This document shows, piece by piece, positions 1-64,000 of a stretch of DNA of 64,000 bases. This DNA is from Sinorhizobium meliloti (GTDB lineage Bacteria; Pseudomonadota; Alphaproteobacteria; Rhizobiales; Rhizobiaceae). How positions within the stretch are numbered: the first letter of the stretch is position 1; every line of letters starts with the position of its first letter. The stretch spans positions 404,230 through 468,229 of the forward strand of contig NZ_CP141214.1 in NCBI RefSeq assembly GCF_035610345.1. The letters are read 5' to 3'. The position numbers were made by a program, and so were the translations under genes. The notes under the pieces are model-generated. The model was not told where the DNA came from and did not search any database. It saw only the letters and a list, made by a program, of their open reading frames with translations.

Positions 1-163
1 TAGCGCTGACTGTTGCGGCCTATCGTGGGCGGAGGAACCCAGCCTGAGAAGGTGATGAGGCTGCGGAGGAACGGCGTCCCTCCCCGCCTCGCCCGTGTAG
101 TCGGCGGCGCATAGATCATCAGTTTCGTCGTAATGTTGTTCCCGTGTCTTGAGGATCCACCGA

Positions 164-507
164 TTACTCGGGATCAGCGTCGATGCATGCGATGAGGCCG
201 TCGGGGCCGGTGGGACATTGAGCCGACCGATCTCGGGGCGGAAATCTCCGGTGAAATCGACGCGGGCACGGATCCCGGCCGCCTTCAATTCTTCAAGCGA
301 AAGAAGCTTAGTGGCGGTGCGGGACCCGACGAAGAACCGGTCCATGTAGTCACGAACGCCTGCGTGGCCCTCGAACCGCTCCCGGGTCGACGGATCGTCG
401 ATGACGGCGTCGTGAGCGAACAGGTGCAGTGCCGCCTGGGCGTCGAAAGAATTGGTAGCGCGGATTAGCGGCTCGACCACATGTCTATAAGGCTGGTTGG
501 TGGTCAT
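164..507 (-). pseudogene. NTF2-like (SnoaL-type) protein remnant, frameshifted
   Basis: Reading leftwards from the ATG at 507 gives an NTF2/SnoaL-like start (MTTNQPYRHVVEPLIRA, then a stretch with DDPSTRERFEGH) for about 90 codons. Near position 230 the family-like reading moves to another frame (TGPDGLIACIDADPE) and stops at 164-166. The original frame stays open to the window edge but there looks non-homologous. A single frameshift therefore explains the gene. Its ATG overlaps the stop of the upstream VOC remnant (ATGA), so the two were once an operon. Sequencing error is the alternative explanation, but four neighbouring genes are broken in the same way. Confidence 0.55.
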
Positions 508-945
508 GCCTTACCTCCGTGCTGCCAGCTCCTGTAGACGAACTCAAGCGTGTATCCGTCGGGGTCGGTGACCGGGGCCGCGTAGTAGCGAGGATCTGGA
601 GCTGAGAGCCCGGAGGGTGAAGCTCATGCACTCCCGCTGCCATCGCAGCAGAATGGGCGGCGCCCTGCAGCTCGACAAACAGGGTGAGACGTGATCTCAT
701 CCAGATTATCGCTTTATAGCGCCACCATCGCCTCGAAATTGGCAACGAATCCTACCTGCACGGCGCGGGCGACGCGGCGCCGTCTTGAAGCCACAAGAAC
801 ATCCAGCCGTCCGCGCCGAAGCCGTTGAGGTCGGGGTGCCCTGGCGTCCGTCCCTGCCGTCGCAGTCGAGGCGCTGGCTCGTGAAGAACAGCTCCCTTGA
901 GTCCTTGCAGGCATCCGGCCATCAGTGACCGGAATGTCCCGTGGG
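504..945 (-). pseudogene. VOC/glyoxalase-family protein remnant, frameshifted
   Basis: Fragments in different leftward frames line up with one VOC-fold protein: an N-terminal half with PDLNGFGADGWMFLWLQDG (about 785-850), a middle with VGFVAN and HSAAMAAG, and a C-terminal part with RYYAAPVTDPDGYTLEFVY (about 515-590) ending at the TGA at 504. No single frame carries all of these, so at least two frameshifts have occurred. The terminal DPDG...LEFV motif is characteristic of the family. The left and right limits are approximate. Confidence 0.55.
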
Positions 946-1063
946 CGTTGAAAACGGACGTAAAAAGCACTTGCACAGATTGAACGAAGGACAGGTAACC
1001 TGCAACGCTTGTGAATACGCAGGCGCGCAGGTGCGCTCCAAGGTGATCGGGAGGTGCTGCCCA

Positions 1064-1270
1064 TCACATACGTTCCGCCGCCGCGGTCAAGCCTGCAGCG
1101 TCGCGTATTCCGGACTGATAGGCACCGATCAGCCTCGCTGCGAGTATTGCAGCCTCCTCGGAATTCAGTGGCAATGCCCGCAATTGCAGTTCGCGACGGA
1201 AAATGCCCTCGATCAACTTGAGCTCGTCAGGCCCTAGTGGATCAAGGGTGCATACTCGTTGGTGTCTCAT
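1064..1270 (-). CDS. Small hypothetical protein (68 aa)
   Basis: The ATG at 1270 follows a good ribosome binding site (AGGAGAG, spacing about 5). The 68-residue product begins MRHQRVCTLDPLGPDELKL and is acidic and helical, with no signal peptide or membrane segment. I recognise no domain. It is divergent from the Crp/Fnr gene at 1546. The frame extends upstream, but the SD-preceded ATG is the better start. It looks intact, unlike its decayed neighbours. Confidence 0.5.
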   Translation of the reverse strand: MRHQRVCTLDPLGPDELKLIEGIFRRELQLRALPLNSEEAAILAARLIGAYQSGIRDAAGLTAAAERM

Positions 1271-1545
1271 TAGCTCTCCTCCCGGGCCTCGCGATCGCCT
1301 CGGTGCCGGGGGAAAGTCTACGCGTCTTGGTGTACATGGCGAGTCAATACTGCGCCTCAAGGACAAAGGGTCTGGAACCGTACAATCACCGCGGAATTGG
1401 AGAAGACTGTCCTTCCGAACCATGCTGGCTTGCACATAGTCGATGGGCAGCCGGCATGCTAGAGTCATGTAACACCGATCCGCAATCCTTGGCAGAAAGC
1501 GGCCGACAGAGCCGCGGTGCTCCGGCTCCCAATGAGGGGAAGGCA
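1271..1545. promoter_or_regulatory. Divergent intergenic region between small ORF and Crp/Fnr gene
   Basis: These 275 bases separate the leftward 68-aa gene from the rightward Crp/Fnr regulator and must hold both promoters. I see no clear FNR box (TTGAT-N4-ATCAA), no EcfG-type promoter and no long palindrome. A reading frame open across it belongs to the Crp/Fnr frame but lacks homology. Confidence 0.35.
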
Positions 1546-2262
1546 ATGGCGATTCCACCCCAAGCTTCGGTTAACAACCAGTTGCTGGACCTGCTTCCGG
1601 AGGTTGACTATAACCAGGTTGCGCCTGACCTCGACTATGTCAAAGTGGCTAGAGGCGCTCTGATCGCTACAGCCGGCGCCCCCATAGACCATGTTTATTA
1701 TCTCACGTCCGGGATTGGCTCCCTGGTCGCCTCGACGCCTGAGGGTAACAAAGCGGAGGCGGGTATCTTCGGAAGTGAAGGTTACATTCCGACTTCTGCT
1801 GCGATGGGTGTAGAGCTCAGCGTCCACGACATCATCATGCAGATCGAAGGAGACGGCTACCGGATGGAGTTCAGCGCATTCCGGAAGTGGATGGATCTTA
1901 ACCGGAATTTCGCCCGAGTGATGATCCGATGCATTGAGGCCTTCTCGATTCAGCTTACCTACACTGCGGTTTCGAACGCGTTGCACGGGGTGGACGAGAG
2001 ATTGGCCAGATGGCTTCTGATGTGTCACGACCGTGTACCAGGCGACGAGATTCCGCTGACGCACGAGTTCATTTCGCTGATGCTTGCGGTTCGCCGTCCA
2101 AGCGTCACAACGTCGCTCCACGTCCTTGAAGGCTACGGTTTTATTCGCTCGAACAGGGGCAACATCATTATCCGGAACAGGCAGGCCCTCGAAGAGTTCG
2201 CCCGGGACGCCTATGGCAAGCCGGAGGCGGAATACCATCGACTTATGACTGCGCTCTTCTGA
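1546..2262 (+). CDS. Crp/Fnr family transcriptional regulator
   Basis: The protein has 238 residues. Residues about 20-140 form a cyclic-nucleotide-binding-like beta barrel (VARGALIATAGAPIDHVYYL), and residues about 165-225 form a Crp-type winged helix (LTHEFISLMLAVRRPSVTTS). The N-terminal cysteine cluster of oxygen-sensing FNR is absent, so this is a Crp/Fnr-superfamily member of the kind common in rhizobia rather than a true FNR. The ATG at 1546 follows a purine-rich AGGGGAAGG. No partner genes are adjacent, so its target is unknown. It appears intact in a region of decay. Confidence 0.8.
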   Translation: MAIPPQASVNNQLLDLLPEVDYNQVAPDLDYVKVARGALIATAGAPIDHVYYLTSGIGSLVASTPEGNKAEAGIFGSEGYIPTSAAMGVELSVHDIIMQIEGDGYRMEFSAFRKWMDLNRNFARVMIRCIEAFSIQLTYTAVSNALHGVDERLARWLLMCHDRVPGDEIPLTHEFISLMLAVRRPSVTTSLHVLEGYGFIRSNRGNIIIRNRQALEEFARDAYGKPEAEYHRLMTALF

Positions 2263-2289
2263 ACCCGCAAAAATACGCATCCAGCCCGC

Positions 2290-2760
2290 CCTGGTACAAA
2301 CAATGCTGCCGTCGCGGGCCGCAGGGTGTCGAGAAAAAGGCGAAGTCCTTCTCGGCGATCAGCTTGGCGGTGGCCCCGTCCATGAGGAAGCCGTGTTCGA
2401 TGCACTTCACACCAGCAGCGATAGCCTTCCGGATCGCATCCGGAGTGAGAGCGTGCGCGGCGACATAGGTGCCCCAATTCTCGGCAATTTCCACGGCGGC
2501 CCGCAATTCTGGCTCGGTAAAGGTGGTGACGTCGAGCGGGCTGAAGGGTGAAGACACCCGCCGCCCGCCGTAGTTTGATCAGAACGACCCCTTGCATGGA
2601 CTGCTCGCGGACGTGCAAACGCACCTCGTCGGGGCCGTCCACGACCATGGCACCCCCGCTCGTCTCCATCGGGGTGAGCAGGCCGCCGGTGCTCCTTCGC
2701 AGGTCGGTGAGCTGGCGGAAATCGCCACGTCATTATCAAAAACCCTTCTGCCATTTAAGA
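2290..2760 (-). pseudogene. Amidohydrolase-family fragment (imidazolonepropionase-like)
   Basis: Leftward frames contain collinear pieces of a metal-dependent amidohydrolase: DFRQLTDL (about 2700), SGGAMVVDGPDEVRLHVREQ (about 2590-2650), then FTEPELRAAVEIAENWGTYV and AAGVKCIEHGFLMDGATAKL (about 2360-2520). The pieces lie in at least two frames. The N-terminal metal-binding HxH region and the C-terminal third are missing. This is the middle of a roughly 400-residue enzyme, truncated at both ends and frameshifted. Confidence 0.6.
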
Positions 2761-2982
2761 TTTCACCGGCGCCGCCTAAAGACAACCAGAAATAGAACAC
2801 CGACGCATGATGGGCCCCACTAAGCTGAACTTCGTCCGGTAGCGTACGGCAACCAGAGACGACCTACACTCGTTTTACGGACAACTCGACGAATAGGGAA
2901 TTTCGCCAGCTATTCGGCTGACGAACCCGTCGGCTCAACTGCCAACAGAAGGCGTCCTTTGAGCTGCGCCAGGGAGGTTCAG

Positions 2983-3213
2983 ATGCAAGTGACGGATGCT
3001 TGGGAAGAGTGGTGGCGAGGGCTTGGACATGTTGCCCGATGCAACCGCGACATGGCACGGACACGCGAAGCATTTGATGCTGGGTATGCGGCCGGCCGTC
3101 TCACACATCGACGAGCCGCTGATGGCGCAGCCGAAATTGCGCGAGGCACGCGTCCGAGGGCGCAAAGACACGAGACCTGGAGAGCTACAAGAGCAGCGCG
3201 GGAGAGCACCTAG
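2983..3213 (+). CDS. Possible small hypothetical protein
   Basis: The ATG at 2983 has GGGAGG upstream and opens a 76-codon frame beginning MQVTDAWEEWWRGLGHVAR, a tryptophan-rich helical start. The second half is arginine- and alanine-rich and of low complexity, which often marks chance translation of GC-rich DNA. It overlaps the end of the response-regulator remnant by 3 bases. I cannot assign a function, and the region 2761-2982 upstream shows nothing else. Confidence 0.3.
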   Translation: MQVTDAWEEWWRGLGHVARCNRDMARTREAFDAGYAAGRLTHRRAADGAAEIARGTRPRAQRHETWRATRAAREST

Positions 3214-3618
3214 CTGCCAGACGGAGGTTTCGCCACGGCCGTCCCTAGATGCCTGTCGTTGAGCAACTTAGAGATTGCCACCACCAACTGTGCCATAGCG
3301 AACGGCTTCCCGAGATGATGCTATTGGGGACGCCTTTCGACGCCCAATCGGGAGCGCTGTCTCCACTCACGTAGACGACCGGCATTTCGGGATCGACCTC
3401 TCGGCTGAAACGCGCGACATCCCAGCCATCGGGAGCCTGCTGAAACTGCATGTCGGTGATGACCCCTTGTGTGGTGGTCGATGCATTGCTCAAGATTTTC
3501 AATGCCTTCTTGCCACTCTCTACAGCAAGACAGCAAATCCCGCCTCGACGAGCGTCTGTTCGAAATCGAGCAGAAGCCGCCCCTCGTCCTCTACCAGTAT
3601 AATCGCGACCGCTAGCAT
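3211..3618 (-). pseudogene. Response-regulator receiver domain, frameshifted
   Basis: Reading left from the ATG at 3618 gives MLAVAIILVEDEGRLLLDFE, a typical receiver start with the acidic pair of the phosphorylation pocket. The frame then stops. A second frame continues with AVESGKKALKIL, GVITDMQF (the phospho-acceptor Asp region) and EMPVVYVSGDSAPDW. A third frame gives PFAMAQLVVAISKLLNDRH and ends at 3211. Two frameshifts thus break a single-domain CheY-like protein of about 130 residues. Confidence 0.65.
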
Positions 3619-3837
3619 GGTGCCCCCGTCGCGCCATGCGGCCGTAGGTCTCAAACGCAGTGACGGGCCACCAGTTCCTCAGAACTTCCAACCCCCGCTC
3701 GGGTAAACGCCTTTCTCCGCCCTTCTACGGAGGTGTCGAGGTCATAACGGATGTGCCGGACGCGGCAAAACCAAAACCTGCCGCTTCTGGAGCCTATACG
3801 TATGGAAGTGCAGGTAAGAGGATTATATCGAATCTAC

Positions 3838-4581
3838 TTATCGACGAGCACCGCTGACCAGCGAAATGGAATGGGCGGCAGCAATTACGAGCGGGGCAAA
3901 CCGCTCTTCCGCTTCCTCGGACGTGTACCGGTTGCGCGAGACGCCGATATTGATCGCGCCATAGGCTGCGCCCCTTGCATCGAGGATGGGGCCGCCACTG
4001 AAAGATCGCCGTGGAAATACTCCTCGAAGGCGGTGGCGTAGCCTTGCGCCTTCGACTTCGTGAGCTTGGCGCTGAGCGCGTCGAGATGCCAGTGGTGTGC
4101 GGCGTGAACGGGTGCAGGTTGGATTTGGAGAGGATCGTATGCGCCTCCGCCTACGGCAGGCACGACAGGATCGCGATTCCCGGCGCCGTACAATAGGCCA
4201 GCAGGCGCGTCCCGATAATCACGTCATTGTCGAGGACGTGGCGGCTCATGAAGCGTGACACGAAGACGATATCTGTGTCTTCACGAACCGTTAGATTGAC
4301 GGTCTCCTCAGTCGTCTTACTGAGATGCATGAGGTAGGGCGTGCCGCGTTCGACCAGGCTGCTGCTGGCCCAGCTGTAGTGATAGCCGAATCGAGCGCCT
4401 TGACGGAGCTTGGTTTCACCGTTCTTGCTTAGATAGCCGAGCTTTTGCAGGGTGTGGGTGAAGCGCGGGAGGCGCTCATGTCGAGCCCCGTCTCCTCGGC
4501 GATCTGCGACAGGCTGAGATTAGCGCGCGTTTCGTTGAAGGCTCTCAGTACGCGGAAGGCAAGCGAAACACCAATGTCCAT
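3838..4581 (-). pseudogene. IclR-family regulator, frameshifted
   Basis: A winged-helix N-terminus (FRVLRAFNETRANLSLSQIA, about 4500-4575) is followed in other frames by the IclR effector-binding domain: LGYLSKNGETKLRQGARFGY, TVNLTVREDTDIVFVSRF, then KAQGYATAFEEYFHGDLSVA and FAPLVIAAAHSISLVSG, ending with TAA at 3838. The parts are collinear and cover the whole family length of about 250 residues, but in at least three frames. The fifth broken gene in the first 4.6 kb. Confidence 0.65.
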
Positions 4582-4699
4582 CAATGATGTTTCGGACGAT
4601 CAAGGATTATGAGGCACGTTATAGCCTTCACCCGAGCCGGGCCAGCCTTCGCGCAGCCATGCGAAACAGTGTTATCTCTTCTCGATCAGGAACACGAAT

Positions 4700-6649
4700 T
4701 CAGCGAGCTGGACTGAATCCCGCCCGCTCCAGCGCGTCCTGCATATCAGGCGACAGCAGGGCGGCAAGGAATGCCTGAACTGCCACCCGCTCCTTCCGGT
4801 CCGTAACTAGCGCGAAATCAAAGTGCTCTTGCGTCAGCGGTATGAAACCCAAGCCAGCCGCGCGCGCGACCGGCCCGATCGTGACGCCCCAGTCGGCGCG
4901 TTTCTGTACGACAGCGGCGGCGACTGCATTGTGTGAGCGAGGCTGGTTCCAGTAGCCATCAGGGCGCGTCTGGCCGAGCAATTGGTCGATCAGGATGCGC
5001 GTACCGGCACCCTGGTTTCGATTGACCATCATGCATTCTGGATCAGCCAGAGCAGCCTCCACCGCCTCCGGCGCATTGCGACCTTCGAAGCGCGCGTCAC
5101 CGCGGCGGAACACGATGCCTTGTATGCGCCGCCAGCCCGGCACGAGCTCGATACCCTCGCTAAGGAACGGCGTGTTGTAGACTTGTGTCTGAGGGTCGAA
5201 AAGATGGATCGGCGCAAGGTCGCACTCACAGCGTTTAGCGGCTGCAAGACCGCCCAGGCTTCCGACGGCCAACGATCGCACCGAAATCCCTTGGCGCGCG
5301 ATCTTGCCCACGACAAGATCAAGGCCTGTGCAGTGACTGCCGATCACAACGAGGTCGGGCACCCTGACCTGCGGCGTGAACAGCGTCACCGGCACTTGTG
5401 CGCCCGCTGGCAGATGGTCGGCGAAGGCGTCAATGCGGATAAAGCCATCAGCCTGGGCGAAGGCGGTAATCGCTCCCGAGCCCTTGCCGGTCGCATAGGC
5501 CATCAGTCCGTCCCGCCCTTGCACCAGCGAGACCATGACAAACTCGGTGCGCCCCAGTTCGGACGGAACGCGGAACGGAAGCTGCGCACTCGTCTGCGCA
5601 TCAACGCGCGGCGGCAGCCCCGCCATGCGCCGCAGGATGGGCACCACCATATCGTGGAAGGTGAACATGGCCGAGGTCGGGAACCCTGGCAAGATGATAA
5701 CCGGCTTGCCGCCGCATACCGCCAAACAGAGCGGCTTTCCAGGCTTAAGCGCAACACCATGAGCAATGATGCCCGGTTTTCCGAGGCGGCCAATAATACG
5801 GTAGCTGACATCTCCCGCACCCTTGGAAGTACCTCCAGACAAAATCAGAACGTCATGGGAGGCGAGCGCCTCAAGCATCGCGGTCTCGAGCCTGGCTTCG
5901 TCGTCTGGAAACGCGCCCAAAAAATGGGCCTCGCCCCCGTTTTCGGTGACCGCCGCACTAACGATCGGCCCATTGGCGTCGTAAATGCCGGCCGGCTGCA
6001 GCGGTTCGCCCGGTTGCACGAGCTCATCACCCGTGGACAGAACAGCAACGCGGAGTTTGCGGGCCACCGTTACCTGCGGGGTTCCGCAGGCTGCGAGTAT
6101 CCCGATCTCACGCGCGCCGATCACCGACCCAGCCCGCAACACGACCTCTCCTCGCGCCATGTCCGACCCGGCGGTGGAGACGAACTGCCCCGGCGAGACA
6201 GCACGCCGCACTTCGATGGCCCCACCCTCGGCTGGCTGAGTATATTCCACCATGACGATCGCGTCCGCACCGCGTGGCAAAGGCCCCCCCGTGGCGATGG
6301 CTGTGGCGGTCCCGGGCAATACCGCAAGTTGCGGGACGCTGCCGCAGGCAATCGTTTCCCTGTTCAGCATCAATCGAACAGGCCGTAGGTCAGAGGCGGC
6401 AACCAGATCTGCTGCCCGTACCGCAAACCCATCGACACTGGAACGGTCGAAAGGTGGAATGTCGACCTGCGCCGCGACGTCTTCTGCAAGAGCCAGCCCG
6501 AGCGCCTCGGCTAAACTCCTTTTTTCAGTCGGCACCGACCAGGGAAACAGCGCTGCTTCGAAACGGGCCAGGGCCTCCTCACGTGACAATATCGTCAGAA
6601 ATTGCTTCTGGTCGGTGTTTTGCGGGATCGAAGAAGGAGACTTCATCAT
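4700..6649 (-). CDS. MoeA-type molybdopterin protein fused to PBP-like domain
   Basis: This 649-residue protein has two parts. Residues about 15-425 are MoeA-like (VDGFAVRAADL near the start, LSTGDELVQPGEPLQ, LSGGTSKGAGDVSY, GKPVIILPGFPTS), the family that inserts molybdenum or tungsten into adenylated molybdopterin. Residues about 435-645 form a periplasmic-binding-protein-like domain (GSHCTGLDLVV, NRNQGAGTRILIDQLLG), which in other contexts binds small ligands such as oxyanions. It lacks a signal peptide, so it should act in the cytoplasm. It follows the second MoeA-like gene by 9 bases, in an operon with tupBCA. The same kind of sensor domain occurs in the HTH regulator at 10191. Metal selectivity (W or Mo) is inferred. 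Confidence 0.85.
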   Translation of the reverse strand: MMKSPSSIPQNTDQKQFLTILSREEALARFEAALFPWSVPTEKRSLAEALGLALAEDVAAQVDIPPFDRSSVDGFAVRAADLVAASDLRPVRLMLNRETIACGSVPQLAVLPGTATAIATGGPLPRGADAIVMVEYTQPAEGGAIEVRRAVSPGQFVSTAGSDMARGEVVLRAGSVIGAREIGILAACGTPQVTVARKLRVAVLSTGDELVQPGEPLQPAGIYDANGPIVSAAVTENGGEAHFLGAFPDDEARLETAMLEALASHDVLILSGGTSKGAGDVSYRIIGRLGKPGIIAHGVALKPGKPLCLAVCGGKPVIILPGFPTSAMFTFHDMVVPILRRMAGLPPRVDAQTSAQLPFRVPSELGRTEFVMVSLVQGRDGLMAYATGKGSGAITAFAQADGFIRIDAFADHLPAGAQVPVTLFTPQVRVPDLVVIGSHCTGLDLVVGKIARQGISVRSLAVGSLGGLAAAKRCECDLAPIHLFDPQTQVYNTPFLSEGIELVPGWRRIQGIVFRRGDARFEGRNAPEAVEAALADPECMMVNRNQGAGTRILIDQLLGQTRPDGYWNQPRSHNAVAAAVVQKRADWGVTIGPVARAAGLGFIPLTQEHFDFALVTDRKERVAVQAFLAALLSPDMQDALERAGFSPAR

Positions 6650-6658
6650 GATGGCTGC

Positions 6659-7789
6659 TCAGTTCAAATTGCGAAGAGGCATAGCTGTGACGGACGTGCC
6701 GACGTCATATCCCTCGCTATCACCCGGCACTGCCAGCCAGGCATCGGCAAGCCGCATGGCCTCCAGCGAAAAATCGCCAACGGCAAGCGGCGTCCACATG
6801 GCCTGCTCTCTGCCGAGCAGGACAATCTCACTGAGCCCGACCTTCGACGCAATCTTTCGCGAGAGCGGCAAGGTTGTACCAATCCGCTTCGAGCGGCCTG
6901 ATAAACGGTCCAGGATCGGCTGGACCAATGCAAGAAAGCCGGCAAAGACATGATCAGGCGCCCCGGCCAAAGCGACCAGCGGCGTACTGCCAAGCCGGCC
7001 GATCGCCGTAGTATCGCCAGGCCGCATGGCGATACGATGCGCAATCAACGCGTTGGAAAGCGTCAGGGCCTCGGCAGTCGCATCAAGGCGGCCAGCACCA
7101 GTGCCTCCGACCAGGAGAAGCAAATCGCAAACCTCGCCGGCAAGAGCGGCTGCGATCGAAGCTGCATCACGGTGCGCGGTCTCTATCGCGGCGATCGTCG
7201 CATTCGAGGTCATCACACATTCGGCAACGAGGCGCGTCGAGAACGTCTCATGGTTTACGGAAGCGACATCGATCACACGCACGCGCGGGCTGCGTACGGG
7301 AATCTGGCTCAACCCTGCTTTGCGAGCGATCAGCAGGTCCGCGGCGCCGACTATCCCGCCTTCGAGAACCGGGGGTCGATGTGCGGTCATGTCCTCCCCC
7401 ACCCGGCGCACGCCCTGACCGGGAGCAGCCTCGCCGACGGCAAAAACGATTGGGCTGCTGCAATCGATCAGATCGGCTTGCAACACACAGTCCGATCCAG
7501 TCGGCATGACGTCGCCCACTTCCACCCGGACCGGGGCCGTCGAAAGCGCCAGAGGTGAGTAGGCGGACGCTCCCACGAGGTCGAGTGAACAACACGCCCA
7601 GCCATCGATTGTCGCAATGTCTCGCAACGGCAGTGCCGGCAAGGCAGCCGGCATCGCCGCGGCGACACGACCAAGCGCCCGGTCAAGCGGCTCCGACCGG
7701 GGAGCGATAGGCATCAAACCACTGAGAAGCGCCGCAAGCGCCACTTCCAGGCTTATCAGGGCGCTCGTCGGAGGATGCACTGTCATCAT
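6659..7789 (-). CDS. Second MoeA-like molybdopterin-binding protein
   Basis: The protein has 376 residues from the ATG at 7789 (an adjacent ATG is at 7786, and a TTG 12 codons further upstream is possible). The MoeA order is recognisable (LDRALGRVAA, IDGWACCSLDLVGASA, VGDVMPTGSDCVLQ, LLLLVGGTGAGRLDA, LVALAGAPDHVFAGF) but divergent: the usual SxxDGYA appears as IDGWACC, and the GGxSxGxxD loop is altered to GGTGAGRLDA. It may be a scaffold or a specialised insertase. It sits between tupA (42-base gap) and the MoeA-PBP fusion (9-base gap), so it is co-transcribed with tungstate uptake. Cytoplasmic. Confidence 0.8.
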   Translation of the reverse strand: MMTVHPPTSALISLEVALAALLSGLMPIAPRSEPLDRALGRVAAAMPAALPALPLRDIATIDGWACCSLDLVGASAYSPLALSTAPVRVEVGDVMPTGSDCVLQADLIDCSSPIVFAVGEAAPGQGVRRVGEDMTAHRPPVLEGGIVGAADLLIARKAGLSQIPVRSPRVRVIDVASVNHETFSTRLVAECVMTSNATIAAIETAHRDAASIAAALAGEVCDLLLLVGGTGAGRLDATAEALTLSNALIAHRIAMRPGDTTAIGRLGSTPLVALAGAPDHVFAGFLALVQPILDRLSGRSKRIGTTLPLSRKIASKVGLSEIVLLGREQAMWTPLAVGDFSLEAMRLADAWLAVPGDSEGYDVGTSVTAMPLRNLN

Positions 7790-7831
7790 CGCCCGATAAT
7801 GGGACAGATGCGGGCACCTTGGCAACAGACC

Positions 7832-8662
7832 TCAGATGCGCTGCCCGCTCGCATTTGGAAAGAAGAGTTGCTGGCCATCGATCTTGTACTCACCGATCGC
7901 CTTCTGGCCCTCAGGCGCAAGCAACCAGTCGATGAATATCTGGCCCAGCTCCGCCCTGACATCGGGGTGTTTTTCCGGGTTCACCAGCATGACGCCATAC
8001 TGGTTGAACAGCCGCTTGTCGCCCTCGACGGAAATAGCAAGATCACCGCGGTTCCTGAACGACAGCCAGGTGCCGCGATCGGAAAGGACGTAGGCATTCA
8101 TGGCAGATGCGGTGTTGAGCGCGGCTCCCATCCCCTGTCCGATGTCCTTGTACCACCGGCCCTTTGCAACCTCGATATCGATGCCAGCGTCTTTCCATAG
8201 CCTGAGTTCCATAAAATGGGTCCCTGACCGGTCACCGCGTGAGACAAATGGCGCTTTTTCTGCTTCGATCGAAACTAGGGCGGCCGCGATATCCGTCATT
8301 CCACTGACGCTGGCGGGATCACTTTTCGGGCCAATCAACACAAAATCATTGTACATCACGTCGGAACGCTTCACTCCGAAGCCCTCCCGAATGAACTTCT
8401 CTTCCTGTGCCTCGGCGTGAACGAAGACCACGTCGGCATCGCCACGGCGTCCGGTGTCGAGTGCCTGGCCGGTGCCCTGCGCCACGACCTTGACATCGAT
8501 CCCAGTCTCTCTCTCGAACAGCGGAAGAATATAATCGAACAGGCCCGTGTCCTGGGTAGAAGTCGTCGATGCAACGACGATCGACCGGGTTTGGGCCTGG
8601 GCCGGCGTCACGCCGGCCAGGATCAGAAGCATTCCCACAGAGAACAATCGGCGGGTCGGCAT
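7832..8662 (-). CDS. tupA: Tungstate/molybdate-binding periplasmic protein
   Basis: The 276-residue protein starts with a Sec signal peptide (MPTRRLFSVGMLLILAG, cleaved near AQA-QT). TTSTQDTGL at residues 33-41 is the oxyanion-binding signature of the TupA/WtpA-like class, distinct from ModA. GTGQAL and SRGDRSGTHFMELRLW are further family motifs. The ATG at 8662 has GGAG seven bases upstream and is preferred over the TTG two codons earlier. It is the last transporter gene of tupB-tupC-tupA and lies 21 bases after the ATPase. The tungstate preference is inferred from family membership and the formate dehydrogenase context. Confidence 0.88.
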   Translation of the reverse strand: MPTRRLFSVGMLLILAGVTPAQAQTRSIVVASTTSTQDTGLFDYILPLFERETGIDVKVVAQGTGQALDTGRRGDADVVFVHAEAQEEKFIREGFGVKRSDVMYNDFVLIGPKSDPASVSGMTDIAAALVSIEAEKAPFVSRGDRSGTHFMELRLWKDAGIDIEVAKGRWYKDIGQGMGAALNTASAMNAYVLSDRGTWLSFRNRGDLAISVEGDKRLFNQYGVMLVNPEKHPDVRAELGQIFIDWLLAPEGQKAIGEYKIDGQQLFFPNASGQRI

Positions 8663-8683
8663 TTTCAATCTCCGTTCTGTCGA

Positions 8684-9406
8684 TCAAAGGACGAGATCGC
8701 CGCGTATAAAGGCTGCAGCCTGCGGCGTGGCTGGACGATCGAAAAAATCCCTTGCATTGGCATGCTCGAAGAGACGGCCCTGGGCCAGGAACACGACATC
8801 TCCGGCAAGTCTGCGCACCTGGCCCAGATCGTGTGAAGCCATGATGATCTTGGTGCCGGAATGGGACGTCGCAAGGATGATTTCCTCCACAAAGCGCGTT
8901 GCCGCCGGATCAAGGCTTGCGGTCGGTTCATCGAGCAGGAGAATTTCCGGCTGGCGCGCCAGAGCACGCGCAAGCGCCAGTCTTTGCTGTTCACCGCCCG
9001 ACAAACGGCGCGCAGGCCTCGAAGCCAGCGCACTCAGGTCAACACTGTCGAGCAATTCCTCGGTGCGCTGGGCGCGCAGGCCGCGCGGGCAACCGGCGTG
9101 AGCAAGTCCATACGCAACATTCGCGGCAACCGAGCGCCGCAACATCACGGGCTTTTGAAACAGGATCGCTCGGCGTTCGGGGCCGGCATCGATCCGGCCA
9201 CCCCAGCTCACGACCCCCCGCGACGGGCCAAGCAAGCCCATGCACAGCCGCAACAGCGAGGTCTTGCCCGCCCCATTGGGGCCAAGAACAAACGTCGGCG
9301 CTCCCAGCCCGATCGTCAGGCTTATTCGGTCGAGTATGGTCGTCGCACCGGCGCTCAGCGACACGTCATCGAAGATAAGGGGAAGATTGCTTGCAGCAGC
9401 GCGCAT
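8684..9406 (-). CDS. tupC: Tungstate/molybdate ABC transporter ATPase
   Basis: This 240-residue ABC ATPase has Walker A GPNGAGKT at residues 42-49, signature LSGGEQQR at 135-142, Walker B ILLLDEP at about 155-161 and switch His in MASHDL. It lacks the C-terminal molybdate-binding (MOP/TOBE) extension of ModC, as expected for a TupC-type subunit. The ATG at 9406 is 2 bases after the stop of the permease gene, so translation is probably coupled. It energises oxyanion import at the inner membrane. Confidence 0.88.
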   Translation of the reverse strand: MRAAASNLPLIFDDVSLSAGATTILDRISLTIGLGAPTFVLGPNGAGKTSLLRLCMGLLGPSRGVVSWGGRIDAGPERRAILFQKPVMLRRSVAANVAYGLAHAGCPRGLRAQRTEELLDSVDLSALASRPARRLSGGEQQRLALARALARQPEILLLDEPTASLDPAATRFVEEIILATSHSGTKIIMASHDLGQVRRLAGDVVFLAQGRLFEHANARDFFDRPATPQAAAFIRGDLVL

Positions 9407-9408
9407 TT

Positions 9409-10101
9409 CTAACCGGCCCTTTCCACGGCCCATACCCGCACGCCCCAGGCAGTGGCATTTACCAGCAGAATGAGGAGAATAAGGATGATGCCAAGCCCGA
9501 TCGCGAGGGCAATATTTCCCTTTGAGGTTTCCAGAGCAATCGTGGTGGTCATAGTCCGGGTGAAGCCATCGATATTGCCGCCGACGATCATCACCGTGCC
9601 GACTTCGGCCGCGGCCCTGCCGAAGCCTGCAAGCAAGACGGTAACGAGGCTGAAGCGGCTGTCCCACAAAAGTGTCGCAACCCTGCTGGCCCAGCCGACC
9701 CCCATGGCGCCCAACTCCTCGCGATATTCGAGCCAAAGATCCTCAACTGTCTGGCGCGTCAGCGCGGCAATGATGGGCAGCACCAGAAATGCCTGCGCGA
9801 TAACCATGGCGGTCGGCGTAAAGAGGAGACCGAGTTCTCCCAGCGGCCCTGACCGCGATAGCAGCAGGTAGACGCTCAAACCGACGACAACCGGCGGCAA
9901 GCCCATGAAACCGTTCAACACCACGACCATTGCCGTGCGGCCGGGGAAGCGGGTCAGCGCGAGAATGGCACCAAGCGGAAAACCGATAATCCCCGCAGCT
10001 ACGACAGCCGTCAGGCTGACGGCCAGCGACAGGCCGACGATCGCAAATAGGGTGGCATCTCCGGATGCGATAAGCTGCCATGCAGTGAGTGTTTCCGACA
10101 T
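9409..10101 (-). CDS. tupB: Tungstate/molybdate ABC transporter permease
   Basis: This is a 230-residue membrane protein with about five or six hydrophobic segments and a binding-protein-dependent permease loop (EELGAMGVGWASRVATLLW, about residues 130-150) that contacts the ATPase. GLPPVVVGLSVYLLLS is typical of TupB/ModB permeases. It is the first gene of the leftward operon tupB-tupC-tupA-moeA2-moeA fusion and is divergent from the sensor-domain regulator at 10191, which probably controls it. Confidence 0.88.
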   Translation of the reverse strand: MSETLTAWQLIASGDATLFAIVGLSLAVSLTAVVAAGIIGFPLGAILALTRFPGRTAMVVVLNGFMGLPPVVVGLSVYLLLSRSGPLGELGLLFTPTAMVIAQAFLVLPIIAALTRQTVEDLWLEYREELGAMGVGWASRVATLLWDSRFSLVTVLLAGFGRAAAEVGTVMIVGGNIDGFTRTMTTTIALETSKGNIALAIGLGIILILLILLVNATAWGVRVWAVERAG

Positions 10102-10190
10102 GAGGCATCTTCCCTTGTCGCAATTTCCGGCTTTTTTTTCCTGTATGTCAAATTATTGAAGAATGGCGCAAATATGCATAAAAATGCAGG
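10102..10190. promoter_or_regulatory. Divergent tup/regulator promoter region with inverted repeat
   Basis: The 89-base gap between tupB (leftward) and the HTH regulator (rightward) is AT-rich and unlike its surroundings. It contains TGCAT-AAAA-ATGCA (10175-10188), perfect 5-base arms immediately before the regulator's start codon. This is a plausible operator for autoregulation and tup control. The assignment is inference from position and symmetry. Confidence 0.5.
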
Positions 10191-11066
10191 ATGATCCTGC
10201 TGACCACATCCGAGGCTGCTGACTATCTTCGCTTGGGAGAGCGTAAGATTTACGAGTTGATTTCGAAGGAGCGAATCCCGTGCAGCAAGGTGGCAGGCAA
10301 ATGGCTATTCCCACAGCACGAACTCGACCGCTGGGTCCTTTCGGGGCTCGTGCAGCCGGCGGGAATGATATCGCTCGAACTGCCACCTATCGTGGGGGGG
10401 AGCCAGGATGACCTGCTGGAATGGAGCCTGCGTCAGTCAGGCTCGGGGCTTGCCACATTGGCGGAAGGCACTGAAGACGGTGTCGCGCGGCTGCTGCGCG
10501 GAGAGGTCGCGGCCGCTGCGATCCATTTCCATGGCACGGTAGCCGATGCAAATGTCGATGCGGTAGCCGCCATGCCACGGCTTAGCGATGCGGTGCTGGT
10601 CGGCTTCGTCCGCCGCGAGCAAGGCCTATTGCTGGAGCCGGGCAATCCCAAATCGCTGAACGGTCTCAATGACGTCCTGACGAGTGGTGCGAGGATGGCC
10701 GTTCGTCAACGCGGTGCCGGAGCGGATATGCTGCTTGCTCAGTTGCTGGCAGATTTCGGCGCGAAACACAGCGACCTCAATCGACTGGAGCCGCCCTGCC
10801 TGACCGGTCCCGATCTTGCATCCGCCGTGCGGAGCGGCCAGGCGGATTGCGGCATTGCCACACGCGCCGCCGCTCGCACTGCTGGGCTGGAATTCCTGCC
10901 GCTGCTGTGGGAAAATTTCGACCTGCTCATGCGTCAGCGAACCTATTTTCAGCCCTCCTTCCAGGCGCTGTTAGGTTTCTTGCCGCAAAAGGTTTTTACC
11001 GACCGCGCCGTCGAGCTTACCGGGTATGATACAAGCCCGGCCGGCCGGATCCGGTTCTTCAAGTAG
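10191..11066 (+). CDS. HTH regulator with PBP-like oxyanion-sensor domain
   Basis: The protein has 291 residues. Residues 1-55 form an excisionase/MerR-type winged helix (TTSEAADYLRLGERKIYELI, then KVAGKWLFPQHELDRW). Residues about 80-285 form a substrate-binding-protein-like fold (RQRGAGADMLLAQLLADFG, AVRSGQADCGIATRAAA), homologous in layout to the C-terminus of the MoeA fusion at 4700. Such one-component regulators are known to sense molybdate or tungstate. Divergence from tupB supports control of oxyanion uptake. The start overlaps the inverted repeat at 10175-10188, consistent with autoregulation. Cytoplasmic, with no membrane segment. Confidence 0.8.
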   Translation: MILLTTSEAADYLRLGERKIYELISKERIPCSKVAGKWLFPQHELDRWVLSGLVQPAGMISLELPPIVGGSQDDLLEWSLRQSGSGLATLAEGTEDGVARLLRGEVAAAAIHFHGTVADANVDAVAAMPRLSDAVLVGFVRREQGLLLEPGNPKSLNGLNDVLTSGARMAVRQRGAGADMLLAQLLADFGAKHSDLNRLEPPCLTGPDLASAVRSGQADCGIATRAAARTAGLEFLPLLWENFDLLMRQRTYFQPSFQALLGFLPQKVFTDRAVELTGYDTSPAGRIRFFK

Positions 11067-11183
11067 AGCGCTTACGCGTTCTTGAGAGAATGGACAAAGG
11101 ATGCTCGAACACCTTGACTGAGCATCGGAACCGTTAAAATGCGTGCAACTTTCGGTCGAAAGGGCAAAGCAGCACCCGCTGGC

Positions 11184-11390
11184 TCATCCCAGATCGATCT
11201 CGCCTTCCACGACATGATTCAGGCCGGCGGCCTCCGACGTGATGACGGCCTTGACGATCAGCTTCCCTTGTCCTTTCAGACCTTTTTGCTCCACTGCCTT
11301 CTCTATCGCCTGTTGCGAGGTCACCCCGACCTGCTTGAGGAACTTGCGCATGGAGACGTTGAAGGGGTCGGTTTCCATATTCGTGATCAT
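11184..11390 (-). CDS. DUF6494 family small protein
   Basis: A 68-residue protein with the pattern DPFNVSMRKFLKQVGVTSQQ, EKAVEQKGLKGQGKLIVKAV and a C-terminal beta hairpin (NHVVEGEIDL). This matches DUF6494-type proteins of proteobacteria, whose function is unknown. The ATG at 11390 has only a weak SD, and an in-frame ATG four codons later is possible. It is divergent from the WD40-cytochrome c gene, with 100 bases between them. Its position inside the formate dehydrogenase island suggests a role in maturation or electron transfer, but that is inference. Confidence 0.65.
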   Translation of the reverse strand: MITNMETDPFNVSMRKFLKQVGVTSQQAIEKAVEQKGLKGQGKLIVKAVITSEAAGLNHVVEGEIDLG

Positions 11391-11490
11391 ATGATTGCCT
11401 CGAACAGAGTGAACAGTAAGGTCGATCCGGCACTTTCCGTTCCTGCAACGGAGACCATCGCCAATCGAGCATGAATCCGTTTGAGGTGCA

Positions 11491-12786
11491 ATGAAGGCGA
11501 TGCTCGCTATACGCTGCCTGGTGGCAGCCGCTTCCTTCCTCTTCGGCGCGACTGCGCATGGGGCGGAACTGCGCGGCCATGGAGGCCCGGTGCGTTCAAT
11601 CGCCATAGCCCCTGACGGACAGACAGCGATCACCGGCAGTTTCGATACCAAGGCGATTATCTGGTCGCTTGAAACGGGCGAGGCGCAGCAGGTGCTGCTG
11701 TTTCACGAAAGTCAGGTCGATGCCGTCGCTGCTTTGCCGCGGGGGCGTTACGCCAGCGCCGGGGCCGACGGCCGTATCGCAATCTGGGAGGCCGGACGCA
11801 GCACGCCGGTATCCGTGTTGCATGGCCATGAGGGGCCGGTTGTCGCACTGGCAGTCGCGCCCGACGGCTCTACGCTCGCTTCTGCCTCCTGGGATACGAG
11901 CGTGCGTCTGTGGCCGCTTTCCGGCGCTGCGCCGCGCATCCTCAAAGGCCACCATGGCAATGTTAACGCGGTCACCTTTCTGTCCGACGGAACGCTTGCA
12001 AGTGCGGGCTATGACGCAGCCATCATACTATGGCCGCCGGGACATGACGCTGCGCCGATGCGAATATCCATGCCGGGGCCACTCAACGCCCTCGTGACGA
12101 TGCCGGGCGACCGCCTGCTTGCAGCAGGCGCAGACGGGACATTGCGCCAGCTCGACCGAAGCGGCGCGATTGTGGCCGAGGTCAAGGTGTCCTCCGGCCC
12201 CCTGATCGCACTAGCGGCTACGGCTGATGAGAAATACATCGCCGCCTCGGCCATCAGGGAGGGCATCGTGTTGCTCGACTCCCGCACCCTGAAGCCGGTT
12301 CACACCCTCGGCAGTGCCGGCGTTGCGCCGGTGTGGGCCCTTGCCTTTCCACGCAGTGCCCGGACGCTGCTGGCCGGCGGTGCGGACAACATAATAAGCG
12401 AATGGGATGTTGAAACCGGCAGGCGGCTTGGAACCTCAGCCGCGATCCAGGCCGATCTGATGAGCGAATATGCCGGCAATCCGGACGCCGAAGTCTTCCG
12501 TGCCTGCATCGCCTGCCATACGCTCGGCCCGGAGGACGGCAATCGCGCCGGACCGACGCTGCACGGCATCTTCGGCCGCAGGATCGCGTCGCTTGCCGGC
12601 TATCCCTACTCCCCCGCTTTCCGGCGGATGGATATCGTCTGGACGCCGGAAACGGTGTCGAAGCTCTTCGAACTAGGGCCAGGCATATATACGCCAGGGA
12701 CCAAGATGCCGGAGCAGACGATCAACGATCCCGAGGATCGTGCAGCGCTGATCCGCTTTTTGCAGGCTGAGACCCGCCGCGACTAA
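11491..12786 (+). CDS. Exported WD40 beta-propeller fused to cytochrome c
   Basis: The 431-residue protein has a signal peptide (MKAMLAIRCLVAAASFLFG, cleavage near AHG-AE). Repeats about 40 residues apart follow (LRGHGGPVRSIAIAPDGQ, LHGHEGPVVALAVAPDGS, LKGHHGNVNAVTFLSDG, each ending in a VRLW/IIW-like strand), about seven in all up to residue 315. A class I cytochrome c domain follows, with haem motif CIACH at 339-343 and a likely axial Met in TKMP (about 406). It should be periplasmic. An electron-carrier or docking role with the formate dehydrogenase or the iron-sulfur protein is inferred from context. Its 3' end overlaps the convergent gene by 65 bases. Confidence 0.82.
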   Translation: MKAMLAIRCLVAAASFLFGATAHGAELRGHGGPVRSIAIAPDGQTAITGSFDTKAIIWSLETGEAQQVLLFHESQVDAVAALPRGRYASAGADGRIAIWEAGRSTPVSVLHGHEGPVVALAVAPDGSTLASASWDTSVRLWPLSGAAPRILKGHHGNVNAVTFLSDGTLASAGYDAAIILWPPGHDAAPMRISMPGPLNALVTMPGDRLLAAGADGTLRQLDRSGAIVAEVKVSSGPLIALAATADEKYIAASAIREGIVLLDSRTLKPVHTLGSAGVAPVWALAFPRSARTLLAGGADNIISEWDVETGRRLGTSAAIQADLMSEYAGNPDAEVFRACIACHTLGPEDGNRAGPTLHGIFGRRIASLAGYPYSPAFRRMDIVWTPETVSKLFELGPGIYTPGTKMPEQTINDPEDRAALIRFLQAETRRD

Positions 12787-14827
12787 ACTCAACCGATTTG
12801 TCTGTCGTTGCGTCGCGCTCCCGCAAGTAATCTTCCGTCGTCCGTGGAGCGGGACGGCCCGACGCTTCGTAAGGATCGAACCCTTCATTCATGACGGATT
12901 CGACACGACAGTTATCGCACATCCGCACGACATCGAGGCGTCGGGCATTCTCGCCGGAAAACATCCAGTGCTTGCCCTCCAGCTTGTCAACGATGCGTTC
13001 GACGGTACTTTTCGTTCCGAATGGCGTGTCGCATCGAATGCAATGGAACGGTTCTTCCTGTTTGATCACCCGGCGGGGGCCATTCCAGGCCTGGAAATCC
13101 AGTTGCGGTACCAACGCGATTGCCTTTTCTGGACAAGTCGCGGCACAGAGCCCGCACTGCACGCAGGCGCTCTCGGCAAAATACAAAGCTGGCCGCTCTT
13201 CACTGTCGGAGAGCGCGCCCGTCGGACAGGCCGATACGCATGACAGGCACAGCGTACAGGCATCGACATTGACGTCGAGCCCGCCAAATGGCGCGGCCGC
13301 TGGCAATGCCGTGCGCTCTACCGGCGTCGGAGCGGCCTCATACAAGCCGATCACCGAGCTTTTCAGCAAGCTGCGCTTGCCTCCGACCGGCAGGAATGTC
13401 ACCGGCTTTCGCGCATCCGCTTGCGGCACCATCCGCCCGAGAACCGTTTGCAGATCATCGGGGTCGTCCGCTTCGATCACGCCGCAGAGATCGGCTCCAT
13501 AACCCAGCGATTGTCCAAGAAGATTGGCGATGGTGACGTTTCTGGCTAGGCCGGTCAGGTCATGTTTCCCCCTCGCCGAAGAAAGGGCCCTGATCGCCAC
13601 CGCTCCCCAGGCGGCCGGTGCAGTCCACGCCTCGACCCCCAGCTGCGTTATCTCATTCACACCGACCGGCAGCACATTCGCGGGCAGTCCCTGCCCGAAA
13701 CGCGCCAGCGCATCGATAAGCGGCTCTCCATGACCTTCATCGTGAAACAGCACAATCGGATCGCTGCCGCCTACCCTGTGATAGGTGAGCAGGAGCGTGC
13801 GCAGGCGTCGAAGCAGGGCCGCCGCATCCGGAAAAGCATAGGCGGCGGCACCGGTCGGACAGGCGGCAGCGCAACTGCCGCAGCCGGCGCAGACATCAGC
13901 GTCGATCGCGACATGGTCGCCAGCGGGTGCAATCGCACCCGTAGGACAAAGGTTGATGCAGCGCGTGCATCCGGTGATGCGCGAACGCGAATGGGCGCAA
14001 AGATCGGCGGAAAAATTGATGTAGCGAGGCTTTTCGAATTCCCCCACAAGGCCGGCTGCCTTGGCGATCGCGGCAGCAAGGCCCGCGCGGTCGGCCGGAT
14101 CCGCTCTCAGATAACCTGCCCGCAATTCATGGGCAGGAAACAGGGGAGCGCCGCCGGAAAGGTCAAGAACTATATCGGCATTCGATAGTGCGCCATCCCG
14201 CGGCGCGCCAAAACGCAGACGCTTGCGCGACGATGGCGATGGCATCGCGAAATCGTCGATCGTCAGTTCAAACGCGCCGAGATGACCGCGCGCGTTGCGG
14301 ATCGTGCCCTGCACAACGGGGAAATCCCAGACGCGATGGGGCGTGACATCGTCCGGCCGCGTCAAAAGAACCGTGACGTCCATCTCGTCGGCAAGCTGCC
14401 GTCCAGCCTCGATCGCCGCTTCGTTCCGGCCATAGACGAGCACCACGCCGTTGCTCGCGAGCGTAACGCTGGTCGGCGAAGTGACCGTTTCCGCTGCCAT
14501 CGCCACGAGTGCCGCGGCTTTCGGCCCGGCGGATGCCCCTTGTGCCGACCAGCCTGACGTCTCGCGGATGTTGACGAAAGCGAGTTCGCCCGCAAAGCCA
14601 CGTTCCTGCGCGACTTCACGGAAAAGCCGTTCCTGCTGTGTGCAGGCTATCGTGATGTCGTCGCCTCCATTCAATGCGTTGCGGACGCGGTCGAGTTCGG
14701 CGCCGCAGAGTTGATTTCCAGATTGGATTTGGTCGCTTGAGCATCCACGGGCGACACTCTGGCCAAAGTCCGGCATGCTGCGTTCACAGGAACAAACAAA
14801 GACGGTGCGTGGTCTGTCTGGGATCAT
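12722..14827 (-). CDS. Large 4Fe-4S ferredoxin-type protein (701 aa)
   Basis: This 701-residue cytoplasmic protein has an N-terminal Cys-containing segment (VFVCSCERSMPDF). Two regions then carry paired ferredoxin motifs: GCTRCINLCPTGAI and CAGCGSCAAACPTGAA (about residues 280-330), and CTLCLSCVSACPTGAL and CVQCGLCAATCPEKAI (about 535-590). A late CxxC pair follows (HCIRCDTPFG, MCDNCR). This suggests four 4Fe-4S clusters plus a possible metal site. It is known as a companion of proteobacterial formate dehydrogenase loci. It may move electrons in the cytoplasm, perhaps during enzyme maturation; the function is not established. It is divergent from the rightward FDH operon (107-base gap) and overlaps the cytochrome gene tail-to-tail. 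Confidence 0.82.
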   Translation of the reverse strand: MIPDRPRTVFVCSCERSMPDFGQSVARGCSSDQIQSGNQLCGAELDRVRNALNGGDDITIACTQQERLFREVAQERGFAGELAFVNIRETSGWSAQGASAGPKAAALVAMAAETVTSPTSVTLASNGVVLVYGRNEAAIEAGRQLADEMDVTVLLTRPDDVTPHRVWDFPVVQGTIRNARGHLGAFELTIDDFAMPSPSSRKRLRFGAPRDGALSNADIVLDLSGGAPLFPAHELRAGYLRADPADRAGLAAAIAKAAGLVGEFEKPRYINFSADLCAHSRSRITGCTRCINLCPTGAIAPAGDHVAIDADVCAGCGSCAAACPTGAAAYAFPDAAALLRRLRTLLLTYHRVGGSDPIVLFHDEGHGEPLIDALARFGQGLPANVLPVGVNEITQLGVEAWTAPAAWGAVAIRALSSARGKHDLTGLARNVTIANLLGQSLGYGADLCGVIEADDPDDLQTVLGRMVPQADARKPVTFLPVGGKRSLLKSSVIGLYEAAPTPVERTALPAAAPFGGLDVNVDACTLCLSCVSACPTGALSDSEERPALYFAESACVQCGLCAATCPEKAIALVPQLDFQAWNGPRRVIKQEEPFHCIRCDTPFGTKSTVERIVDKLEGKHWMFSGENARRLDVVRMCDNCRVESVMNEGFDPYEASGRPAPRTTEDYLRERDATTDKSVEFSRGGSQPAKSGSALHDPRDR

Positions 14828-14934
14828 GCTCTACTCTCCCCGCATCACGGCACCGCCCAACAACGGTGGCGCCTCCACTTCGGATGCATTATAAAGACAT
14901 TAGGCTCGCCGTCATCAGAAATGGGACCGGCATC
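14828..14934. promoter_or_regulatory. Divergent promoter region of the FDH operon
   Basis: These 107 bases separate the leftward 701-aa iron-sulfur gene from the rightward ligase-DUF-FDH operon. The promoter for the whole right arm should lie here or just upstream. An AT-rich patch (GCATTATAAAGACATTAG) is present. I see no -24/-12 sigma-54 element and no FNR-type box. Confidence 0.35.
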
Positions 14935-15681
14935 ATGTTTCAGCACGCTTCGGTGATGGACCACGCCATCGAACTGCCCCCGCCCTACAACCTCGTCATG
15001 ATGCGCGAGACCGGCGACGCTTTTGCACACGCTCGCGCCATTGCCGCCGAATGGGGAGCAGGGACGCTGGTCTGGGCACGACGTGACGATCTGGCCGAGT
15101 TCGCCGTCGTGCTGGAACCGGAAATGCCGCTCGTGCATGCACGCCTGGCCATCTATGCTGGGATGAACGCACTGGCCGATGCGCTTGGCACACATGCGCC
15201 ACCGTCACGACCCATCACCTTCGACTGGCCAGACGCGATCCGTGTCGACGGGGTCTTGGTCGGCGGCGGACAACTGAGCTGGCCGGCGGGAACGGGCGAG
15301 ACCGAGACGCCGGCCTGGCTTATCTTCTCGACAATGATCCGCACCACGATCGTGCGCGTCCACGAACCGGGTCTGCGGCCGCTGTTCGGCGCACTGGACG
15401 AAGTGGGTTTCGAAGCCGTCAATATCGGCGAGATCATCGCCAGCTTTTCACGTCACCTGATGGTCGGCTTGGACGAATGGCACGACACCGGCTTTGCGCG
15501 GTTGGCTAGGCGATGGCTGGACCGCGTGTCGCCCGGAGGCCACAATGGACGGATCGCCGACAACGGGGATCTGCTGGTTCAGGCCGAACCCGGCCAGACT
15601 TCCCTTACGAGGCGGAGCCTGGCGCAGGCGCTTGCATCCTGTTCCTGGCTCGATCCCGCAACGGGAATGCCATGGCTTTGA
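14935..15681 (+). CDS. Biotin/lipoate A/B ligase-like protein (DUF4444 type)
   Basis: The 248-residue protein resembles the biotin/lipoate ligase superfamily: an early ETGDAFAHARAIAAEWGAGT LVWARR-like segment (the usual RG-ligase loop), DAIRVDGVLVGGGQLSWPAG in place of the nucleotide/lipoate-binding core, and a C-terminal DUF4444-like part (IASFSRHLMVGLDEWHDTGF). It lacks the clear GRGRxGR loop of BirA, so the substrate is unknown. It opens the rightward operon that continues through the FDH structural genes. The stop overlaps the next start. The ATG at 14935 is chosen on family-length grounds; 14884 and 14956 are alternatives. Confidence 0.65.
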   Translation: MFQHASVMDHAIELPPPYNLVMMRETGDAFAHARAIAAEWGAGTLVWARRDDLAEFAVVLEPEMPLVHARLAIYAGMNALADALGTHAPPSRPITFDWPDAIRVDGVLVGGGQLSWPAGTGETETPAWLIFSTMIRTTIVRVHEPGLRPLFGALDEVGFEAVNIGEIIASFSRHLMVGLDEWHDTGFARLARRWLDRVSPGGHNGRIADNGDLLVQAEPGQTSLTRRSLAQALASCSWLDPATGMPWL

Positions 15682-16214
15682 ACCTGCCGCGCACCATCCG
15701 CCTCGATCCGTCCGATACGTTCGTCTATTCGCGCGCCGCCGAGCCCGGCGAATGGGCGGTACCGGGTACATTCCTTTTCTTCGGCATCGACCCCGAAACC
15801 CTCGCCGGCAAGAAACGGCAGGCTTTTCGAGCCGGCTTCCTGGGCATCGAAAGTTTTGGCTGGTCCACCCTCGTTGTCGTGACGGAGGTGAAGGCGGAAG
15901 AACGCGCTGCGGCCGTTGAGCGCCTGGCCGAACAGTTGGTCGCGCATTGCGGCGCCCCCGATCTTGAAACAGCGCGGCCGGCCGCCGAAGAAGAAATCGC
16001 GTTTGCGCAATCGCTTTGCGATCACCCGCCAAACACCATACTTGCCCTCCACCGCGCCAGCGAGCAGACTGGGATCCGGGAGGCGTTCCGTACCCTTCAC
16101 CCGAAGGTGGGTCGACTGGATATGGCAACGGCCTTCAACGCTATAGAGATTGACGAGGAAAACGACCGGATGGAAGAGCTCGATATCCGGACGTTGGCGG
16201 GAAGGCACACGTGA
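15672..16214 (+). CDS. DUF6505 family protein
   Basis: A 180-residue soluble protein beginning MALNLPRTIRLDPSDTFVY, with GEWAVPGTFLFFGID and FRAGFLGIESFGWSTLV, a pattern seen in DUF6505 proteins of rhizobial formate dehydrogenase loci. It overlaps the previous gene by 10 bases and the next by 4, indicating tight translational coupling. There are no cysteine clusters, membrane segments or signal peptide. The function is unknown; context argues for an FDH-specific maturation or assembly role. Confidence 0.65.
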   Translation: MALNLPRTIRLDPSDTFVYSRAAEPGEWAVPGTFLFFGIDPETLAGKKRQAFRAGFLGIESFGWSTLVVVTEVKAEERAAAVERLAEQLVAHCGAPDLETARPAAEEEIAFAQSLCDHPPNTILALHRASEQTGIREAFRTLHPKVGRLDMATAFNAIEIDEENDRMEELDIRTLAGRHT

Positions 16215-17227
16215 AGGATTTCTGGGTATCTTCGGGTCACCATCTCCTCGATCGGGACGAGGCAGACCGGCTTATAGTGACCGACGCGTTCCTCAAGGCT
16301 TATCTCGCTCGCCCCGAACTGCTTCCGCCGGAAGGGGCGTGTGAGGTAGAATTGCGTCTGCACCATGAGCTTCTGATGCATCATCCGCGCCGTCCGGTCA
16401 CTCTGGACGAGATCGCCGTCATGGGCGACCCGGATGCCCGCGAAAACTGGGCGTTCATGATCTCCTTCCGCGACCGGCTTCTTGCCACGCCCTCGCTTGA
16501 GGCCGCTTATCTGCAACTGGCGCTCGGTTCGGCAGCCGACACGCCTCCGCTGTTCATGAACCAGCTCGCGCAGGTCGTGCTGCGCAATGCGCTCGACGGC
16601 GAGACCGAGCCCGCGGTGTTGCGCGCCGCCGAGCTGTTCTATCGCCCACAGCGGGTAAGCTTCCATGAAGGAGCGCTGCTGCTTGCCGACGCGGAAACAA
16701 TAGAAGTTCACGAGCAGAACCGCCACACTTCACCGCTCTTGAGCATGCTCGGCGGGCCAGCCGTCACCGAACTCGAAATCCTGGACGAGACGAACGCCGA
16801 TAGCTATTTTGACAGGAGCGATGCCTTTGACATGGTGCTCCGTCTGGGTGGCGCCCACAGCCCCGCGCGTCGCGGCCTTGCCGACGCAATGGAAGCCTGG
16901 ATCCGCCATCTGGTCGCCGTCACGGTAACGATCGAACCGGTCGAGCGGATCGAAGACGACAACTGGGCATGGTTCGTCGGCCTTGACGCCGAGGCGACAC
17001 GCATCGGTAATGCACTGTGGCGAGGCGAGGACCTCGACCCCGAAACGGCGGAGCGTATCGTTGCGTTGTTCCGCCTCCGCTTTTCCGACATTGGCGAGGT
17101 CAGGCCCCAAGTGGGTGCTCAACCGATCTGGCTGATCATGGCGATGACGCCCGATCGAATGATCCGCATGAAGCCGCAAAATCTTATTGCCGGTCTGCCG
17201 TTGTGCGCTACGGCGCAAGCGACCTAG
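16211..17227 (+). CDS. DUF6352 family protein
   Basis: A 338-residue soluble protein that starts at the GTG at 16211, overlapping the previous stop (GTGA). It begins MKDFWVSSGHHLLDRDEADR and contains NWAFMISFRDRLLATPSLEA and QLALGSAADTPPLFMNQLAQ. This resembles DUF6352, known only as a neighbour of formate dehydrogenase genes. A run with TSPLLSMLGG and SYFDRSDAFDMVLRLG follows. I see no metal-binding or nucleotide-binding motif. It may be a chaperone or scaffold for FDH, by association only. Confidence 0.65.
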   Translation: MKDFWVSSGHHLLDRDEADRLIVTDAFLKAYLARPELLPPEGACEVELRLHHELLMHHPRRPVTLDEIAVMGDPDARENWAFMISFRDRLLATPSLEAAYLQLALGSAADTPPLFMNQLAQVVLRNALDGETEPAVLRAAELFYRPQRVSFHEGALLLADAETIEVHEQNRHTSPLLSMLGGPAVTELEILDETNADSYFDRSDAFDMVLRLGGAHSPARRGLADAMEAWIRHLVAVTVTIEPVERIEDDNWAWFVGLDAEATRIGNALWRGEDLDPETAERIVALFRLRFSDIGEVRPQVGAQPIWLIMAMTPDRMIRMKPQNLIAGLPLCATAQAT

Positions 17228-17237
17228 GAGCGCAGTC

Positions 17238-17756
17238 ATGGTGCGGGAAACGGAAAAAGTCGGTGTGATCGTGGAGAGGCGAGACCTGGATAGCCCATGG
17301 GCGGATCATTCCTGGGTGCCGGTCGCCGCGCTCGCGGGCGCACCGGTCGCGACACCATGGACGGTGCTCGAACAGACGACGAGGCTTACGCGCTATTATG
17401 CAGGGACATCCGACATTGAATTTTTCGGAACGGATACGGCGATGTACCGGGAGAACCTGCGTTCACAGCGGCCTAGCCTTTGGATCGCCCTCCGACTCAC
17501 GGATTTAGCTCCGGGAATCGTAGTCCATCTGGTTACAGCGGATCCGGCTGAGGCCGAATCTCTGACGGAAACCAACACAGACATCATCGAAGCCGTTTCG
17601 ATGCCGATTGAAATACAGGAGCGCCTTGCCGCATTCGTGGAAGCTCATCATGTCGAGCGTGCGTTCGTCAAACGCAAGCGTGATCGGACAGATCCCGAAG
17701 CCATGGCAAGTCGGATTCATGGTGGCTCACAAAGCAGGACGACAAGGGATGAGTGA
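17238..17756 (+). CDS. DUF3305 domain protein
   Basis: The 172-residue product from the ATG at 17238 (MVRETEKVGVIVERRDLDSP, then WADHSWVPVAALAGAP) matches DUF3305, which is found next to DUF3306 in proteobacterial formate dehydrogenase loci. An upstream in-frame start is possible, but this ATG sits 10 bases after the previous stop. The body is mixed alpha/beta with ERAFVKRKRDRTDPEAM near the C-terminus. It overlaps the DUF3306 gene by 8 bases. The biochemical role is unknown. Confidence 0.7.
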   Translation: MVRETEKVGVIVERRDLDSPWADHSWVPVAALAGAPVATPWTVLEQTTRLTRYYAGTSDIEFFGTDTAMYRENLRSQRPSLWIALRLTDLAPGIVVHLVTADPAEAESLTETNTDIIEAVSMPIEIQERLAAFVEAHHVERAFVKRKRDRTDPEAMASRIHGGSQSRTTRDE

Positions 17757-18477
17757 CGGCAGCGACAATCATCTTGCCCGCTGGTCGCGCCGCAAGCTGG
17801 CCTCACGGCGAGAGCATAAGCCGGCGGCCCCTGAATTGGACCAGGCATCGGGCGAGGTCGCCGAGAATAACGATCCGGTGGCCTCCTGTCCTGAGCGCAA
17901 CCTGCCAGAGGCGAAAGCAGCGGAGCTTGAGGGTGTTGGCGTGGTCGAGCCCCTCCCGCACCTCGAAGACCTGACTGCCGAAAGTGACGTTGCGGCTTTC
18001 TTGAAGAAAGGCGTTCCGTTGGCGCTGAAGCATGCGGCGTTACGCAAGGCATGGTCACTGGACCCCGGAATCCGCGACTTCGTCGGCCCTTCGGAATATG
18101 CCTGGGACTTCAACAAACCAGGCTCGATGGGGGGGTTTGGTCCGCTCGACGCAAAGGAAACCGTCGTGGGCTTCCTGTCGAAAGCGGCGCGTGCCGTTGA
18201 CACCCTTACGAAACCGGAGGCCGTTCCGCCACATGAACAACGCGGCGATGCCGTGCCGGATGCGGCCCTTCCTGTCGAGGATCTAGAGAATTTAGCGACG
18301 GAAAAGCCAGCCACCGACGAGCCGCCGGCGATAGAGCCACCAGCTCTCGAGACGTCAACCAATGTGAGCGCATCGGTTGAATTCAAATCTCACACGCATT
18401 CGCCGGACAAGATGAGTCCTTCTCAGCTTCCCGAGGCTTACTCCGGGCCCCGACATGGCGGAGCGATGCCACGCTGA
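17749..18477 (+). CDS. DUF3306 domain protein
   Basis: The 242-residue product begins MSDGSDNHLARWSRRKLASR, the typical DUF3306 start. A conserved centre follows: SDVAAFLKKGVPLALKHAAL, RKAWSLDPGIRDF, then EYAWDFNKPGSMGGFGPL. The last 90 residues are Pro/Glu/Ala-rich and probably disordered. DUF3306 always accompanies DUF3305 near FDH. It may bind the apo-enzyme or its Tat leader, but this is inferred. It overlaps the DUF3305 gene. Confidence 0.7.
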   Translation: MSDGSDNHLARWSRRKLASRREHKPAAPELDQASGEVAENNDPVASCPERNLPEAKAAELEGVGVVEPLPHLEDLTAESDVAAFLKKGVPLALKHAALRKAWSLDPGIRDFVGPSEYAWDFNKPGSMGGFGPLDAKETVVGFLSKAARAVDTLTKPEAVPPHEQRGDAVPDAALPVEDLENLATEKPATDEPPAIEPPALETSTNVSASVEFKSHTHSPDKMSPSQLPEAYSGPRHGGAMPR

Positions 18478-18584
18478 TCTGGTATTTGCCGGGATCTTAT
18501 GTGGTAGCCTGTCAAGGTCAGGCTGTTGCATTCGTTCGGTATCGGGTTACTATGAGAAACCCATTCAGGCAGCACGGTCAAGGT

Positions 18585-19259
18585 ATGATGAACCCCGACT
18601 TGCTTTCAGATCAGGCCTGGGAACAGCCAGATGGAGCGGATGCTTCAATCTTCGGTGCAGGAACAGATGTTCTCGATGACATCGACCAGGCCCGGGCGGA
18701 CGAATACGCACTCCTCGCCTCACTATTGATCACCCCGCCGGACAGCGAATCGCTCGCCAGGCTTTCATACTTGCAGGACAACAGCGATGCACCGCTCGGC
18801 CGTGCTCACATTGCACTTGCTCAAGCGGCAGCATCGTATTCGCACGATGCGATCTGTCGCGAATATTCCGAGCTGTTCATTGGCGTGGGACGCGGCGAAC
18901 TCCTTCCCTACGCATCCTATTATCTCACCGGCTTCCTCAACGAACGCCCGCTTGCGCGCCTGCGGGCAGACATGGCCCGTTTCGGTATCGAGCGCGCCGA
19001 GGGCAATTGCGAACCCGAGGATCATCTAGCCAGCATATGCGAGATGATGAGCGGCTTTGCCTGCAATCACTTTGCCGTCTCCCACGACGAGGAGCAGGAT
19101 TTCTTCAAACGCCACGTCGAGCCGTGGGCCGGGCGTTTCTTCAGCGACCTGGAACACGCTAAGGCCGCCAAATTCTACCGGTCGGTCGGCACGGTCGGTC
19201 GGCTTTTCATCGAGATCGACAGCGAAGCCTTCGCCATGGCGGCACGGCAAAACGCATAG
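18585..19259 (+). CDS. TorD/DmsD-like Tat proofreading chaperone
   Basis: A 224-residue all-helical protein with family landmarks: RADEYALLASLLITPPDSES, SHDAICREYSELFIGVGRGE, LPYASYYLTGFLNERPLARL and PEDHLASICEMMSGF. TorD-type proteins bind Tat signal peptides and guide molybdenum-cofactor loading of the alpha subunit before export. It lies 45 bases upstream of the small Tat-leader protein and the FDH alpha subunit, which have the twin-arginine leaders it would bind. Starts at 18585 and 18588 are adjacent and 18552 is possible; AAGG precedes 18585. Confidence 0.8.
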   Translation: MMNPDLLSDQAWEQPDGADASIFGAGTDVLDDIDQARADEYALLASLLITPPDSESLARLSYLQDNSDAPLGRAHIALAQAAASYSHDAICREYSELFIGVGRGELLPYASYYLTGFLNERPLARLRADMARFGIERAEGNCEPEDHLASICEMMSGFACNHFAVSHDEEQDFFKRHVEPWAGRFFSDLEHAKAAKFYRSVGTVGRLFIEIDSEAFAMAARQNA

Positions 19260-19304
19260 GCGCATGCCCGGGCGCCAAGCCCACTAAAGGAGGAGGATGC
19301 CAAG

Positions 19305-19514
19305 ATGCAAGACGAGCGACAAACGGCATTGGGCCGGCGCTACTTCCTTAAGGCATTCGGCGGCGCAACGACGACCGTCGTCGCGGCCGCGGCGCTCTGT
19401 CCCACCGATGCTGAGGCCTACGACCCGGGCGAAGAGGAGATGCGGGGCCGCTACCGCGAAACGGACCACGTCAAGGCCTACTATCGCGTCAATCGCTATC
19501 CTACGCAGAAGTGA
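19305..19514 (+). CDS. Small twin-arginine-leader protein upstream of FDH
   Basis: A 69-residue protein with a Tat-type leader (LGRRYFLKAFGGATTTVVAA, RR at 11-12) and only about 30 residues after the likely cleavage site (AEA-YD). The mature part is charged and ends HVKAYYRVNRYP. Such tiny Tat proteins are recurrent just before proteobacterial formate dehydrogenase alpha genes; some may be subunits or export escorts. GGAGGA lies upstream. It ends 7 bases before the alpha gene. Confidence 0.75.
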   Translation: MQDERQTALGRRYFLKAFGGATTTVVAAAALCPTDAEAYDPGEEEMRGRYRETDHVKAYYRVNRYPTQK

Positions 19515-19521
19515 GGGTGCC

Positions 19522-22443
19522 ATGCTTACGAAGCGCAAGGATCGGCAGGCAAGCCGCACGCATCTGCAAACCCTGACCGGCGGCATGGCAGCGGCCCCCT
19601 TGGACCGGCGGACATTCCTCCGGCGCTCCGGCCTTGTCGCCGGCGGCCTGGCGGCACTCGGTTCGTTCCAACTCGGCACAGTCAAAAAGGCCGCCGCGAT
19701 CAGCCCCCCCCAACCGGGCGTGCCGATTGAACTCAAAAAGAGCATCTGTACCCACTGTTCTGTCGGGTGCACCGTAACTGCGGAGGTCCAGAACGGCGTG
19801 TGGACGGGGCAGGAACCCTCCTGGGACAGCCCCTTCAATCGCGGCTCGCATTGCGCCAAAGGCGCCAGCGTACGCGAACTCGTGCACAGCGACCGTCGTC
19901 TGAAGTACCCGATGAAGCTCGTCGACGGCCAATGGGAGCGTACCACCTGGGAGGATGCGATCAACGGCATCGGCGACAAGCTTCTCGAGATCCGCGAGAA
20001 GTCGGGGCCGGAATCCACCTACTGGATGGGGTCGGCGAAATTCTCCAACGAAGGCACCTATCTCTTCCGCAAGCTCGCCGCTCTGTGGGGAACCAACAAT
20101 CAGGATCACCAGGCCCGTATCTGTCATTCGACGACGGTTGCCGGCGTAGCCAACACCTGGGGCTACGGCGCGATGACCAACTCGTACAACGACATCAGAA
20201 ATTCCAAGACGATGCTCGTTCTTGGCGGCAATCCGGCCGAGGCGCATCCGGTCGCGATGCAACATCTGCTTGAGGGAAAGGAACTCAACAACGCCAATTT
20301 CATCGTCATGGACCCGCGCTTCACGCGCACGGCTGCCCACGCCACCGAATACGTCCGCTTCAGGTCCGGCACCGACATTGCGCTGATCTGGGGCATGCTT
20401 TGGCATATTTTCGAGAATGGCTGGGAGGACAAGGAATTTATCGCGCAACGCGTCTACGGAATGGATGAGGTTCGAAAGGAGGTCGCCAAGTACACCCCGG
20501 ACGAGGTGGAAACGATCACCGGCGTGCCCGGCGAGCAGTTGAAGCGCATCGCCGAGACGTTCGCGACCCAGAAGCCATCGACGATTATCTGGTGCATGGG
20601 CCAGACGCACCACACTGTTGGAACCGCCAATACGCGGGCGAGCTGCATCCTGTGTCTCGCTACCGGCAACATCGGCAAGCCGGGCACCGGCGCCAATATC
20701 TTCCGCGGCCACGACAACGTTCAAGGCGCGACGGACATCGGGCTCGACGTGGTCACCCTGCCCTTCTACTACGGTCTGACGGAAGGGGCCTGGAAGCATT
20801 GGGGGCGGGTGTGGGAGATCCCCTATGACGACCTGTTGGGCCAGTTCTCTTCCAAGGAACTGATGGAAACACCCGGCATTCCGCTGACCCGATGGTTCGA
20901 TTCGGTTTCACTGCCAAAGGAAGACGTCGAGCAACCCGACATCATGCGGTCGATGTTCGTACAGGGCCACGCCAGCAACAGCATCACGCGCATCCCCGAG
21001 TCGATGAAGGGGCTTGCCGGACTTGAGCTGCTTGTCGTGGCCGATCCTCACCCCACGACCTGGGCCTCGCTCGCGGTGCAGGCGGGGCGCAAGGACAACA
21101 CCTATCTCCTGCCGGTTTGCACGCAGTTCGAAACCTCGGGATCGCGGGTCGCCTCCAACCGAGCGCTCCAGTGGGGCGAGCAGATCGTCCCCCCAAGCTT
21201 CGAGCAGAAGGACGATTATCAGGTCCTGTACCTGCTTTCACAGAAGCTTGGCCTCGCCGAATGGATGTTCAAGAACATCGCCGTCGAAGGTGATCGGCCG
21301 GTACCCGAGGACGTGCTGCGTGAAATGAACCGCGGCGGCTGGTCGACCGGCTATTGTGGCCAGTCGCCCGAGCGGCTCAAGGCGCATATGCGCAACCAGC
21401 ACAAATTCGATCTGCTCACCCTGCGCGCGCCGAAGGACGACCCGGAGGTCGGCGGCGATTATTACGGTCTGCCCTGGCCATGCTGGGGAAAACCGGAACT
21501 CCGTCACCCGGGAACTGCAAACCTCTACAGCACCGGCCTGCATGTCATGGACGGGGGCAGCCCATTCCGCGCCCGCTTTGGCGTGGAACGCAACGGCGAA
21601 ACGCTTCTTGCCGAGGGTTCTTACACGGAAGGTTCCGAACTCACCGACGGTTATCCGGAGTTCACCATGGCCGTGCTCCAGAAACTCGGCTGGGATCGGG
21701 ATCTCACCCCGGAAGAACTAGGCATCATCCAGACGATCGGCGATGATATGGGCGACATCGGCAAGGTGTCGTGGTCGACCGACCTGTCTGGCGGCATCCA
21801 ACGCGTGGCGCTCAGCCATGGCTGCCACCCCTACGGGAATGGCAAGGCCAGGGCGCTTGCCTGGAATTTGCCGGATCCGGTGCCGATCCACCGCGAGCCG
21901 ATCTATACGCCCAGGGTGGATCTTGTAGCCAAGTATCCGACCTATCCAGACGCCAAGCAGTTCCGCCTGCCCAATATCGGCTTCAGTGTGCAGAAGGCGG
22001 CTGTGGACAATGGCACCGCGAAATCGTTCCCGATCATTCTGACGACCGGACGCCTCGTCGAATACGAGGGTGGCGGTGAGGAAACCCGCTCGAACCGGTG
22101 GCTTGCCGAGTTGCAGCAGGACATGTTTGTCGAGATCAACGTCGACGATGCAGCCGAGCGCGGCATCAGTGACGGAGGTTGGGTCTGGGTCAACGGAGCG
22201 GAGAACGACGTGAAGGCAAAGGTAAAGGCTCTGGTCACCGAGCGTGTCGGCAAGGGTGTCGCATTCATGCCCTTCCACTTCGGCGGCTGGTTCCGGGGCG
22301 AGGACTTGCGAGCCAATTATCCCGAAGGGACCGACCCTTACGTTCTCGGCGAAAGCGCCAACAGTATCACCACCTACGGCTACGATCCCGTAACGGGTAT
22401 GCAGGAACCGAAGGTTACGCTTTGCCAGATCGTTGCGGTGTAG
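19522..22443 (+). CDS. Formate dehydrogenase alpha subunit, Cys-type, Tat-exported
   Basis: The 973-residue molybdopterin oxidoreductase oxidises formate to CO2 in the periplasm. The Tat leader has RR at 29-30 (DRRTFLRRSG). One 4Fe-4S cluster is ligated by C76, C79, C83 and C111. The Mo/W ligand is C201 followed by H202 (QARICHSTTVAG), where FdnG-type enzymes carry selenocysteine. The GNPAEAHPV and ATGNIGKPGTGANIF stretches bind the two guanine dinucleotides, and the C-terminal domain has TTGRLVEYEGGGEETRSN. Length fits FDH-N/FDH-O. The ATG at 19522 is preceded by GAGGG; the upstream frame is non-homologous. Tungsten versus molybdenum cannot be told from sequence, but tup genes accompany it. 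Confidence 0.93.
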   Translation: MLTKRKDRQASRTHLQTLTGGMAAAPLDRRTFLRRSGLVAGGLAALGSFQLGTVKKAAAISPPQPGVPIELKKSICTHCSVGCTVTAEVQNGVWTGQEPSWDSPFNRGSHCAKGASVRELVHSDRRLKYPMKLVDGQWERTTWEDAINGIGDKLLEIREKSGPESTYWMGSAKFSNEGTYLFRKLAALWGTNNQDHQARICHSTTVAGVANTWGYGAMTNSYNDIRNSKTMLVLGGNPAEAHPVAMQHLLEGKELNNANFIVMDPRFTRTAAHATEYVRFRSGTDIALIWGMLWHIFENGWEDKEFIAQRVYGMDEVRKEVAKYTPDEVETITGVPGEQLKRIAETFATQKPSTIIWCMGQTHHTVGTANTRASCILCLATGNIGKPGTGANIFRGHDNVQGATDIGLDVVTLPFYYGLTEGAWKHWGRVWEIPYDDLLGQFSSKELMETPGIPLTRWFDSVSLPKEDVEQPDIMRSMFVQGHASNSITRIPESMKGLAGLELLVVADPHPTTWASLAVQAGRKDNTYLLPVCTQFETSGSRVASNRALQWGEQIVPPSFEQKDDYQVLYLLSQKLGLAEWMFKNIAVEGDRPVPEDVLREMNRGGWSTGYCGQSPERLKAHMRNQHKFDLLTLRAPKDDPEVGGDYYGLPWPCWGKPELRHPGTANLYSTGLHVMDGGSPFRARFGVERNGETLLAEGSYTEGSELTDGYPEFTMAVLQKLGWDRDLTPEELGIIQTIGDDMGDIGKVSWSTDLSGGIQRVALSHGCHPYGNGKARALAWNLPDPVPIHREPIYTPRVDLVAKYPTYPDAKQFRLPNIGFSVQKAAVDNGTAKSFPIILTTGRLVEYEGGGEETRSNRWLAELQQDMFVEINVDDAAERGISDGGWVWVNGAENDVKAKVKALVTERVGKGVAFMPFHFGGWFRGEDLRANYPEGTDPYVLGESANSITTYGYDPVTGMQEPKVTLCQIVAV

Positions 22444-22456
22444 CGGAGGAACGAAG

Positions 22457-23053
22457 ATGGCACGGATGAAATTCCTTTGTGACGCCGAACGTTGTATCGA
22501 GTGCAATGCCTGCGTTACCGCCTGCAAGAACGAGCACGACGTTCCGTGGGGTATCAATCGGCGGCGTGTCGTCACCATCAATGACGGCAAGCCGGGCGAA
22601 CGCTCCGTCTCGATGGCCTGCATGCACTGTACGGACGCACCCTGCGCGGCAGTTTGTCCCGTTGACTGTTTTTACACCACTGCGGATGCCGTGGTGCTGC
22701 ATTCCAAGGACCTGTGCATCGGCTGCGGCTACTGTTTCTACGCCTGTCCGTTCGGCGCGCCGCAATATCCACGCGTCGGCAATTTCGGCTCACGCGGCAA
22801 GATGGACAAATGCACGTTTTGTGCGGCAGGACCGGAGGCCGACTCGACGGAGGTCGAGTATGCGAAATATGGAGCCAACCGGCTGGCCGAAGGCAAGCTG
22901 CCACTATGTGCGGAGATGTGCTCGACGAAATCGCTGCTGGCTGGCGACGGAGTGATCATTGCCGCGATCTACAAGGAGCGTGTGACGCAGAGAGGCTATG
23001 GCTCGGGCGCATGGGGCTGGCATACCGCCTATCGGGAGACAGTGGACGCCTAG
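22457..23053 (+). CDS. Formate dehydrogenase beta (iron-sulfur) subunit
   Basis: A 198-residue four-cluster ferredoxin protein with Cys groups CIECNACVTAC, CMHCTDAPCAAVC, CIGCGYCFYAC and CTFCA plus CAEMC. This is the standard pattern of FdnH/FdoH-like subunits that carry electrons from the alpha subunit to the membrane cytochrome. There is no signal peptide; export is expected piggyback with alpha. It lacks the C-terminal membrane helix of E. coli FdnH, so anchoring must rest on gamma alone. SD GGAGG upstream. Confidence 0.9.
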   Translation: MARMKFLCDAERCIECNACVTACKNEHDVPWGINRRRVVTINDGKPGERSVSMACMHCTDAPCAAVCPVDCFYTTADAVVLHSKDLCIGCGYCFYACPFGAPQYPRVGNFGSRGKMDKCTFCAAGPEADSTEVEYAKYGANRLAEGKLPLCAEMCSTKSLLAGDGVIIAAIYKERVTQRGYGSGAWGWHTAYRETVDA

Positions 23054-23275
23054 GGCATCCTGCAGCCGATAAAGTGATCTGAATGCAGATAAGATGATCT
23101 GGAACCTGAGGATGGAGCGCCATGCATCATCCTTTCACGCTCAGGAAGGACGCTTCGGCGCTTCGGTCGAACATCGGGATAGCCGGAAACGGGTTCCGTT
23201 TCGGTACGATGGTCCGGGAAAATCGAGATAGCGGGTGCTGCTTGGCGTCGCAGCGAAGTTGGGAGGACGGAGCAA
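23054..23275. repeat. Intergenic region with 20-bp-spaced direct repeats and a hairpin
   Basis: These 222 bases interrupt the beta-gamma gene pair. GATAAAGTGATCTG (23068-23081) and GATAAGATGATCTG (23088-23101) are direct repeats exactly 20 bases apart. Further on, CCGGAAACGG and CCGTTTCGG (23183-23192, 23196-23204) form a near-perfect hairpin. The sequence resembles short palindromic intergenic elements that are common in rhizobial genomes; that attribution is from memory and unverified. There is no coding capacity with homology. Confidence 0.45.
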
Positions 23276-24301
23276 ATGCGGATCTGGAGCCTTTATCGAC
23301 TGGTCTCGGCGGCGGTTGCGGCATTCATACTGGCTTTCGTCCTATGGATGGCGCCCGCCGGGGCGCAGGAGCGCGCACCGGTCAACAACCCCGGTGCGCA
23401 AGGGGTGAGCGAGCAGCAGCTTCTTGATGAGCTCGGCAAGATCCAGGGTCGGGTCACGATACCCGACCGCAAGGCCACAACGCTGCAACAACCTCAAGGT
23501 CGGGACTATCAAACCTTCGAGCGGACTGCTCTACCCTGGGTTGGTGCGCTCATCATTATCGGCACGCTGCTCTCCATCGCGCTGTTTTATCTCATCCGGG
23601 GCCGTATTCGGACACAGGCAGGCGAATCAGGTCAAAAAATTCTCCGGTTCAACGCGCTGGAACGCCTGCTCCATTGGACAACCGCAACGGCCTTCATCGT
23701 CCTCGCGATCACCGGTTTGAACTTGATCTTCGGAAAGCGCCTGTTGATGCCGCTGATCGGGCCGGAGGCGTTCTCGACCTGGTCGATCTGGGCCAAGTAC
23801 GCGCATCATTTCGTATCCTGGGCGTTCATGCTCGGCGTCGTATTGATGTTGTTGACGTGGATCCGACACAATCTCCCGGACCGCTACGACGCAAAATGGC
23901 TTAAGTCCGCCGGCGGATTCTTCGACCGGTCGAACCAAACGCATATACCGGCGGGACGTTTCAACACCGGGCAGAAACTCATCTTCTGGTCTGTCGTGGT
24001 GGGGGGGACTGCGTTGTCGGTCTCAGGCGTGTTCATGCTGTTTCCGTTCTCCTTCACTGACGTCAACGGCATGCAGATGGCCCAATATGTCCATGCCATC
24101 GTGGGCCTCATCATGATCGCTGTGATCATTGGGCATATCTATATCGGCACGCTCGGTATGGAAGGTGCCTGGCAGGCAATGGGCTCTGGTTCGGTGGACC
24201 TGAACTGGGCCAAGGAACATCACAGCGCCTGGGTGGAAGAGCAGCAAGGCAAGACCGGTGCCCGGACACCGCCGCATACTGCCGCTGAGCCGGCGGAATA
24301 G
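23276..24301 (+). CDS. Formate dehydrogenase gamma subunit (cytochrome b)
   Basis: The 341-residue protein starts with a signal peptide (about 30 residues, ending PAGAQ) and a periplasmic segment to residue 80. A first membrane span (about 87-108) is followed by a four-helix cytochrome b core: ERLLHWTTATAFIVLAITG, KYAHHFVSWAFMLGVVLML, FWSVVVGGTALSVSGVFML and QYVHAIVGLIMIAVIIGHIY, with histidines suited to two haems b. This matches FdoI-type subunits with the long N-terminal extension typical of alphaproteobacteria. It passes electrons to quinone. SD GGAGG precedes the ATG. Confidence 0.9.
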   Translation: MRIWSLYRLVSAAVAAFILAFVLWMAPAGAQERAPVNNPGAQGVSEQQLLDELGKIQGRVTIPDRKATTLQQPQGRDYQTFERTALPWVGALIIIGTLLSIALFYLIRGRIRTQAGESGQKILRFNALERLLHWTTATAFIVLAITGLNLIFGKRLLMPLIGPEAFSTWSIWAKYAHHFVSWAFMLGVVLMLLTWIRHNLPDRYDAKWLKSAGGFFDRSNQTHIPAGRFNTGQKLIFWSVVVGGTALSVSGVFMLFPFSFTDVNGMQMAQYVHAIVGLIMIAVIIGHIYIGTLGMEGAWQAMGSGSVDLNWAKEHHSAWVEEQQGKTGARTPPHTAAEPAE

Positions 24302-24531
24302 ACCAGCCATATTCGCACCCGAACGGCGATCTGCGTATCGCGCGTCGTGGCAGAGTTGCGCCACCTGTGCCGCGAAATACTCTGGCAGAACCTAATGCAA
24401 AGCAGTTCTGGATTGCTGAAAGGCGAGGCATCCGAGGACGAAAGGGCCAAATTTTGAGACCGCTCGGATGTTCGATCAGAGGGTGATCAGAGGGTTTGAA
24501 TGTCACCTGTGCAAAAGACGCTCGGAGCCTC
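24302..24531. other. Non-coding stretch after FDH gamma
   Basis: These 230 bases lie between convergent genes. I see no gene with homology and no strong terminator; a GATCAGAGGGT repeat (about 24475-24495) is the only notable short repetition. Confidence 0.35.
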
Positions 24532-24744
24532 CTACGAAGGTTTCTCCTCGTTGTCCGCAGAAACGCTGCCGGGTTCGCCCGACCAGTTCTTTCCGACGAG
24601 ATTGTGACCTGGATCCCCAACCCGGGCGCCCTCGGTCCTGTAGACCTCCCAAGCGGGCTCTGCCGGCTGTACGTTCGTAAAATAAAAGCCGGTACCAAAC
24701 GCGATCGCTCCTACAACGACTACTCCCGTCACGATTATCCCCAT
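24532..24744 (-). CDS. Small single-span membrane protein
   Basis: A 70-residue protein from the ATG at 24744, which has AAGGAG seven bases upstream. Residues 1-25 are one hydrophobic helix (IIVTGVVVVGAIAFGTGFYF) and the rest is a polar tail (EVYRTEGARVGDPGHNLVG), predicted on the periplasmic side if the helix is N-in. No known domain. It is 96 bases downstream of the exported Pro-rich protein and may share its transcript. Role in the FDH island is unknown. Confidence 0.6.
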   Translation of the reverse strand: MGIIVTGVVVVGAIAFGTGFYFTNVQPAEPAWEVYRTEGARVGDPGHNLVGKNWSGEPGSVSADNEEKPS

Positions 24745-24840
24745 TGCGGACTCCTTCGCTTCCGTTGCCACTCGATGCAGCCGCGACCAGGTGCCAACGG
24801 GCTATTCGTCTGGGCACAATTCCGGCATCTTATCGTTCTC

Positions 24841-25530
24841 CTACGGGCCGCTAGTCCCAGGGGGATTTTGAGCTGCGCCTGAATTCTGCTGATACCGGAT
24901 ATCCAATGCTGCCAATGCAATCAGCGGCGGTGGCATGGCAACGCCGGCAACTCTCATCTTCCGGGCCGTCTTTTGGCATTCCGCGATATCGTTCGCGTCG
25001 GCGAGTTGCTGGGCCGCTTCCATGCTCAGCACGGATTCCTTGGGCGTGCTCATCACATCGGCGGGCGGGAGCGGCGCTGCCCGTGACTCTTTCTGCGGTG
25101 CGTTTGCAACCGATCCGGCATTCGCCTGATCCTTGCCCGGCTCAGGTGCATCGGTTGCGACGCCGTCCTGTCCGGTAACGGCCTGCGCCGAATTACTCCC
25201 GCCGCCCCCCGAGGGGTCTTTGCCGGTGGTGGCCGTGCCAGCCAAACCGGCCGAGCCTTGCTGGCTCAAGGCGGGCTGCGGAGGCTTTGCCTGCTGAGCG
25301 GCCGTCACGGCAGTTTTCTTCGCATCGGCAGCTTGAGGCGCGTCTGGAGGGGGAGCCTTCATGAAGCCAAGAATCTCCTGACACAGGTTGGCCGGACCGC
25401 CTGGTGGCGAGGCAGCCGCCTCTATTGGCGAGGCCGATTGGGGAGATAGGGGCGCCGGTGGCGTCGCAGTCTGCGCCAGGCAAGTCGAAGTTGAGAGTGC
25501 GAACGCTCCCGCGAGAATGATTTCTCTCAT
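24841..25530 (-). CDS. Exported Pro/Ala/Gln-rich hypothetical protein
   Basis: The 229-residue protein has a signal peptide (REIILAGAFALSTSTCLAQ). A low-complexity middle follows (Pro, Ala, Gln, Gly, residues 20-155), then a more ordered C-terminal third with LSMEAAQQLADANDIAECQK and a second Cys near residue 50 (ANLCQEILGF). The two cysteines could form a disulfide. No domain recognised. It has an EcfG-like promoter candidate and a direct repeat upstream, so it may be stress-regulated rather than part of the FDH regulon. Confidence 0.6.
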   Translation of the reverse strand: MREIILAGAFALSTSTCLAQTATPPAPLSPQSASPIEAAASPPGGPANLCQEILGFMKAPPPDAPQAADAKKTAVTAAQQAKPPQPALSQQGSAGLAGTATTGKDPSGGGGSNSAQAVTGQDGVATDAPEPGKDQANAGSVANAPQKESRAAPLPPADVMSTPKESVLSMEAAQQLADANDIAECQKTARKMRVAGVAMPPPLIALAALDIRYQQNSGAAQNPPGTSGP

Positions 25531-25577
25531 CGCCAGCTCCTTGTCTTGTTGATCAGGCAGCGACTATGGAAATTCTT

Positions 25578-25608
25578 GCTTAACATGCGGGATCATCGCT
25601 TAACTTGC
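25578..25608 (-). promoter_or_regulatory. Direct repeat upstream of exported protein gene
   Basis: GCTTAACATGC (25578-25588) and GCTTAACTTGC (25598-25608) are direct repeats spaced 20 bases start to start, two helical turns, 48-78 bases upstream of the gene starting at 25530. Two same-face sites suggest an activator or response regulator. The binding protein is unknown. Confidence 0.45.
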
Positions 25609-25620
25609 AAGTTCAACGGT

Positions 25621-25646
25621 AACCGCTGGCACCGATTTTAGGTTCC
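25621..25646 (-). promoter_or_regulatory. EcfG-like promoter candidate
   Basis: On the minus strand GGAAC is followed after 17 bases by GGTT. The alphaproteobacterial general-stress sigma factor EcfG recognises GGAAC-N16/17-CGTT. It lies about 90 bases upstream of the gene starting at 25530, with the direct repeat between them. The first base of the -10 differs from consensus. Confidence 0.4.
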
Positions 25647-25700
25647 ATCGTTGGCACTCCGAGCCCTTGCGGTAGCGTTGTCCTCGTCCGTTTTGATGGA

Positions 25701-26984
25701 CTACAATCCAAAAGAGCAGTAGGGAAGGAAACGAACGGGATCGCCCGGTGCGACCCGGCGGGCGCCATCGGCAAGTTCGACAAGTCCGGTGGCCCAGGAA
25801 AGCCCGCTGACCCGCCCCGAACCTTCCGACCGGAAAACCTCAGCGTGACCTTCCGGCGTCAATCGCGCCCGCAGATACTCGCGCCGGCCTGCGTGCTTGT
25901 TCTTTTCGAAAGCGGCCGGAACCGTGAAACTCATTGGCTCCTCCCATCCCTCGCCGGCCAACACGGAGACGGCCGGGCGGCCGAATATTAGAGCGCAGAT
26001 GAAGGCCGCGACCGGATTTCCCGGCAGGCCGAACACCGGAACACCCCTCCACAAGCCAAGCGCCAACGGGCGGCCCGGCTTGACGGCGATACGCCAGCTT
26101 TGCATCACACCGGCCTCCTGTAACAGCGCCGAGACATGATCCTCGTCTCCCGCCGAGGCCCCGCCGGAGGTGAAGATTACATCTGCCTCTGTTGCCCCTC
26201 GGTCAAGCCGGGCGGCCAGTGCTGCTCGGTCATCGCCGACATGACCAAGGTCTACAGGCACATGGTCCCAGCGCCGAGCCATTGCCAGAAGCATCGGCCG
26301 ATTGGCGTCATAGATGCGGCCGACTTCCAGAAGGGCTCCGCCAGCATCCGCGGCGATCTCGTCACCGGTGGACAGCACACCCAAGCGCAGCGGACGGAAA
26401 ACCGAAACCCTTGTGGCGCCAACGGCAGACAGCAGCGCCAGATCTGGCGGGCGCAGGCGATGCCCGGCCGGCAATGCGACATCGCCGGCGATCACGTCCT
26501 CGCCGGCCTTACGGGTATTTGCTCGCATCTTGATCGGACCGTGGAAGGCTATGCGGTGGCCATCGGTGGCGGTATCCTCCTCCAGAACCACCGTGTCGAC
26601 CCCTACGGGAAGAATTGCTCCGGTCAGGATGCGGACCGCCATTCCCTCCGGCACAGGGCCTAAAAATGGCACACCCGCCGCCGCACGGCCTTCGATCAGC
26701 GGCAGCGTCTGGAGTCCCTCGCCGGTAGCCGCATGAGCAAAACCGTATCCATCGACGGCTGAGTTGGCGGCGGGCGGATTGGAGCGACGTGCAACTGCAT
26801 GGTGCGCCAAAACGCGGCCGAGCGCATCAGAGACGTCGAGTTCCTGGATATCCACAACAGGAGACAGGTTTGCCCGTAGCAGGCCGAGCGCAGTATCCAC
26901 AGGGGCCCAATCGACGCCCGGCGGCAGGGCGAAACAATCGTTCTTCAAGCGTGGTGGCGTAAGCGGAGGAGGCGTCATCGACAT
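25701..26984 (-). CDS. moeA: MoeA molybdopterin molybdenumtransferase
   Basis: A full-length 427-residue MoeA: SAVDGYGFAH (the conserved substrate loop), RILTGAILPVGVDTVVLEED, LRLGVLSTGDEI, FTSGGASAGDEDHVS (GGxSxGxxD) and VFGLPGNPVAAFICALI, then domain IV. It inserts molybdate or tungstate into MPT-AMP. It is the last gene of fdhD-mobA-(26-aa ORF)-moeA, and its ATG overlaps the stop of the 26-aa ORF (TGATG). This is the canonical member of the three MoeA-type proteins in the window. A TTG four codons upstream is an alternative start. Confidence 0.88.
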   Translation of the reverse strand: MSMTPPPLTPPRLKNDCFALPPGVDWAPVDTALGLLRANLSPVVDIQELDVSDALGRVLAHHAVARRSNPPAANSAVDGYGFAHAATGEGLQTLPLIEGRAAAGVPFLGPVPEGMAVRILTGAILPVGVDTVVLEEDTATDGHRIAFHGPIKMRANTRKAGEDVIAGDVALPAGHRLRPPDLALLSAVGATRVSVFRPLRLGVLSTGDEIAADAGGALLEVGRIYDANRPMLLAMARRWDHVPVDLGHVGDDRAALAARLDRGATEADVIFTSGGASAGDEDHVSALLQEAGVMQSWRIAVKPGRPLALGLWRGVPVFGLPGNPVAAFICALIFGRPAVSVLAGEGWEEPMSFTVPAAFEKNKHAGRREYLRARLTPEGHAEVFRSEGSGRVSGLSWATGLVELADGARRVAPGDPVRFLPYCSFGL

Positions 26985-27064
26985 CAGCAAGCCCAATGAA
27001 AAACGAGACCGACGGCGCCGATCTTTCGTGTGCTGGCACAGTCGACCGCGTCGTAGAAGGTCAT
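26984..27064 (-). CDS. 26-aa mini-ORF coupled between mobA and moeA
   Basis: ATG at 27064 overlaps the mobA stop (ATGA). The frame runs 26 codons (MTFYDAVDCASTRKIGAVG, then LVFHWAC), and its TGA overlaps the moeA ATG (TGATG). Overlap at both ends is what translational coupling would produce, so it may be translated either as a small protein or only to deliver ribosomes to moeA. It contains two cysteines and a short hydrophobic stretch near the end. No homologue is known to me. Confidence 0.4.
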   Translation of the reverse strand: MTFYDAVDCASTRKIGAVGLVFHWAC

Positions 27065-27684
27065 GTCAAATCTCCGTGCAGAATCGCATTGGCGCGCACC
27101 ATGTCCTGCGGCGTGTTGACATTGAAAAACGGATCGAACGGCGCCGACGCAAACAGCGCAGTCGCGGTGCCATGCCGTTCGGCCCAAAGCATGATCTTGC
27201 GAAGCCCGCCTGAAAGTTCGGCGTGGAGGTCCTCGCGCAAACCGACAGGCCACAAACCGAAGGTGGGATGGTGGCGCAGCGATCCCGCCTCGTCCGGAGA
27301 GGCGGCCAGCGCTATTGGAACCTTCTTCTGTGCCGCCGCGTCGCTGAGCCTGGCCACCAGGTCACGGGGGAGGAAAGGCGTATCGGCCGCCGCAGTCACG
27401 ATCGCATCCGCGCCCTCTTCGGCCGCCCACTCGAGGCCCGCGAGAACACCCGCCAGAGGCCCAAGATAATCCGGCAGCGTATCGGCAAGCACAGGAAGCC
27501 CGAAATCTGAAAAGCGCGCTGGATCCCCATTGGCGTTGATCGCAAGCTCCGCGCATTGCGGCGCAAGCCGTGCATGTACATGACCGAGCAGCGTTACATC
27601 GCCGAGCCGCAGCAAGCCCTTGTCGCCGCCACCCATACGAGTGGAACGGCCTCCGGCCAGTATGACACCCATAATTTTAGTCAA
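27061..27684 (-). CDS. mobA: Molybdenum cofactor guanylyltransferase
   Basis: A 207-residue nucleotidyltransferase with the N-terminal GTP-binding loop GVILAGGRSTRMGGGDKGLL and DTPFLPRDLVARL around the metal site, then FGLWPVGL and NVNTPQDM. It attaches GMP to Mo-molybdopterin, giving the bis-MGD cofactor that the FDH alpha subunit needs. The start may be the TTG at 27684, which overlaps fdhD and has AAGG eight bases upstream, or the ATG at 27672 just after the fdhD stop. It forms a tight operon with fdhD and moeA. Confidence 0.88.
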   Translation of the reverse strand: MTKIMGVILAGGRSTRMGGGDKGLLRLGDVTLLGHVHARLAPQCAELAINANGDPARFSDFGLPVLADTLPDYLGPLAGVLAGLEWAAEEGADAIVTAAADTPFLPRDLVARLSDAAAQKKVPIALAASPDEAGSLRHHPTFGLWPVGLREDLHAELSGGLRKIMLWAERHGTATALFASAPFDPFFNVNTPQDMVRANAILHGDLT

Positions 27685-28549
27685 TTAGTGCGCCTTTGCG
27701 GCGGTGATGTTTCTCATCCTCAGGTACGGTTTCGGGATCAGCATCCCAGATCAGCCTCTCCTCTCCCGTTAGACAGACGAAGCGTTTACCACGCATGCGT
27801 CCAATCAGTGTCAGCCCTACCTGGCGCGCAATCTCCACGCCCCAGGCCGTGAAGCCTGAGCGCGACGCGAGCACCGGAATCCCCATCATGGCGGTCTTAA
27901 TGACCATTTCGGACGTAAGCCGCCCGGTGGTGTAGAGAATCTTGTCTTCAGCTCCCACTTTCTCGAAGAGCATCCAGCCGGCGATCTTGTCGACCGCGTT
28001 GTGACGACCGACATCTTCCATATAGACCAGCGGTCGGTCCTCCTTGCACAGCACCGTTCCATGGATCGCGCCAGCTTCAAGATACAGGCTCGGCGTAGTG
28101 TTGATCGTGCGGGCCAGCGTGTAGAGCCACGACGTCCGCATTGGCGCGGCCGGCAAGGTCAGCCCCACCAGGCCCTCCATCATATCGCCAAACACCGTAC
28201 CTACAGCACAGCCACTCGTGCGGGTCTTCTTCTTGACCTTTTCTTCGTACGTCGTGCGGCTCTCGGTCCGGACGACAACCACGTCAAGTTCCTCATCATA
28301 TTCAACATCGGTAACCGTTTCTGCAGGATCTAGCATCCCCTGATTACGCAGGAACCCGAGCGCGAGGTATTCCGGGTAGTCGCCGATCGTCATAGCCGTG
28401 ACGATCTCCTGCGAGTTGAGGAAGATGGTGAGGGGCCGCTCCTCGATAACCGAAAGTTCGAGCTTTTCGCCAAGATGATCCACGCCCATGACAGATCGCG
28501 TCAGCCGTGGATTCTCTGTGTTCGGTCCTATGATGTAGTCAGCCGCCAT
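27677..28549 (-). CDS. fdhD: FdhD formate dehydrogenase sulfurtransferase
   Basis: The 290-residue FdhD family protein delivers sulfur from IscS to the cofactor of formate dehydrogenase. Visible motifs are EERPLTIFLNSQEIVTAMTI, GDYPEYLALGFL, VGRHNAVDKIAGWM and YTTGRLTSEMVIKTAMMGIP, LASRSGFTAWGVE. Of the E. coli CxxC pair only the first cysteine is present (SGCAVG, C114; the second position is Gly). It starts the leftward operon fdhD-mobA-moeA. Confidence 0.9.
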   Translation of the reverse strand: MAADYIIGPNTENPRLTRSVMGVDHLGEKLELSVIEERPLTIFLNSQEIVTAMTIGDYPEYLALGFLRNQGMLDPAETVTDVEYDEELDVVVVRTESRTTYEEKVKKKTRTSGCAVGTVFGDMMEGLVGLTLPAAPMRTSWLYTLARTINTTPSLYLEAGAIHGTVLCKEDRPLVYMEDVGRHNAVDKIAGWMLFEKVGAEDKILYTTGRLTSEMVIKTAMMGIPVLASRSGFTAWGVEIARQVGLTLIGRMRGKRFVCLTGEERLIWDADPETVPEDEKHHRRKGALID

Positions 28550-28558
28550 TGGTCACCA

Positions 28559-28790
28559 TCAAAAGAGGGTTGCCGTTATGGGTCTGTAAATAAAGTGCAG
28601 TAGCAGGTGATGTCCGTCAAGCAGCCGACGACATCTCGCCTGCCGGTGCGACGCCGGGGCCAAGCGTTCAATGAACAGTTTTCCGTCCGGTTTCAGCACG
28701 ATCTCGGTGACGCTCGGATCATCCAATGCAACGCAGAGCTGATCGCCAAGCGCTTCTTGAAGCTTGCGCACGAGTCGAGGATGGGATCGA
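28559..28790 (-). pseudogene. trbB: trbB (conjugal transfer ATPase) N-terminal fragment
   Basis: The leftward frame reads MRKLQEALGDQLCVALDDPS, VTEIVLKPDGKLFIERL, the start of the TrbB secretion ATPase of Ti/pRi-type conjugation systems. A frameshift follows (GPGVAPAGEMSSAA in the next frame, then a stop). Only about 60 of the usual 320 residues remain, with no Walker motifs and no other trb gene nearby. It is a relic of a conjugative element abutting fdhD by 10 bases. Confidence 0.6.
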
Positions 28791-29374
28791 AGCTTTGTCG
28801 CGGATGTCTCCTTTAAGCTGCTTCACTACGGTGGCCAGCGATTTGAGCGCGATAGTTGGCGGGCCGGAGCTTCTTGAATGTGCTGGTGTCGGCGAGGACC
28901 CAAGAGCAGGAAGTAGGCGGGCGACTCTATATTCATTGTCAGCCGGTGAGACTCGTACATTAACAATTGTAGAAAAGTAATTGATTTTGCGTAGTAATAA
29001 TGCGGCGAAAACGCAACAAAGAATGGCCCAATCAACCGATTCCGGCCCGGACGGTGCTGAAAGAAATCTCGATGGTAACGCTGTTCGGCATTATGCGAAA
29101 AGCCATCTAGCAGGACACGCCCGATCCGGATGCGGCGTCTTCAACTGCAAGGTCTTAGTTGATGGTGAACACCTTTGCTCGGGGTTATCGACAGCCCCCA
29201 TTCGGGCGACGCGCCGCTTTAACTCCGGAATTCTTCGTATGGAATCGTGTCAAAGCCGCTCAGTAAACGCTTTGATACAACTGCATAAAATCCTGAAACA
29301 GGGCAGACACGTCAGGTTCGTAGATCCCGCTCCGCACTGATTGTCGTCAATCGACACAGACAAGGAGAGGCCAC
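28791..29374. other. Gene-free stretch between trbB relic and epoxide-hydrolase gene
   Basis: About 580 bases with only short unsupported frames. The base composition drops in GC around 28940-29010, an AT-rich dip. A 119-codon rightward frame at 28981 has no recognisable domain and reads like chance translation. Promoter signals for the gene at 29375 must lie in its right part; I see no EcfG-type match. Confidence 0.35.
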
Positions 29375-30709
29375 ATGACTGCTATCGACACATTTTCCCG
29401 CCGGAATCATATTGCTGACCGCGCCATCGCGCTTGCTATTGGGTCCATGATGCTGCTGCCGGTCACAGCCCTGCGAGAGGCAAGTGCCGCTGAAACCACC
29501 TTAGTCAGTTCCAAGAACCAGCAGGCGGATGAAAGCATTCGCCCGTTTGAAATTCATGTCCCGCAGTCTCAGCTCGACGATCTTCGCAAGCGGATCGCGA
29601 ACACGCGTTGGCCGGATAAGGAGACTGTCGGCGATATCTCCCAGGGCATCCAGCTCCAACGTGTTCAGGAACTGATTCGCTACTGGGGAAGCGAGTATGA
29701 TTGGCGTAAGGCCGAGCAGGAACTGAATGCCCTGCCGGAATTCATTACCACGATTGACGGGGTCGATATCCAGTTCATCCACGTCCGGTCGCGTCACCCA
29801 AACGCCCTCCCCGTCATTTTAACGCACGGCTGGCCGGGATCGCAGTTCGAGTTCATCAAGACAATTGGTCCACTTACCGATCCAACCGCCTACGGTGGTC
29901 GCGCGGAAGATGCGTTCGACGTCGTGATCCCGTCGATTCCCGGTCATGGATTCTCCGGCAAGCCTACCGAACTCGGATGGGGACCGGAGCGGGTCGCGAA
30001 AGCTTGGGACGTGCTCATGAAACGTCTGGGATATTCGACCTATGTTTCCCAAGGTGGCGACCACGGTTCGGTGATCTCTGATGCGCTGGCGCGGCAAGCT
30101 CCGAAGGGCTTGCTCGGCATTCACCTCAACATGCCCGCGACTGTTCCAGGGGAGCTGATGAGGGGCATCAATGCAGGCGATCCGGCACCGGTAAGCTTAT
30201 CGCAGCCCGAAAGGGAAGCCTATAGGTCGCTTAGCACGTTCTTCGGCAGGAACGCCGCCTATGGCGCAATGATGGTGACCCGCCCGCAGACCATCGGCTA
30301 CTCACTAGCGGACTCGCCATCCGGTCTAGCGGCGTGGATCTATGAGAAATTCGTTCAATGGAGCGACAGCAACGGCGTGCCTGAAAATGTCCTCTCCCGG
30401 AACGAGATGCTCAACGACATCACCCTTTATTGGCTGACGAACGTCGGTGCGTCGTCGTCGCGCTTCTACTGGGAGAACAACAACAACAACTTCAGCTCCG
30501 ACGCCCAGAAGACCAAAGACATCAAGGTGCCCGTGGCAATCACGGTGTTCCCGAAGGAAATCTACAAGGCACCGGAAAGCTGGAGCAAGCAGGCATACCC
30601 GTCTCTGGTCTACTACAACCAGGTCGAAAAGGGTGGCCATTTCGCTGCCTGGGAACAGCCGCAGCTGTTTGCCGAGGAATTGCGGGCCGCTTTTAAGTCG
30701 ATGCGTTAG
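29375..30709 (+). CDS. Exported epoxide-hydrolase-family alpha/beta hydrolase
   Basis: The 444-residue protein has a signal-like N-terminus (ALAIGSMMLLPVTALREASA, about 18-37) and then an epoxide hydrolase N-terminal (EHN) domain (PFEIHVPQSQLDDLRKRIAN, TRWPDKE). The alpha/beta core has oxyanion motif HGWPGSQFEF, nucleophile Asp in SQGGDHGSVIS and the catalytic His in KGGHFAAWEQP. This fits juvenile-hormone-type epoxide hydrolases. An export signal is unusual for the family but seen in related bacteria. It is followed by an exported hydrolase of a different family. The substrate is unknown. The SD is AAGGAGAGG. Confidence 0.82.
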   Translation: MTAIDTFSRRNHIADRAIALAIGSMMLLPVTALREASAAETTLVSSKNQQADESIRPFEIHVPQSQLDDLRKRIANTRWPDKETVGDISQGIQLQRVQELIRYWGSEYDWRKAEQELNALPEFITTIDGVDIQFIHVRSRHPNALPVILTHGWPGSQFEFIKTIGPLTDPTAYGGRAEDAFDVVIPSIPGHGFSGKPTELGWGPERVAKAWDVLMKRLGYSTYVSQGGDHGSVISDALARQAPKGLLGIHLNMPATVPGELMRGINAGDPAPVSLSQPEREAYRSLSTFFGRNAAYGAMMVTRPQTIGYSLADSPSGLAAWIYEKFVQWSDSNGVPENVLSRNEMLNDITLYWLTNVGASSSRFYWENNNNNFSSDAQKTKDIKVPVAITVFPKEIYKAPESWSKQAYPSLVYYNQVEKGGHFAAWEQPQLFAEELRAAFKSMR

Positions 30710-31031
30710 ACTCCAATTCCACATCGCTGCGGCTTCCTTCCGGAGGCCGCGCCTTCGCTTTGCGGGCTTCGTCTTGCCCTTCAGCGATGATGCCCATAGC
30801 ATATACTATAGCCTCATCCCCGCGCTTCTCGCCGGCTCCGGCATCGCCGCGGGGATCGATTTGCCAGCGTCCGCGCCCCTTCTGCGGCGACGCTCTCCAT
30901 ATGAAATTTGTAAGCAGATGTACGGCTGCGTTCTCGCGACAAACTTCGTTACACCGCCGCGCGTTTCGAACATATCGCGGATACACCCGAAAGCTCTTAT
31001 TCGCGGGTCACTTCAAGCGAAAGGAGATCAC
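30710..31031. terminator. Intergenic stretch with terminator-like hairpin
   Basis: GCGGCTTCC (30729-30737) and GGAGGCCGC (30742-30750) form a hairpin with one mismatch just after the epoxide hydrolase stop; no clear T-tract follows. The rest of the 322 bases has no supported gene and contains the SD AAGGAG for the next gene at 31021-31026. Confidence 0.4.
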
Positions 31032-31817
31032 ATGTCCCGCTACACGCATATCCTCGCGGCCCTGGCAGCGAGTGCTCTGGCCCTTGCTGGGCCGGCTTTT
31101 GCCGGTCAGAAGCCCACTGTCGTACTCGTGCATGGTGCGTTCGCAGAATCGAACAGCTGGAACGGTGTCGTGCGGGAGCTGGAAAAAGACGGCTATCCTG
31201 TCGTAGGGGCCGCCAATCCGCTCAGAAGCGTCAAGGGCGATGCTGATTATGTTTCGGCCATTCTCTCCGGGATCAAGGGGCCGATTGTTCTTGTCGGCCA
31301 TTCCTACGGCGGCAGCGTCATCTCCAGCGCCGCGAACGGTCACGAGAACGTCAAGGCTCTGGTCTTCGTCGCGGCGTTTGCGCCGGAAGCGGGAGAAACG
31401 GCCATCGATCTCACCGGAAAGTTCCCCGGCAGTACCCTGGGCCCTACCCTCGCCCCGCCGGTCACCCTGCCGGATGGTGGTCATGATCTGTACATCGACC
31501 AGAACAAGTTTCACGATCAGTTCGCCGCAGACGTTCCGCTCGTTGAAGCCAAGCTCATGGCAGCGGGGCAACGCCCTGTCGCCGAAGCCGCGTTGAAGGA
31601 GCCGGCTGGCGCGCCTGCCTGGAAGAAAATCCCGTCGTGGTTTGTTTACGGCGACGCTGACAAGAACATTCCGCCCGCCGCGATGTCTTGGATGGCTGAG
31701 CGCGCAAAGTCCAAAGAGACCGTCGTCGTCAAGGGCGCTTCGCACGTCCTCATGGTTTCCCATCCGGGAGCCGTCTCCCAACTTATCGAGAAGGCCGCAG
31801 CGTCGGCCGAGAAGTAG
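31032..31817 (+). CDS. Exported alpha/beta fold hydrolase
   Basis: A 261-residue protein with a clear signal peptide (MSRYTHILAALAASALALAG, cleaved after AFA). The AB-hydrolase core has VVLVHGAFAES, nucleophile elbow VGHSYGGSVIS (Ser), and HVLMVSHPGAV supplying the catalytic His. This is the family of periplasmic MhpC/ salicylate-esterase-like proteins common in rhizobia. Periplasmic; substrate unknown. The start follows AAGGAG at ideal spacing, and the frame upstream lacks homology. Confidence 0.82.
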   Translation: MSRYTHILAALAASALALAGPAFAGQKPTVVLVHGAFAESNSWNGVVRELEKDGYPVVGAANPLRSVKGDADYVSAILSGIKGPIVLVGHSYGGSVISSAANGHENVKALVFVAAFAPEAGETAIDLTGKFPGSTLGPTLAPPVTLPDGGHDLYIDQNKFHDQFAADVPLVEAKLMAAGQRPVAEAALKEPAGAPAWKKIPSWFVYGDADKNIPPAAMSWMAERAKSKETVVVKGASHVLMVSHPGAVSQLIEKAAASAEK

Positions 31818-31825
31818 TCGCAAAG

Positions 31826-31854
31826 CTCCCGACGGCATTATCGCGCGTCGGGAG
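31826..31854 (+). terminator. Terminator-like stem-loop after alpha/beta hydrolase
   Basis: CTCCCGACG and CGTCGGGAG are perfect 9-base arms with an 11-base loop, starting 8 bases after the stop codon at 31817. No T-run follows on the plus strand. Convergent with the GNAT gene, so it may serve both directions. Confidence 0.5.
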
Positions 31855-32064
31855 AATACACCCACCATCTTAGTCCGGTTCATCAAAATGGTCAGCCGGC
31901 GCCCGCCCTACGCCCTGGTAGTAGGGAAGCTAGCGGCGCAGGCAGGAAAGACGCGCCTTGCCGAAGCAGCAGTGGCTTCGAAGTCGTCGCGGATCGTGCC
32001 GCAGACCACCGGAAACGGCACTTCTGGCAAGGGACGGGCGACTCTCCGACCGATTGATTGAAGC

Positions 32065-32649
32065 TCAACGCGGCGGCCGCAGCATCGGGACGAGCGTCGG
32101 CGACGAACCGGCCTGGATCGCGCCGAGCGGTTCGAAGCCGTAGCGTCGATAGAACGGAATGTTGCGCGGGTTCGAGGATTCCAAATAGGCTGGCGCGTGA
32201 TCGCGATCGCACCGTGCGAGTGCGTACGCCATCAAGGCGTCGCCGTGACCTTCGCCTTGATGCGCCGGATCGACGCCGATCAGGGGCAGGTACCAATGGG
32301 GTTCGGTCGGGTGGTACGTGGCCATCTGCTCGAATATGGCCGTGGTTTCGGGGGCAAGAGAGCGCGCAACCGTGCTCTCGAGCACCGCACCAAGCCCCTC
32401 CTCGTCGGAATGCACCCCGGGCGATAGCCACAGCGCCGCCCCGGCGCAGCCGTCGGTGCAAAAGGCGGTTCCGTTAGCGAATGCGCTGCTCCCGAACGCC
32501 CGGATCATTCGCGGCATGGCCGCAAGGTACTGGTGTGCATGCGGCCAGGTCCATCTCGCCATGGGATCCGCTGCAAACGCCAGCATGACCGTTTCGATCG
32601 CCAGATCTTCCTCGGCCGCGGCCATAACTCTCACCGTTGGCGATTTCAC
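32065..32649 (-). CDS. GNAT family N-acetyltransferase
   Basis: A 194-residue protein with the GNAT acetyl-CoA-binding motif IGVDPAHQGEGHGDALM (about 120-140) and a C-terminal NPRNIPFYRRYGFEPLG strand-helix. The N-terminal segment EEDLAIETVMLAFAADP is typical of this bacterial subgroup. It would acetylate a small molecule or peptide amine in the cytoplasm; the acceptor cannot be told. It stands alone, convergent with the hydrolase gene. Confidence 0.82.
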   Translation of the reverse strand: MKSPTVRVMAAAEEDLAIETVMLAFAADPMARWTWPHAHQYLAAMPRMIRAFGSSAFANGTAFCTDGCAGAALWLSPGVHSDEEGLGAVLESTVARSLAPETTAIFEQMATYHPTEPHWYLPLIGVDPAHQGEGHGDALMAYALARCDRDHAPAYLESSNPRNIPFYRRYGFEPLGAIQAGSSPTLVPMLRPPR

Positions 32650-32951
32650 ACTGCCCTCCTGACGCAGGTGGTCCGACGAGACGCCCGTTCTCAGCTACGC
32701 ATCGTAACCCGGATGGCGTGGAAGCGATACCGGTTGCTGCCGGCTCAGCGGTTCCGGATTCGCTTCGGTCCATTCTGGCCACAAACGACAGTCGGCTTTG
32801 AGGGAACAATGACCAGAAGCGGCTGTTAGGGGGACAAAGCTGGAGCGGAGGTAGTTGTGATCCACCATGTCTCGGTAGGGACGAATGATGTCGGGCGTTC
32901 GAAGCGCTTTACGATGCCTACTCCGCAAAGCAGCCGCCAACGGAGGCGCCC
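32650..32951. other. Divergent intergenic stretch
   Basis: About 300 bases between the leftward GNAT gene and the rightward arginase-like gene. I see no supported gene. An ACGCC/GGAGGC SD element sits just before the arginase-like ATG. No palindromic operator is evident. Confidence 0.3.
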
Positions 32952-33845
32952 ATGCCGACCCTTCCCTACGCAATTCTCGAAGCCCCCTCTACGCTAGGCC
33001 TCGCGACCGACGGTGTGGAGCACTTGCCCGACCAGCTCTTGAGCCTCGGTCTCGCGGAGCGCATTCAAGCGCGCCGCGCCGAGCGGCTGACGGTGCTTCC
33101 GAAGGACCCAACGCCTGATCCGGAGACCGGCACCCTGAATGCCAGTGCAATTGCCGCGTGGTCGCCCAAGCTCGCCGACGCGGTGGAAGCGGTGCTTGAC
33201 GCGGGCGAATTTCCGGTCGTACTCGGCGGCGATTGCACGATCGTGCTGGGCTCGATGCTCGCGTTTCGACGGCGCGGCAGCTACGGCCTGTTCTTCATCG
33301 ACGGCAACGCCGATTTTTTCCAGCCCGAGGCGGAGCCCAATGGTGAGGGCGCCTCAATGGACCTTGCCCTGGTCACCGGCTACGGCCCGTCGAAACTGGC
33401 TGACATTGAAGGTCGCGGTCCTCTGGTCCCTCCCAAAAACGCTGTCGCGTTCGCGTATCGCGATCACAAGGACCAGGAGGAGTACGGAAGCCAACCGCTT
33501 CCCAAAGAGCTCAAGGCGATCGACCTCCCCGCCGTGCGCGCGATGGGCGTCGAGGCCGCCGCCCGCGAAGCGGTTCACCACCTGACGCGAGAGGAGCTGG
33601 ATGGCTTCTTCATCCATCTCGACGCCGATTGCCTCGACGATGTCGTCATGCCGGCTGTCGATTTCCGCATGCCCGGCGGGTTGTCGTGGGACGAGCTGGG
33701 GACCGCGCTTCGGGTTGCCTTGGCAAGCGGCAAGGCAGTCGGCATCGAGATTACCATCTACAATCCGCGCCTTGATGAGGACGGCAGCGCCGGACGCGGC
33801 CTGGCCGACGTACTGGCCGCAGCGCTCGGAACAGCAGCACCCTAG
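32952..33845 (+). CDS. Arginase/agmatinase-fold protein with altered metal ligands
   Basis: A 297-residue ureohydrolase-fold protein. The arginase metal-binding motifs are changed: GGDC at 92-95 (usual GGDH), DGNAD at 117-121 (usual DAHxD) and DADCLD at 224-229 (conserved). Thus the two manganese-binding histidines are Cys95 and Asn119, while the four aspartates D117, D121, D224 and D226 remain. The GGDC form is known among rhizobial arginase-family proteins; Asn119 appears further altered. It may have weakened or different metal dependence. Function cannot be assigned; it stands alone. Confidence 0.75.
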
Positions 33846-33996
33846 GTTGCCCAGGGGCGGCCGTTCGATAAATTTACCCTGTAGGAGACTTTCGCAACCG
33901 GCCCTATTGCAGACCAGCGCCATCCGGACGATGAGTGGCTCGGTTTGGCCCGAAGCAGACCGCCCCCGAGGGTCGAACTTCGGCTGTCCACACAAC

Positions 33997-34755
33997 TCAT
34001 GCCAGCAGCAGTCCGCCGTCCACATGCATGACCTGCCCTGTGATATGGCGTGCTCCGGGTGACAGAAGGAAGGCGACCAATTCGGCCACGTCGATCGGCT
34101 CCCCGAGCCGGCCGTTCGGTGTAACCGCACGTGCGCTTTCCATCGCTGCTGATGTCGTGGCGGCATGGCCGCCGCTGTCCTTGCGCGTGAAGCCGGGTGC
34201 CACGCAGTTTACCGTCACACCTTCAGGCGCGAGCTGGGCGGCAAGCGATTTGGCCAGAGCCTCCAGCGCAGCCTTGGCGGCACCGGATGCGGGAAAATGC
34301 ATGCCGTTCGTCCCGAAGCCGTGGGCGACGAACGAACTGACGGCGACCACTCGTCCCTGCGTGGATGTTCTCAGGTCCGGCAGAGCGGCGTCGACCAGCC
34401 GGAAAAAGGCCATCGGCATCATGTCGAACGCCGTCTGCAGGTCTTCGTCCGTCAGTTGACCGAACGACGATCGCTGCGCGCGGCCGGCATTCGAAACGAT
34501 CTGGTCGAGCCCGCCGAAGGCTGCACGCGCCGCCCGGACGAGATGTCCGGGAACGGCCGGATCGGACAGGTCTCCGAGTTCCGTGACAACCTCGGCACCT
34601 TTTGCGCTCACCTCCTCCGCGACTGCCCGTAGTCCCTCCGCATTGGCGCCCGTGTGCAGGAAAAGCCGCATGCCGGGCGTCGCGATGCGCCGCGCGATTG
34701 CGGCGCCGATTCCGCTGCCAGCACCGGTAATGAGAATTCTTGGTGCGTCTGTCAT
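33997..34755 (-). CDS. SDR family oxidoreductase lacking the catalytic Tyr
   Basis: A 252-residue short-chain dehydrogenase with the Rossmann motif TGAGSGIG (10-17), NAG at 89-91, VVAVSS at about 136-141 and PGFTRKD. In the active site the Lys is present (K161), but the position four before it is Ser157, not Tyr (PASGAAK). Close relatives with PASxAAK exist, so this is a subfamily trait rather than a mutation. Last gene of the leftward operon; it may reduce a product of the oxidase. The ATG at 34755 is 7 bases after the TauE gene's stop. Confidence 0.8.
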
Positions 34756-34762
34756 GGCATCC

Positions 34763-35491
34763 TCATGAAAATGCGCGCAAAAGCAGAACAAGAGCTGAAG
34801 CCGCCGACACGATGAGGACGATGGCCTTCACATGCCCTCGGTCGACGAGCCGTCGTCCCCAGCCCGACAGCAGAAAGCCGAGGAAGGCGAAGGGGAGCAT
34901 GGTCGCGGCAAGAAGGAGATCGGAGAGGCCGAAACTGCCGACGACGAAAAGGGCTCCGATCGAGATGATGCCGCCGACGACGAAGAAGGCGTTCAGGGTC
35001 GCACGCATGCGTGCGCCGCCGGCATTTTGATAAACCATGGCCATGGGCGGAGCCCCGATCGAGGTCAGGGTGCCCATGAAACCGGAAAGAACCCCGGCGA
35101 GGAAGAGCGAACTGCGCGTCGTTTCGATCCTCAGCCCCGCAAGGCTGAGCGCCACCGCGAAGAGCACGCCGAAGCCGAAGACGGCCGCAAAGGCATCCGG
35201 GCTTAGCAATTGCAGGCAGAACGCGGCCGCCCCTGCCGCCAGCAGGCGCCCTGTCAGGGAGAAGGCCAGATCCTGCCGGTTGACGTCGCTCCATTCCCGA
35301 ACCGTACCACCGGCACTCACGGCTATGGCCATAGCCAGCATCGGTCCAGGCACGAAGGCGGGATCGATGATGGCGAGCATCGGCGCTGCGAGCATGTTGA
35401 ATCCGAAACCGGTGGAACCCTGAACCGCACCGGCAAGGATGAGCGCGACAGCCGCGGCTATCCCCTGGGGGCTGAGCAACAATTCCATCAT
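34763..35491 (-). CDS. TauE/SafE-type membrane transporter
   Basis: A 242-residue membrane protein with about seven or eight hydrophobic helices and the family repeats [19 protein letters not shown] near the N-terminus and [19 protein letters not shown] in the second half. TauE/SafE proteins export sulfite, sulfoacetate or other small organic anions. Its ATG overlaps the stop of the ABC ATPase (ATGA). It may export a by-product or import substrate of the pathway. Confidence 0.82.
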
Positions 35492-36471
35492 GAGTGCCGA
35501 TTCCAGCAGGCGGCAAAATGATCGTCGGTCTTGCGCAGGAGCTGCGGAGCCTCTTCGCGGCACCGGTCCGTCGCAAGCGAGCAGCGCGGATGGAAGCGGC
35601 AGCCGGTCGGCGGATTGGCGATATCGACGGACTCGCCCGCAGGCACGATGCGTCGCCGCGCGCGCTGGAGCTTCGGATTGGCAACCGGAACCGCAGACAG
35701 CAATGCCTCTGTATAGGGATGGATCGGCCGCTCGTAGATGGCGTCGCGCGGCGCGACCTCGACGATCCTCCCCGCATACATGATCGCCACCCGGTGAGAA
35801 ATGTGCCGCACGATGGCGAGGTCGTGGGCAATAAAGAGATAGGATATTCCCAGATCGCGCTGCAGGTCCTGCATGAGGTTGACGACCTGAGCCCGCACCG
35901 AGACGTCGAGGGCGGAGACAGGCTCGTCCGCCACGATGAGCGCGGGCTTCAGCGCCAGGGCTCTGGCGATGCCGATCCGCTGGCGCTGTCCGCCGGAAAA
36001 GCTGTGCGGATAGCGGTCCGCGGCATCGCTGGGCAGTCCCACGCGCTCCAGCAATTCGGCAACAGCGGCACGCGCTTCCTCTGCGGAACCCGCGAGGCCG
36101 TGGACGATAAGCGGTTCGGCGACGATGCTCGAGACCTTCATGCGCGGATTGAGCGACGTATAGGGGTCCTGCAGGACGATCTGCATGCGCGCCCGCAGGC
36201 GTCGCAGCGGCTCGCCGCCGAGATGGGTAATGTCCTCGCCGCCGAAGACGATCCTGCCTTGCGCAGCGGGAATGCGGCGGAGCACCGCGCGGCCGACGGT
36301 CGTCTTGCCGGAGCCGGACTCGCCGACAAGACCGAGCGTTTCACCCGGCGCCAGGTCGAAGCTCACATCACTGACGGCATTGACGCTCCGGCGTTTGCGG
36401 AAAAGTCCGCCGGACGAGAGTTCGTAATCGATGGCGAGGCCGGAAACCGACAGCACTGGGGCGACCGTCAT
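35488..36471 (-). CDS. Oligopeptide/opine-type ABC transporter ATPase (DppF-like)
   Basis: A 327-residue ATPase with Walker [10 protein letters not shown]-loop [10 protein letters not shown], signature [15 protein letters not shown], Walker [13 protein letters not shown] and switch HDLAIV. The C-terminal oligopeptide/dipeptide extension ([15 protein letters not shown], with Cys) is the OppF/DppF hallmark. It follows the DppD-like gene with a 4-base overlap and powers uptake of the substrate bound by the protein at 39409. Confidence 0.9.
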
Positions 36472-37454
36472 ACTGCCTCCCTCCATGCCTGTTCGCCGGC
36501 CTTGCGGCAGGCCACTGTGCCCGCACCGATCGCACGGAGAATTTGAGGCACCCGGCAACCCTCGTCGCCGATCGGACAGCGAGGCAGGAAAGCGCAGCCG
36601 GAAGGCGGCTGCAACAGCCCCGGCGGAGCTCCGTCTATCGCCGTCAGCCGTTCCTCGTCGTCATCGAGGCCTGGGGTCGAGCGGATCAGACCCTGCGTAT
36701 AGGGATGCGATGGATTCTCGAAAATGGCATCCACCGGACCGGTTTCGACGATCTGCCCCGCATACATGACGGCGACGCGGTGACAGAGGCCTGCGACGAT
36801 GCCGAGATCGTGGGTGATCAGAACGATCGCCAGCCGCATCTTCTCCTGCAACTCCGCCAGAAGCTCCAGAATCTGGGCCTGGATCGTCACGTCCAGGGCC
36901 GTTGTCGGCTCGTCGGCGATTAGAAGCTTGGGCTCGCAGGCAATGCCCATGGCAATCATGACGCGCTGTCGCATGCCGCCGGAAAACTCGTGCGGATACT
37001 GATCGAGCCTCCGCTCCGCCCCGGAGATACCGACCGCCGAAAGCAGTTCCGCCGCCCGTTGCCGCGCCGCCCGCCTGCTGAATCCCATGTGAACCTCGAT
37101 CACCTCGGCGATTTGCGCCCCCACGGTCATCAGCGGATTAAGCGATGTCATCGGGTTCTGAAAGATCATCGTGATCTCCCTGCCCCAGATATCGCGTGCA
37201 GCCTTGGCGACCTCGAACCCGGCGAGCGGCTTTCCCTCCCAGAGGATCTCACCGTCCGAGATGCGCCCCGGCACGTCGATCAGGCCCATTACCGCCTGTG
37301 CCGTCACGCTCTTCCCGGATCCGGATTCGCCGACGATGCCGAGCGTTTCGCCCGGTGCGACGGTCAGGGATACCCCGCGCAGGGCCTGGACGGTGCCGGC
37401 GCGCGTATCGAAACAGACATGCAGGTTGTCGATCTCGAGCAGAGGCATGGTCAT
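36468..37454 (-). CDS. Oligopeptide/opine-type ABC transporter ATPase (DppD-like)
   Basis: A 328-residue ATPase with Walker [33 protein letters not shown], signature [15 protein letters not shown], Walker [13 protein letters not shown] and the C-terminal [14 protein letters not shown] region. It forms the ATPase pair with the DppF-like subunit and overlaps its neighbours by 4 bases on each side. Confidence 0.9.
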
Positions 37455-38410
37455 GCATCCACCGTCCGTCGCCCGCGCCGCCGCCTGACCGCCTCGGCGC
37501 GCGCAAAGCGTTTCTCCCGTTCCTCGGGGTCGGTCGTTACCCGCAACCAGTTGGCGAAGAGATTGATGGACAGCACCGTGACGACGATCGCAAGGCCCGG
37601 AAAGGTCACGAGCCACCACGCGATGAACAGGTAGTCCCGTCCCGAGGCGACGTCGAGCCCCCATGACGTCGCCGGAGGCTGAACGCCGAAGCCGAGAAAC
37701 GACACCGCTGCTTCCGCCAGCACGATATTGGTGAACTCCAGGATCGCCAGCGTCAGCAGCGGCGAGACGATGTTCGGCAGGATATGCCTGAAGATGACCC
37801 GTGCAGGACGACAGCCGATCACTTCGGCTGCTTCGACGTAAGGGGTCTGACGGGTTGACGAGACGATGCCACGCACGAGCCGGGCATAGACCATCCAGTT
37901 CGTCACCGACAGGACCGCAACAAGCGTCCAGACGCCGGGCCCCAGAACCGCGACGACGAGGAGGATGAGAAGGATGCCGGGGAAGCTGACCTGAATGTCG
38001 ACCAGACGCATCAAGATCGAGTCCGTGCGCCCTCCCATGAAGCCTGCCCAAAGGCCGATGACCGTCCCCAGTGTCGCCGCCAGAAGGCAGGTGACGGCGC
38101 CGATCGTCAGCGTCGCCCTCGCACCCCAGATGATGCGGGACAGGACGTCGCGGCCGAGATTGTCGGTTCCGAGCAAGTGTTCCCAAGTGCCGCGCTCCAT
38201 CCAGACCGGCGGCTTCAGCCGTGCCACGATCGACTGCGCGGCCGGATCGTAAGGTGCGATAAGCGGAGCGAACAGAGCCAGGAAAACGATGAGCAGGATG
38301 AAGGCAAGCCCGATGGCAGCGGCCTTGTCGTGCCAGAGTTCCGATATGCCCGCGCGCGGCACGCGCGTGCTGACAGGAGTGGATGAAGCGGCGGAAGCAG
38401 GAGCGGCCAT
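37451..38410 (-). CDS. ABC transporter permease (DppC-like)
   Basis: A 319-residue permease: an N-terminal cytoplasmic tail, TM1 (AIGLAFILLIVFLALFAPLI), the OppC N-terminal motif HLLGTDNLGRDVLSRIIWGA, five further helices and the EAA loop VEAAEVIGCRPARVIFRHIL. It overlaps the DppD-like gene by 4 bases and the DppB-like gene by 1. Confidence 0.9.
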   Translation of the reverse strand: MAAPASAASSTPVSTRVPRAGISELWHDKAAAIGLAFILLIVFLALFAPLIAPYDPAAQSIVARLKPPVWMERGTWEHLLGTDNLGRDVLSRIIWGARATLTIGAVTCLLAATLGTVIGLWAGFMGGRTDSILMRLVDIQVSFPGILLILLVVAVLGPGVWTLVAVLSVTNWMVYARLVRGIVSSTRQTPYVEAAEVIGCRPARVIFRHILPNIVSPLLTLAILEFTNIVLAEAAVSFLGFGVQPPATSWGLDVASGRDYLFIAWWLVTFPGLAIVVTVLSINLFANWLRVTTDPEEREKRFARAEAVRRRRGRRTVDA

Positions 38411-39330
38411 CAGTTCAATTCCATTCTCGGATCCACCGCCTTCGACAGGATGTCGAGCACGATCCCGATCAAGACGATAAGGAAAGCGATGACGAAGACG
38501 ATGGCCTGCATCAGAAACAGGTCGCCCCGCTGGATCGCCTGCACGGCCGTCAGGCCAAGCCCCGGCCACGCGAGCACCGTTTCGACTACAACCGTATAGC
38601 CGGAAAGAGTGGCGATCAGTTCCCATCCGGAGATAGAGAGAAAGGGAACCAGGATGTTGCGTAAGGTATGGACGCGCAGAATGCGCGTCAGTCCGAGGCC
38701 CTTTGCCCTTGCCGTCTTGACGTAGGGCTTGTTGAGTTCGTCGATCATTGACGCGCGCACCATCATCGTGAAGCGCGCAAGCGGCGTCAGTGCGAGCGTA
38801 AGGGCCGGAAGAACAAGGTGCGCGGCCGTGCCCATGCCGGAGGTCGGCAGCCATCTCAGCGTCACCGCAAAAATCATGATGGCGACGAGACCAAGCCAGA
38901 ATTGCGGCATCGCGAGCCCGAGAAGGCCGACCGACATGGTCAGCCGATCGACCAGTCCGCCCGGACGCAGAGCCGAAACGGCGCCCATCGGTATCGAAAG
39001 CATGACGGCGGCTCCAAGCCCCACTGCGATCAACAGCAGCGTGTTAGGCAAGCGCTCGAACACGACTTCGATCGCAGGACGCCGCTGCCAGAGGCTGTTT
39101 CCGAAGTCCAGAGTGGCGATGTCCCCAACGAAACGCAGGAACTGCGTGGCGATCGGCTGGTCCAGGCCGATCTGCTGGGCAAAGGCAGCCCTTTGCGCCT
39201 CCGTCGAGCTAAGCGGAAGCATCAGCGCAACCGGATCGCCCACCAGCCGGGTCACGACGAAGACGGTCGCTGTCACCCCGAAGACGACGAGCACCCCCTG
39301 GAACAGGCGGCGGAGGATGAATTCCAGCAT
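38410..39330 (-). CDS. ABC transporter permease (DppB-like)
   Basis: A 306-residue permease beginning MLEFILRRLFQGVLVVFGVT, with DFGNSLWQRRPAIEVVFERL in the periplasmic loop and the EAA loop VKTARAKGLGLTRILRVHTL. Six helices. The ATG at 39330 has AGGA eight bases upstream and is preferred over the ATG three codons earlier. Confidence 0.9.
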   Translation of the reverse strand: MLEFILRRLFQGVLVVFGVTATVFVVTRLVGDPVALMLPLSSTEAQRAAFAQQIGLDQPIATQFLRFVGDIATLDFGNSLWQRRPAIEVVFERLPNTLLLIAVGLGAAVMLSIPMGAVSALRPGGLVDRLTMSVGLLGLAMPQFWLGLVAIMIFAVTLRWLPTSGMGTAAHLVLPALTLALTPLARFTMMVRASMIDELNKPYVKTARAKGLGLTRILRVHTLRNILVPFLSISGWELIATLSGYTVVVETVLAWPGLGLTAVQAIQRGDLFLMQAIVFVIAFLIVLIGIVLDILSKAVDPRMELN

Positions 39331-39408
39331 ATGAGACATTCCTGTTGTCGGGGCGACTCTTGCCGCAGAACTGGTCCGCGGCAAGGGTGACGCCATCTGC
39401 GGACGACG

Positions 39409-40893
39409 CTATTCGGTGACCTTCATCTCGCTCACCATCAACTTCGCGTCGACACGCGGCTGCCATTCCATGCGTTCCGACATCCCGTAGATGTCCTGGA
39501 GATTGAACAGCGGCACCGTGTAGTTCAGGTCGTGCCCCTTCTTCTGGATATCGTCATAAAACGCCTTGCGTTTTGCGGTATCCGTTTCGACGCGTGCCGC
39601 TTCGATCATGGTTGCCATCTCGGCATCCGAGTTCGATGCCGCTGCACCGTCCTTGTGGTAGATGAAGGACATTTCCCGGTCGGCATCAAGCAGTTCGTTG
39701 GAATTGGCGATGAAGATCGCGTCGGGCCGCGGCCCGTCGCCCATCAGGCTGTCGAGATATTGCGAGAATTCCTGGATGTCGGTCGTGACGTTCAGCCCGG
39801 TCTCGGCCCAGTAACCCGCGACCGCCTCGATCTGCTCACGATCCTTCAGCCAGCGGCCGGATTCGCCGACGACTACGAGGGGTTTGCCCTCGGCCCCTGC
39901 CTCCTTGATCAGAGCCCGCGCCTTCTCGATGTCATAAGGATAGTGCTCCAGCTTCTCGTTGAAGCCGAAGGCGGCCGGATTGATGTGCGACCCCTTGGCG
40001 ATCGTCGCATAGCCCATGAAAAGGCCCTCGACCATGGCCTTGCGGTCGATGGCGAGGTTGAGCGCCTCGCGCACCTTCGGGTCCTTTGTAACTTCATTGT
40101 CCGTACCCAGGACGAAGACGGACGTCTCGAGGCCGGGAACGGCAGCGAACTTCGGCACATTCGTCGTGAACTCCGGCAGGAGGTTTGTGATCACGTCGAA
40201 TTCGCCGGAAAGCAGGCCGGAAAGACGTGTGCCCGGCTCCGTCACGAAGCGGTAGGTGACGTCGTCGATCTCAGGTTCCCCGCCCCAGTAGTCCGCGTTT
40301 GCGACGAGCTTCAGGTCCGTCCCGCGGTTCCAGCTGTCGAACTTGTACGGACCGGTTCCGACCGGCGCACCGGCAAGATCGCCGTCCTTGGCATAGCCGG
40401 GCGCGATCATCTTCATCCAGTACATGCGCGAAGGGAGGATCGGATCCGGGCCTGTGGTCATGAGGTTGACTGTCAGGTCATCGACCTTTTCGGCCGCCTT
40501 GATCGTACCGAAATACGCCATCTGCTCGGAATTGTTGGCAGGATCGATGACCCGCGAGACGGATGCAACCACGGCATCGGCATTGAAAGGCTCGCCATTG
40601 TGGAACTTGACGCCGTCCCGCAATTTGAACTGCCAGGTCGTGGCGTCGATCTGCTTCGGAGGCTGCGCGGCCAGATCCGGCACGAGTTCGCCGGTCGGCG
40701 TCCTTGCCATCAGCGTCTCATAGATGTTGTCGTTGACCTGTCGCTCGCCGCCGTCATCCCTAAGCTGCGGATCGAGCGTCGAAGGCTCCGACCCGATGGC
40801 GATGGTGATGGATTGTGCCCATGCTGGCGAACAGGCAAGTGTGGACGCGAGTAACATCAGGGCACCCGCAGACAGTCTCTGTATCTTCCTCAT
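39409..40893 (-). CDS. Extracellular solute-binding protein, family 5
   Basis: The 494-residue family 5 binding protein has a signal peptide (RKIQRLSAGALMLLASTLAC, cleaved near AWA-Q). Family landmarks follow: SEPSTLDPQLRDDGGERQVN, WQFKLRDGVKFHNGEPFNAD, GTGPYKFDSW and EALNLAIDRKAMVEGL. Family 5 proteins bind peptides, opines, glutathione or amino-acid derivatives. Being upstream of the permeases and just downstream of a flavin oxidase operon suggests an opine- or cyclic-amino-acid-like ligand. Confidence 0.9.
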   Translation of the reverse strand: MRKIQRLSAGALMLLASTLACSPAWAQSITIAIGSEPSTLDPQLRDDGGERQVNDNIYETLMARTPTGELVPDLAAQPPKQIDATTWQFKLRDGVKFHNGEPFNADAVVASVSRVIDPANNSEQMAYFGTIKAAEKVDDLTVNLMTTGPDPILPSRMYWMKMIAPGYAKDGDLAGAPVGTGPYKFDSWNRGTDLKLVANADYWGGEPEIDDVTYRFVTEPGTRLSGLLSGEFDVITNLLPEFTTNVPKFAAVPGLETSVFVLGTDNEVTKDPKVREALNLAIDRKAMVEGLFMGYATIAKGSHINPAAFGFNEKLEHYPYDIEKARALIKEAGAEGKPLVVVGESGRWLKDREQIEAVAGYWAETGLNVTTDIQEFSQYLDSLMGDGPRPDAIFIANSNELLDADREMSFIYHKDGAAASNSDAEMATMIEAARVETDTAKRKAFYDDIQKKGHDLNYTVPLFNLQDIYGMSERMEWQPRVDAKLMVSEMKVTE

Positions 40894-40915
40894 TCACGTT
40901 CCCCTATTTTTTGTT

Positions 40916-42283
40916 TCAGGTCTCAATGGCTTCAGCCGGCAGTTTCCTTTCCCGGATTCCGGTGTCGCCGCTCATGCCGGCCTTTGCGAGCGACGACAGG
41001 GGTACGGGCCGCAACGGCCACCGGCAAGCGCCCATTTCGGCAATGCTTGCCGGAGCGGCTGCGGGGCGCAGTTCGGACATCAGTGAAAGCGTCCATTCTG
41101 TGCAGAAGCGTCCCTGGCAGGCACCCATGCCGAACCGTCCGTTGAGCCGCAATTCTCGTGCCGAAACAGTGTCCAGCCCTGACATTTGCGCCTTCAGATG
41201 GCCGATTGTCCGGTTCTCGCAACGACAGATCACCGTTTCGTCCGGACAATCGCCAAGGATCGGCGCATCGCGGACGGGTGCGAAAAGGCGGGAAAGGCTG
41301 GTCTGCAGGGAGCGCAGCGGTCGAATCCCGCTCCGGCCACTGCGCGGCGCGCGCCCTGCGAGCCGGGCCGCAGCTTCGCGGCCCGCTTCGGCTCCATCCG
41401 CCTCGGCGGCGTGCGCGCCGAGCACTTCACGAACGTCTCCGGCCCTCAGGATGACCAGGCCTGCCGCCGCATCATTGGTCGGCAGGCCGAAATCGTTCGG
41501 ACGCAGCCCGTCATGGAGACCGATGCGGTCTACCTCGATCCGCTCCTCCCGCCCATTTGACGCGATGAGGCATGCGGTGAGCATATCGCCGGATCGGGTG
41601 ATCTCAGTCAGACGCGTGCCGCGGCGCCACACGACGCGGCGGAGCAGGACAGGCAGCATCAAGGCAGCCATGTCCGCAAGGATGGACGGATGAGCCAGCA
41701 GACGGACAGCAGCCAGGGGCCGCGAAGCAGGATCTCCCTCCTCGATGACGGCCACCGGCGGATTGCCGGCTGCCGTCATTTGTGCGGCCAAAGCGAGCAG
41801 CAGCGGGCCGCTTCCCGCAAGCAGGATGCGTCCCTCCGGCACGCGGCCCTCCTTCAGCATCACCTGGAGACCGCCTGCTGCAGCGACGCCAGGCAAATGC
41901 CAGCCCGGACGCGGTCTTACCCGCTCCACGGCCCCGCAGCTTAAAATCAAGGCGCGCGGCCGGCGTACTTCGACCTTGCCGGCTGCCCGGTCTTCGATCA
42001 ACACGGCGCCTGTGCTGTCGATGCCGACGAATGCCCGGCGGGTCCGAACATCCACGCTCGAGGCGGAAAGCTCCGCAGACAGGGCCTGCCAGCGGCCCCT
42101 AAGCGACGTTAAGACGGCAATGGGGGCCGCGCCTTCGGCCGGCTGGCGATGGATAGCGCCGCCGAGCGCAGGTCTCTGCTCGCAAAGCGTCACCGAAAGC
42201 CCCGATTTCGCAGCTTCGATCGCCGCCGAAACGCCGGCCGGTCCGCCGCCGACGACCATGACGTCAGCTTCTCGCATCGTCAT
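40916..42283 (-). CDS. FAD/NAD(P) oxidoreductase, HcnB/opine-oxidase subunit A-like
   Basis: A 455-residue FAD protein: the N-terminal dinucleotide fold VMVVGGGPAGVSAAIEAAKS, LILSCGAVERVRPRPGWHLP, ILLAGSGPLLLALAAQ, and a C-terminal BFD-like [2Fe-2S] domain with CRCENRT...GMGACQGRFC. This is the architecture of HcnB, OoxA/NoxA and heterotrimeric D-hydroxyproline dehydrogenase subunits. Together with the two upstream genes it makes a three-subunit oxidase. It overlaps the ferredoxin-like gene by 14-20 bases, depending on whether the start is 42283 or 42277. Confidence 0.85.
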   Translation of the reverse strand: MTMREADVMVVGGGPAGVSAAIEAAKSGLSVTLCEQRPALGGAIHRQPAEGAAPIAVLTSLRGRWQALSAELSASSVDVRTRRAFVGIDSTGAVLIEDRAAGKVEVRRPRALILSCGAVERVRPRPGWHLPGVAAAGGLQVMLKEGRVPEGRILLAGSGPLLLALAAQMTAAGNPPVAVIEEGDPASRPLAAVRLLAHPSILADMAALMLPVLLRRVVWRRGTRLTEITRSGDMLTACLIASNGREERIEVDRIGLHDGLRPNDFGLPTNDAAAGLVILRAGDVREVLGAHAAEADGAEAGREAAARLAGRAPRSGRSGIRPLRSLQTSLSRLFAPVRDAPILGDCPDETVICRCENRTIGHLKAQMSGLDTVSARELRLNGRFGMGACQGRFCTEWTLSLMSELRPAAAPASIAEMGACRWPLRPVPLSSLAKAGMSGDTGIRERKLPAEAIET

Positions 42284-42527
42284 CCTCCAGCGCCATCACG
42301 ATCATACCGTCATAGACCGGTTCGAGGCAGGCCTCGGTTGCGCGCCCATCCACGCGGACGAGGCAACACTGACAGGCACCGATGCCGCAGAAATACCGGG
42401 TTTGTGACCCGGCGGGATCCTTTCCGAATACATGAATGTTCGAACCGGCAAGGGCGGCTGCAATGCTTTCGCCTGCTCGGAACGGCACCTCGGCGCCCCG
42501 CCAGAAGAAAATCCCGACGGTGGTCAT
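42264..42527 (-). CDS. (2Fe-2S) subunit, HcnA-like
   Basis: An 87-residue protein with GAEVPFRAGESIAAALAGSN and the plant-type [2Fe-2S] set CGIGACQCCLVRVDG...AC. It matches HcnA/SoxA-like small subunits that bridge electrons between the two flavoproteins. It overlaps the upstream gene's stop by 4 bases (ATGA) and the next gene's start. Confidence 0.85.
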   Translation of the reverse strand: MTTVGIFFWRGAEVPFRAGESIAAALAGSNIHVFGKDPAGSQTRYFCGIGACQCCLVRVDGRATEACLEPVYDGMIVMALEDDDARS

Positions 42528-43696
42528 GCCGCAATGCTCCTACCGGCGAACCGCCCCGGATCGAACGGCGAAACATCGACCTCCGGCTCCTCCCCTCGAA
42601 CAAGATCCGCAACGATCCGGCCGGTCAGCGGCCCAAGACAGATACCGTCTCCTTCAAACCCGGCTGCGACGAAGAGATTGTCGACGCCCGGCATCCTGCC
42701 GACCATCGGCAGGCCGTCGCATATGGCAGTGCGGATGCCGGCAAAGCACCGAAGGATGCGCAAGCGCCCTAGCGCGGGCACCATGTCCCCGGCGGAGGCC
42801 GCCAGGTGAGCAACCGCTTCGATATCATTTTCAGGGATGGTGCGGCCCTCCTCCCGTGTCGAGCCGATCAGGAACTGGCCGGTATCGAGCGGATCGATGA
42901 CGACGCCGTATCCCCGGGCATCCACCTGCGTGCCCTGGTGCTTCTTGCTGAGGAGATAGCTGCAGGAGAGAAGCGAACCCGGCAGGCCGGCATTGAGAGC
43001 GGGTGCCCGCTCGGTCACCAGTTGCTGCCCCCTGCGTGGACGCGACACATCGGGAAGTCCTATGAGCTTGCCCGCGCCGCCACCTGCGGCGACGACCACC
43101 GCCGAGGCTTCGATCACCGCTTCCCCGACACGAACGCCGCTGACCCGGTCGGATCGTCCGTCGTATTCCAGCGCCGCAACGGGGGAATTGCGCTCCACCT
43201 TCAACCCTGCGGCGGAAATCAGACGCGAGACTATGCTGTAGCCGATCGCGTGCCCCTCGTCTTCGACTTCCAGCACTGCCACCGTTTTTCGGGAGAGCAG
43301 GGCCAATCTGTCTGCAACCATATCCCGGGTGAGCCAACGCACCGGCGCACCGACCTCGGCGAGAGCTTTCGAGTGGTCGGAAAGGACCTCGGCCTCCGCG
43401 TCGCTCGTCGCAACGAGGAAGGTGGGCCGCCGGTGGAACAGGCCCTGGAACAATCCCTCCTGCGCGAGTTCGCGATAAAGCGCCGCTCCGGCCCGGGCCA
43501 TGGTCATCATCGGGCCCGGGCGCTTGCTCGCCACCGACACGGCACCATCCGCAGCGCCGGTCGCCCCGCTGGCCGGCGTCGAAGCGTCGAGCAGCCGAAC
43601 GGGCGTACCCGCGAGTGCGAGAAACGACGCGGTAGAGGCGCCGACAATGCCCGCTCCGATGACGATGACTGGTGGTGAAAAATGCTGCTCGCGCAC
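42524..43696 (-). CDS. FAD-dependent amine/amino-acid oxidase, HcnC-like
   Basis: A 390-residue DAO-family flavoprotein: VIVIGAGIVGASTASFLALA, the flavin contact GATGAADGAVSV, VVVAAGGGAGKLIGL, RTAICDGLPMVGRMPGVDNL and GFEGDGICLGPLTGRIVADL. This is the catalytic subunit of HcnABC/OoxAB-type amino-acid oxidases. I use the GTG at 43696, which precedes the Rossmann motif directly; the frame is open further upstream. First gene of the ten-gene leftward operon. Confidence 0.85.
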   Translation of the reverse strand: MREQHFSPPVIVIGAGIVGASTASFLALAGTPVRLLDASTPASGATGAADGAVSVASKRPGPMMTMARAGAALYRELAQEGLFQGLFHRRPTFLVATSDAEAEVLSDHSKALAEVGAPVRWLTRDMVADRLALLSRKTVAVLEVEDEGHAIGYSIVSRLISAAGLKVERNSPVAALEYDGRSDRVSGVRVGEAVIEASAVVVAAGGGAGKLIGLPDVSRPRRGQQLVTERAPALNAGLPGSLLSCSYLLSKKHQGTQVDARGYGVVIDPLDTGQFLIGSTREEGRTIPENDIEAVAHLAASAGDMVPALGRLRILRCFAGIRTAICDGLPMVGRMPGVDNLFVAAGFEGDGICLGPLTGRIVADLVRGEEPEVDVSPFDPGRFAGRSIAA

Positions 43697-43778
43697 CTGA
43701 TCCGAACGCCTTGCAAGGAGGTTTCGGGACAGATCGTAGCGCGCCCGGCAAAACCGCGTCGATAAAAGAACAAGGGGA

Positions 43779-43804
43779 CGAGTTATGAAAAAACTTACAA
43801 CTCG
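43779..43804. promoter_or_regulatory. Inverted repeat, candidate LysR box
   Basis: CGAGTT and AACTCG lie symmetrically 14 bases apart around an AT-rich centre (TATGAAAAAACTTAC), in the 162-base gap between the oxidase operon (leftward) and the LysR gene (rightward). The form and place fit a T-N11-A-type LysR operator. Confidence 0.5.
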
Positions 43805-43858
43805 CCGGCTCTGCGCCTTGCGGCCCTGCCCCTGCTCACCGTAACGTCCTCGGCGCGA

Positions 43859-44773
43859 ATGCCCACGAGCCGCAGGAAACGCCACTTGCCCAGCATCAGC
43901 CTCTCACTCGTCCAGACGTTCTACCAGCTCGGACGGACCGGCTCCTATTCCGCCGCGGCCAGGGAACTCAATCTCAGCCATCCATCCGTGGCGAACCATA
44001 TCCGGCGGCTGGAACACCTCCTCGGCGAGCGGCTGGTCGTCGCCGAGCGCGGGGCACGGCGTGTGGGACTGACACCTCGGGGACTTGCGCTTTACGAGCT
44101 GATCCGTCCGGAATTCGACATCATGCTGACGCGTCTGACGCGACTGATGGAGAGCCAGCGTCCTGTGCTGCGGATCGGCATGCCGCAGGGAATCTTCCAT
44201 GATCTCTTTCCCCGGGTCGTCCGGAAATTCCATGAAAGCCGCCCTGACGTGGAGCTTGTCGTATACGAGCGCGACACCGCCCTATCGGATCTCGTCCGCC
44301 AGGGCAGCCTCGACATATTCATTGCGGAGCGGCACTTTGGCGACTCCGTCGTGATCCAGCAGTTGATCGGCCGTTACAGCCTTTCGCTCGTCTATCCCCG
44401 AACCTGGGGACCCGCTCCCGCCGAGGGCAGTATCCCCGAATGGGCCTGCGGCCGTCCTTTCGTTTCGCATGAACCGGGACAGATAATAAGGGACATCGCC
44501 ACCGGTTTCCTCAGCAGCAAGGGTGCGGTTGTCGAGCCGCTGATCTCGGTGTCGTCAAGCGTCAGCATCAGGCGCTACGTCAGCGAAGGCCTCGGCTTTT
44601 CCATCTTGCCGACCTGGTCCGTCGGACCGGACGATGACACGATAACCCGGGTGGAGCTGCTGAGCCTCACGCCTGTTCCCATCTATTTCGGGACGGCGCA
44701 CTTCCTGAAGGACAACGAGACGGTCCGGGCCTTCTTCAGCCACTGCCAGTTCGAGCTCTCCGGCAGATCCTGA
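43859..44773 (+). CDS. LysR-family regulator of the oxidase/ABC operon
   Basis: A 304-residue LysR protein: the N-terminal winged helix has SLVQTFYQLGRTGSYSAAAR and HPSVANHIRRLEHLLGERLV, followed by a two-lobed effector domain (VLRIGMPQGIFHDLFPRVVR, IRRYVSEGLGFSILPTWSVG). Divergent from the leftward ten-gene operon, it probably activates it when the transported compound is present. Confidence 0.82.
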   Translation: MPTSRRKRHLPSISLSLVQTFYQLGRTGSYSAAARELNLSHPSVANHIRRLEHLLGERLVVAERGARRVGLTPRGLALYELIRPEFDIMLTRLTRLMESQRPVLRIGMPQGIFHDLFPRVVRKFHESRPDVELVVYERDTALSDLVRQGSLDIFIAERHFGDSVVIQQLIGRYSLSLVYPRTWGPAPAEGSIPEWACGRPFVSHEPGQIIRDIATGFLSSKGAVVEPLISVSSSVSIRRYVSEGLGFSILPTWSVGPDDDTITRVELLSLTPVPIYFGTAHFLKDNETVRAFFSHCQFELSGRS

Positions 44774-44910
44774 TTGCCGTGCTCGCCTCGAAGCGCCTTT
44801 CGAATTCCGGCAGGACGTCGAAGAGATCGGCGACGTTTCTAGAAGTTGTACCCTGCACTGCAACTGCTCGTCATGAGAACTCAAGGAGGCGCTTGACCAA
44901 ATCGATTCCG

Positions 44911-44946
44911 CGACCTATTAGGAAATGAACGTTTCCTAATAGGTCG
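44911..44946. promoter_or_regulatory. Perfect 36-bp palindrome, TetR operator candidate
   Basis: CGACCTATTAGGAAA and its exact reverse complement flank a TGAACG centre (15-base arms, 6-base spacer), ending 5 bases before the TetR ATG at 44952. Its position strongly suggests autoregulation and control of the downstream MFS gene. The AT-rich arms differ from the surrounding GC-rich DNA. Confidence 0.75.
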
Positions 44947-44951
44947 ATCAG

Positions 44952-45563
44952 ATGAGTTTCGAAAGCATCTCTCCTCGCCCCGTCGGGCGGCCGCGCGAAT
45001 TCGACATGCACCAGGCTCTGGATGCGGCGATCCGCATATTTTCCGAGAAGGGCTATCACGGGACCTCGATCGCCGAGCTCAAGGCGGAAATGGGACTGAC
45101 CGCCGGCAGCATATACAAGGCGTTTCGTGACAAGCGTGACGTCTTCGTAGCCGCCTACGACCGCTATAAGCAAATCCGGGCCGATCTTCTGGATGAGGCG
45201 CTGTCCTCAGCCTCAACCGGTCGCGAAAAGATCGCCGGCGTCGTCGGTTTCTATGCCATCTCCGCCTGCGGCGAAACCGGCAGGCGTGGATGCCTGGCCA
45301 TTGGCGCTGCCGTGGAACTGGTTCTGTCGGACGCCGAGATCGCCGAAAAGGTGGCCGGACACAATCGCCATCTCGTCTCCCGGCTCGAAGGTTTCATCCG
45401 CGAAGGCCACCAAGACGGTTCAATCCGCCAGAACGTCGATCCTGCGGGGACCGCGCTTGCGCTGTTTTCCTATCTTCAGGGCGTCCGCATCGCCGGCAAA
45501 ACCGGAGAGCTGGAAAACCAGATGCTCGCTTCCGCCGAAGCCGTCCTGCGCATTCTCGACTGA
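44952..45563 (+). CDS. TetR-family repressor
   Basis: A 203-residue protein with the helix-turn-helix in residues about 15-65 (ALDAAIRIFSEKGYHGTSIA, LTAGSIYKAFRDKRDVFVAA) and a helical ligand domain containing SACGETGRRGCLAIGAAVEL. Its operator is the palindrome just upstream. The MFS exporter follows 38 bases downstream, so this is a local efflux switch. Confidence 0.85.
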   Translation: MSFESISPRPVGRPREFDMHQALDAAIRIFSEKGYHGTSIAELKAEMGLTAGSIYKAFRDKRDVFVAAYDRYKQIRADLLDEALSSASTGREKIAGVVGFYAISACGETGRRGCLAIGAAVELVLSDAEIAEKVAGHNRHLVSRLEGFIREGHQDGSIRQNVDPAGTALALFSYLQGVRIAGKTGELENQMLASAEAVLRILD

Positions 45564-45601
45564 TTGAACCGTCCGCCTCCTGCCTCCCAAGGAACTCTTC
45601 A

Positions 45602-46828
45602 ATGACAGCTCCCGTATCCATCGCCCAGACGCAGCATCCGGCCGGGCTCTCTGCCGGCATGACATTTCTGATGGCCGCCGCCTGCGGCCTGATTGCCGCC
45701 AACCTTTACTATACCCAGCCGCTCGCCGGCCCGATCGCACTCGACATCGGCCTGCCGGCAGAGGCGACCGGCCTGATCGTTACCCTGACCCAGATCGGCT
45801 ATGGCATCGGATTGCTGCTGCTCGTGCCGCTGGGCGATCTCCTGGAAAATCGTCGGCTGATCGTGACGATGATCGGACTGGTCACTCTTGCCCTGATCGC
45901 GGCCGGTCTCTCGACCACACCCGGGCCTTTCCTCACAGCTTCGCTTGCCATCGGTCTAGGCTCCGTCGCAGTCCAGATGATCGTACCCTTCGCTGCCAAC
46001 CTTGCTCCGGATGCGGCTCGGGGCCGCGTCGTCGGCAATGTCATGAGCGGGCTGATGGTCGGGATCATGATGGCGCGGCCGATTTCCGGGCTGATCGCCG
46101 GCCTCAGCTCCTGGCATGCCGTTTTCTATGTTTCGGCCGTCGTCATGGTCGGGCTGGGCAGCCTGCTGTGGGTGCAGCTGCCGACCCGCCGACCGGCGGC
46201 CCGGATGACTTACGGCCAGCTCATCAAGTCGATGGGCAAGCTCCTCGCGACGCAGCCGGTCCTGCAGCGCCGCGCCGCCTATCAGGCCTGTCAGTTCGCT
46301 GCGTTCAGCCTCTTCTGGACCGTCACGCCGCTCTATCTTGCCGGCCCGCGCTTCGGGCTTGGTCATAATGGCATTGCGCTTTTTGCCCTGGCCGGTGTCG
46401 CGGGCGCAATTGCTTCCCCCATCGCCGGGCGCCTCGCGGATAAGGGCTTGATCCGGCCGGCGACGGCATTCGGCCTTGTCGGTGTAGGAGCCGCTTTCCT
46501 GATGACGCAGGTCGCTACCGAAGGGTCCACTGCCGCGCTCACGCTTCTGACGCTGGCGGCGATCCTGCTTGACTTCGGCGTGACCATGACCTTGGTGACC
46601 GGGCAGCGCTCGATCTACGAACTCGGCGCGGAGTTGCGTAGCCGGCTCAACGGCCTGTTCATGGCCATATTCTTCACGGGCGGCGCTATCGGCTCTGCCC
46701 TGGGCGCCTGGGCATTTGCCTCTGGCGGGTGGTGGCTCGCCTCCATGATCGGGCTTGCGCTGCCCGCTACGGCGTTCGCCATCTTCCTGACCGAGAAAAT
46801 CGATCAGGAAAGAGCCCTGAAGCACTGA
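45602..46828 (+). CDS. MFS exporter
   Basis: A 408-residue protein with twelve predicted helices: ACGLIAANLYYTQPLAGPIA near the start and the motif-A-like loop GDLLENRRLIV after helix 2, repeated as GRLADKGLIRPAT. Resembles multidrug/small-molecule exporters of the DHA1 type found with TetR repressors. SD AAGGAACTC upstream. The substrate is unknown. Confidence 0.85.
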   Translation: MTAPVSIAQTQHPAGLSAGMTFLMAAACGLIAANLYYTQPLAGPIALDIGLPAEATGLIVTLTQIGYGIGLLLLVPLGDLLENRRLIVTMIGLVTLALIAAGLSTTPGPFLTASLAIGLGSVAVQMIVPFAANLAPDAARGRVVGNVMSGLMVGIMMARPISGLIAGLSSWHAVFYVSAVVMVGLGSLLWVQLPTRRPAARMTYGQLIKSMGKLLATQPVLQRRAAYQACQFAAFSLFWTVTPLYLAGPRFGLGHNGIALFALAGVAGAIASPIAGRLADKGLIRPATAFGLVGVGAAFLMTQVATEGSTAALTLLTLAAILLDFGVTMTLVTGQRSIYELGAELRSRLNGLFMAIFFTGGAIGSALGAWAFASGGWWLASMIGLALPATAFAIFLTEKIDQERALKH

Positions 46829-46896
46829 TCGAATTCAGATTTTACGGCCACGCCCTGGGCGTCAAGCGCGAACGGCGTGGCCGGATGACGACCGGT

Positions 46897-49872
46897 CTAC
46901 TCCTCCACCGGTCCGTAGAGACCGAGCCGGTCGAGCAGCGCCCGCTGACGATCGACACTTTCGACGAGCAGGCCGGTATAGCGATCGACGATCCGGCCGC
47001 GGTGATCCGGGTCGGCAACGGCGGCGAGCGCGCCCAGGATTGCCGCAACCCTTTCCGACGTCTGCCGCAGCTCCACCAGGAGTTCCGCCTTGCCACCGAC
47101 CTCGGCGACCAGCCGCTTCGTTACGCGGCCGATGCCGGCGGGCGTGCGGCTGCCGGCCGATACGTAGCCCTCGGGCAGATCCCCCTTGAGATTGGTGACC
47201 GACTTGAAGCGGATGACATCGAAGATCTGGTCCACCGCCTGTTTCGCGCCGGTCACGCGCGAAGGATGATCCGTGTCGGCTGCCGCGTGAGGCAGGAGTT
47301 CCAGCCGGCCCTTATGGCGTTCCTCGAGTGCCAGGTAAGGAAGCATCGGCCCGCTGAGCTTGCCGGTTGCGACGTCCTTGAAGAGGTCGGCATCGATCGC
47401 CGCATGCGCGATCTTGCCTGTCGACAGCGCCTCGTCAAGCGCGGCGGTATCGACCACCTCGCCCCGGTCGTAGTTGACCAGCACGGCGCCATCCTTCATA
47501 GCGCCGAGCACCTTCTGATCGACGGTCCCGGCGTTGGAATAGAGACCGGTCACCGGATCCAGGCGTCCGAGACCGATATGGATGGAGAGCACGTCGGCGC
47601 CGGTTGCCGCGACTACGGCACTTTCGGCATATTCGAAGCCCTCTGTCTCGATCCAGTGCTTGTGGTGGTGGCGGGCGTAGATCGCGACATGCATACCGAA
47701 GGCCTTGGCGAGCTTGGCGACTTCACGGCCGATATTGCCGTAGCCGAGAATGGCGATCCTGCGGCCCTCGAGCTTGGCGGTCGGGAAATCCTTGAGCTGA
47801 CGGCCGGTATCGAAGTCGCCCTCTGCGACCATCCGGTGCAGCCTGTCCACCGGCAGGTCTGGAACGACCTTTAGTATCGCCTTCATCGCCATCTGGGCGG
47901 TCGCGCGGCTGTTTATGCCCGGCGTGTTCATCAGCGGCGCCTGGCCGCCCTCGCCATTGCCGCCGCCCCAGGAGGCCGAGCCCATGTTGCCGGTGCCGGC
48001 GCCAATGCGCACGCCGCCGAGCGGGAATACGGAAGCTTTCGGAATGAAGGTCGCCGCCGCAATCAGCGCGTCGTACTGGCCCTTGTCGGTCTGCGGCAGA
48101 ATTTCCGCCTCGGTGCTCAGGTCCGGCTGGTAGAAGAAGTGGATGCGGCCCTTCTCCAGGGCAGACCGGTCGCCGATCGGCCCCAGGTGGAACACGCCGC
48201 CCTTTTCCTCGATATAGGCCTTCACCTCGCCGTGATCCGGCCGGCCATCGGCACCGAAGCGCAGTCCGACCAGGTCGGCGATCAGCACGGTGTAGGCACG
48301 GTCGGGATCATCCTTGCGGACGGCCTCGCCGGCTTTGGCAGGGGCTTCGAACGTGACGCCCTTCTTCGCCAGTTCCTCTTCGAGGACGACGATCTTGGCG
48401 CGCAGATAGGCGTATTGCAGGTTCTCCAGCAGTGCGACGACGTCGTCTGGCTCGCGGATGCCGCCGACCCAGGCGCGATAGTCCCCGGGTGTGCCGGGGA
48501 AGGCATTGACATAGCGGGCCGCGTCGAGGCCGGGCTCGTATTGGCCATTCGGATGGGTGATGCCCTCATAGCCGAGCAGCTGCTTCGAACGTGCAATGAT
48601 GCGGGCGTGGATGTCTGTATCTGTGATGTCTTCGTCGACCACCTTCAGGAGCGTCACTGCCGCACCGCGGCGCTCCGGATCGGCAACGGTCAGCTTCAGG
48701 AGCGGATGCGTCTCCACCCACTCGTCGATCACCTTGCGATTGGCGGCGGAGCGCCGGTTGAGCTCGACAACGGAGCCGACGCGCGCCTCGGACTGCAAGA
48801 GACCGAAGGTGGTCTCGGCGAACGCGAGCGCGCTGTAAGTATTTATGACGCCGCCGAGCATGCGGTCTTCGGCGGCATCATAGAACGGGCCGGCGTCGAC
48901 AGAGCGCTTGGCCGAAAATGGCTGCCTCGGGTCGACCGGCGGCGCGATCTTCAGCTGGCGCGGGATAGCCCAGGCAGGGTCTTGCTGGTTCTTCTCGATC
49001 AACGTCAGGGCATGCGGCGTGAAGGAGGCGACGAAATAACCGGAGACCCCGCCGATCGCCTTCTGGAAGGGCATGAACAGGCAGCACTTCGCCATCACGG
49101 CGCTGACCAGTTCCGGCTCCCACGGCATGGCGCCGAGCATCGAGGTGGCATCGAAAACCGCATGCCGGTTGGCCGGATCACCGTCGATCCACTTCAACAG
49201 TTCGCAGATTTCCCCGCTGGTATAGGCATTGGCGCCGGTCGTCTCGTGGCCGACGCCGACGAAGATCGACACGCCGTGGGCGGAAAGCTCTTCTGCCGTC
49301 GGAATCACGCCTTCGGAGGCTGCGAAATGAATTCGGCTCTCGCAGCCCTTCTCGGCGAATCGCTGCATTTCGACGAGCTGGGTCGCCCAGGACTGGCGGA
49401 AGAAGCCCGCGGCTCTCGAAGGATCGCTCTCTGGCCGCGGCGTATCGACATAGACGCGTTGGGAGGCGTCGTTGGCGTTCATCAGGTGCTGGACGCAGAC
49501 AGTGAAGCCGCTGTGGCCGCCGCCGAGACCCACTGCCATACGGTTCGCCTTCGGAAAACCGAAATAGCGATGGATCGCCCGCATCATGTCGGTCAAAATC
49601 TTGTCGGCCGGATAGCCGCGATGCATGCTGCGGGAGATTTCCGCCGTGGTAAAGCCGCCGATATCATTGCCGCTGTCGTCGAACTTGCGATAGGTCTTCT
49701 CGATCCAGGCGTCGAAGGCGATCCGCCGCAAGCGGCTGTCCACCTCATCGGTGGTCGCGTCAGTGATCGGGCCGACGCCGAAGAAAGGATTGGACGGCAG
49801 CTTCGGCGCGCCATTCCTCGTCAGTTCGAGTGCCTTCAATCGCTGTTCCTGCATCTGCGCGCTGTTCGTCAT
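46897..49872 (-). CDS. Fused SerC-like aminotransferase and SerA-like dehydrogenase
   Basis: A 991-residue two-domain enzyme. Residues about 1-480 are a class V-type aminotransferase with PLP lysine in PFQKAIGGVSG (about residue 269). Residues about 500-930 are a D-isomer 2-hydroxyacid dehydrogenase with the NAD motif ILGYGNIGREVAKLAKAFG (about 705), YDRGEVVDTAALDEAL and the catalytic His in LLPHAAADTDHP. The order suggests it performs two sequential serine-pathway steps, oxidation and transamination, on one chain. Substrate identity with 3-phosphoglycerate is inferred. Start at the ATG at 49872; the upstream frame shows no homology. Confidence 0.82.
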   Translation of the reverse strand: MTNSAQMQEQRLKALELTRNGAPKLPSNPFFGVGPITDATTDEVDSRLRRIAFDAWIEKTYRKFDDSGNDIGGFTTAEISRSMHRGYPADKILTDMMRAIHRYFGFPKANRMAVGLGGGHSGFTVCVQHLMNANDASQRVYVDTPRPESDPSRAAGFFRQSWATQLVEMQRFAEKGCESRIHFAASEGVIPTAEELSAHGVSIFVGVGHETTGANAYTSGEICELLKWIDGDPANRHAVFDATSMLGAMPWEPELVSAVMAKCCLFMPFQKAIGGVSGYFVASFTPHALTLIEKNQQDPAWAIPRQLKIAPPVDPRQPFSAKRSVDAGPFYDAAEDRMLGGVINTYSALAFAETTFGLLQSEARVGSVVELNRRSAANRKVIDEWVETHPLLKLTVADPERRGAAVTLLKVVDEDITDTDIHARIIARSKQLLGYEGITHPNGQYEPGLDAARYVNAFPGTPGDYRAWVGGIREPDDVVALLENLQYAYLRAKIVVLEEELAKKGVTFEAPAKAGEAVRKDDPDRAYTVLIADLVGLRFGADGRPDHGEVKAYIEEKGGVFHLGPIGDRSALEKGRIHFFYQPDLSTEAEILPQTDKGQYDALIAAATFIPKASVFPLGGVRIGAGTGNMGSASWGGGNGEGGQAPLMNTPGINSRATAQMAMKAILKVVPDLPVDRLHRMVAEGDFDTGRQLKDFPTAKLEGRRIAILGYGNIGREVAKLAKAFGMHVAIYARHHHKHWIETEGFEYAESAVVAATGADVLSIHIGLGRLDPVTGLYSNAGTVDQKVLGAMKDGAVLVNYDRGEVVDTAALDEALSTGKIAHAAIDADLFKDVATGKLSGPMLPYLALEERHKGRLELLPHAAADTDHPSRVTGAKQAVDQIFDVIRFKSVTNLKGDLPEGYVSAGSRTPAGIGRVTKRLVAEVGGKAELLVELRQTSERVAAILGALAAVADPDHRGRIVDRYTGLLVESVDRQRALLDRLGLYGPVEE

Positions 49873-50000
49873 GATCTGCCATCCGTTGTCGAGGCCTGAG
49901 GATGCGCGATAGTGGATCGAATGGAGCATAAACAAGACCTCATCTGCGCCGATCAGCACGCGGAATGCGTCATGCCCGTGCTCGCGAGGACTCCGTACTG

Positions 50001-51005
50001 TTATTCGTAGGCTGCGGTGATGGCTCGAGCCGCGGCCGCGATGACGGCAGCACGTTCGGCCTGACCGGCGCGAGACTCTGCAACGAACGCGGCCACGGCA
50101 ATGCGCCTCCCGTCTGGCGCCGTCAGAATACCGACATCATTGGTCACACCATTGATGCCCCCACGGGTTTGGCTCGTGCCTGTCTTGTGCCCGATACCCC
50201 ATTCTGGAGGGATGCCCGCGCGCAGCCGATCGGGAAAGGTGGTCGTTTGGCTCATGACCGTCAAAAGGAATTCCGTCGAGCCCGCAGTCAGGAGGCTGCC
50301 TGACGCAAGGCTGTACAGGAAAGCAGCCATGCCGCGGGGCGTCGCGGTGTCGCGCGGGTCCTTGATGTAGGCCTCGAAGGCGGTTTGGCGGGCTTCCGCG
50401 GGGACTTCCCTGCGCGCCTGCTCCAGCCTCTGCGGAAAGACGAACTCTGGCTGCCACATCAACCCATCGTTCTCAGTTTGAAGCTCGCGCTCGGTTCGGT
50501 CGATTCTGACGCCCGTCAGTCCCGCCTTTTCGAGGAAGGCCTGTATCGCCTTCGGCCCACCCAGGCGGGCGATCAACACGTCCGTAGCCGCACTGTCACT
50601 TGCGACGACCGCCCGGCGCACAAGATCCCGAACACTCGTCTCAAAGGAGCCATGCCTGGCGACGATATCGGCGATGGGCTGGATGTTTACGCTCAGGTCT
50701 TCGCGCCTGATGGTGATTTGGTCGTCCAACCGGATACGCTGCTCGTCGACCGCCTGCATGACGGCTGCAGCGACGACCAATTTCATGACACTCTGCAGAG
50801 AGAAGCGTTGAGCGCCGTTCACACAAACAGGCGACTTAGGCTGGTCCTGCACGCAAATGCCGACGCGGCCGGGATGCGCGTCGGCGAGTGTCTCGAGCTC
50901 CAGACGAAGACGGTCCGGTTGAGTGATCTCGCCTGCGAATATTCGAGAAGAAAAGAGGTTTATGAGAATTGCGACCGCAGCGGTCATGTAGATGTTTCTT
51001 GGCAT
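50001..51005 (-). CDS. bla: Class A beta-lactamase
   Basis: The 334-residue protein has a signal peptide (PRNIYMTAAVAILINLFSSR, cleaved near FAG). The class A catalytic set is present: S72-V-M-K75 (SxxK), S136-D-S138 (SDN loop with Ser for Asn), E172-R-E-L-Q176 in the omega loop (general base Glu kept; usual Asn170 is Gln), and K274-T-G-T. C51 and C61 may pair. The sequence resembles divergent class A2 enzymes rather than TEM/SHV. It is periplasmic, and divergent from a LysR gene, as ampC and ampR are. Spectrum cannot be told from sequence. Confidence 0.85.
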   Translation of the reverse strand: MPRNIYMTAAVAILINLFSSRIFAGEITQPDRLRLELETLADAHPGRVGICVQDQPKSPVCVNGAQRFSLQSVMKLVVAAAVMQAVDEQRIRLDDQITIRREDLSVNIQPIADIVARHGSFETSVRDLVRRAVVASDSAATDVLIARLGGPKAIQAFLEKAGLTGVRIDRTERELQTENDGLMWQPEFVFPQRLEQARREVPAEARQTAFEAYIKDPRDTATPRGMAAFLYSLASGSLLTAGSTEFLLTVMSQTTTFPDRLRAGIPPEWGIGHKTGTSQTRGGINGVTNDVGILTAPDGRRIAVAAFVAESRAGQAERAAVIAAAARAITAAYE

Positions 51006-51107
51006 GCTCTCACCAATCAAAGGATGTGCTTCGAGCAAGTTGTTGCCATAGGACGCAAACTGAGCCAAATGATAGAATCTCAGCGTAACCTGAATGAGAT
51101 TCACTTT
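51006..51107. promoter_or_regulatory. bla/LysR divergent promoter region
   Basis: The 102-base gap between the beta-lactamase and its divergent LysR gene should hold both promoters and the LysR operator. A loose TTGTTG...CGCAA symmetry at about 51040-51060 could be a T-N11-A box, but it is weak. Confidence 0.4.
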
Positions 51108-52094
51108 ATGAACTGGTGCAAGGTCGACCTTAACCTCTTGAAGGTGCTGGCGGTCATGTTGGAAGAGCGGAGCGTTGCCCGCTGCGCCGATCGTCTTTTT
51201 GTCTCTCCCTCTGCAGTCAGCCATGCACTCGCCCGGCTGAGAACAATGTTCTCGGATCCTCTCTTTGTACGCAGCGGCGGGGCGATGTTGCCTACAATTC
51301 GTGCGCAGAGCCTGGAACGCTCGCTTTCGCTCCTGAGTACGGTTTTGAACGCCGAGCTCGAAAAGACGCGAGGGAGCCAATGCACCACGGCGTTCCATCC
51401 GGCCGAGTCGGTGAGAGATGTTAAGATCGTTTCACCCGGGGCATTGGAGCTTACGCTGGTGCCGGCTGTTATAGCCATATTGCACGAGCAAGCTCCAAAC
51501 TGGACACTGACAGTGGAGCCGTTTGAACGGCGCAGCTATGTATCAGATCTCGCGACCGGTCGCGTCGACTTCGTGTTTTCCATCGGTGGAACCACGCCTG
51601 TCGGAGCATTGGTGGACGGAATCACCTTGTGGGAGGACGAACTCGTTGTCCTCGCCGGTCAGCGTTCGGATCTCTACGATTGTGCCGATCGGATTTCGAC
51701 CGAGCTTTTTCTAGCCCATCGGCATGTTTATCCGCTTCCGTGGCCAATTTCCCAGAACTACCTTGATGTGGAGTTGGCGCGGCGCGGGCAGCACCGCAAC
51801 ATTGCCGTCTCGCTACCGAGCTATGCCGCACTTGGCCATCTGCTGGAAACCACCGACCTGGTTTCGTCGCTGCCGGACCGTTCCGCCCGCGCGCTGATGC
51901 GCAGCCATCCGGATCTAAAACTGCTTCGCCTTGAACCAGCGCGACGATCGGAGCTCTCGCTCCTCTGGGGGATCGCGGCTGCTCAAGAACCGGCGATCGC
52001 GTGGATACGGGACATCATTCAACGTGCCGCGGGCAGCTTCCCGGACAACGCGTTGCCGGTGACCCGGCGCACCAGCGGGCCGACCGTTGCTTAG
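51108..52094 (+). CDS. LysR-family regulator divergent from beta-lactamase
   Basis: A 328-residue LysR protein: HTH CADRLFVSPSAVSHALARLR and TMFSDPLFVRSGGAMLPT, then an effector domain with VKIVSPGALELTLVPAVIAI and FEFVFSIGG-type strands (RVDFVFSIGGTTP). NodD-like in length and start (VDLNLLKVLAVML). Divergence from bla fits an AmpR-like inducer-responsive arrangement, though AmpR controls chiefly class C and a few class A genes. The ATG at 51108 is preferred; 51069 is possible. Confidence 0.82.
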   Translation: MNWCKVDLNLLKVLAVMLEERSVARCADRLFVSPSAVSHALARLRTMFSDPLFVRSGGAMLPTIRAQSLERSLSLLSTVLNAELEKTRGSQCTTAFHPAESVRDVKIVSPGALELTLVPAVIAILHEQAPNWTLTVEPFERRSYVSDLATGRVDFVFSIGGTTPVGALVDGITLWEDELVVLAGQRSDLYDCADRISTELFLAHRHVYPLPWPISQNYLDVELARRGQHRNIAVSLPSYAALGHLLETTDLVSSLPDRSARALMRSHPDLKLLRLEPARRSELSLLWGIAAAQEPAIAWIRDIIQRAAGSFPDNALPVTRRTSGPTVA

Positions 52095-52111
52095 GCCTAT
52101 TCGATAGGCCT
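52093..52111 (+). terminator. Stem-loop at end of LysR gene
   Basis: AGGCCTAT-TCG-ATAGGCCT forms a perfect 8-base stem with a 3-base loop that overlaps the stop codon. GTCGTTTC follows. It is a likely transcription terminator for the LysR gene. Confidence 0.5.
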
Positions 52112-52283
52112 GTCGTTTCATCGGGTTTGCATCCGAGTCTGCGCATTCGTTGAAGACCCAACGAGGGCCGAAGCGTCTTCCGCGGTTGCACTCAAGGGCG
52201 AGATCTCAAAAAGAGTGGCAGCGCCGCACCCTCCGTCGACGCCGCCACTTCTGTGCAGGAACTCCGTCTGCATTCTGCAGGAG

Positions 52284-52547
52284 CTATTGCTGTCCGCCGC
52301 CCGAGGGAGCTGGCGTCGCCGTGCCGCCTGAAGGCGCCGATGTTTCTCCACCAGACGGTGCCTGAGGCGCTTCGACGTTCGGCACGTTCACGTCGACATC
52401 GGTATTCCCGCCGCCTCCGCCGCCGTTGAACAGGTCGCCGCCGAACAGGAACAAGGCTCCGACGATCAGCAGAACCACGATCACTGCGACGGCCCAACCA
52501 GCACCGTTGCCTCCGGTATTCACAACTGTTGGTCCTCTATCAGCCAT
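52284..52547 (-). CDS. Small membrane-anchored Gly/Pro-rich protein
   Basis: An 87-residue protein: a polar start (MADRGPTVVNTGGNGAGW), one hydrophobic helix at about 20-38 (AVAVIVVLLIVGALFLFGG), a Gly-rich linker, then a Pro/Ser/Gly-rich tail. SD AAGGAG precedes the ATG at 52547. Such proteins are common, uncharacterised, in rhizobia. The upstream EcfG-like promoter suggests general-stress expression. Confidence 0.65.
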   Translation of the reverse strand: MADRGPTVVNTGGNGAGWAVAVIVVLLIVGALFLFGGDLFNGGGGGGNTDVDVNVPNVEAPQAPSGGETSAPSGGTATPAPSGGGQQ

Positions 52548-52580
52548 GTTGTTTCTCCTTGTCGTACTTTCCTTCATCGA

Positions 52581-52605
52581 AACCATCACAGAAGATTTAA
52601 GTTCC
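52581..52605 (-). promoter_or_regulatory. EcfG-type general-stress promoter
   Basis: Minus-strand GGAAC and GGTT with 16 bases between them match the EcfG consensus GGAAC-N16/17-CGTT in all but one base. The -10 lies 34 bases upstream of the small membrane protein gene at 52547. Confidence 0.55.
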
Positions 52606-52950
52606 CTGAATCTAGGTAAAAGAAGAAGACGGCGACAACATTTCCGACAAGGAAATCGGTGATCGCGTTCGCCTCGGAGACAACATTCGGATGGCGCAGG
52701 TTTGTCGCGAGATATCTACTTAAAGACACCTTCACAGGTGCATTGCGTCAGTAATCTCTCCGAGAAACCAGTGTCATCCTCATATATCGACGGGAAGGGG
52801 CAATAGTATATATCGGACCTTAGTCCCATGGATCCTGACAAAAGTCTTACGGCAGTTGCCGAAAATTTACCCGGCACATATCCCGATGAACGCCATGGCG
52901 AATCTCGTCACCTGACGGCGGCCAATTCGGACTTAACCACCTGCGTTGGG
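52606..52950. other. Gene-free stretch
   Basis: About 345 bases between the EcfG-like promoter and the end of the DUF1206 gene. I see only chance frames, an AT-rich patch (GGGCAATAGTATATATCGG, 52798-52816) and no clear terminator. Confidence 0.35.
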
Positions 52951-53772
52951 TCAGGTTTTCTGCAGCGAGATCGGCTGCTTCACCGCTGCCAGATCGGGGC
53001 CGCGGACGACCCGATACCGCGCTTCAATGAGGTTATAGATGCCGAAAGCAGCAATACCGGCAGCCACGGCGATGTACAGGATCGAGCCGAACGGCAGTTG
53101 TCGAAGCCACTCCAGGGCATCGCTCATGCTGCCAGCCTGTTCCGGGTCAACCCGGAATCCGGCATAGGCGAACAGGATGCCGATAATCACAAAGACAGCG
53201 CCACGCGCGACGAGGCCGTAAATGCAGATTGAGGTAAGGACGCGGTTCCGGTCGGGAATGCGGAGATATCGCTCGAACTTTCGTGTGAGGCCTTTGTACG
53301 CGGTGACGACCCCACCGACGATGAAGCCGATCCCGACCGCGATCGCCAGGTACGAGCCGAACGGCTTCGACATGATCCATTCCGCCAGCCCTTTCTCGCC
53401 AGATTCCTGGTTTCCACTTGCAAGAAATAGTGCATGTCCGAGGGAGTAGCCGGCCAGCCCAAGGTACACTACGGCGCTGCCGAACAGTGCACTGCGCACA
53501 GTGAGCCCCTTGCGATCGGATCCGTGGCCGTCACTATCCGCAAGGGACTGGGCCAATCTCCAGGCGACGAACCCGAGCAGGCCGAGCCCGATCAATCCGA
53601 CCCAGACCCGGCCGAAGGGCTGTCCGAGCAGCGTCAAGAGCGCTGACTTCATTTCGGGCCGACCGCCTGTCACTCCGGAGAAAAGAGCGAGTCCGGCAAC
53701 GAGAAGGAATACGACACCACGGGCCGTGTAGCCTGCTTTCGCAAGTAGGCCAAAACGAAATCTTGAGGGCAT
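52951..53772 (-). CDS. DUF1206 membrane protein
   Basis: A 273-residue protein built of three repeats of about 85 residues, each with two hydrophobic helices: LAKAGYTARGVVFLLVAGLA, RSALFGSAVVYLGLAGYSLG and SICIYGLVARGAVFVIIGIL start the repeats, each followed by WxxxxQPFGxxxL-like turns (LLGQPFGRVWVGLIG, MSKPFGSYLAIAVG, RQLPFGSILYIAVA). This is the DUF1206 pattern; function unknown, often stress-associated. Start at the ATG at 53772, with GGAGA upstream. Confidence 0.82.
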   Translation of the reverse strand: MPSRFRFGLLAKAGYTARGVVFLLVAGLALFSGVTGGRPEMKSALLTLLGQPFGRVWVGLIGLGLLGFVAWRLAQSLADSDGHGSDRKGLTVRSALFGSAVVYLGLAGYSLGHALFLASGNQESGEKGLAEWIMSKPFGSYLAIAVGIGFIVGGVVTAYKGLTRKFERYLRIPDRNRVLTSICIYGLVARGAVFVIIGILFAYAGFRVDPEQAGSMSDALEWLRQLPFGSILYIAVAAGIAAFGIYNLIEARYRVVRGPDLAAVKQPISLQKT

Positions 53773-54121
53773 CGTGCTCTCCGCGCTCCAATTTACTTCG
53801 TCTACTAACGCACGACCTGCCGGAAGGTTGTCGCGGTTCGACCCAAGCTTTCGGCCGGCGACAGGCAAGCACCCGTTACAAGATGTTTTCGATGCCCGGG
53901 CCTTGCCCGAACAGCCGCTTGTCCTGGGAATTCTAAGGGTATTGCCGTGCGGCACTCCCCACCCTCTGTTCCTTGCCATCAATGGCTGAGACATGCCATC
54001 AAGTGTGAGACGCAAGCGGCCGCGAAGACCTTTTCAGTGCAAGCAGACATTGCAGGGCGCGCAGCAGAGGTGCGCTCGGGCGCATCTTCGTCAGGCAGGC
54101 CCACACACTTCAGGAGAACTC
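53773..54121. other. Divergent intergenic stretch
   Basis: About 350 bases between the leftward DUF1206 gene and the rightward VOC gene. I looked for EcfG promoters here on both strands and found none. No supported gene. Confidence 0.3.
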
Positions 54122-54496
54122 ATGTTTGACCATGTCAAATTCGGCGTCAGCGACTACGCAGCGAGCAAAGCGTTCTTCCTCAAGGCACTTGAACCACTCG
54201 GCGTGGCCGTAGTTTCGGAGGGTCTGCCGACGTACGGTGTCGAGCTTAGCCCAAAGGGCAAGGCTTCCTTGTGCCTGTACCAAACCGAGGAGAAGCCGGC
54301 GCATCTCCACCTGGCGTTCACAGCCGAGAATCGCCAGCAAGTCGAAGCTTTCTATTGCGCGGCTCTCGAGGCGGGTGGCAAAGACAATGGTGCTCCTGGT
54401 CTGCGCCCGAACTACCACGCGAACTACTATGCAGCTTTCGTCATCGGTCCGGACGGGCACAACATCGAAGTCGTTTGCCACGAACCTGAGGCTTAA
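54122..54496 (+). CDS. VOC (glyoxalase/bleomycin-resistance fold) protein
   Basis: A 124-residue VOC protein: MFDHVKFGVSDYAASKAFFL, KALEPLGVAVV, HLHLAFTAENRQQVEAFY and PNYHANYYAAFVIGPDGHNI, IEVVCH. The metal-ligand positions of the family (His at the first strand, Glu near IEVV) are present. It may be a small-molecule isomerase, lyase or binder. AGGAGA lies 6 bases before the ATG. It is an intact relative of the VOC remnant at 504-945. Confidence 0.82.
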   Translation: MFDHVKFGVSDYAASKAFFLKALEPLGVAVVSEGLPTYGVELSPKGKASLCLYQTEEKPAHLHLAFTAENRQQVEAFYCAALEAGGKDNGAPGLRPNYHANYYAAFVIGPDGHNIEVVCHEPEA

Positions 54497-54754
54497 TCCT
54501 GCCACCGAGAGACATCGGCAAAAGGGCTTCGCCTACCTGCGGCCGCCCTCATGCCCAACATTGAGCATCGGTTTCCGGTCCCCAAAGCCGATACGCTGGA
54601 TGAATGCCCTGACTCGGTTAGACCCTCGGTCAAACTCTCGAGTGAGGCCAAGAACTACAGCGAGACGTCAACGTCGGGCGTTCAAGGCCGGAGCGCGCTC
54701 TTGGGACAGACATCGAGGCGAACTTCGATCCGACCCCGTAACCCACTGTTCCAT

Positions 54755-55558
54755 TCACTGGGAAGGAGGGTTCCTCAAAGCCAGAAGACTGACTGAAGGC
54801 GGCGCACCGAAAGTCCGGCGGAAATCATTGCTGAAATGCGCTTGATCCGAGAAGCCCGCGGTGTGAGCGGCCGTCGTAAAGTTGCTGCCGTTCACGATCT
54901 CGCTTATGGCCACACGCATCCGGTTCCAAGCGCGGTAGCGACGAAAAGGCACACCCACCTCTCGGGTGAATACGCGCTGAAATTGTGACGGTGATAGGCC
55001 TAGGCTTTTTGCGAGCGGCGATACCGAGGTGAGCTCGTCCGAATGCGTTCGCAGGTAATCAATAGCCGCTGCTATGCGCGTGTCACGGCTTCTAGAGGCC
55101 CGTCGTGCGGAAAAGCCGAGCAAGCCCTCCAGAGCCAAGCCGGCCCATCTGGCGGCGGCACTATCCTCCCACAGCTCGCGCATAACGGAAACCTCGCCAC
55201 TGCGCCCCATGAGAACGCCGTCCACTTCCCAACTGTTGCCGGACAGCGGCACAAGTGCTTCGGTGCCGCCTTGTTTTGGTTCGATGTAAAATACCGCCAG
55301 TGGATAGCCGCCGAGATCGAGCTCGTGAAGCACACCAGCGGGAATGACCGCCGTACGGCACGAATGCCAGTGGCCCCCATGGATTCGCAACCTGAATTCG
55401 CTGTAGATTCCAGCCAGGAAGACGGGAGCGCCGTGCTGGTGGAGCCTGTTGTACTCGAGAGGTCCTACAAAGAACGTATGCATTTCATCCACGTGCCAAA
55501 AGGGGCGGGGGATGCCGTCCGGAGCAGCACGTTCATACAAGCTATCCGGTGCCGACAT
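54755..55558 (-). CDS. AraC-family regulator
   Basis: A 267-residue protein: a cupin-type N-terminal sensor (FFVGPLEYNRLHQHGAPVFL, HELDLGGYPLAVFYIEP) and a C-terminal double HTH (SPLAKSLGLSPSQFQRVFTR, TAAHTAGFSDQAHFSNDFRR, TFGAPPS). A strong SD GGGAGG precedes the ATG at 55558. Divergent from the exported MBL-fold gene, which it may regulate. Confidence 0.82.
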   Translation of the reverse strand: MSAPDSLYERAAPDGIPRPFWHVDEMHTFFVGPLEYNRLHQHGAPVFLAGIYSEFRLRIHGGHWHSCRTAVIPAGVLHELDLGGYPLAVFYIEPKQGGTEALVPLSGNSWEVDGVLMGRSGEVSVMRELWEDSAAARWAGLALEGLLGFSARRASRSRDTRIAAAIDYLRTHSDELTSVSPLAKSLGLSPSQFQRVFTREVGVPFRRYRAWNRMRVAISEIVNGSNFTTAAHTAGFSDQAHFSNDFRRTFGAPPSVSLLALRNPPSQ

Positions 55559-55755
55559 AGCTAACCTCCCAATACTTGCGACCACCTAACCTCATCCCGA
55601 TCGCGGGACTACAGTGTAGGTGAACCTCGCAGAAATGGAATGAACCTGTGCTGGAGCGTTCCGCAGTCAGATCGGCTGCCGCGAACGCGGCTCACTGCTT
55701 CGAGCGCAGTGGGAGCTGCTCCAGCAGAGATCAGTACCCACGTGGAGGATACCGC

Positions 55756-56760
55756 ATGATGCTTCTACCCCACCTATCTCGACGACAAGTTCTGACCTCC
55801 GCCGCTTCGTTGATAGCAGCTCCGGCCATAACCGGCCTGTGCGGGTCGGCGGCACAAGGTGCTGGCATGCCACTCGGTCCGTCTATGCCGACGCACTACC
55901 GTATCAAGCTGGGAAGATTTGAAGTGACCAATATCCTCGATGCCGGCCCCGTGCTCAATGGACCTTGGCCGATCGTCGGGCAAGATCGCCCGCAGACCGA
56001 GGTTGACGAGTTGATGCGGCAAAGCCTACTGCCTGAAAGGAAATTTCGGCCGGGCTTTACCCCTACAATCGTGAACACGGGCAAAGAGCTCGTGCTCTTC
56101 GATACCGGCAACGGCGAAAACGGTTTTGTCCCACGGCCCAATGGCGGCTGGCTAGCAAACCTGTTGGGCCCGGCCGGCTTTACGCCGGAGCAGATCGACA
56201 TCGTGGTCCTGACCCATGGCCATGCTGATCATATCGGCGGCCTCATCGAGGGTGGAAGACCACTATTCCCGAACGCGCGATATGCGATCGGGGATGCGGA
56301 GTTCAATTTCTGGTCGTCGGAGGACCGTCTCGCGGCTCCTCCCAGCGACAACGAGTATGTGTCGGCAAAGCTCTTCGCCAGCAATGTCATTCCCTTGGCC
56401 GAACGTACAAGCTTTATCAAACCGGGTGGCGACGTAGTTCCCGGCATTCGTGCGGTTGAAGCCTATGGGCATACACCGGGCCACCTTGCATTTCACATCG
56501 AAAGCGAGGGCAAACAACTGCTTGTATGGGGCGATTGCGCGCATCACGAGGTAGCATCGCTTGCGCATCCCGAGTGGCACGCTTTTTTCGACATGGATAA
56601 GGCCAAGGGCGCGGAGACCCGGCGGCACATCTATGACATGGTTGCAACCGATCGGCTTCCCGTCGCCGGATACCATACGTCATTCCCCTCGCTCGGGTTC
56701 GTTGAGCGGAAGGATAGAGGTTATCGTTGGCTGCCGATTTCCTATCAGTTCAGCTTATAG
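55756..56760 (+). CDS. Exported metallo-beta-lactamase-fold hydrolase
   Basis: The 334-residue protein has a Tat-like leader (LSRRQVLTSAASLIAAPAI) and an MBL fold with zinc motif LTHGHADHIGG, VEAYGHTPGHLAFHIES (third His), WGDCAHHEV (Asp) and AGYHTSFPSLG (last His). It belongs to the large MBL hydrolase family of lactonases and similar enzymes, not necessarily beta-lactamases. SD GGAGGAT precedes two adjacent ATGs. Divergent from the AraC gene. Confidence 0.85.
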   Translation: MMLLPHLSRRQVLTSAASLIAAPAITGLCGSAAQGAGMPLGPSMPTHYRIKLGRFEVTNILDAGPVLNGPWPIVGQDRPQTEVDELMRQSLLPERKFRPGFTPTIVNTGKELVLFDTGNGENGFVPRPNGGWLANLLGPAGFTPEQIDIVVLTHGHADHIGGLIEGGRPLFPNARYAIGDAEFNFWSSEDRLAAPPSDNEYVSAKLFASNVIPLAERTSFIKPGGDVVPGIRAVEAYGHTPGHLAFHIESEGKQLLVWGDCAHHEVASLAHPEWHAFFDMDKAKGAETRRHIYDMVATDRLPVAGYHTSFPSLGFVERKDRGYRWLPISYQFSL

Positions 56761-57138
56761 GCTCCGTTGCAACAAGTCAGAGTGTGACCTGATTGTCTCG
56801 CATCAAGCCTACGGGCCGGGTGCCGTTACCTGATCCGTGCAGTGAGGGCTACGATGCGGCGTATGGGCCGTCCAAGGGCCGCCGACAATGCCTCGGCGGC
56901 TTCTTATATCGCGCCCGCCAGATAACATTTCTTCTATAGCGCGCGGCGTTCTCACAAATTTTTTCGTACTGGTAGTCAGGCCGGTGCAGGTCGCACATTC
57001 CACAGTGTGCATGCATTTCTGCGGCGAAGGCGCCTTCGACCGCGCCCGATCGAGGCCGGCACCGTCGGCGAAGAGCTGGCGCTAAGACCGTCTAGATAGT
57101 TCGTTCGGTGTGCGCCCAGGATACCCTCGCCCCAACCT
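56761..57138. other. Gene-free stretch
   Basis: About 380 bases downstream of the MBL-fold gene. A leftward frame at 56809-57012 with a C-x2-C pair (VECATCTG) has no clear start signal and no family I recognise. Nothing else is supported. Confidence 0.3.
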
Positions 57139-57327
57139 TCAATACCTCCACTTGGGAGCGCGCTTTGCGTTGTGAAGCAACTCGCGAGCCGTGGCAAACC
57201 GGCCGAATAGGCGGGTCAAGCGCCGTTTTTCTTCCTCGCACAAGTTTTGCCGTCGGCAGAACTCCGGCACTGACCACATTTTGGTTGCAGCCTCTGCTAT
57301 TGCGGCTTGCGGCTGAATGCGCTCCAT
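57139..57327 (-). CDS. Small hypothetical protein (62 aa)
   Basis: The ATG at 57327 has a strong SD (GGAGG, 6-base spacing). The 62-residue protein is basic and helical (MERIQPQAAIAEAATKMWSV, CRRQNLCEEEKRRLTRLFGR), ending KRAPKWRY. It could be a small nucleic-acid-binding or adaptor protein, but I recognise no domain. It reads like an intact conserved rhizobial small protein. Confidence 0.5.
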   Translation of the reverse strand: MERIQPQAAIAEAATKMWSVPEFCRRQNLCEEEKRRLTRLFGRFATARELLHNAKRAPKWRY

Positions 57328-57557
57328 AGAAATCCTCCATCCCACGAGGCGAGCACACTACCAAAGTCTAATTTAGCGACAAATAAACTAAGACATGTGC
57401 TGAGGATTTTTTCGGCAGTTGGCTTTCGGACATAATACGACGGCAGTCGCTTAGTCACAGCATCCGCATACCGCCAAAGGCTGCCAAAGGAGGCCAGGGG
57501 TCTCGGTAAAATAGAAGCGGGCTTTAAACTGACTTAGTGGTCGCAACACACCTGCCT

Positions 57558-57740
57558 CTAGCCCTTCAGGCGGCTGGCCGCTTTGTCGGCAGCGTCGCGG
57601 TCGTTGCCGTGCTGTTTGATGATGCGGCGTGCATCCGCTGCTGCGATGCCGTGTTTTCGCGCAAAGTAGTCAACCTCATACTTCTGGGTGCCCGATACCA
57701 GTCGGCGGCCAGCTACCGTCTTAGTCTTGTCGTCCGTCAT
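57558..57740 (-). CDS. DUF3606 domain protein
   Basis: The 60-residue protein begins MTDDKTKTVAGRRLVSGTQK and has YEVDYFARKHGIAAADARRI, the DUF3606 pattern: a short helical protein of unknown function, common and often multicopy in alphaproteobacteria. A GGAAGGAGG SD precedes the ATG at 57740, and an EcfG-consensus promoter sits upstream, so it is a likely general-stress gene. Confidence 0.8.
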   Translation of the reverse strand: MTDDKTKTVAGRRLVSGTQKYEVDYFARKHGIAAADARRIIKQHGNDRDAADKAASRLKG

Positions 57741-57770
57741 CTAAAGGCCTCCTTCCGTTGACTAGCAAAC

Positions 57771-57795
57771 AACGCAGACGGGAATCGCAGGTTCC
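57771..57795 (-). promoter_or_regulatory. EcfG-type general-stress promoter (full consensus)
   Basis: Minus-strand GGAAC, 16 bases, then CGTT exactly match the EcfG consensus. The -10 is 30 bases upstream of the DUF3606 start. Confidence 0.65.
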
Positions 57796-58035
57796 GTGCC
57801 CTCCCGCCATAACGACCACCACCATCAACCAAACACATCGACGCACCACCCTCGAGCGCGGGGCGATAGGGTCTTAGGCGATACGGTACGCTTTTAAGCA
57901 AATTATGTACTGGCGGATAAGTAGCCGGATTCGACGCTAACGACGGGCTTCACCCTAAGAGTGTATTAGCATTATTGCACAGTCTCAGTTGGGCTGGGGC
58001 TGTGACAATTGAAAGCGTGTAACAGGAGAGTCGAA
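57796..58035. promoter_or_regulatory. Intergenic stretch upstream of secreted protein
   Basis: This includes the leader of the secreted protein gene, with AGGAGAG at 58024-58030. I see no clear operator; AT-rich patches occur around 57895-57910 and 57960-57980. Confidence 0.3.
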
Positions 58036-58446
58036 ATGCATCTGAGGACAATTATTACCGCCGCAGCCGTCATGGGGATGACGTCCGGGGCTTATGCCGC
58101 AGTCGTTGAGGGATCAAACGTCTGCGGTGAACTGCCGAATGCCAAGTGGAGCTGGGCAATCAGCTATGGACAACCGGTTATTTCTGGCGGCGAGACATCC
58201 ACGACGATCGGTGACATTACCTACCAGGGGAACGGCAATGTCGGCAAAGCCGAGGTGACGACGATCACTGCGCCGACGATCTCAACCGCCACGGTCACCT
58301 GCACCGCCCTTAACCCGACCGGCAAGATCAACGCTGATCACTCGACAACGACGACCGTGGTCGAGACGATCGCTCCGGGCGGCACCAGCACTTTGAACGA
58401 AGTCGTCTGCAATCCCGGCGGCACCCTGCCAGCCTGCCCCCTTTGA
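58036..58446 (+). CDS. Small secreted four-cysteine protein
   Basis: A 136-residue protein with a signal peptide (MHLRTIITAAAVMGMTSGAY, cleaved after AYA). The mature part is Thr/Gly/Asn-rich and beta-like, with four Cys (about 31, 96, 125 and 134: VCGEL, VTCTAL, VVCNP, PACPL), enough for two disulfides. SD AGGAGAG. No known domain. It is followed by a palindrome and the macAB operon, so it could be exported cargo of that system, or independent. Confidence 0.6.
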   Translation: MHLRTIITAAAVMGMTSGAYAAVVEGSNVCGELPNAKWSWAISYGQPVISGGETSTTIGDITYQGNGNVGKAEVTTITAPTISTATVTCTALNPTGKINADHSTTTTVVETIAPGGTSTLNEVVCNPGGTLPACPL

Positions 58447-58458
58447 GGCCATAAGACC

Positions 58459-58480
58459 GGGGAGGCATTAATGCCTCCCC
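58459..58480 (+). terminator. Perfect 22-bp palindrome, terminator-like
   Basis: GGGGAGGCAT and its reverse complement ATGCCTCCCC flank a TA centre, 13 bases after the secreted-protein stop and 35 bases before the macA GTG. Its stability suits a terminator or attenuator, but a T-tract is lacking. It could also be a protein-binding site. Confidence 0.55.
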
Positions 58481-58514
58481 ACCCCGCCTACTTGGCACGA
58501 AAGGTCAAATCGCC

Positions 58515-59759
58515 GTGCGAAAGATACCGTCGTCGTTGTTTTCATCCGCCATTCTTGCCGGCTTCGGTTTGCTCCTGGTGCAGTCCGGTTTTCTAGGGGA
58601 CGGCACGACAATTGCCGAAGTGACGAGCCTCGTCGCCAGCGATGCTGCCAACGCAGCACCTACCGAAACGGCAGGTGCGACCGGTGGGAATGCCTTTCGT
58701 GTGACGCCTGTAACCCACCGCCCGATTGTTGAGAGTGTCCAGGCGACGGGCTCCCTCGCCCCGGTGGCACTTGTCTCGGTTAGCTCCCAGGTGTCTGGCC
58801 AGATCAAGCAGATCTATGCGGATTTCAATCACGAGGTTCGCCGGGGCGACGCGATAGCACTGATTGATCCGCTTTCCTTCGAGATCGCCGCAGAGCAGGC
58901 CGAGGCTCAGGTGGGCATCGCGCGCGCCGGGTTGAGGAAGGCCGAAGTCGCTTTGCGTGATGCGGAAGCAGATCTCGTGAGAAAGCAGGCTCTCGCCGAC
59001 CGCGGAACCGGCTCAAAGCTGGAAGAAATCAAGTCCAGAGCAACACGCGATCTCGCCTCTGCCGAAGTCGAAAACGCCAGGCATGCTCTGCTGGCCGCCG
59101 CAGCGCTGTTTAAACAGGCACGCGCTGATCTCGAACGCACCATTATCCGGTCGCCGGTGGACGGAACAATCATTCAGCGTAGCATCGAAGTCGGTCAGAC
59201 CGTCGCCGTTAGCCTTCAAGCGCCGGTGCTCTTCTCGATTGCGCAGAACCTTCGCGAAATGCAGGTCAACGCTTCGATCCCGGAGGCCGAAATCGGTCGC
59301 ATCCGCGTCGGACAGCGGCTGGAGTTCACAGTCGACTCCTACTCAGGCCACCTCTTCCACGGCGAAGTCGTGCAGATACGAAAGCAGCCGCAAGTGACCC
59401 AAAACGTCGTCACCTACACCGTGGTTGCCAGCGCCCCAAACGTCGACCTGCGGCTGCTGCCCGGCATGACCGCGACCGCGCGTATCGTTGTCAAGGAGGG
59501 CGACTCCACGCTCACCGTTCCGACGGCTGCGCTGCGCTTCCGTCCTCCCGGAGAACCGAGAAGCCTTGAATCCCGGGTGTTCGTCGAAAGGAATGGGCAC
59601 GCGGTGGCGGTACCTGTTCAGCCCGGCGCAACCGACGGCAAGTTCACGGCAATCCTGAGCGACGCGCTTACGGAGGGGGACATGGTGATAACGGGACTCG
59701 CATCGGGCCGCGAACGCGATCTGAAATCGTCCCGCGGAAGACTTGTCGGAGCATTCTGA
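58515..59759 (+). CDS. macA: MacA-type periplasmic adaptor
   Basis: A 414-residue HlyD/MacA-family adaptor: an N-terminal hydrophobic anchor (SLFSSAILAGFGLLLVQSGF), a lipoyl half (SVSSQVSGQIKQIYADFNHE, RRGDAIALIDP), a long coiled-coil hairpin (about 115-200), the second lipoyl half (IRSPVDGTIIQRSIEVGQTV) and beta-barrel and membrane-proximal domains. It starts at GTG 58515 and its stop overlaps the ATPase start (TGATG). It links the MacB pair to an outer-membrane channel, which is not encoded here. Confidence 0.85.
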   Translation: MRKIPSSLFSSAILAGFGLLLVQSGFLGDGTTIAEVTSLVASDAANAAPTETAGATGGNAFRVTPVTHRPIVESVQATGSLAPVALVSVSSQVSGQIKQIYADFNHEVRRGDAIALIDPLSFEIAAEQAEAQVGIARAGLRKAEVALRDAEADLVRKQALADRGTGSKLEEIKSRATRDLASAEVENARHALLAAAALFKQARADLERTIIRSPVDGTIIQRSIEVGQTVAVSLQAPVLFSIAQNLREMQVNASIPEAEIGRIRVGQRLEFTVDSYSGHLFHGEVVQIRKQPQVTQNVVTYTVVASAPNVDLRLLPGMTATARIVVKEGDSTLTVPTAALRFRPPGEPRSLESRVFVERNGHAVAVPVQPGATDGKFTAILSDALTEGDMVITGLASGRERDLKSSRGRLVGAF

Positions 59760-60469
59760 TGGCGATCATCCGTCTCGACCGGATCAGCAAGCGCTACGGA
59801 GTCGGCTCCATGCCTGTGCATGCTCTTCGCAACATCTCGCTCGAAATCTCTGCCGGCGATTCCGTTGCTATAATGGGAGCTTCCGGCTCCGGCAAGTCGA
59901 CGCTGCTCGGCCTTTTGGGCTGTCTCGATACGCCAACAACTGGAAGCTATCATTTGGCGGGACAGGAGGTTGGGGTGATGCCAAAGCAAGCGCTGGCGCA
60001 AACACGCTGCCGTCGAATTGGCTTCGTCTTCCAAAGCTTCAACCTGCTGCCCAGATCGACGGCCATCGAGAACGTGGAACTGCCTCTGGTTTACGCAGGT
60101 CTGCGGCCGTCGGCCCGGCGTGCCCTGGCAATGGCAGCTCTCGAGCGCGTCGGCCTCACAGATCGGACGCTCCACTATCCCAATCAACTGTCCGGCGGCC
60201 AGCAGCAGCGCGTGGCGATTGCCAGGGCGCTCGTCAATGAACCGGATCTGATCCTGGCCGACGAGCCGACCGGCGCCCTGGATAGTGCGACCGGGCGCGA
60301 AATCCTGCAGCTTCTCCATCAGGTTAACGCCCTTGGGACTACCGTCATCGTCGTTACTCACGACCGCAACGTGGCTTCCGGGATGCGCCGGACGATTACC
60401 TTAGCGGACGGGCGGATCACAGCCGACCTGCGGACGAGCACGCTAGACCGCCAGGAGGTCCTTGCATGA
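59759..60469 (+). CDS. macB: MacB-type ABC ATPase
   Basis: A 236-residue ATPase of the LolD/MacB type: Walker [10 protein letters not shown] (40-48), [19 protein letters not shown], signature [15 protein letters not shown], Walker [13 protein letters not shown] and switch THDRNVA. The ATPase and permease are separate genes, unlike E. coli MacB. It overlaps macA by 1 base and the permease by 4. Powers export through MacA. Confidence 0.85.
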
Positions 60470-61698
60470 GACCGGCGGATATTTTGCGCACCGCCGCCCG
60501 TGCCCTGCGCGGCAACAGGCTGAGAAGTGCCCTGACGACGCTCGGGATCATCATCGGCGTCGCGTCCGTTGTCGTAATGGTCGCCATCGGCGCCGGAACG
60601 CAGGCTGCGATCAAGGAAGAGATTGAGAAACTCGGCGCGAGCGTCGTGATGGTCATTCCGGGATCGGCAAATGCGGCGGGAGCCAGACTTGGAGCCGGAA
60701 CACGTCCGACTCTCTCCGATGAAGACGCTGCCGTTATCAACGACGATGCGGCCGGTATCGTCGCCGCGGCTCCGAGCGTGGCGGGGGTCGCACATTTGGC
60801 GACGGCGATCGACAACTGGTCTTCTGGTGTTCACGGGGTAACGGAAGAGTATTTCACTGCACGAGACTGGGAACTGGCCGCTGGGCGCCAAATCGACGAA
60901 CAGGATGTCGAAAGTGCCGCAAAGGTTGTGATGCTCGGTGCCACGACGGCGGAGAAGATTTTCGAGGAAGCCGACCCGATCGGCCAGACCATCCGTATCA
61001 ATCACTTGCCGATGGAGGTGATCGGGCTGCTTGCGCGGAAGGGGCAAACGATGGACGGCTCGGATCTGGATGACGTGGCTCTCATTCCGCTCAGCACCGC
61101 TCGCGATCAGCTCTTCGGGCGCAGCACGGCGAAGACCAGATCCGTATCGATGATCACCGTCAAGGCAAAGGACGAACGGCGGATCGAAGAGGTTGTCGAG
61201 GAAATTCGCGATGTATTGCGGTTCCAGCATCGGCTGGCCCCCGGGCAACCCGAAGACTTCCGTATCAACAATGTCGCCGAAAGTGCGAGGGTTCAGGAAG
61301 AGTCCTCCGCTGCGCTGACGCGTCTGCTGGCGGCGATCGCCTCCGTCTCCCTATTCGTGGGGGGCATCGGCATCATGAACATCATGCTTGTCTCCGTCAC
61401 CGAACGCACCCGCGAGATCGGCATCCGCATGGCGGTCGGGGCGAAGCCGGCAATTGTCATGGCACAGTTTCTCGCTGAAGCGACCTTCTTGTCCATAGCA
61501 GGTGGCGTCGCCGGTGCCGCGATCGGTTTCGGCGGGGCAGTCTTCGCCGAACAGCAGCTCGGAATGCGGGTCGAGCTTTCGGCTGCACCGGTTCTGCTTG
61601 CCTTCTTCTTCTCGGCACTGGTTGGCCTCGTGTTTGGCCTTTATCCGGCGATCCGCGCATCGCAAAAGTCGCCGTTGGAAGCACTGCGTTATGAATAA
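60466..61698 (+). CDS. MacB-type ABC permease
   Basis: A 410-residue MacB/FtsX-family permease: helix 1 (SALTTLGIIIGVASVVVMVA), a periplasmic domain of about 220 residues (residues 45-275), then three helices (LLAAIASVSLFVGGIGIMNI, FLAEATFLSIAGGVAGAAIG, LLAFFFSALVGLVFGLYP) with TERTREIGIRMAVGA between. The MacB mechanotransmission fold is apparent. The substrate (macrolide, peptide or lipoprotein) cannot be told. Confidence 0.85.
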   Translation: MRPADILRTAARALRGNRLRSALTTLGIIIGVASVVVMVAIGAGTQAAIKEEIEKLGASVVMVIPGSANAAGARLGAGTRPTLSDEDAAVINDDAAGIVAAAPSVAGVAHLATAIDNWSSGVHGVTEEYFTARDWELAAGRQIDEQDVESAAKVVMLGATTAEKIFEEADPIGQTIRINHLPMEVIGLLARKGQTMDGSDLDDVALIPLSTARDQLFGRSTAKTRSVSMITVKAKDERRIEEVVEEIRDVLRFQHRLAPGQPEDFRINNVAESARVQEESSAALTRLLAAIASVSLFVGGIGIMNIMLVSVTERTREIGIRMAVGAKPAIVMAQFLAEATFLSIAGGVAGAAIGFGGAVFAEQQLGMRVELSAAPVLLAFFFSALVGLVFGLYPAIRASQKSPLEALRYE

Positions 61699-61755
61699 AG
61701 TATGTGACCTGCAATGCACACTCCGGCACTCACAAAGGACCCTTGGGTGGCAATG

Positions 61756-63156
61756 CTATTGGGTGCCCTTGGCGAACTGAGTGGAAACAATGTGCCGCTG
61801 GAAGAGCACGAAAAGGATAACAACTGGCACGATCGAGATGAACGCACCTGCCAAAACGAGTCCCCAATCACCCTGCGCACCACCGAACGAACGACGTAGG
61901 CTGAGAAGCCCGACTTGGACCGTCAGCGCTTCGGGTGGGCTGGTGATGAGGACGAGGGGCCAAAAGAAGTCGTTCCAGGCTCCTTGAAACGCGAGAATCG
62001 CGTTGACCAATAAGGCCGGTTTGGCGTTTGGCAGAACGATCTTGCAGAACACTTGAAAACGGTTGGCGCCGTCGACGATTGCAGCTTCCTCTATCTCCCT
62101 TGGAAACCCCTCGAAAAACTGTTTCATCAAGAGGACGTTAGCTGAAGCTACGAAAACGACGATTACGCTCCAGGGTGTGTTCAGAAGCGACAGATCCCTG
62201 AAAATCAGATAGTTTGACACGAAGGTCACTTGCGCCGGGATTGTCATTGAGAAGAGTGCTGCAGCGAATAGTAAGCGGCTGCCCCTGAACTTAAGCCGCG
62301 CGAGCGCATACCCCGCAAGGCTAGCGACGACGAGCGTCAGGACCAGGCGCCCAGTTGCGATCACAAGACTATTGCCCAGCCAGCTTCCAAGCAGGCTCTT
62401 CCCAGTCTGCAGGTCAGCGGTCTCGTTTATCACCCTCCGGTAGTTGTTGAAGATCAACCCAAGAGCGCCTGGTGTGATGTTGTCCCAGCTCAGCAAACGT
62501 CCGCGCCGCTCGGATCGGGATGGCGAAATCGGACTGTCGATAAGAATTTGAGAGGTCGGGGCGGTAAGATTTAGGGGCGTACGTTCGATCCAGGGGCCAT
62601 TCTGGCGGTCGGTGCGGTAGGTGATCTCATAGACGAATGTCCGCGTCTGCCAACCCTGCCGAATTCCCTTCTCGTCACGAGCCTGCATCGTTGCCGCACT
62701 GGAGCTTCTCAATGCAATTGACGCATAATCCGCCGCATAATGCCGCATGAGCGCAGCGGCGATGCCCGAGCCCGGGCGGCGGCGAGGAACCTCGGCTCTG
62801 GGTTCAACAATCGTAGCATCGGCGGGTGCCGCGTACGTCACGCTGAAATCAACCTTCGCGCCAGGAGCAAGCCCTCCCCACAAAGCGTCACCCGCACCCT
62901 CCTGCCCCAAGCGAGCCGCGGCGATCCATGCGGCCGGATTGAGCTGATCGAAATAGATGCGAAACGGTCTCTCGAGTGGATCGACCTTCAAGCTCGCTAT
63001 AAAGGCAAGAACGAATGTCCCCGCCATGATGATCGCGACAACAAGAAAGGTCAGATATACCCAGGCGCTCGCCGCAAGCTGCCGCCGACGAAGCGCGCCG
63101 GCCGGTAAACGGCGGCGCAAGGGAGGGACTTTAGCAGCCGGCGTGCTCGCCATCAT
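61756..63156 (-). CDS. Carbohydrate ABC transporter permease (MalG-like) with insertion
   Basis: A 466-residue permease. TM1 (WVYLTFLVVAIIMAGTFVLA) is followed by an extra periplasmic region of about 175 residues (about 58-235) before the usual MalG core, which begins RRVINETADLQTGKSLLGSW, with TM segments and the EAA loop EEAAIVDGANRFQVFCKIVL. Standard MalG proteins have about 290 residues, and MalG periplasmic loop 1 is short. It overlaps the permease at 63153 by 4 bases. Substrate unknown. Confidence 0.82.
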   Translation of the reverse strand: MMASTPAAKVPPLRRRLPAGALRRRQLAASAWVYLTFLVVAIIMAGTFVLAFIASLKVDPLERPFRIYFDQLNPAAWIAAARLGQEGAGDALWGGLAPGAKVDFSVTYAAPADATIVEPRAEVPRRRPGSGIAAALMRHYAADYASIALRSSSAATMQARDEKGIRQGWQTRTFVYEITYRTDRQNGPWIERTPLNLTAPTSQILIDSPISPSRSERRGRLLSWDNITPGALGLIFNNYRRVINETADLQTGKSLLGSWLGNSLVIATGRLVLTLVVASLAGYALARLKFRGSRLLFAAALFSMTIPAQVTFVSNYLIFRDLSLLNTPWSVIVVFVASANVLLMKQFFEGFPREIEEAAIVDGANRFQVFCKIVLPNAKPALLVNAILAFQGAWNDFFWPLVLITSPPEALTVQVGLLSLRRSFGGAQGDWGLVLAGAFISIVPVVILFVLFQRHIVSTQFAKGTQ

Positions 63157-64000
63157 TCGCCCTTTTCCTTCACGCCGAGCGATTTTTGCACGTAGACGGC
63201 TGTGATTGTAAGGATGCCAAGGACGAGGGCCGCAGCACTTGCCATACCGATTCTCGAAGAGGCGCCTTCGGGAAAGGCGTTCTCATAAACGTAGTAGGCA
63301 AGCGTTACTCGACTTGCGAGGGGAGCCGCATCTCCTAAAATCGCGACCTGGTCAAACATTTGTAGGGTACCAATGACGCCCATCGTCACGACGGCAAAGG
63401 TTACCGGCCTGAGCGCCGGCACGGTTATGTGGCGAAATCGCTGGAAAGCGTTGGCTCCGTCGACCTCAGCCGCATCGTATAAGCTGCTCGGGATTGACTG
63501 CAGGCCTGCCAGGAACAACAGCATCAGCGTCGGGACCGTCGTAAAAACGTTCATCAACGCCACGGACCACAGCGTGACCGGCATGAAAAGGAAATGGCGC
63601 TGCGTATTTAGCCAGGAAATAGGCAGATTGTTGTCGAAAACAGACAGCAATCCCGCGAGGGCACAGGAAACAGCAAGCGCCAGCGCGCCGACGGCGGCGA
63701 CGAGCAGAAAGAATGGATCGAAGATCGACACACCCTCGTAGCTGCGTCGCGCGTTGAGAACCAGCGCGCCGTGCAGAGCAGCCATGCCCACGAGGAACAA
63801 AAGGATGTGCTGGCGATAGGCAAGCATGACGCTGACGATTGCGGTCATGAAGCCATTTCTCTGGAAGAGCCACAGGAAGATAAGCGTCATGGCCGCACTG
63901 GACATGATCGATGGCAGGTAAAACACCGTCCGAACGAGTCCCCTGGCCCGGACGGCATGGTTCACAAGGACCGCCAGAGCAAGTGCGAGCACGGTCTGGG
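63153..64000 (-). CDS. Carbohydrate ABC transporter permease (MalF-like), partial
   Basis: The C-terminal 282 residues of a MalF-type permease, cut by the window edge; the frame is still open at 64000 (…QTVLALALAVLVNHAVR). Visible: LVRTVFYLPSIMSSAAMTLI, the EAA loop YDAAEVDGANAFQRFRHITV, and the terminal helix. A hydrophobic insertion between the first helices and the core (about 63600-63850, LLFLVGMAALHGALVL and ALALAVSCALAGLLSVF) is longer than in standard MalF. Paired with the MalG-like gene; the binding protein and ATPase must lie outside. Confidence 0.82.
   Translation of the reverse strand, partial: QTVLALALAVLVNHAVRARGLVRTVFYLPSIMSSAAMTLIFLWLFQRNGFMTAIVSVMLAYRQHILLFLVGMAALHGALVLNARRSYEGVSIFDPFFLLVAAVGALALAVSCALAGLLSVFDNNLPISWLNTQRHFLFMPVTLWSVALMNVFTTVPTLMLLFLAGLQSIPSSLYDAAEVDGANAFQRFRHITVPALRPVTFAVVTMGVIGTLQMFDQVAILGDAAPLASRVTLAYYVYENAFPEGASSRIGMASAAALVLGILTITAVYVQKSLGVKEKGE

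Follow-up and report, generated by a model that had tools for sequence, protein, structure and literature searches.

FdhE is a maturation factor of the Escherichia coli formate dehydrogenases FDH-N and FDH-O and binds their alpha subunits, and a 2023 review states, in its available part, that fdhE goes systematically with periplasmic formate dehydrogenase (FDH) operons (PMC10609526). The same text reports that NapF, a cytoplasmic four-cluster protein, is needed to build the NapA cluster, and the ferredoxin-like proteins HydN and YsaA raise the dye-linked activity of FDH-H (PMC6004506, available part). Genes of the DUF3305 and DUF3306 families lie upstream of 60% of dmsD-fdhGHI operons according to a 2015 paper, which in the available part calls the products "putative membrane proteins", gives no function for them, and names fer4 and 'fdh tat' in the legend to a figure (PMC4464133); it is the only printed note of the link between DUF3305/DUF3306 and fdh that our literature search found.

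We analyzed a 64,000-nucleotide stretch of Sinorhizobium meliloti DNA (the window), in which DUF3305 and DUF3306 genes form part of a block with the genes of an FDH, here called FDH3. The features of the block are as follows.

11184..11375, minus strand: DUF6494 protein (PF20104), a neighbour untied to FDH3
11491..12786, plus strand: WD40 protein with a cytochrome c-like C-terminus (PF00400) and a hydrophobic N-terminus, an optional neighbour
12722..14827, minus strand: 701-aa Fe-S protein (Pfam Fer4), core gene
14935..15681, plus strand: biotin/lipoate-ligase-like protein (PF16917, BPL_LplA_LipB_2, 169.8 bits), shell gene
15672..16214, plus strand: DUF6505 protein (PF20115, 209.4 bits), shell gene
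16211..17227, plus strand: DUF6352 protein (PF19879, 195.4 bits), shell gene
17238..17756, plus strand: DUF3305 protein (PF11749), core gene
17749..18477, plus strand: DUF3306 protein (PF11748), core gene
18501..19259, plus strand: TorD-family chaperone (PF02613), with a GTG start as in the annotated relative
19305..19514, plus strand: FdhX-type 69-aa Tat-leader peptide gene (TIGR02811)
19522..22443, plus strand: FDH3 alpha, Cys-type, with its own Tat motif RRTFLRR (PF00384 and others)
22457..23053, plus strand: FDH3 beta (NF038355, FDH3_beta), start taken from the annotated relative
23276..24301, plus strand: FDH gamma, a cytochrome b (TIGR01583, 171.3 bits, cut-off 115.85)

All eight reading frames from DUF6494 to DUF3306 were found where the initial annotation had placed them, and Pfam agreed with it on DUF6494, WD40, Fer4, DUF6505, DUF6352, DUF3305 and DUF3306; the protein it had called a ligase-like DUF4444 member is ligase-like by PF16917 (cut-off 27), but no DUF4444 model matched. 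As had been described, neighbouring genes of the rightward run overlap or almost touch, with intergenic gaps of -10, -4, +10 and -8 bases from the ligase-like gene onward and then +23 bases to TorD. Their run into TorD and FDH alpha was likewise correct in order, except that the 69-aa Tat-leader gene, previously unnamed, lies between these two. The block is flanked by tungstate-type ABC transporter genes (TupB model 164.7 bits, under its cut-off of 320), MobA, MoeA and FdhD, and in relatives it is carried on large plasmids.

The active-site residue of the window's FDH alpha is Cys rather than selenocysteine, as it is in 90 of the 90 FDH alpha reading frames among the loci matching the active-site motif, to which the count was restricted. 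The alpha subunit scored under the cut-offs of both the general FDH alpha model (TIGR01591, 454.4 against 666.25 bits) and the FDH-N/FDH-O alpha model (TIGR01553, 322.9 against 814.2 bits), and the beta subunit is of the FDH3 type (NF038355, 329.5 bits, cut-off 240). Homologues and the annotation of a 99.0% identical plasmid of Sinorhizobium sp. C101 place the start of alpha at about 19522, giving 973 aa, and a start at 19297 was rejected on the same grounds. The product of the small gene at 19305-19514 matched TIGR02811 with 51.1 bits, over the cut-off of 48.45. The genome sample described below has 21 other FDH3 clusters. All 21 gave a TorD match; for the Tat leader, a single-sequence model matched 13 of them and a second search round all 21, the Tat-leader counts referring to a match and not to its position. 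Judged by sequence, FDH3 is a Cys-type, Tat-exported formate dehydrogenase of three subunits, and since alpha and the small leader peptide both carry Tat motifs, it should end up outside the cell.

Each family was searched for in a sample of 200 Pseudomonadota genomes that included the window's own; the thresholds for counting were E <= 1e-100 for FDH alpha, with three candidates scored in each genome, and E <= 1e-20 for the Fe-S protein, with five. We found that FDH alpha, DUF3305, DUF3306 and the Fe-S protein occurred in an identical set of 22 of the 200 genomes, spanning 15 genera and 10 families. The chance of identical 22-genome sets is 1/C(200,22), or about 9e-30 per pair, a figure that ignores phylogeny and so overstates the case; the association of the core genes with FDH alpha is nonetheless beyond chance. 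DUF6505 (15 genomes) and DUF6352 (9 genomes) were confined to the same 22 genomes, as were the 14 genomes with strong matches (>160 bits) to the ligase-like protein. Some PF16917 match was present in 120 of the 200 genomes, and the weak ones were set aside; the next match below the 14 scored 95.9 bits and carries ligase motifs. DUF6494 was found in nine genomes, two of which (G107 and G187) lack FDH3.

When the Fe-S protein was used to scan named genomes, at least 590 relatives were found, of which the best 80 were taken as loci; 20 of these were shorter than 20 kb and were excluded, so that the following counts refer to 60 large loci (>=20 kb), chosen by the Fe-S protein from the best 80 of at least 590. 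FDH alpha, beta, TorD, DUF3305 and DUF3306 were each present in all 60, gamma in 59, DUF6352 in 58, the Tat leader in 57, the ligase-like protein in 56, DUF6505 in 53, the WD40-cytochrome in 41 and DUF6494 in 4. The set is layered, with an invariant core of DUF3305, DUF3306 and the Fe-S protein, to which TorD and the Tat-leader peptide belong in all 21 other clusters, and a shell of DUF6505, the ligase-like protein and DUF6352, which is absent from many FDH3 genomes. The initial annotation had proposed that all these genes form one module dedicated to a Cys-type exported FDH. Exclusive co-occurrence in the 200 genomes supports the dedication, and none of DUF3305, DUF3306, the Fe-S protein, DUF6505 and DUF6352 occurs mostly without FDH; the uniformity did not survive, given a shell missing from many FDH3 genomes and an optional WD40-cytochrome (44.7 bits with a cytochrome c-550 model, under the cut-off of 240), and DUF6494, with its two genomes lacking FDH3 and its rarity in the large loci, is not a member. 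The DUF3305 and DUF3306 genes are those of the 2015 paper (PMC4464133, available part), whereas here they are exclusive to FDH3 in the sample and the Fe-S protein is an equal member of the core.

A search for the FdhE family (PF04216) was negative in all 22 FDH3 genomes, with a positive E. coli control, and the 24 of the 200 genomes that do have FdhE all lack FDH3. FDH-N alpha was searched for in these 46 genomes (22 with FDH3 and 24 with FdhE) and exceeded the TIGR01553 cut-off in 22 of the 24 FdhE genomes (all except G079 and G178) and in none of the 22 FDH3 genomes. Each of the 25 full-length FDH-N alpha copies has one in-frame TGA, as selenocysteine predicts, and fdhE lies within 5.5 kb of FDH-N alpha, measured between lower coordinates, in 20 of the 22 FDH-N genomes, the two genes being on different contigs in the other two. 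Both kinds of genome occur within six families. By itself the non-overlap of FDH3 and FdhE is no more than suggestive (P ~0.05); greater weight falls on the fact that each package goes with its own enzyme. The sample holds two alternative packages, one in which FdhE accompanies Sec-type FDH-N and one in which the present set accompanies Cys-type FDH3. This pattern differs from the statements in the available parts of PMC10609526 and PMC4464133, and the sample reveals a class of Tat-exported FDH without fdhE, against the systematic association given in the former. FdhE resembles the present set in being dedicated to periplasmic FDHs, with CxxC metal sites (PMC10609526, available part), and in having its gene near that of its own FDH alpha; in contrast, the FDH3 set comprises several proteins, including ferredoxin domains and a TorD-family chaperone, and FdhE itself is absent from FDH3 genomes.

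The structure model of the 701-aa Fe-S protein (pLDDT 86.2) suggests a mosaic of an HdrA-like part (residues 4-347), an MvhD-like part (about 355-470, delimited by elimination) and a HycF-like part (514-647). HdrA and MvhD belong to the heterodisulfide reductase complexes of methanogens. The model matched the HdrA fold in its N-terminal and Rossmann parts, and the similarity to HdrA extended beyond the ferredoxin motifs (E 3.8e-4), but only 335 of the 644 residues of HdrA align, and the FAD motif GxGxxG, read off the alignment at residues 122-158, is absent from all 22 members. The match of the MvhD-like segment is weaker: Foldseek gave it a probability of 1.00 but an E of 0.022, and a profile search of solved structures did not find MvhD; the FlpD family (PF02662) matched two of the 22 segments (best E 0.0065), and the segment, unlike MvhD, has no conserved Cys. 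The third part resembles subunit 6 of E. coli formate hydrogenlyase, HycF, but is fused to other domains and scored under the cut-off (NF009053, 45.9 against 204 bits). Four [4Fe-4S] motifs are present, with all 16 Cys in 17 of the 22 members and 15 of the 16 in the other five. We describe this protein as a predicted cytoplasmic HdrA-MvhD-HycF mosaic without the HdrA flavin motif. Like NapF it is predicted to be cytoplasmic with four Fe-S clusters, and it too is linked to a molybdoenzyme exported by Tat; it differs in its 701 aa with HdrA-, MvhD- and HycF-like parts, and it fell under the cut-off of the NapF model (TIGR00402, 47.4 against 102.2 bits).

The DUF3305 protein was modelled with very high confidence (pLDDT 93.0), and structure searches found no solved relative of the predicted fold. 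The NCBIfam model NF011058 joins MobA and DUF3305, with the window's MobA matching positions 8-209 and its DUF3305 protein positions 220-369, which hints at a part for DUF3305 in cofactor handling. As hallmarks of biotin/lipoate ligases we took a catalytic Lys motif and a GRGRxGR loop. The Lys motif was found in none of the 74 loci of the ligase-like protein, and a GRGR-like loop, sought with a loose pattern over whole reading frames, in four; the ligase of genome G016 (locus L104) has both. As the Lys motif is missing from 74 of 74 and the loop from 70 of 74, the ligase-like proteins are unlikely to be active BirA-type ligases. None of the window's DUF proteins, DUF3306 included, and neither its Fe-S protein has a hydrophobic segment, in contrast to the description of DUF3305 and DUF3306 as putative membrane proteins in the available part of PMC4464133; among relatives, 5 of 80 Fe-S proteins and 3 of 75 DUF6352 proteins passed the hydrophobicity threshold.

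The core and shell genes probably constitute a dedicated cytoplasmic maturation set of FDH3, a counterpart of FdhE that would act before Tat export. The data show exclusive co-occurrence in the sample, the gene order, the predicted folds, the absence of FdhE and the lack of hydrophobic segments in the window's core proteins, while the maturation role and each step of the mechanism below are inferred. The initial annotation had spoken of assembly and electron transfer together; the dedicated set stands, and assembly is the part we favour, because the window's core proteins lack a hydrophobic segment and FDH alpha carries a Tat motif. With FDH3 exported and its core accessory proteins presumably cytoplasmic, their action is placed before export. 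FdhD and MobA would supply sulfurated bis-MGD, and DUF3305 and DUF3306 may hold or pass on a cofactor-loading intermediate received from them. The Fe-S protein would dock on the cytoplasmic alpha-beta pre-enzyme through surfaces borrowed from electron-relay subunits and feed electrons or Fe-S clusters into it, much as NapF is reported to do for NapA. TorD would guard the signal peptide, the Tat leaders carried by FdhX and alpha would serve export, and the ligase-like protein, DUF6505 and DUF6352 may be helpers in a subset of lineages. A bolder version, which we hold with somewhat less than even confidence, is that an electron-bifurcation scaffold (HdrA-MvhD-HycF), having lost its flavin motif and MvhD Cys, was turned into a redox maturase of one chain that serves an exported FDH and works with DUF3305 as a new cofactor-handling factor, and that the whole is a second, FdhE-independent route to periplasmic FDH replacing Sec-FDH/FdhE genome by genome.

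The main rival, which we rate as rather unlikely, is that the Fe-S protein is not a maturase but a soluble cytoplasmic electron relay, linking another carrier to a fraction of FDH3 that would face the cytoplasm and there oxidize formate or reduce CO2, for which HdrA-MvhD in methanogen FDH-Hdr complexes and HycF in formate hydrogenlyase would be precedents. Its three segments do resemble subunits of electron-relay complexes, namely HdrA and HycF and, with a weaker match, MvhD, and its four cluster motifs are nearly invariant in Cys content. Against this stand the Tat motifs on FDH alpha and FdhX and a gamma subunit that is a cytochrome b, and the missing flavin motif and MvhD-segment Cys suggest that the known chemistry of the HdrA and MvhD subunits has been lost.

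The core genes narrow the requirements of FDH3 to a few candidates that can be tested, which should help in making Cys-type FDHs to reduce CO2; they also suggest a role for DUF3305, DUF3306, DUF6505, DUF6352, the Fe-S protein and the ligase-like protein. The initial annotation had called the system undescribed; DUF3305 and DUF3306 were already noted beside fdh operons (PMC4464133, available part), but the exclusive four-gene core with FDH3 and its replacement pattern against FdhE/FDH-N appear to be new as far as our literature search shows, as do the view of the Fe-S protein as an HdrA-MvhD-HycF mosaic and that of the PF16917 member as a dead ligase.

It seems very unlikely that the extra genes serve regulation or metal homeostasis and travel with FDH3 in a mobile block, with no direct role in the enzyme. 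The nearby tungstate-type transporter, MoeA, MobA and FdhD genes and the large-plasmid location in relatives are in keeping with such a block, and DUF6494 shows just such a loose association, but the core genes never occur without FDH alpha in the 200 genomes. In addition, G016 has retained its Fe-S protein, DUF6505 and DUF6352 genes although these lie about 33, 380 and 280 kb, respectively, from FDH alpha, which points to function rather than hitch-hiking. Slightly less likely still is that the set governs metal choice by making a tungsten-specific FDH3 cofactor, like MoeA1-MobB of Methylorubrum extorquens: tungstate-type transporter genes adjoin it, albeit with a TupB score below cut-off, and an aerobic relative has a tungsten-specific maturation branch (PMC13197769, available part), but some clusters with core genes (e.g. 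L080, L082 and L092) showed no Tup-type gene over the stretch taken, and the available part of that paper describes finding MoeA1, MobB and FdhD and concerns FDH1. Going by their titles, the named loci come mainly from alphaproteobacteria, including Mesorhizobium, Bradyrhizobium, Methylobacterium, Bosea and others.

In the Bradyrhizobium loci L157, L171, L173 and L180 and in locus L170 the cluster follows a second architecture, with the order TorD-DUF3306-DUF3305-(DUF6352)-Fe-S protein adjoining FDH genes. No ligase-like protein, DUF6505 or Tat leader was found in these second-architecture loci, and, because the ligase-like protein and DUF6505 were both undetected there, these two shell genes seem to be paired in occurrence. 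Genes for DUF6352 were also observed at a distance from FDH3 in two genomes that nevertheless carry it, G019 (locus L105) and G016 (L102).

In the window, two ORFs lie between the genes for FDH gamma and MoeA:

24841-25530, minus strand, ORF
24126-24698, minus strand, ORF overlapping the end of the gamma gene

Neither ORF had a match in Pfam or NCBIfam, and relatives of the former were present in 3 of the 80 related loci (the best 80 of at least 590).

Two further MoeA-type genes of the window are located beside the tungstate-type transporter genes, an arrangement reminiscent of the moeA1-mobB-tupBCA cluster described for Methylorubrum extorquens (PMC13197769):

4700-6649, minus strand, MoeA-type gene with a PBP-like tail
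6659-7825, minus strand, MoeA-type gene

The window's own genome contains an additional DUF6494 gene (L106, 5718-5906), about 62 kb past the window's right end; a NuoG-like gene and one for an ABC transporter are nearby, and DUF6494 therefore has some other role.
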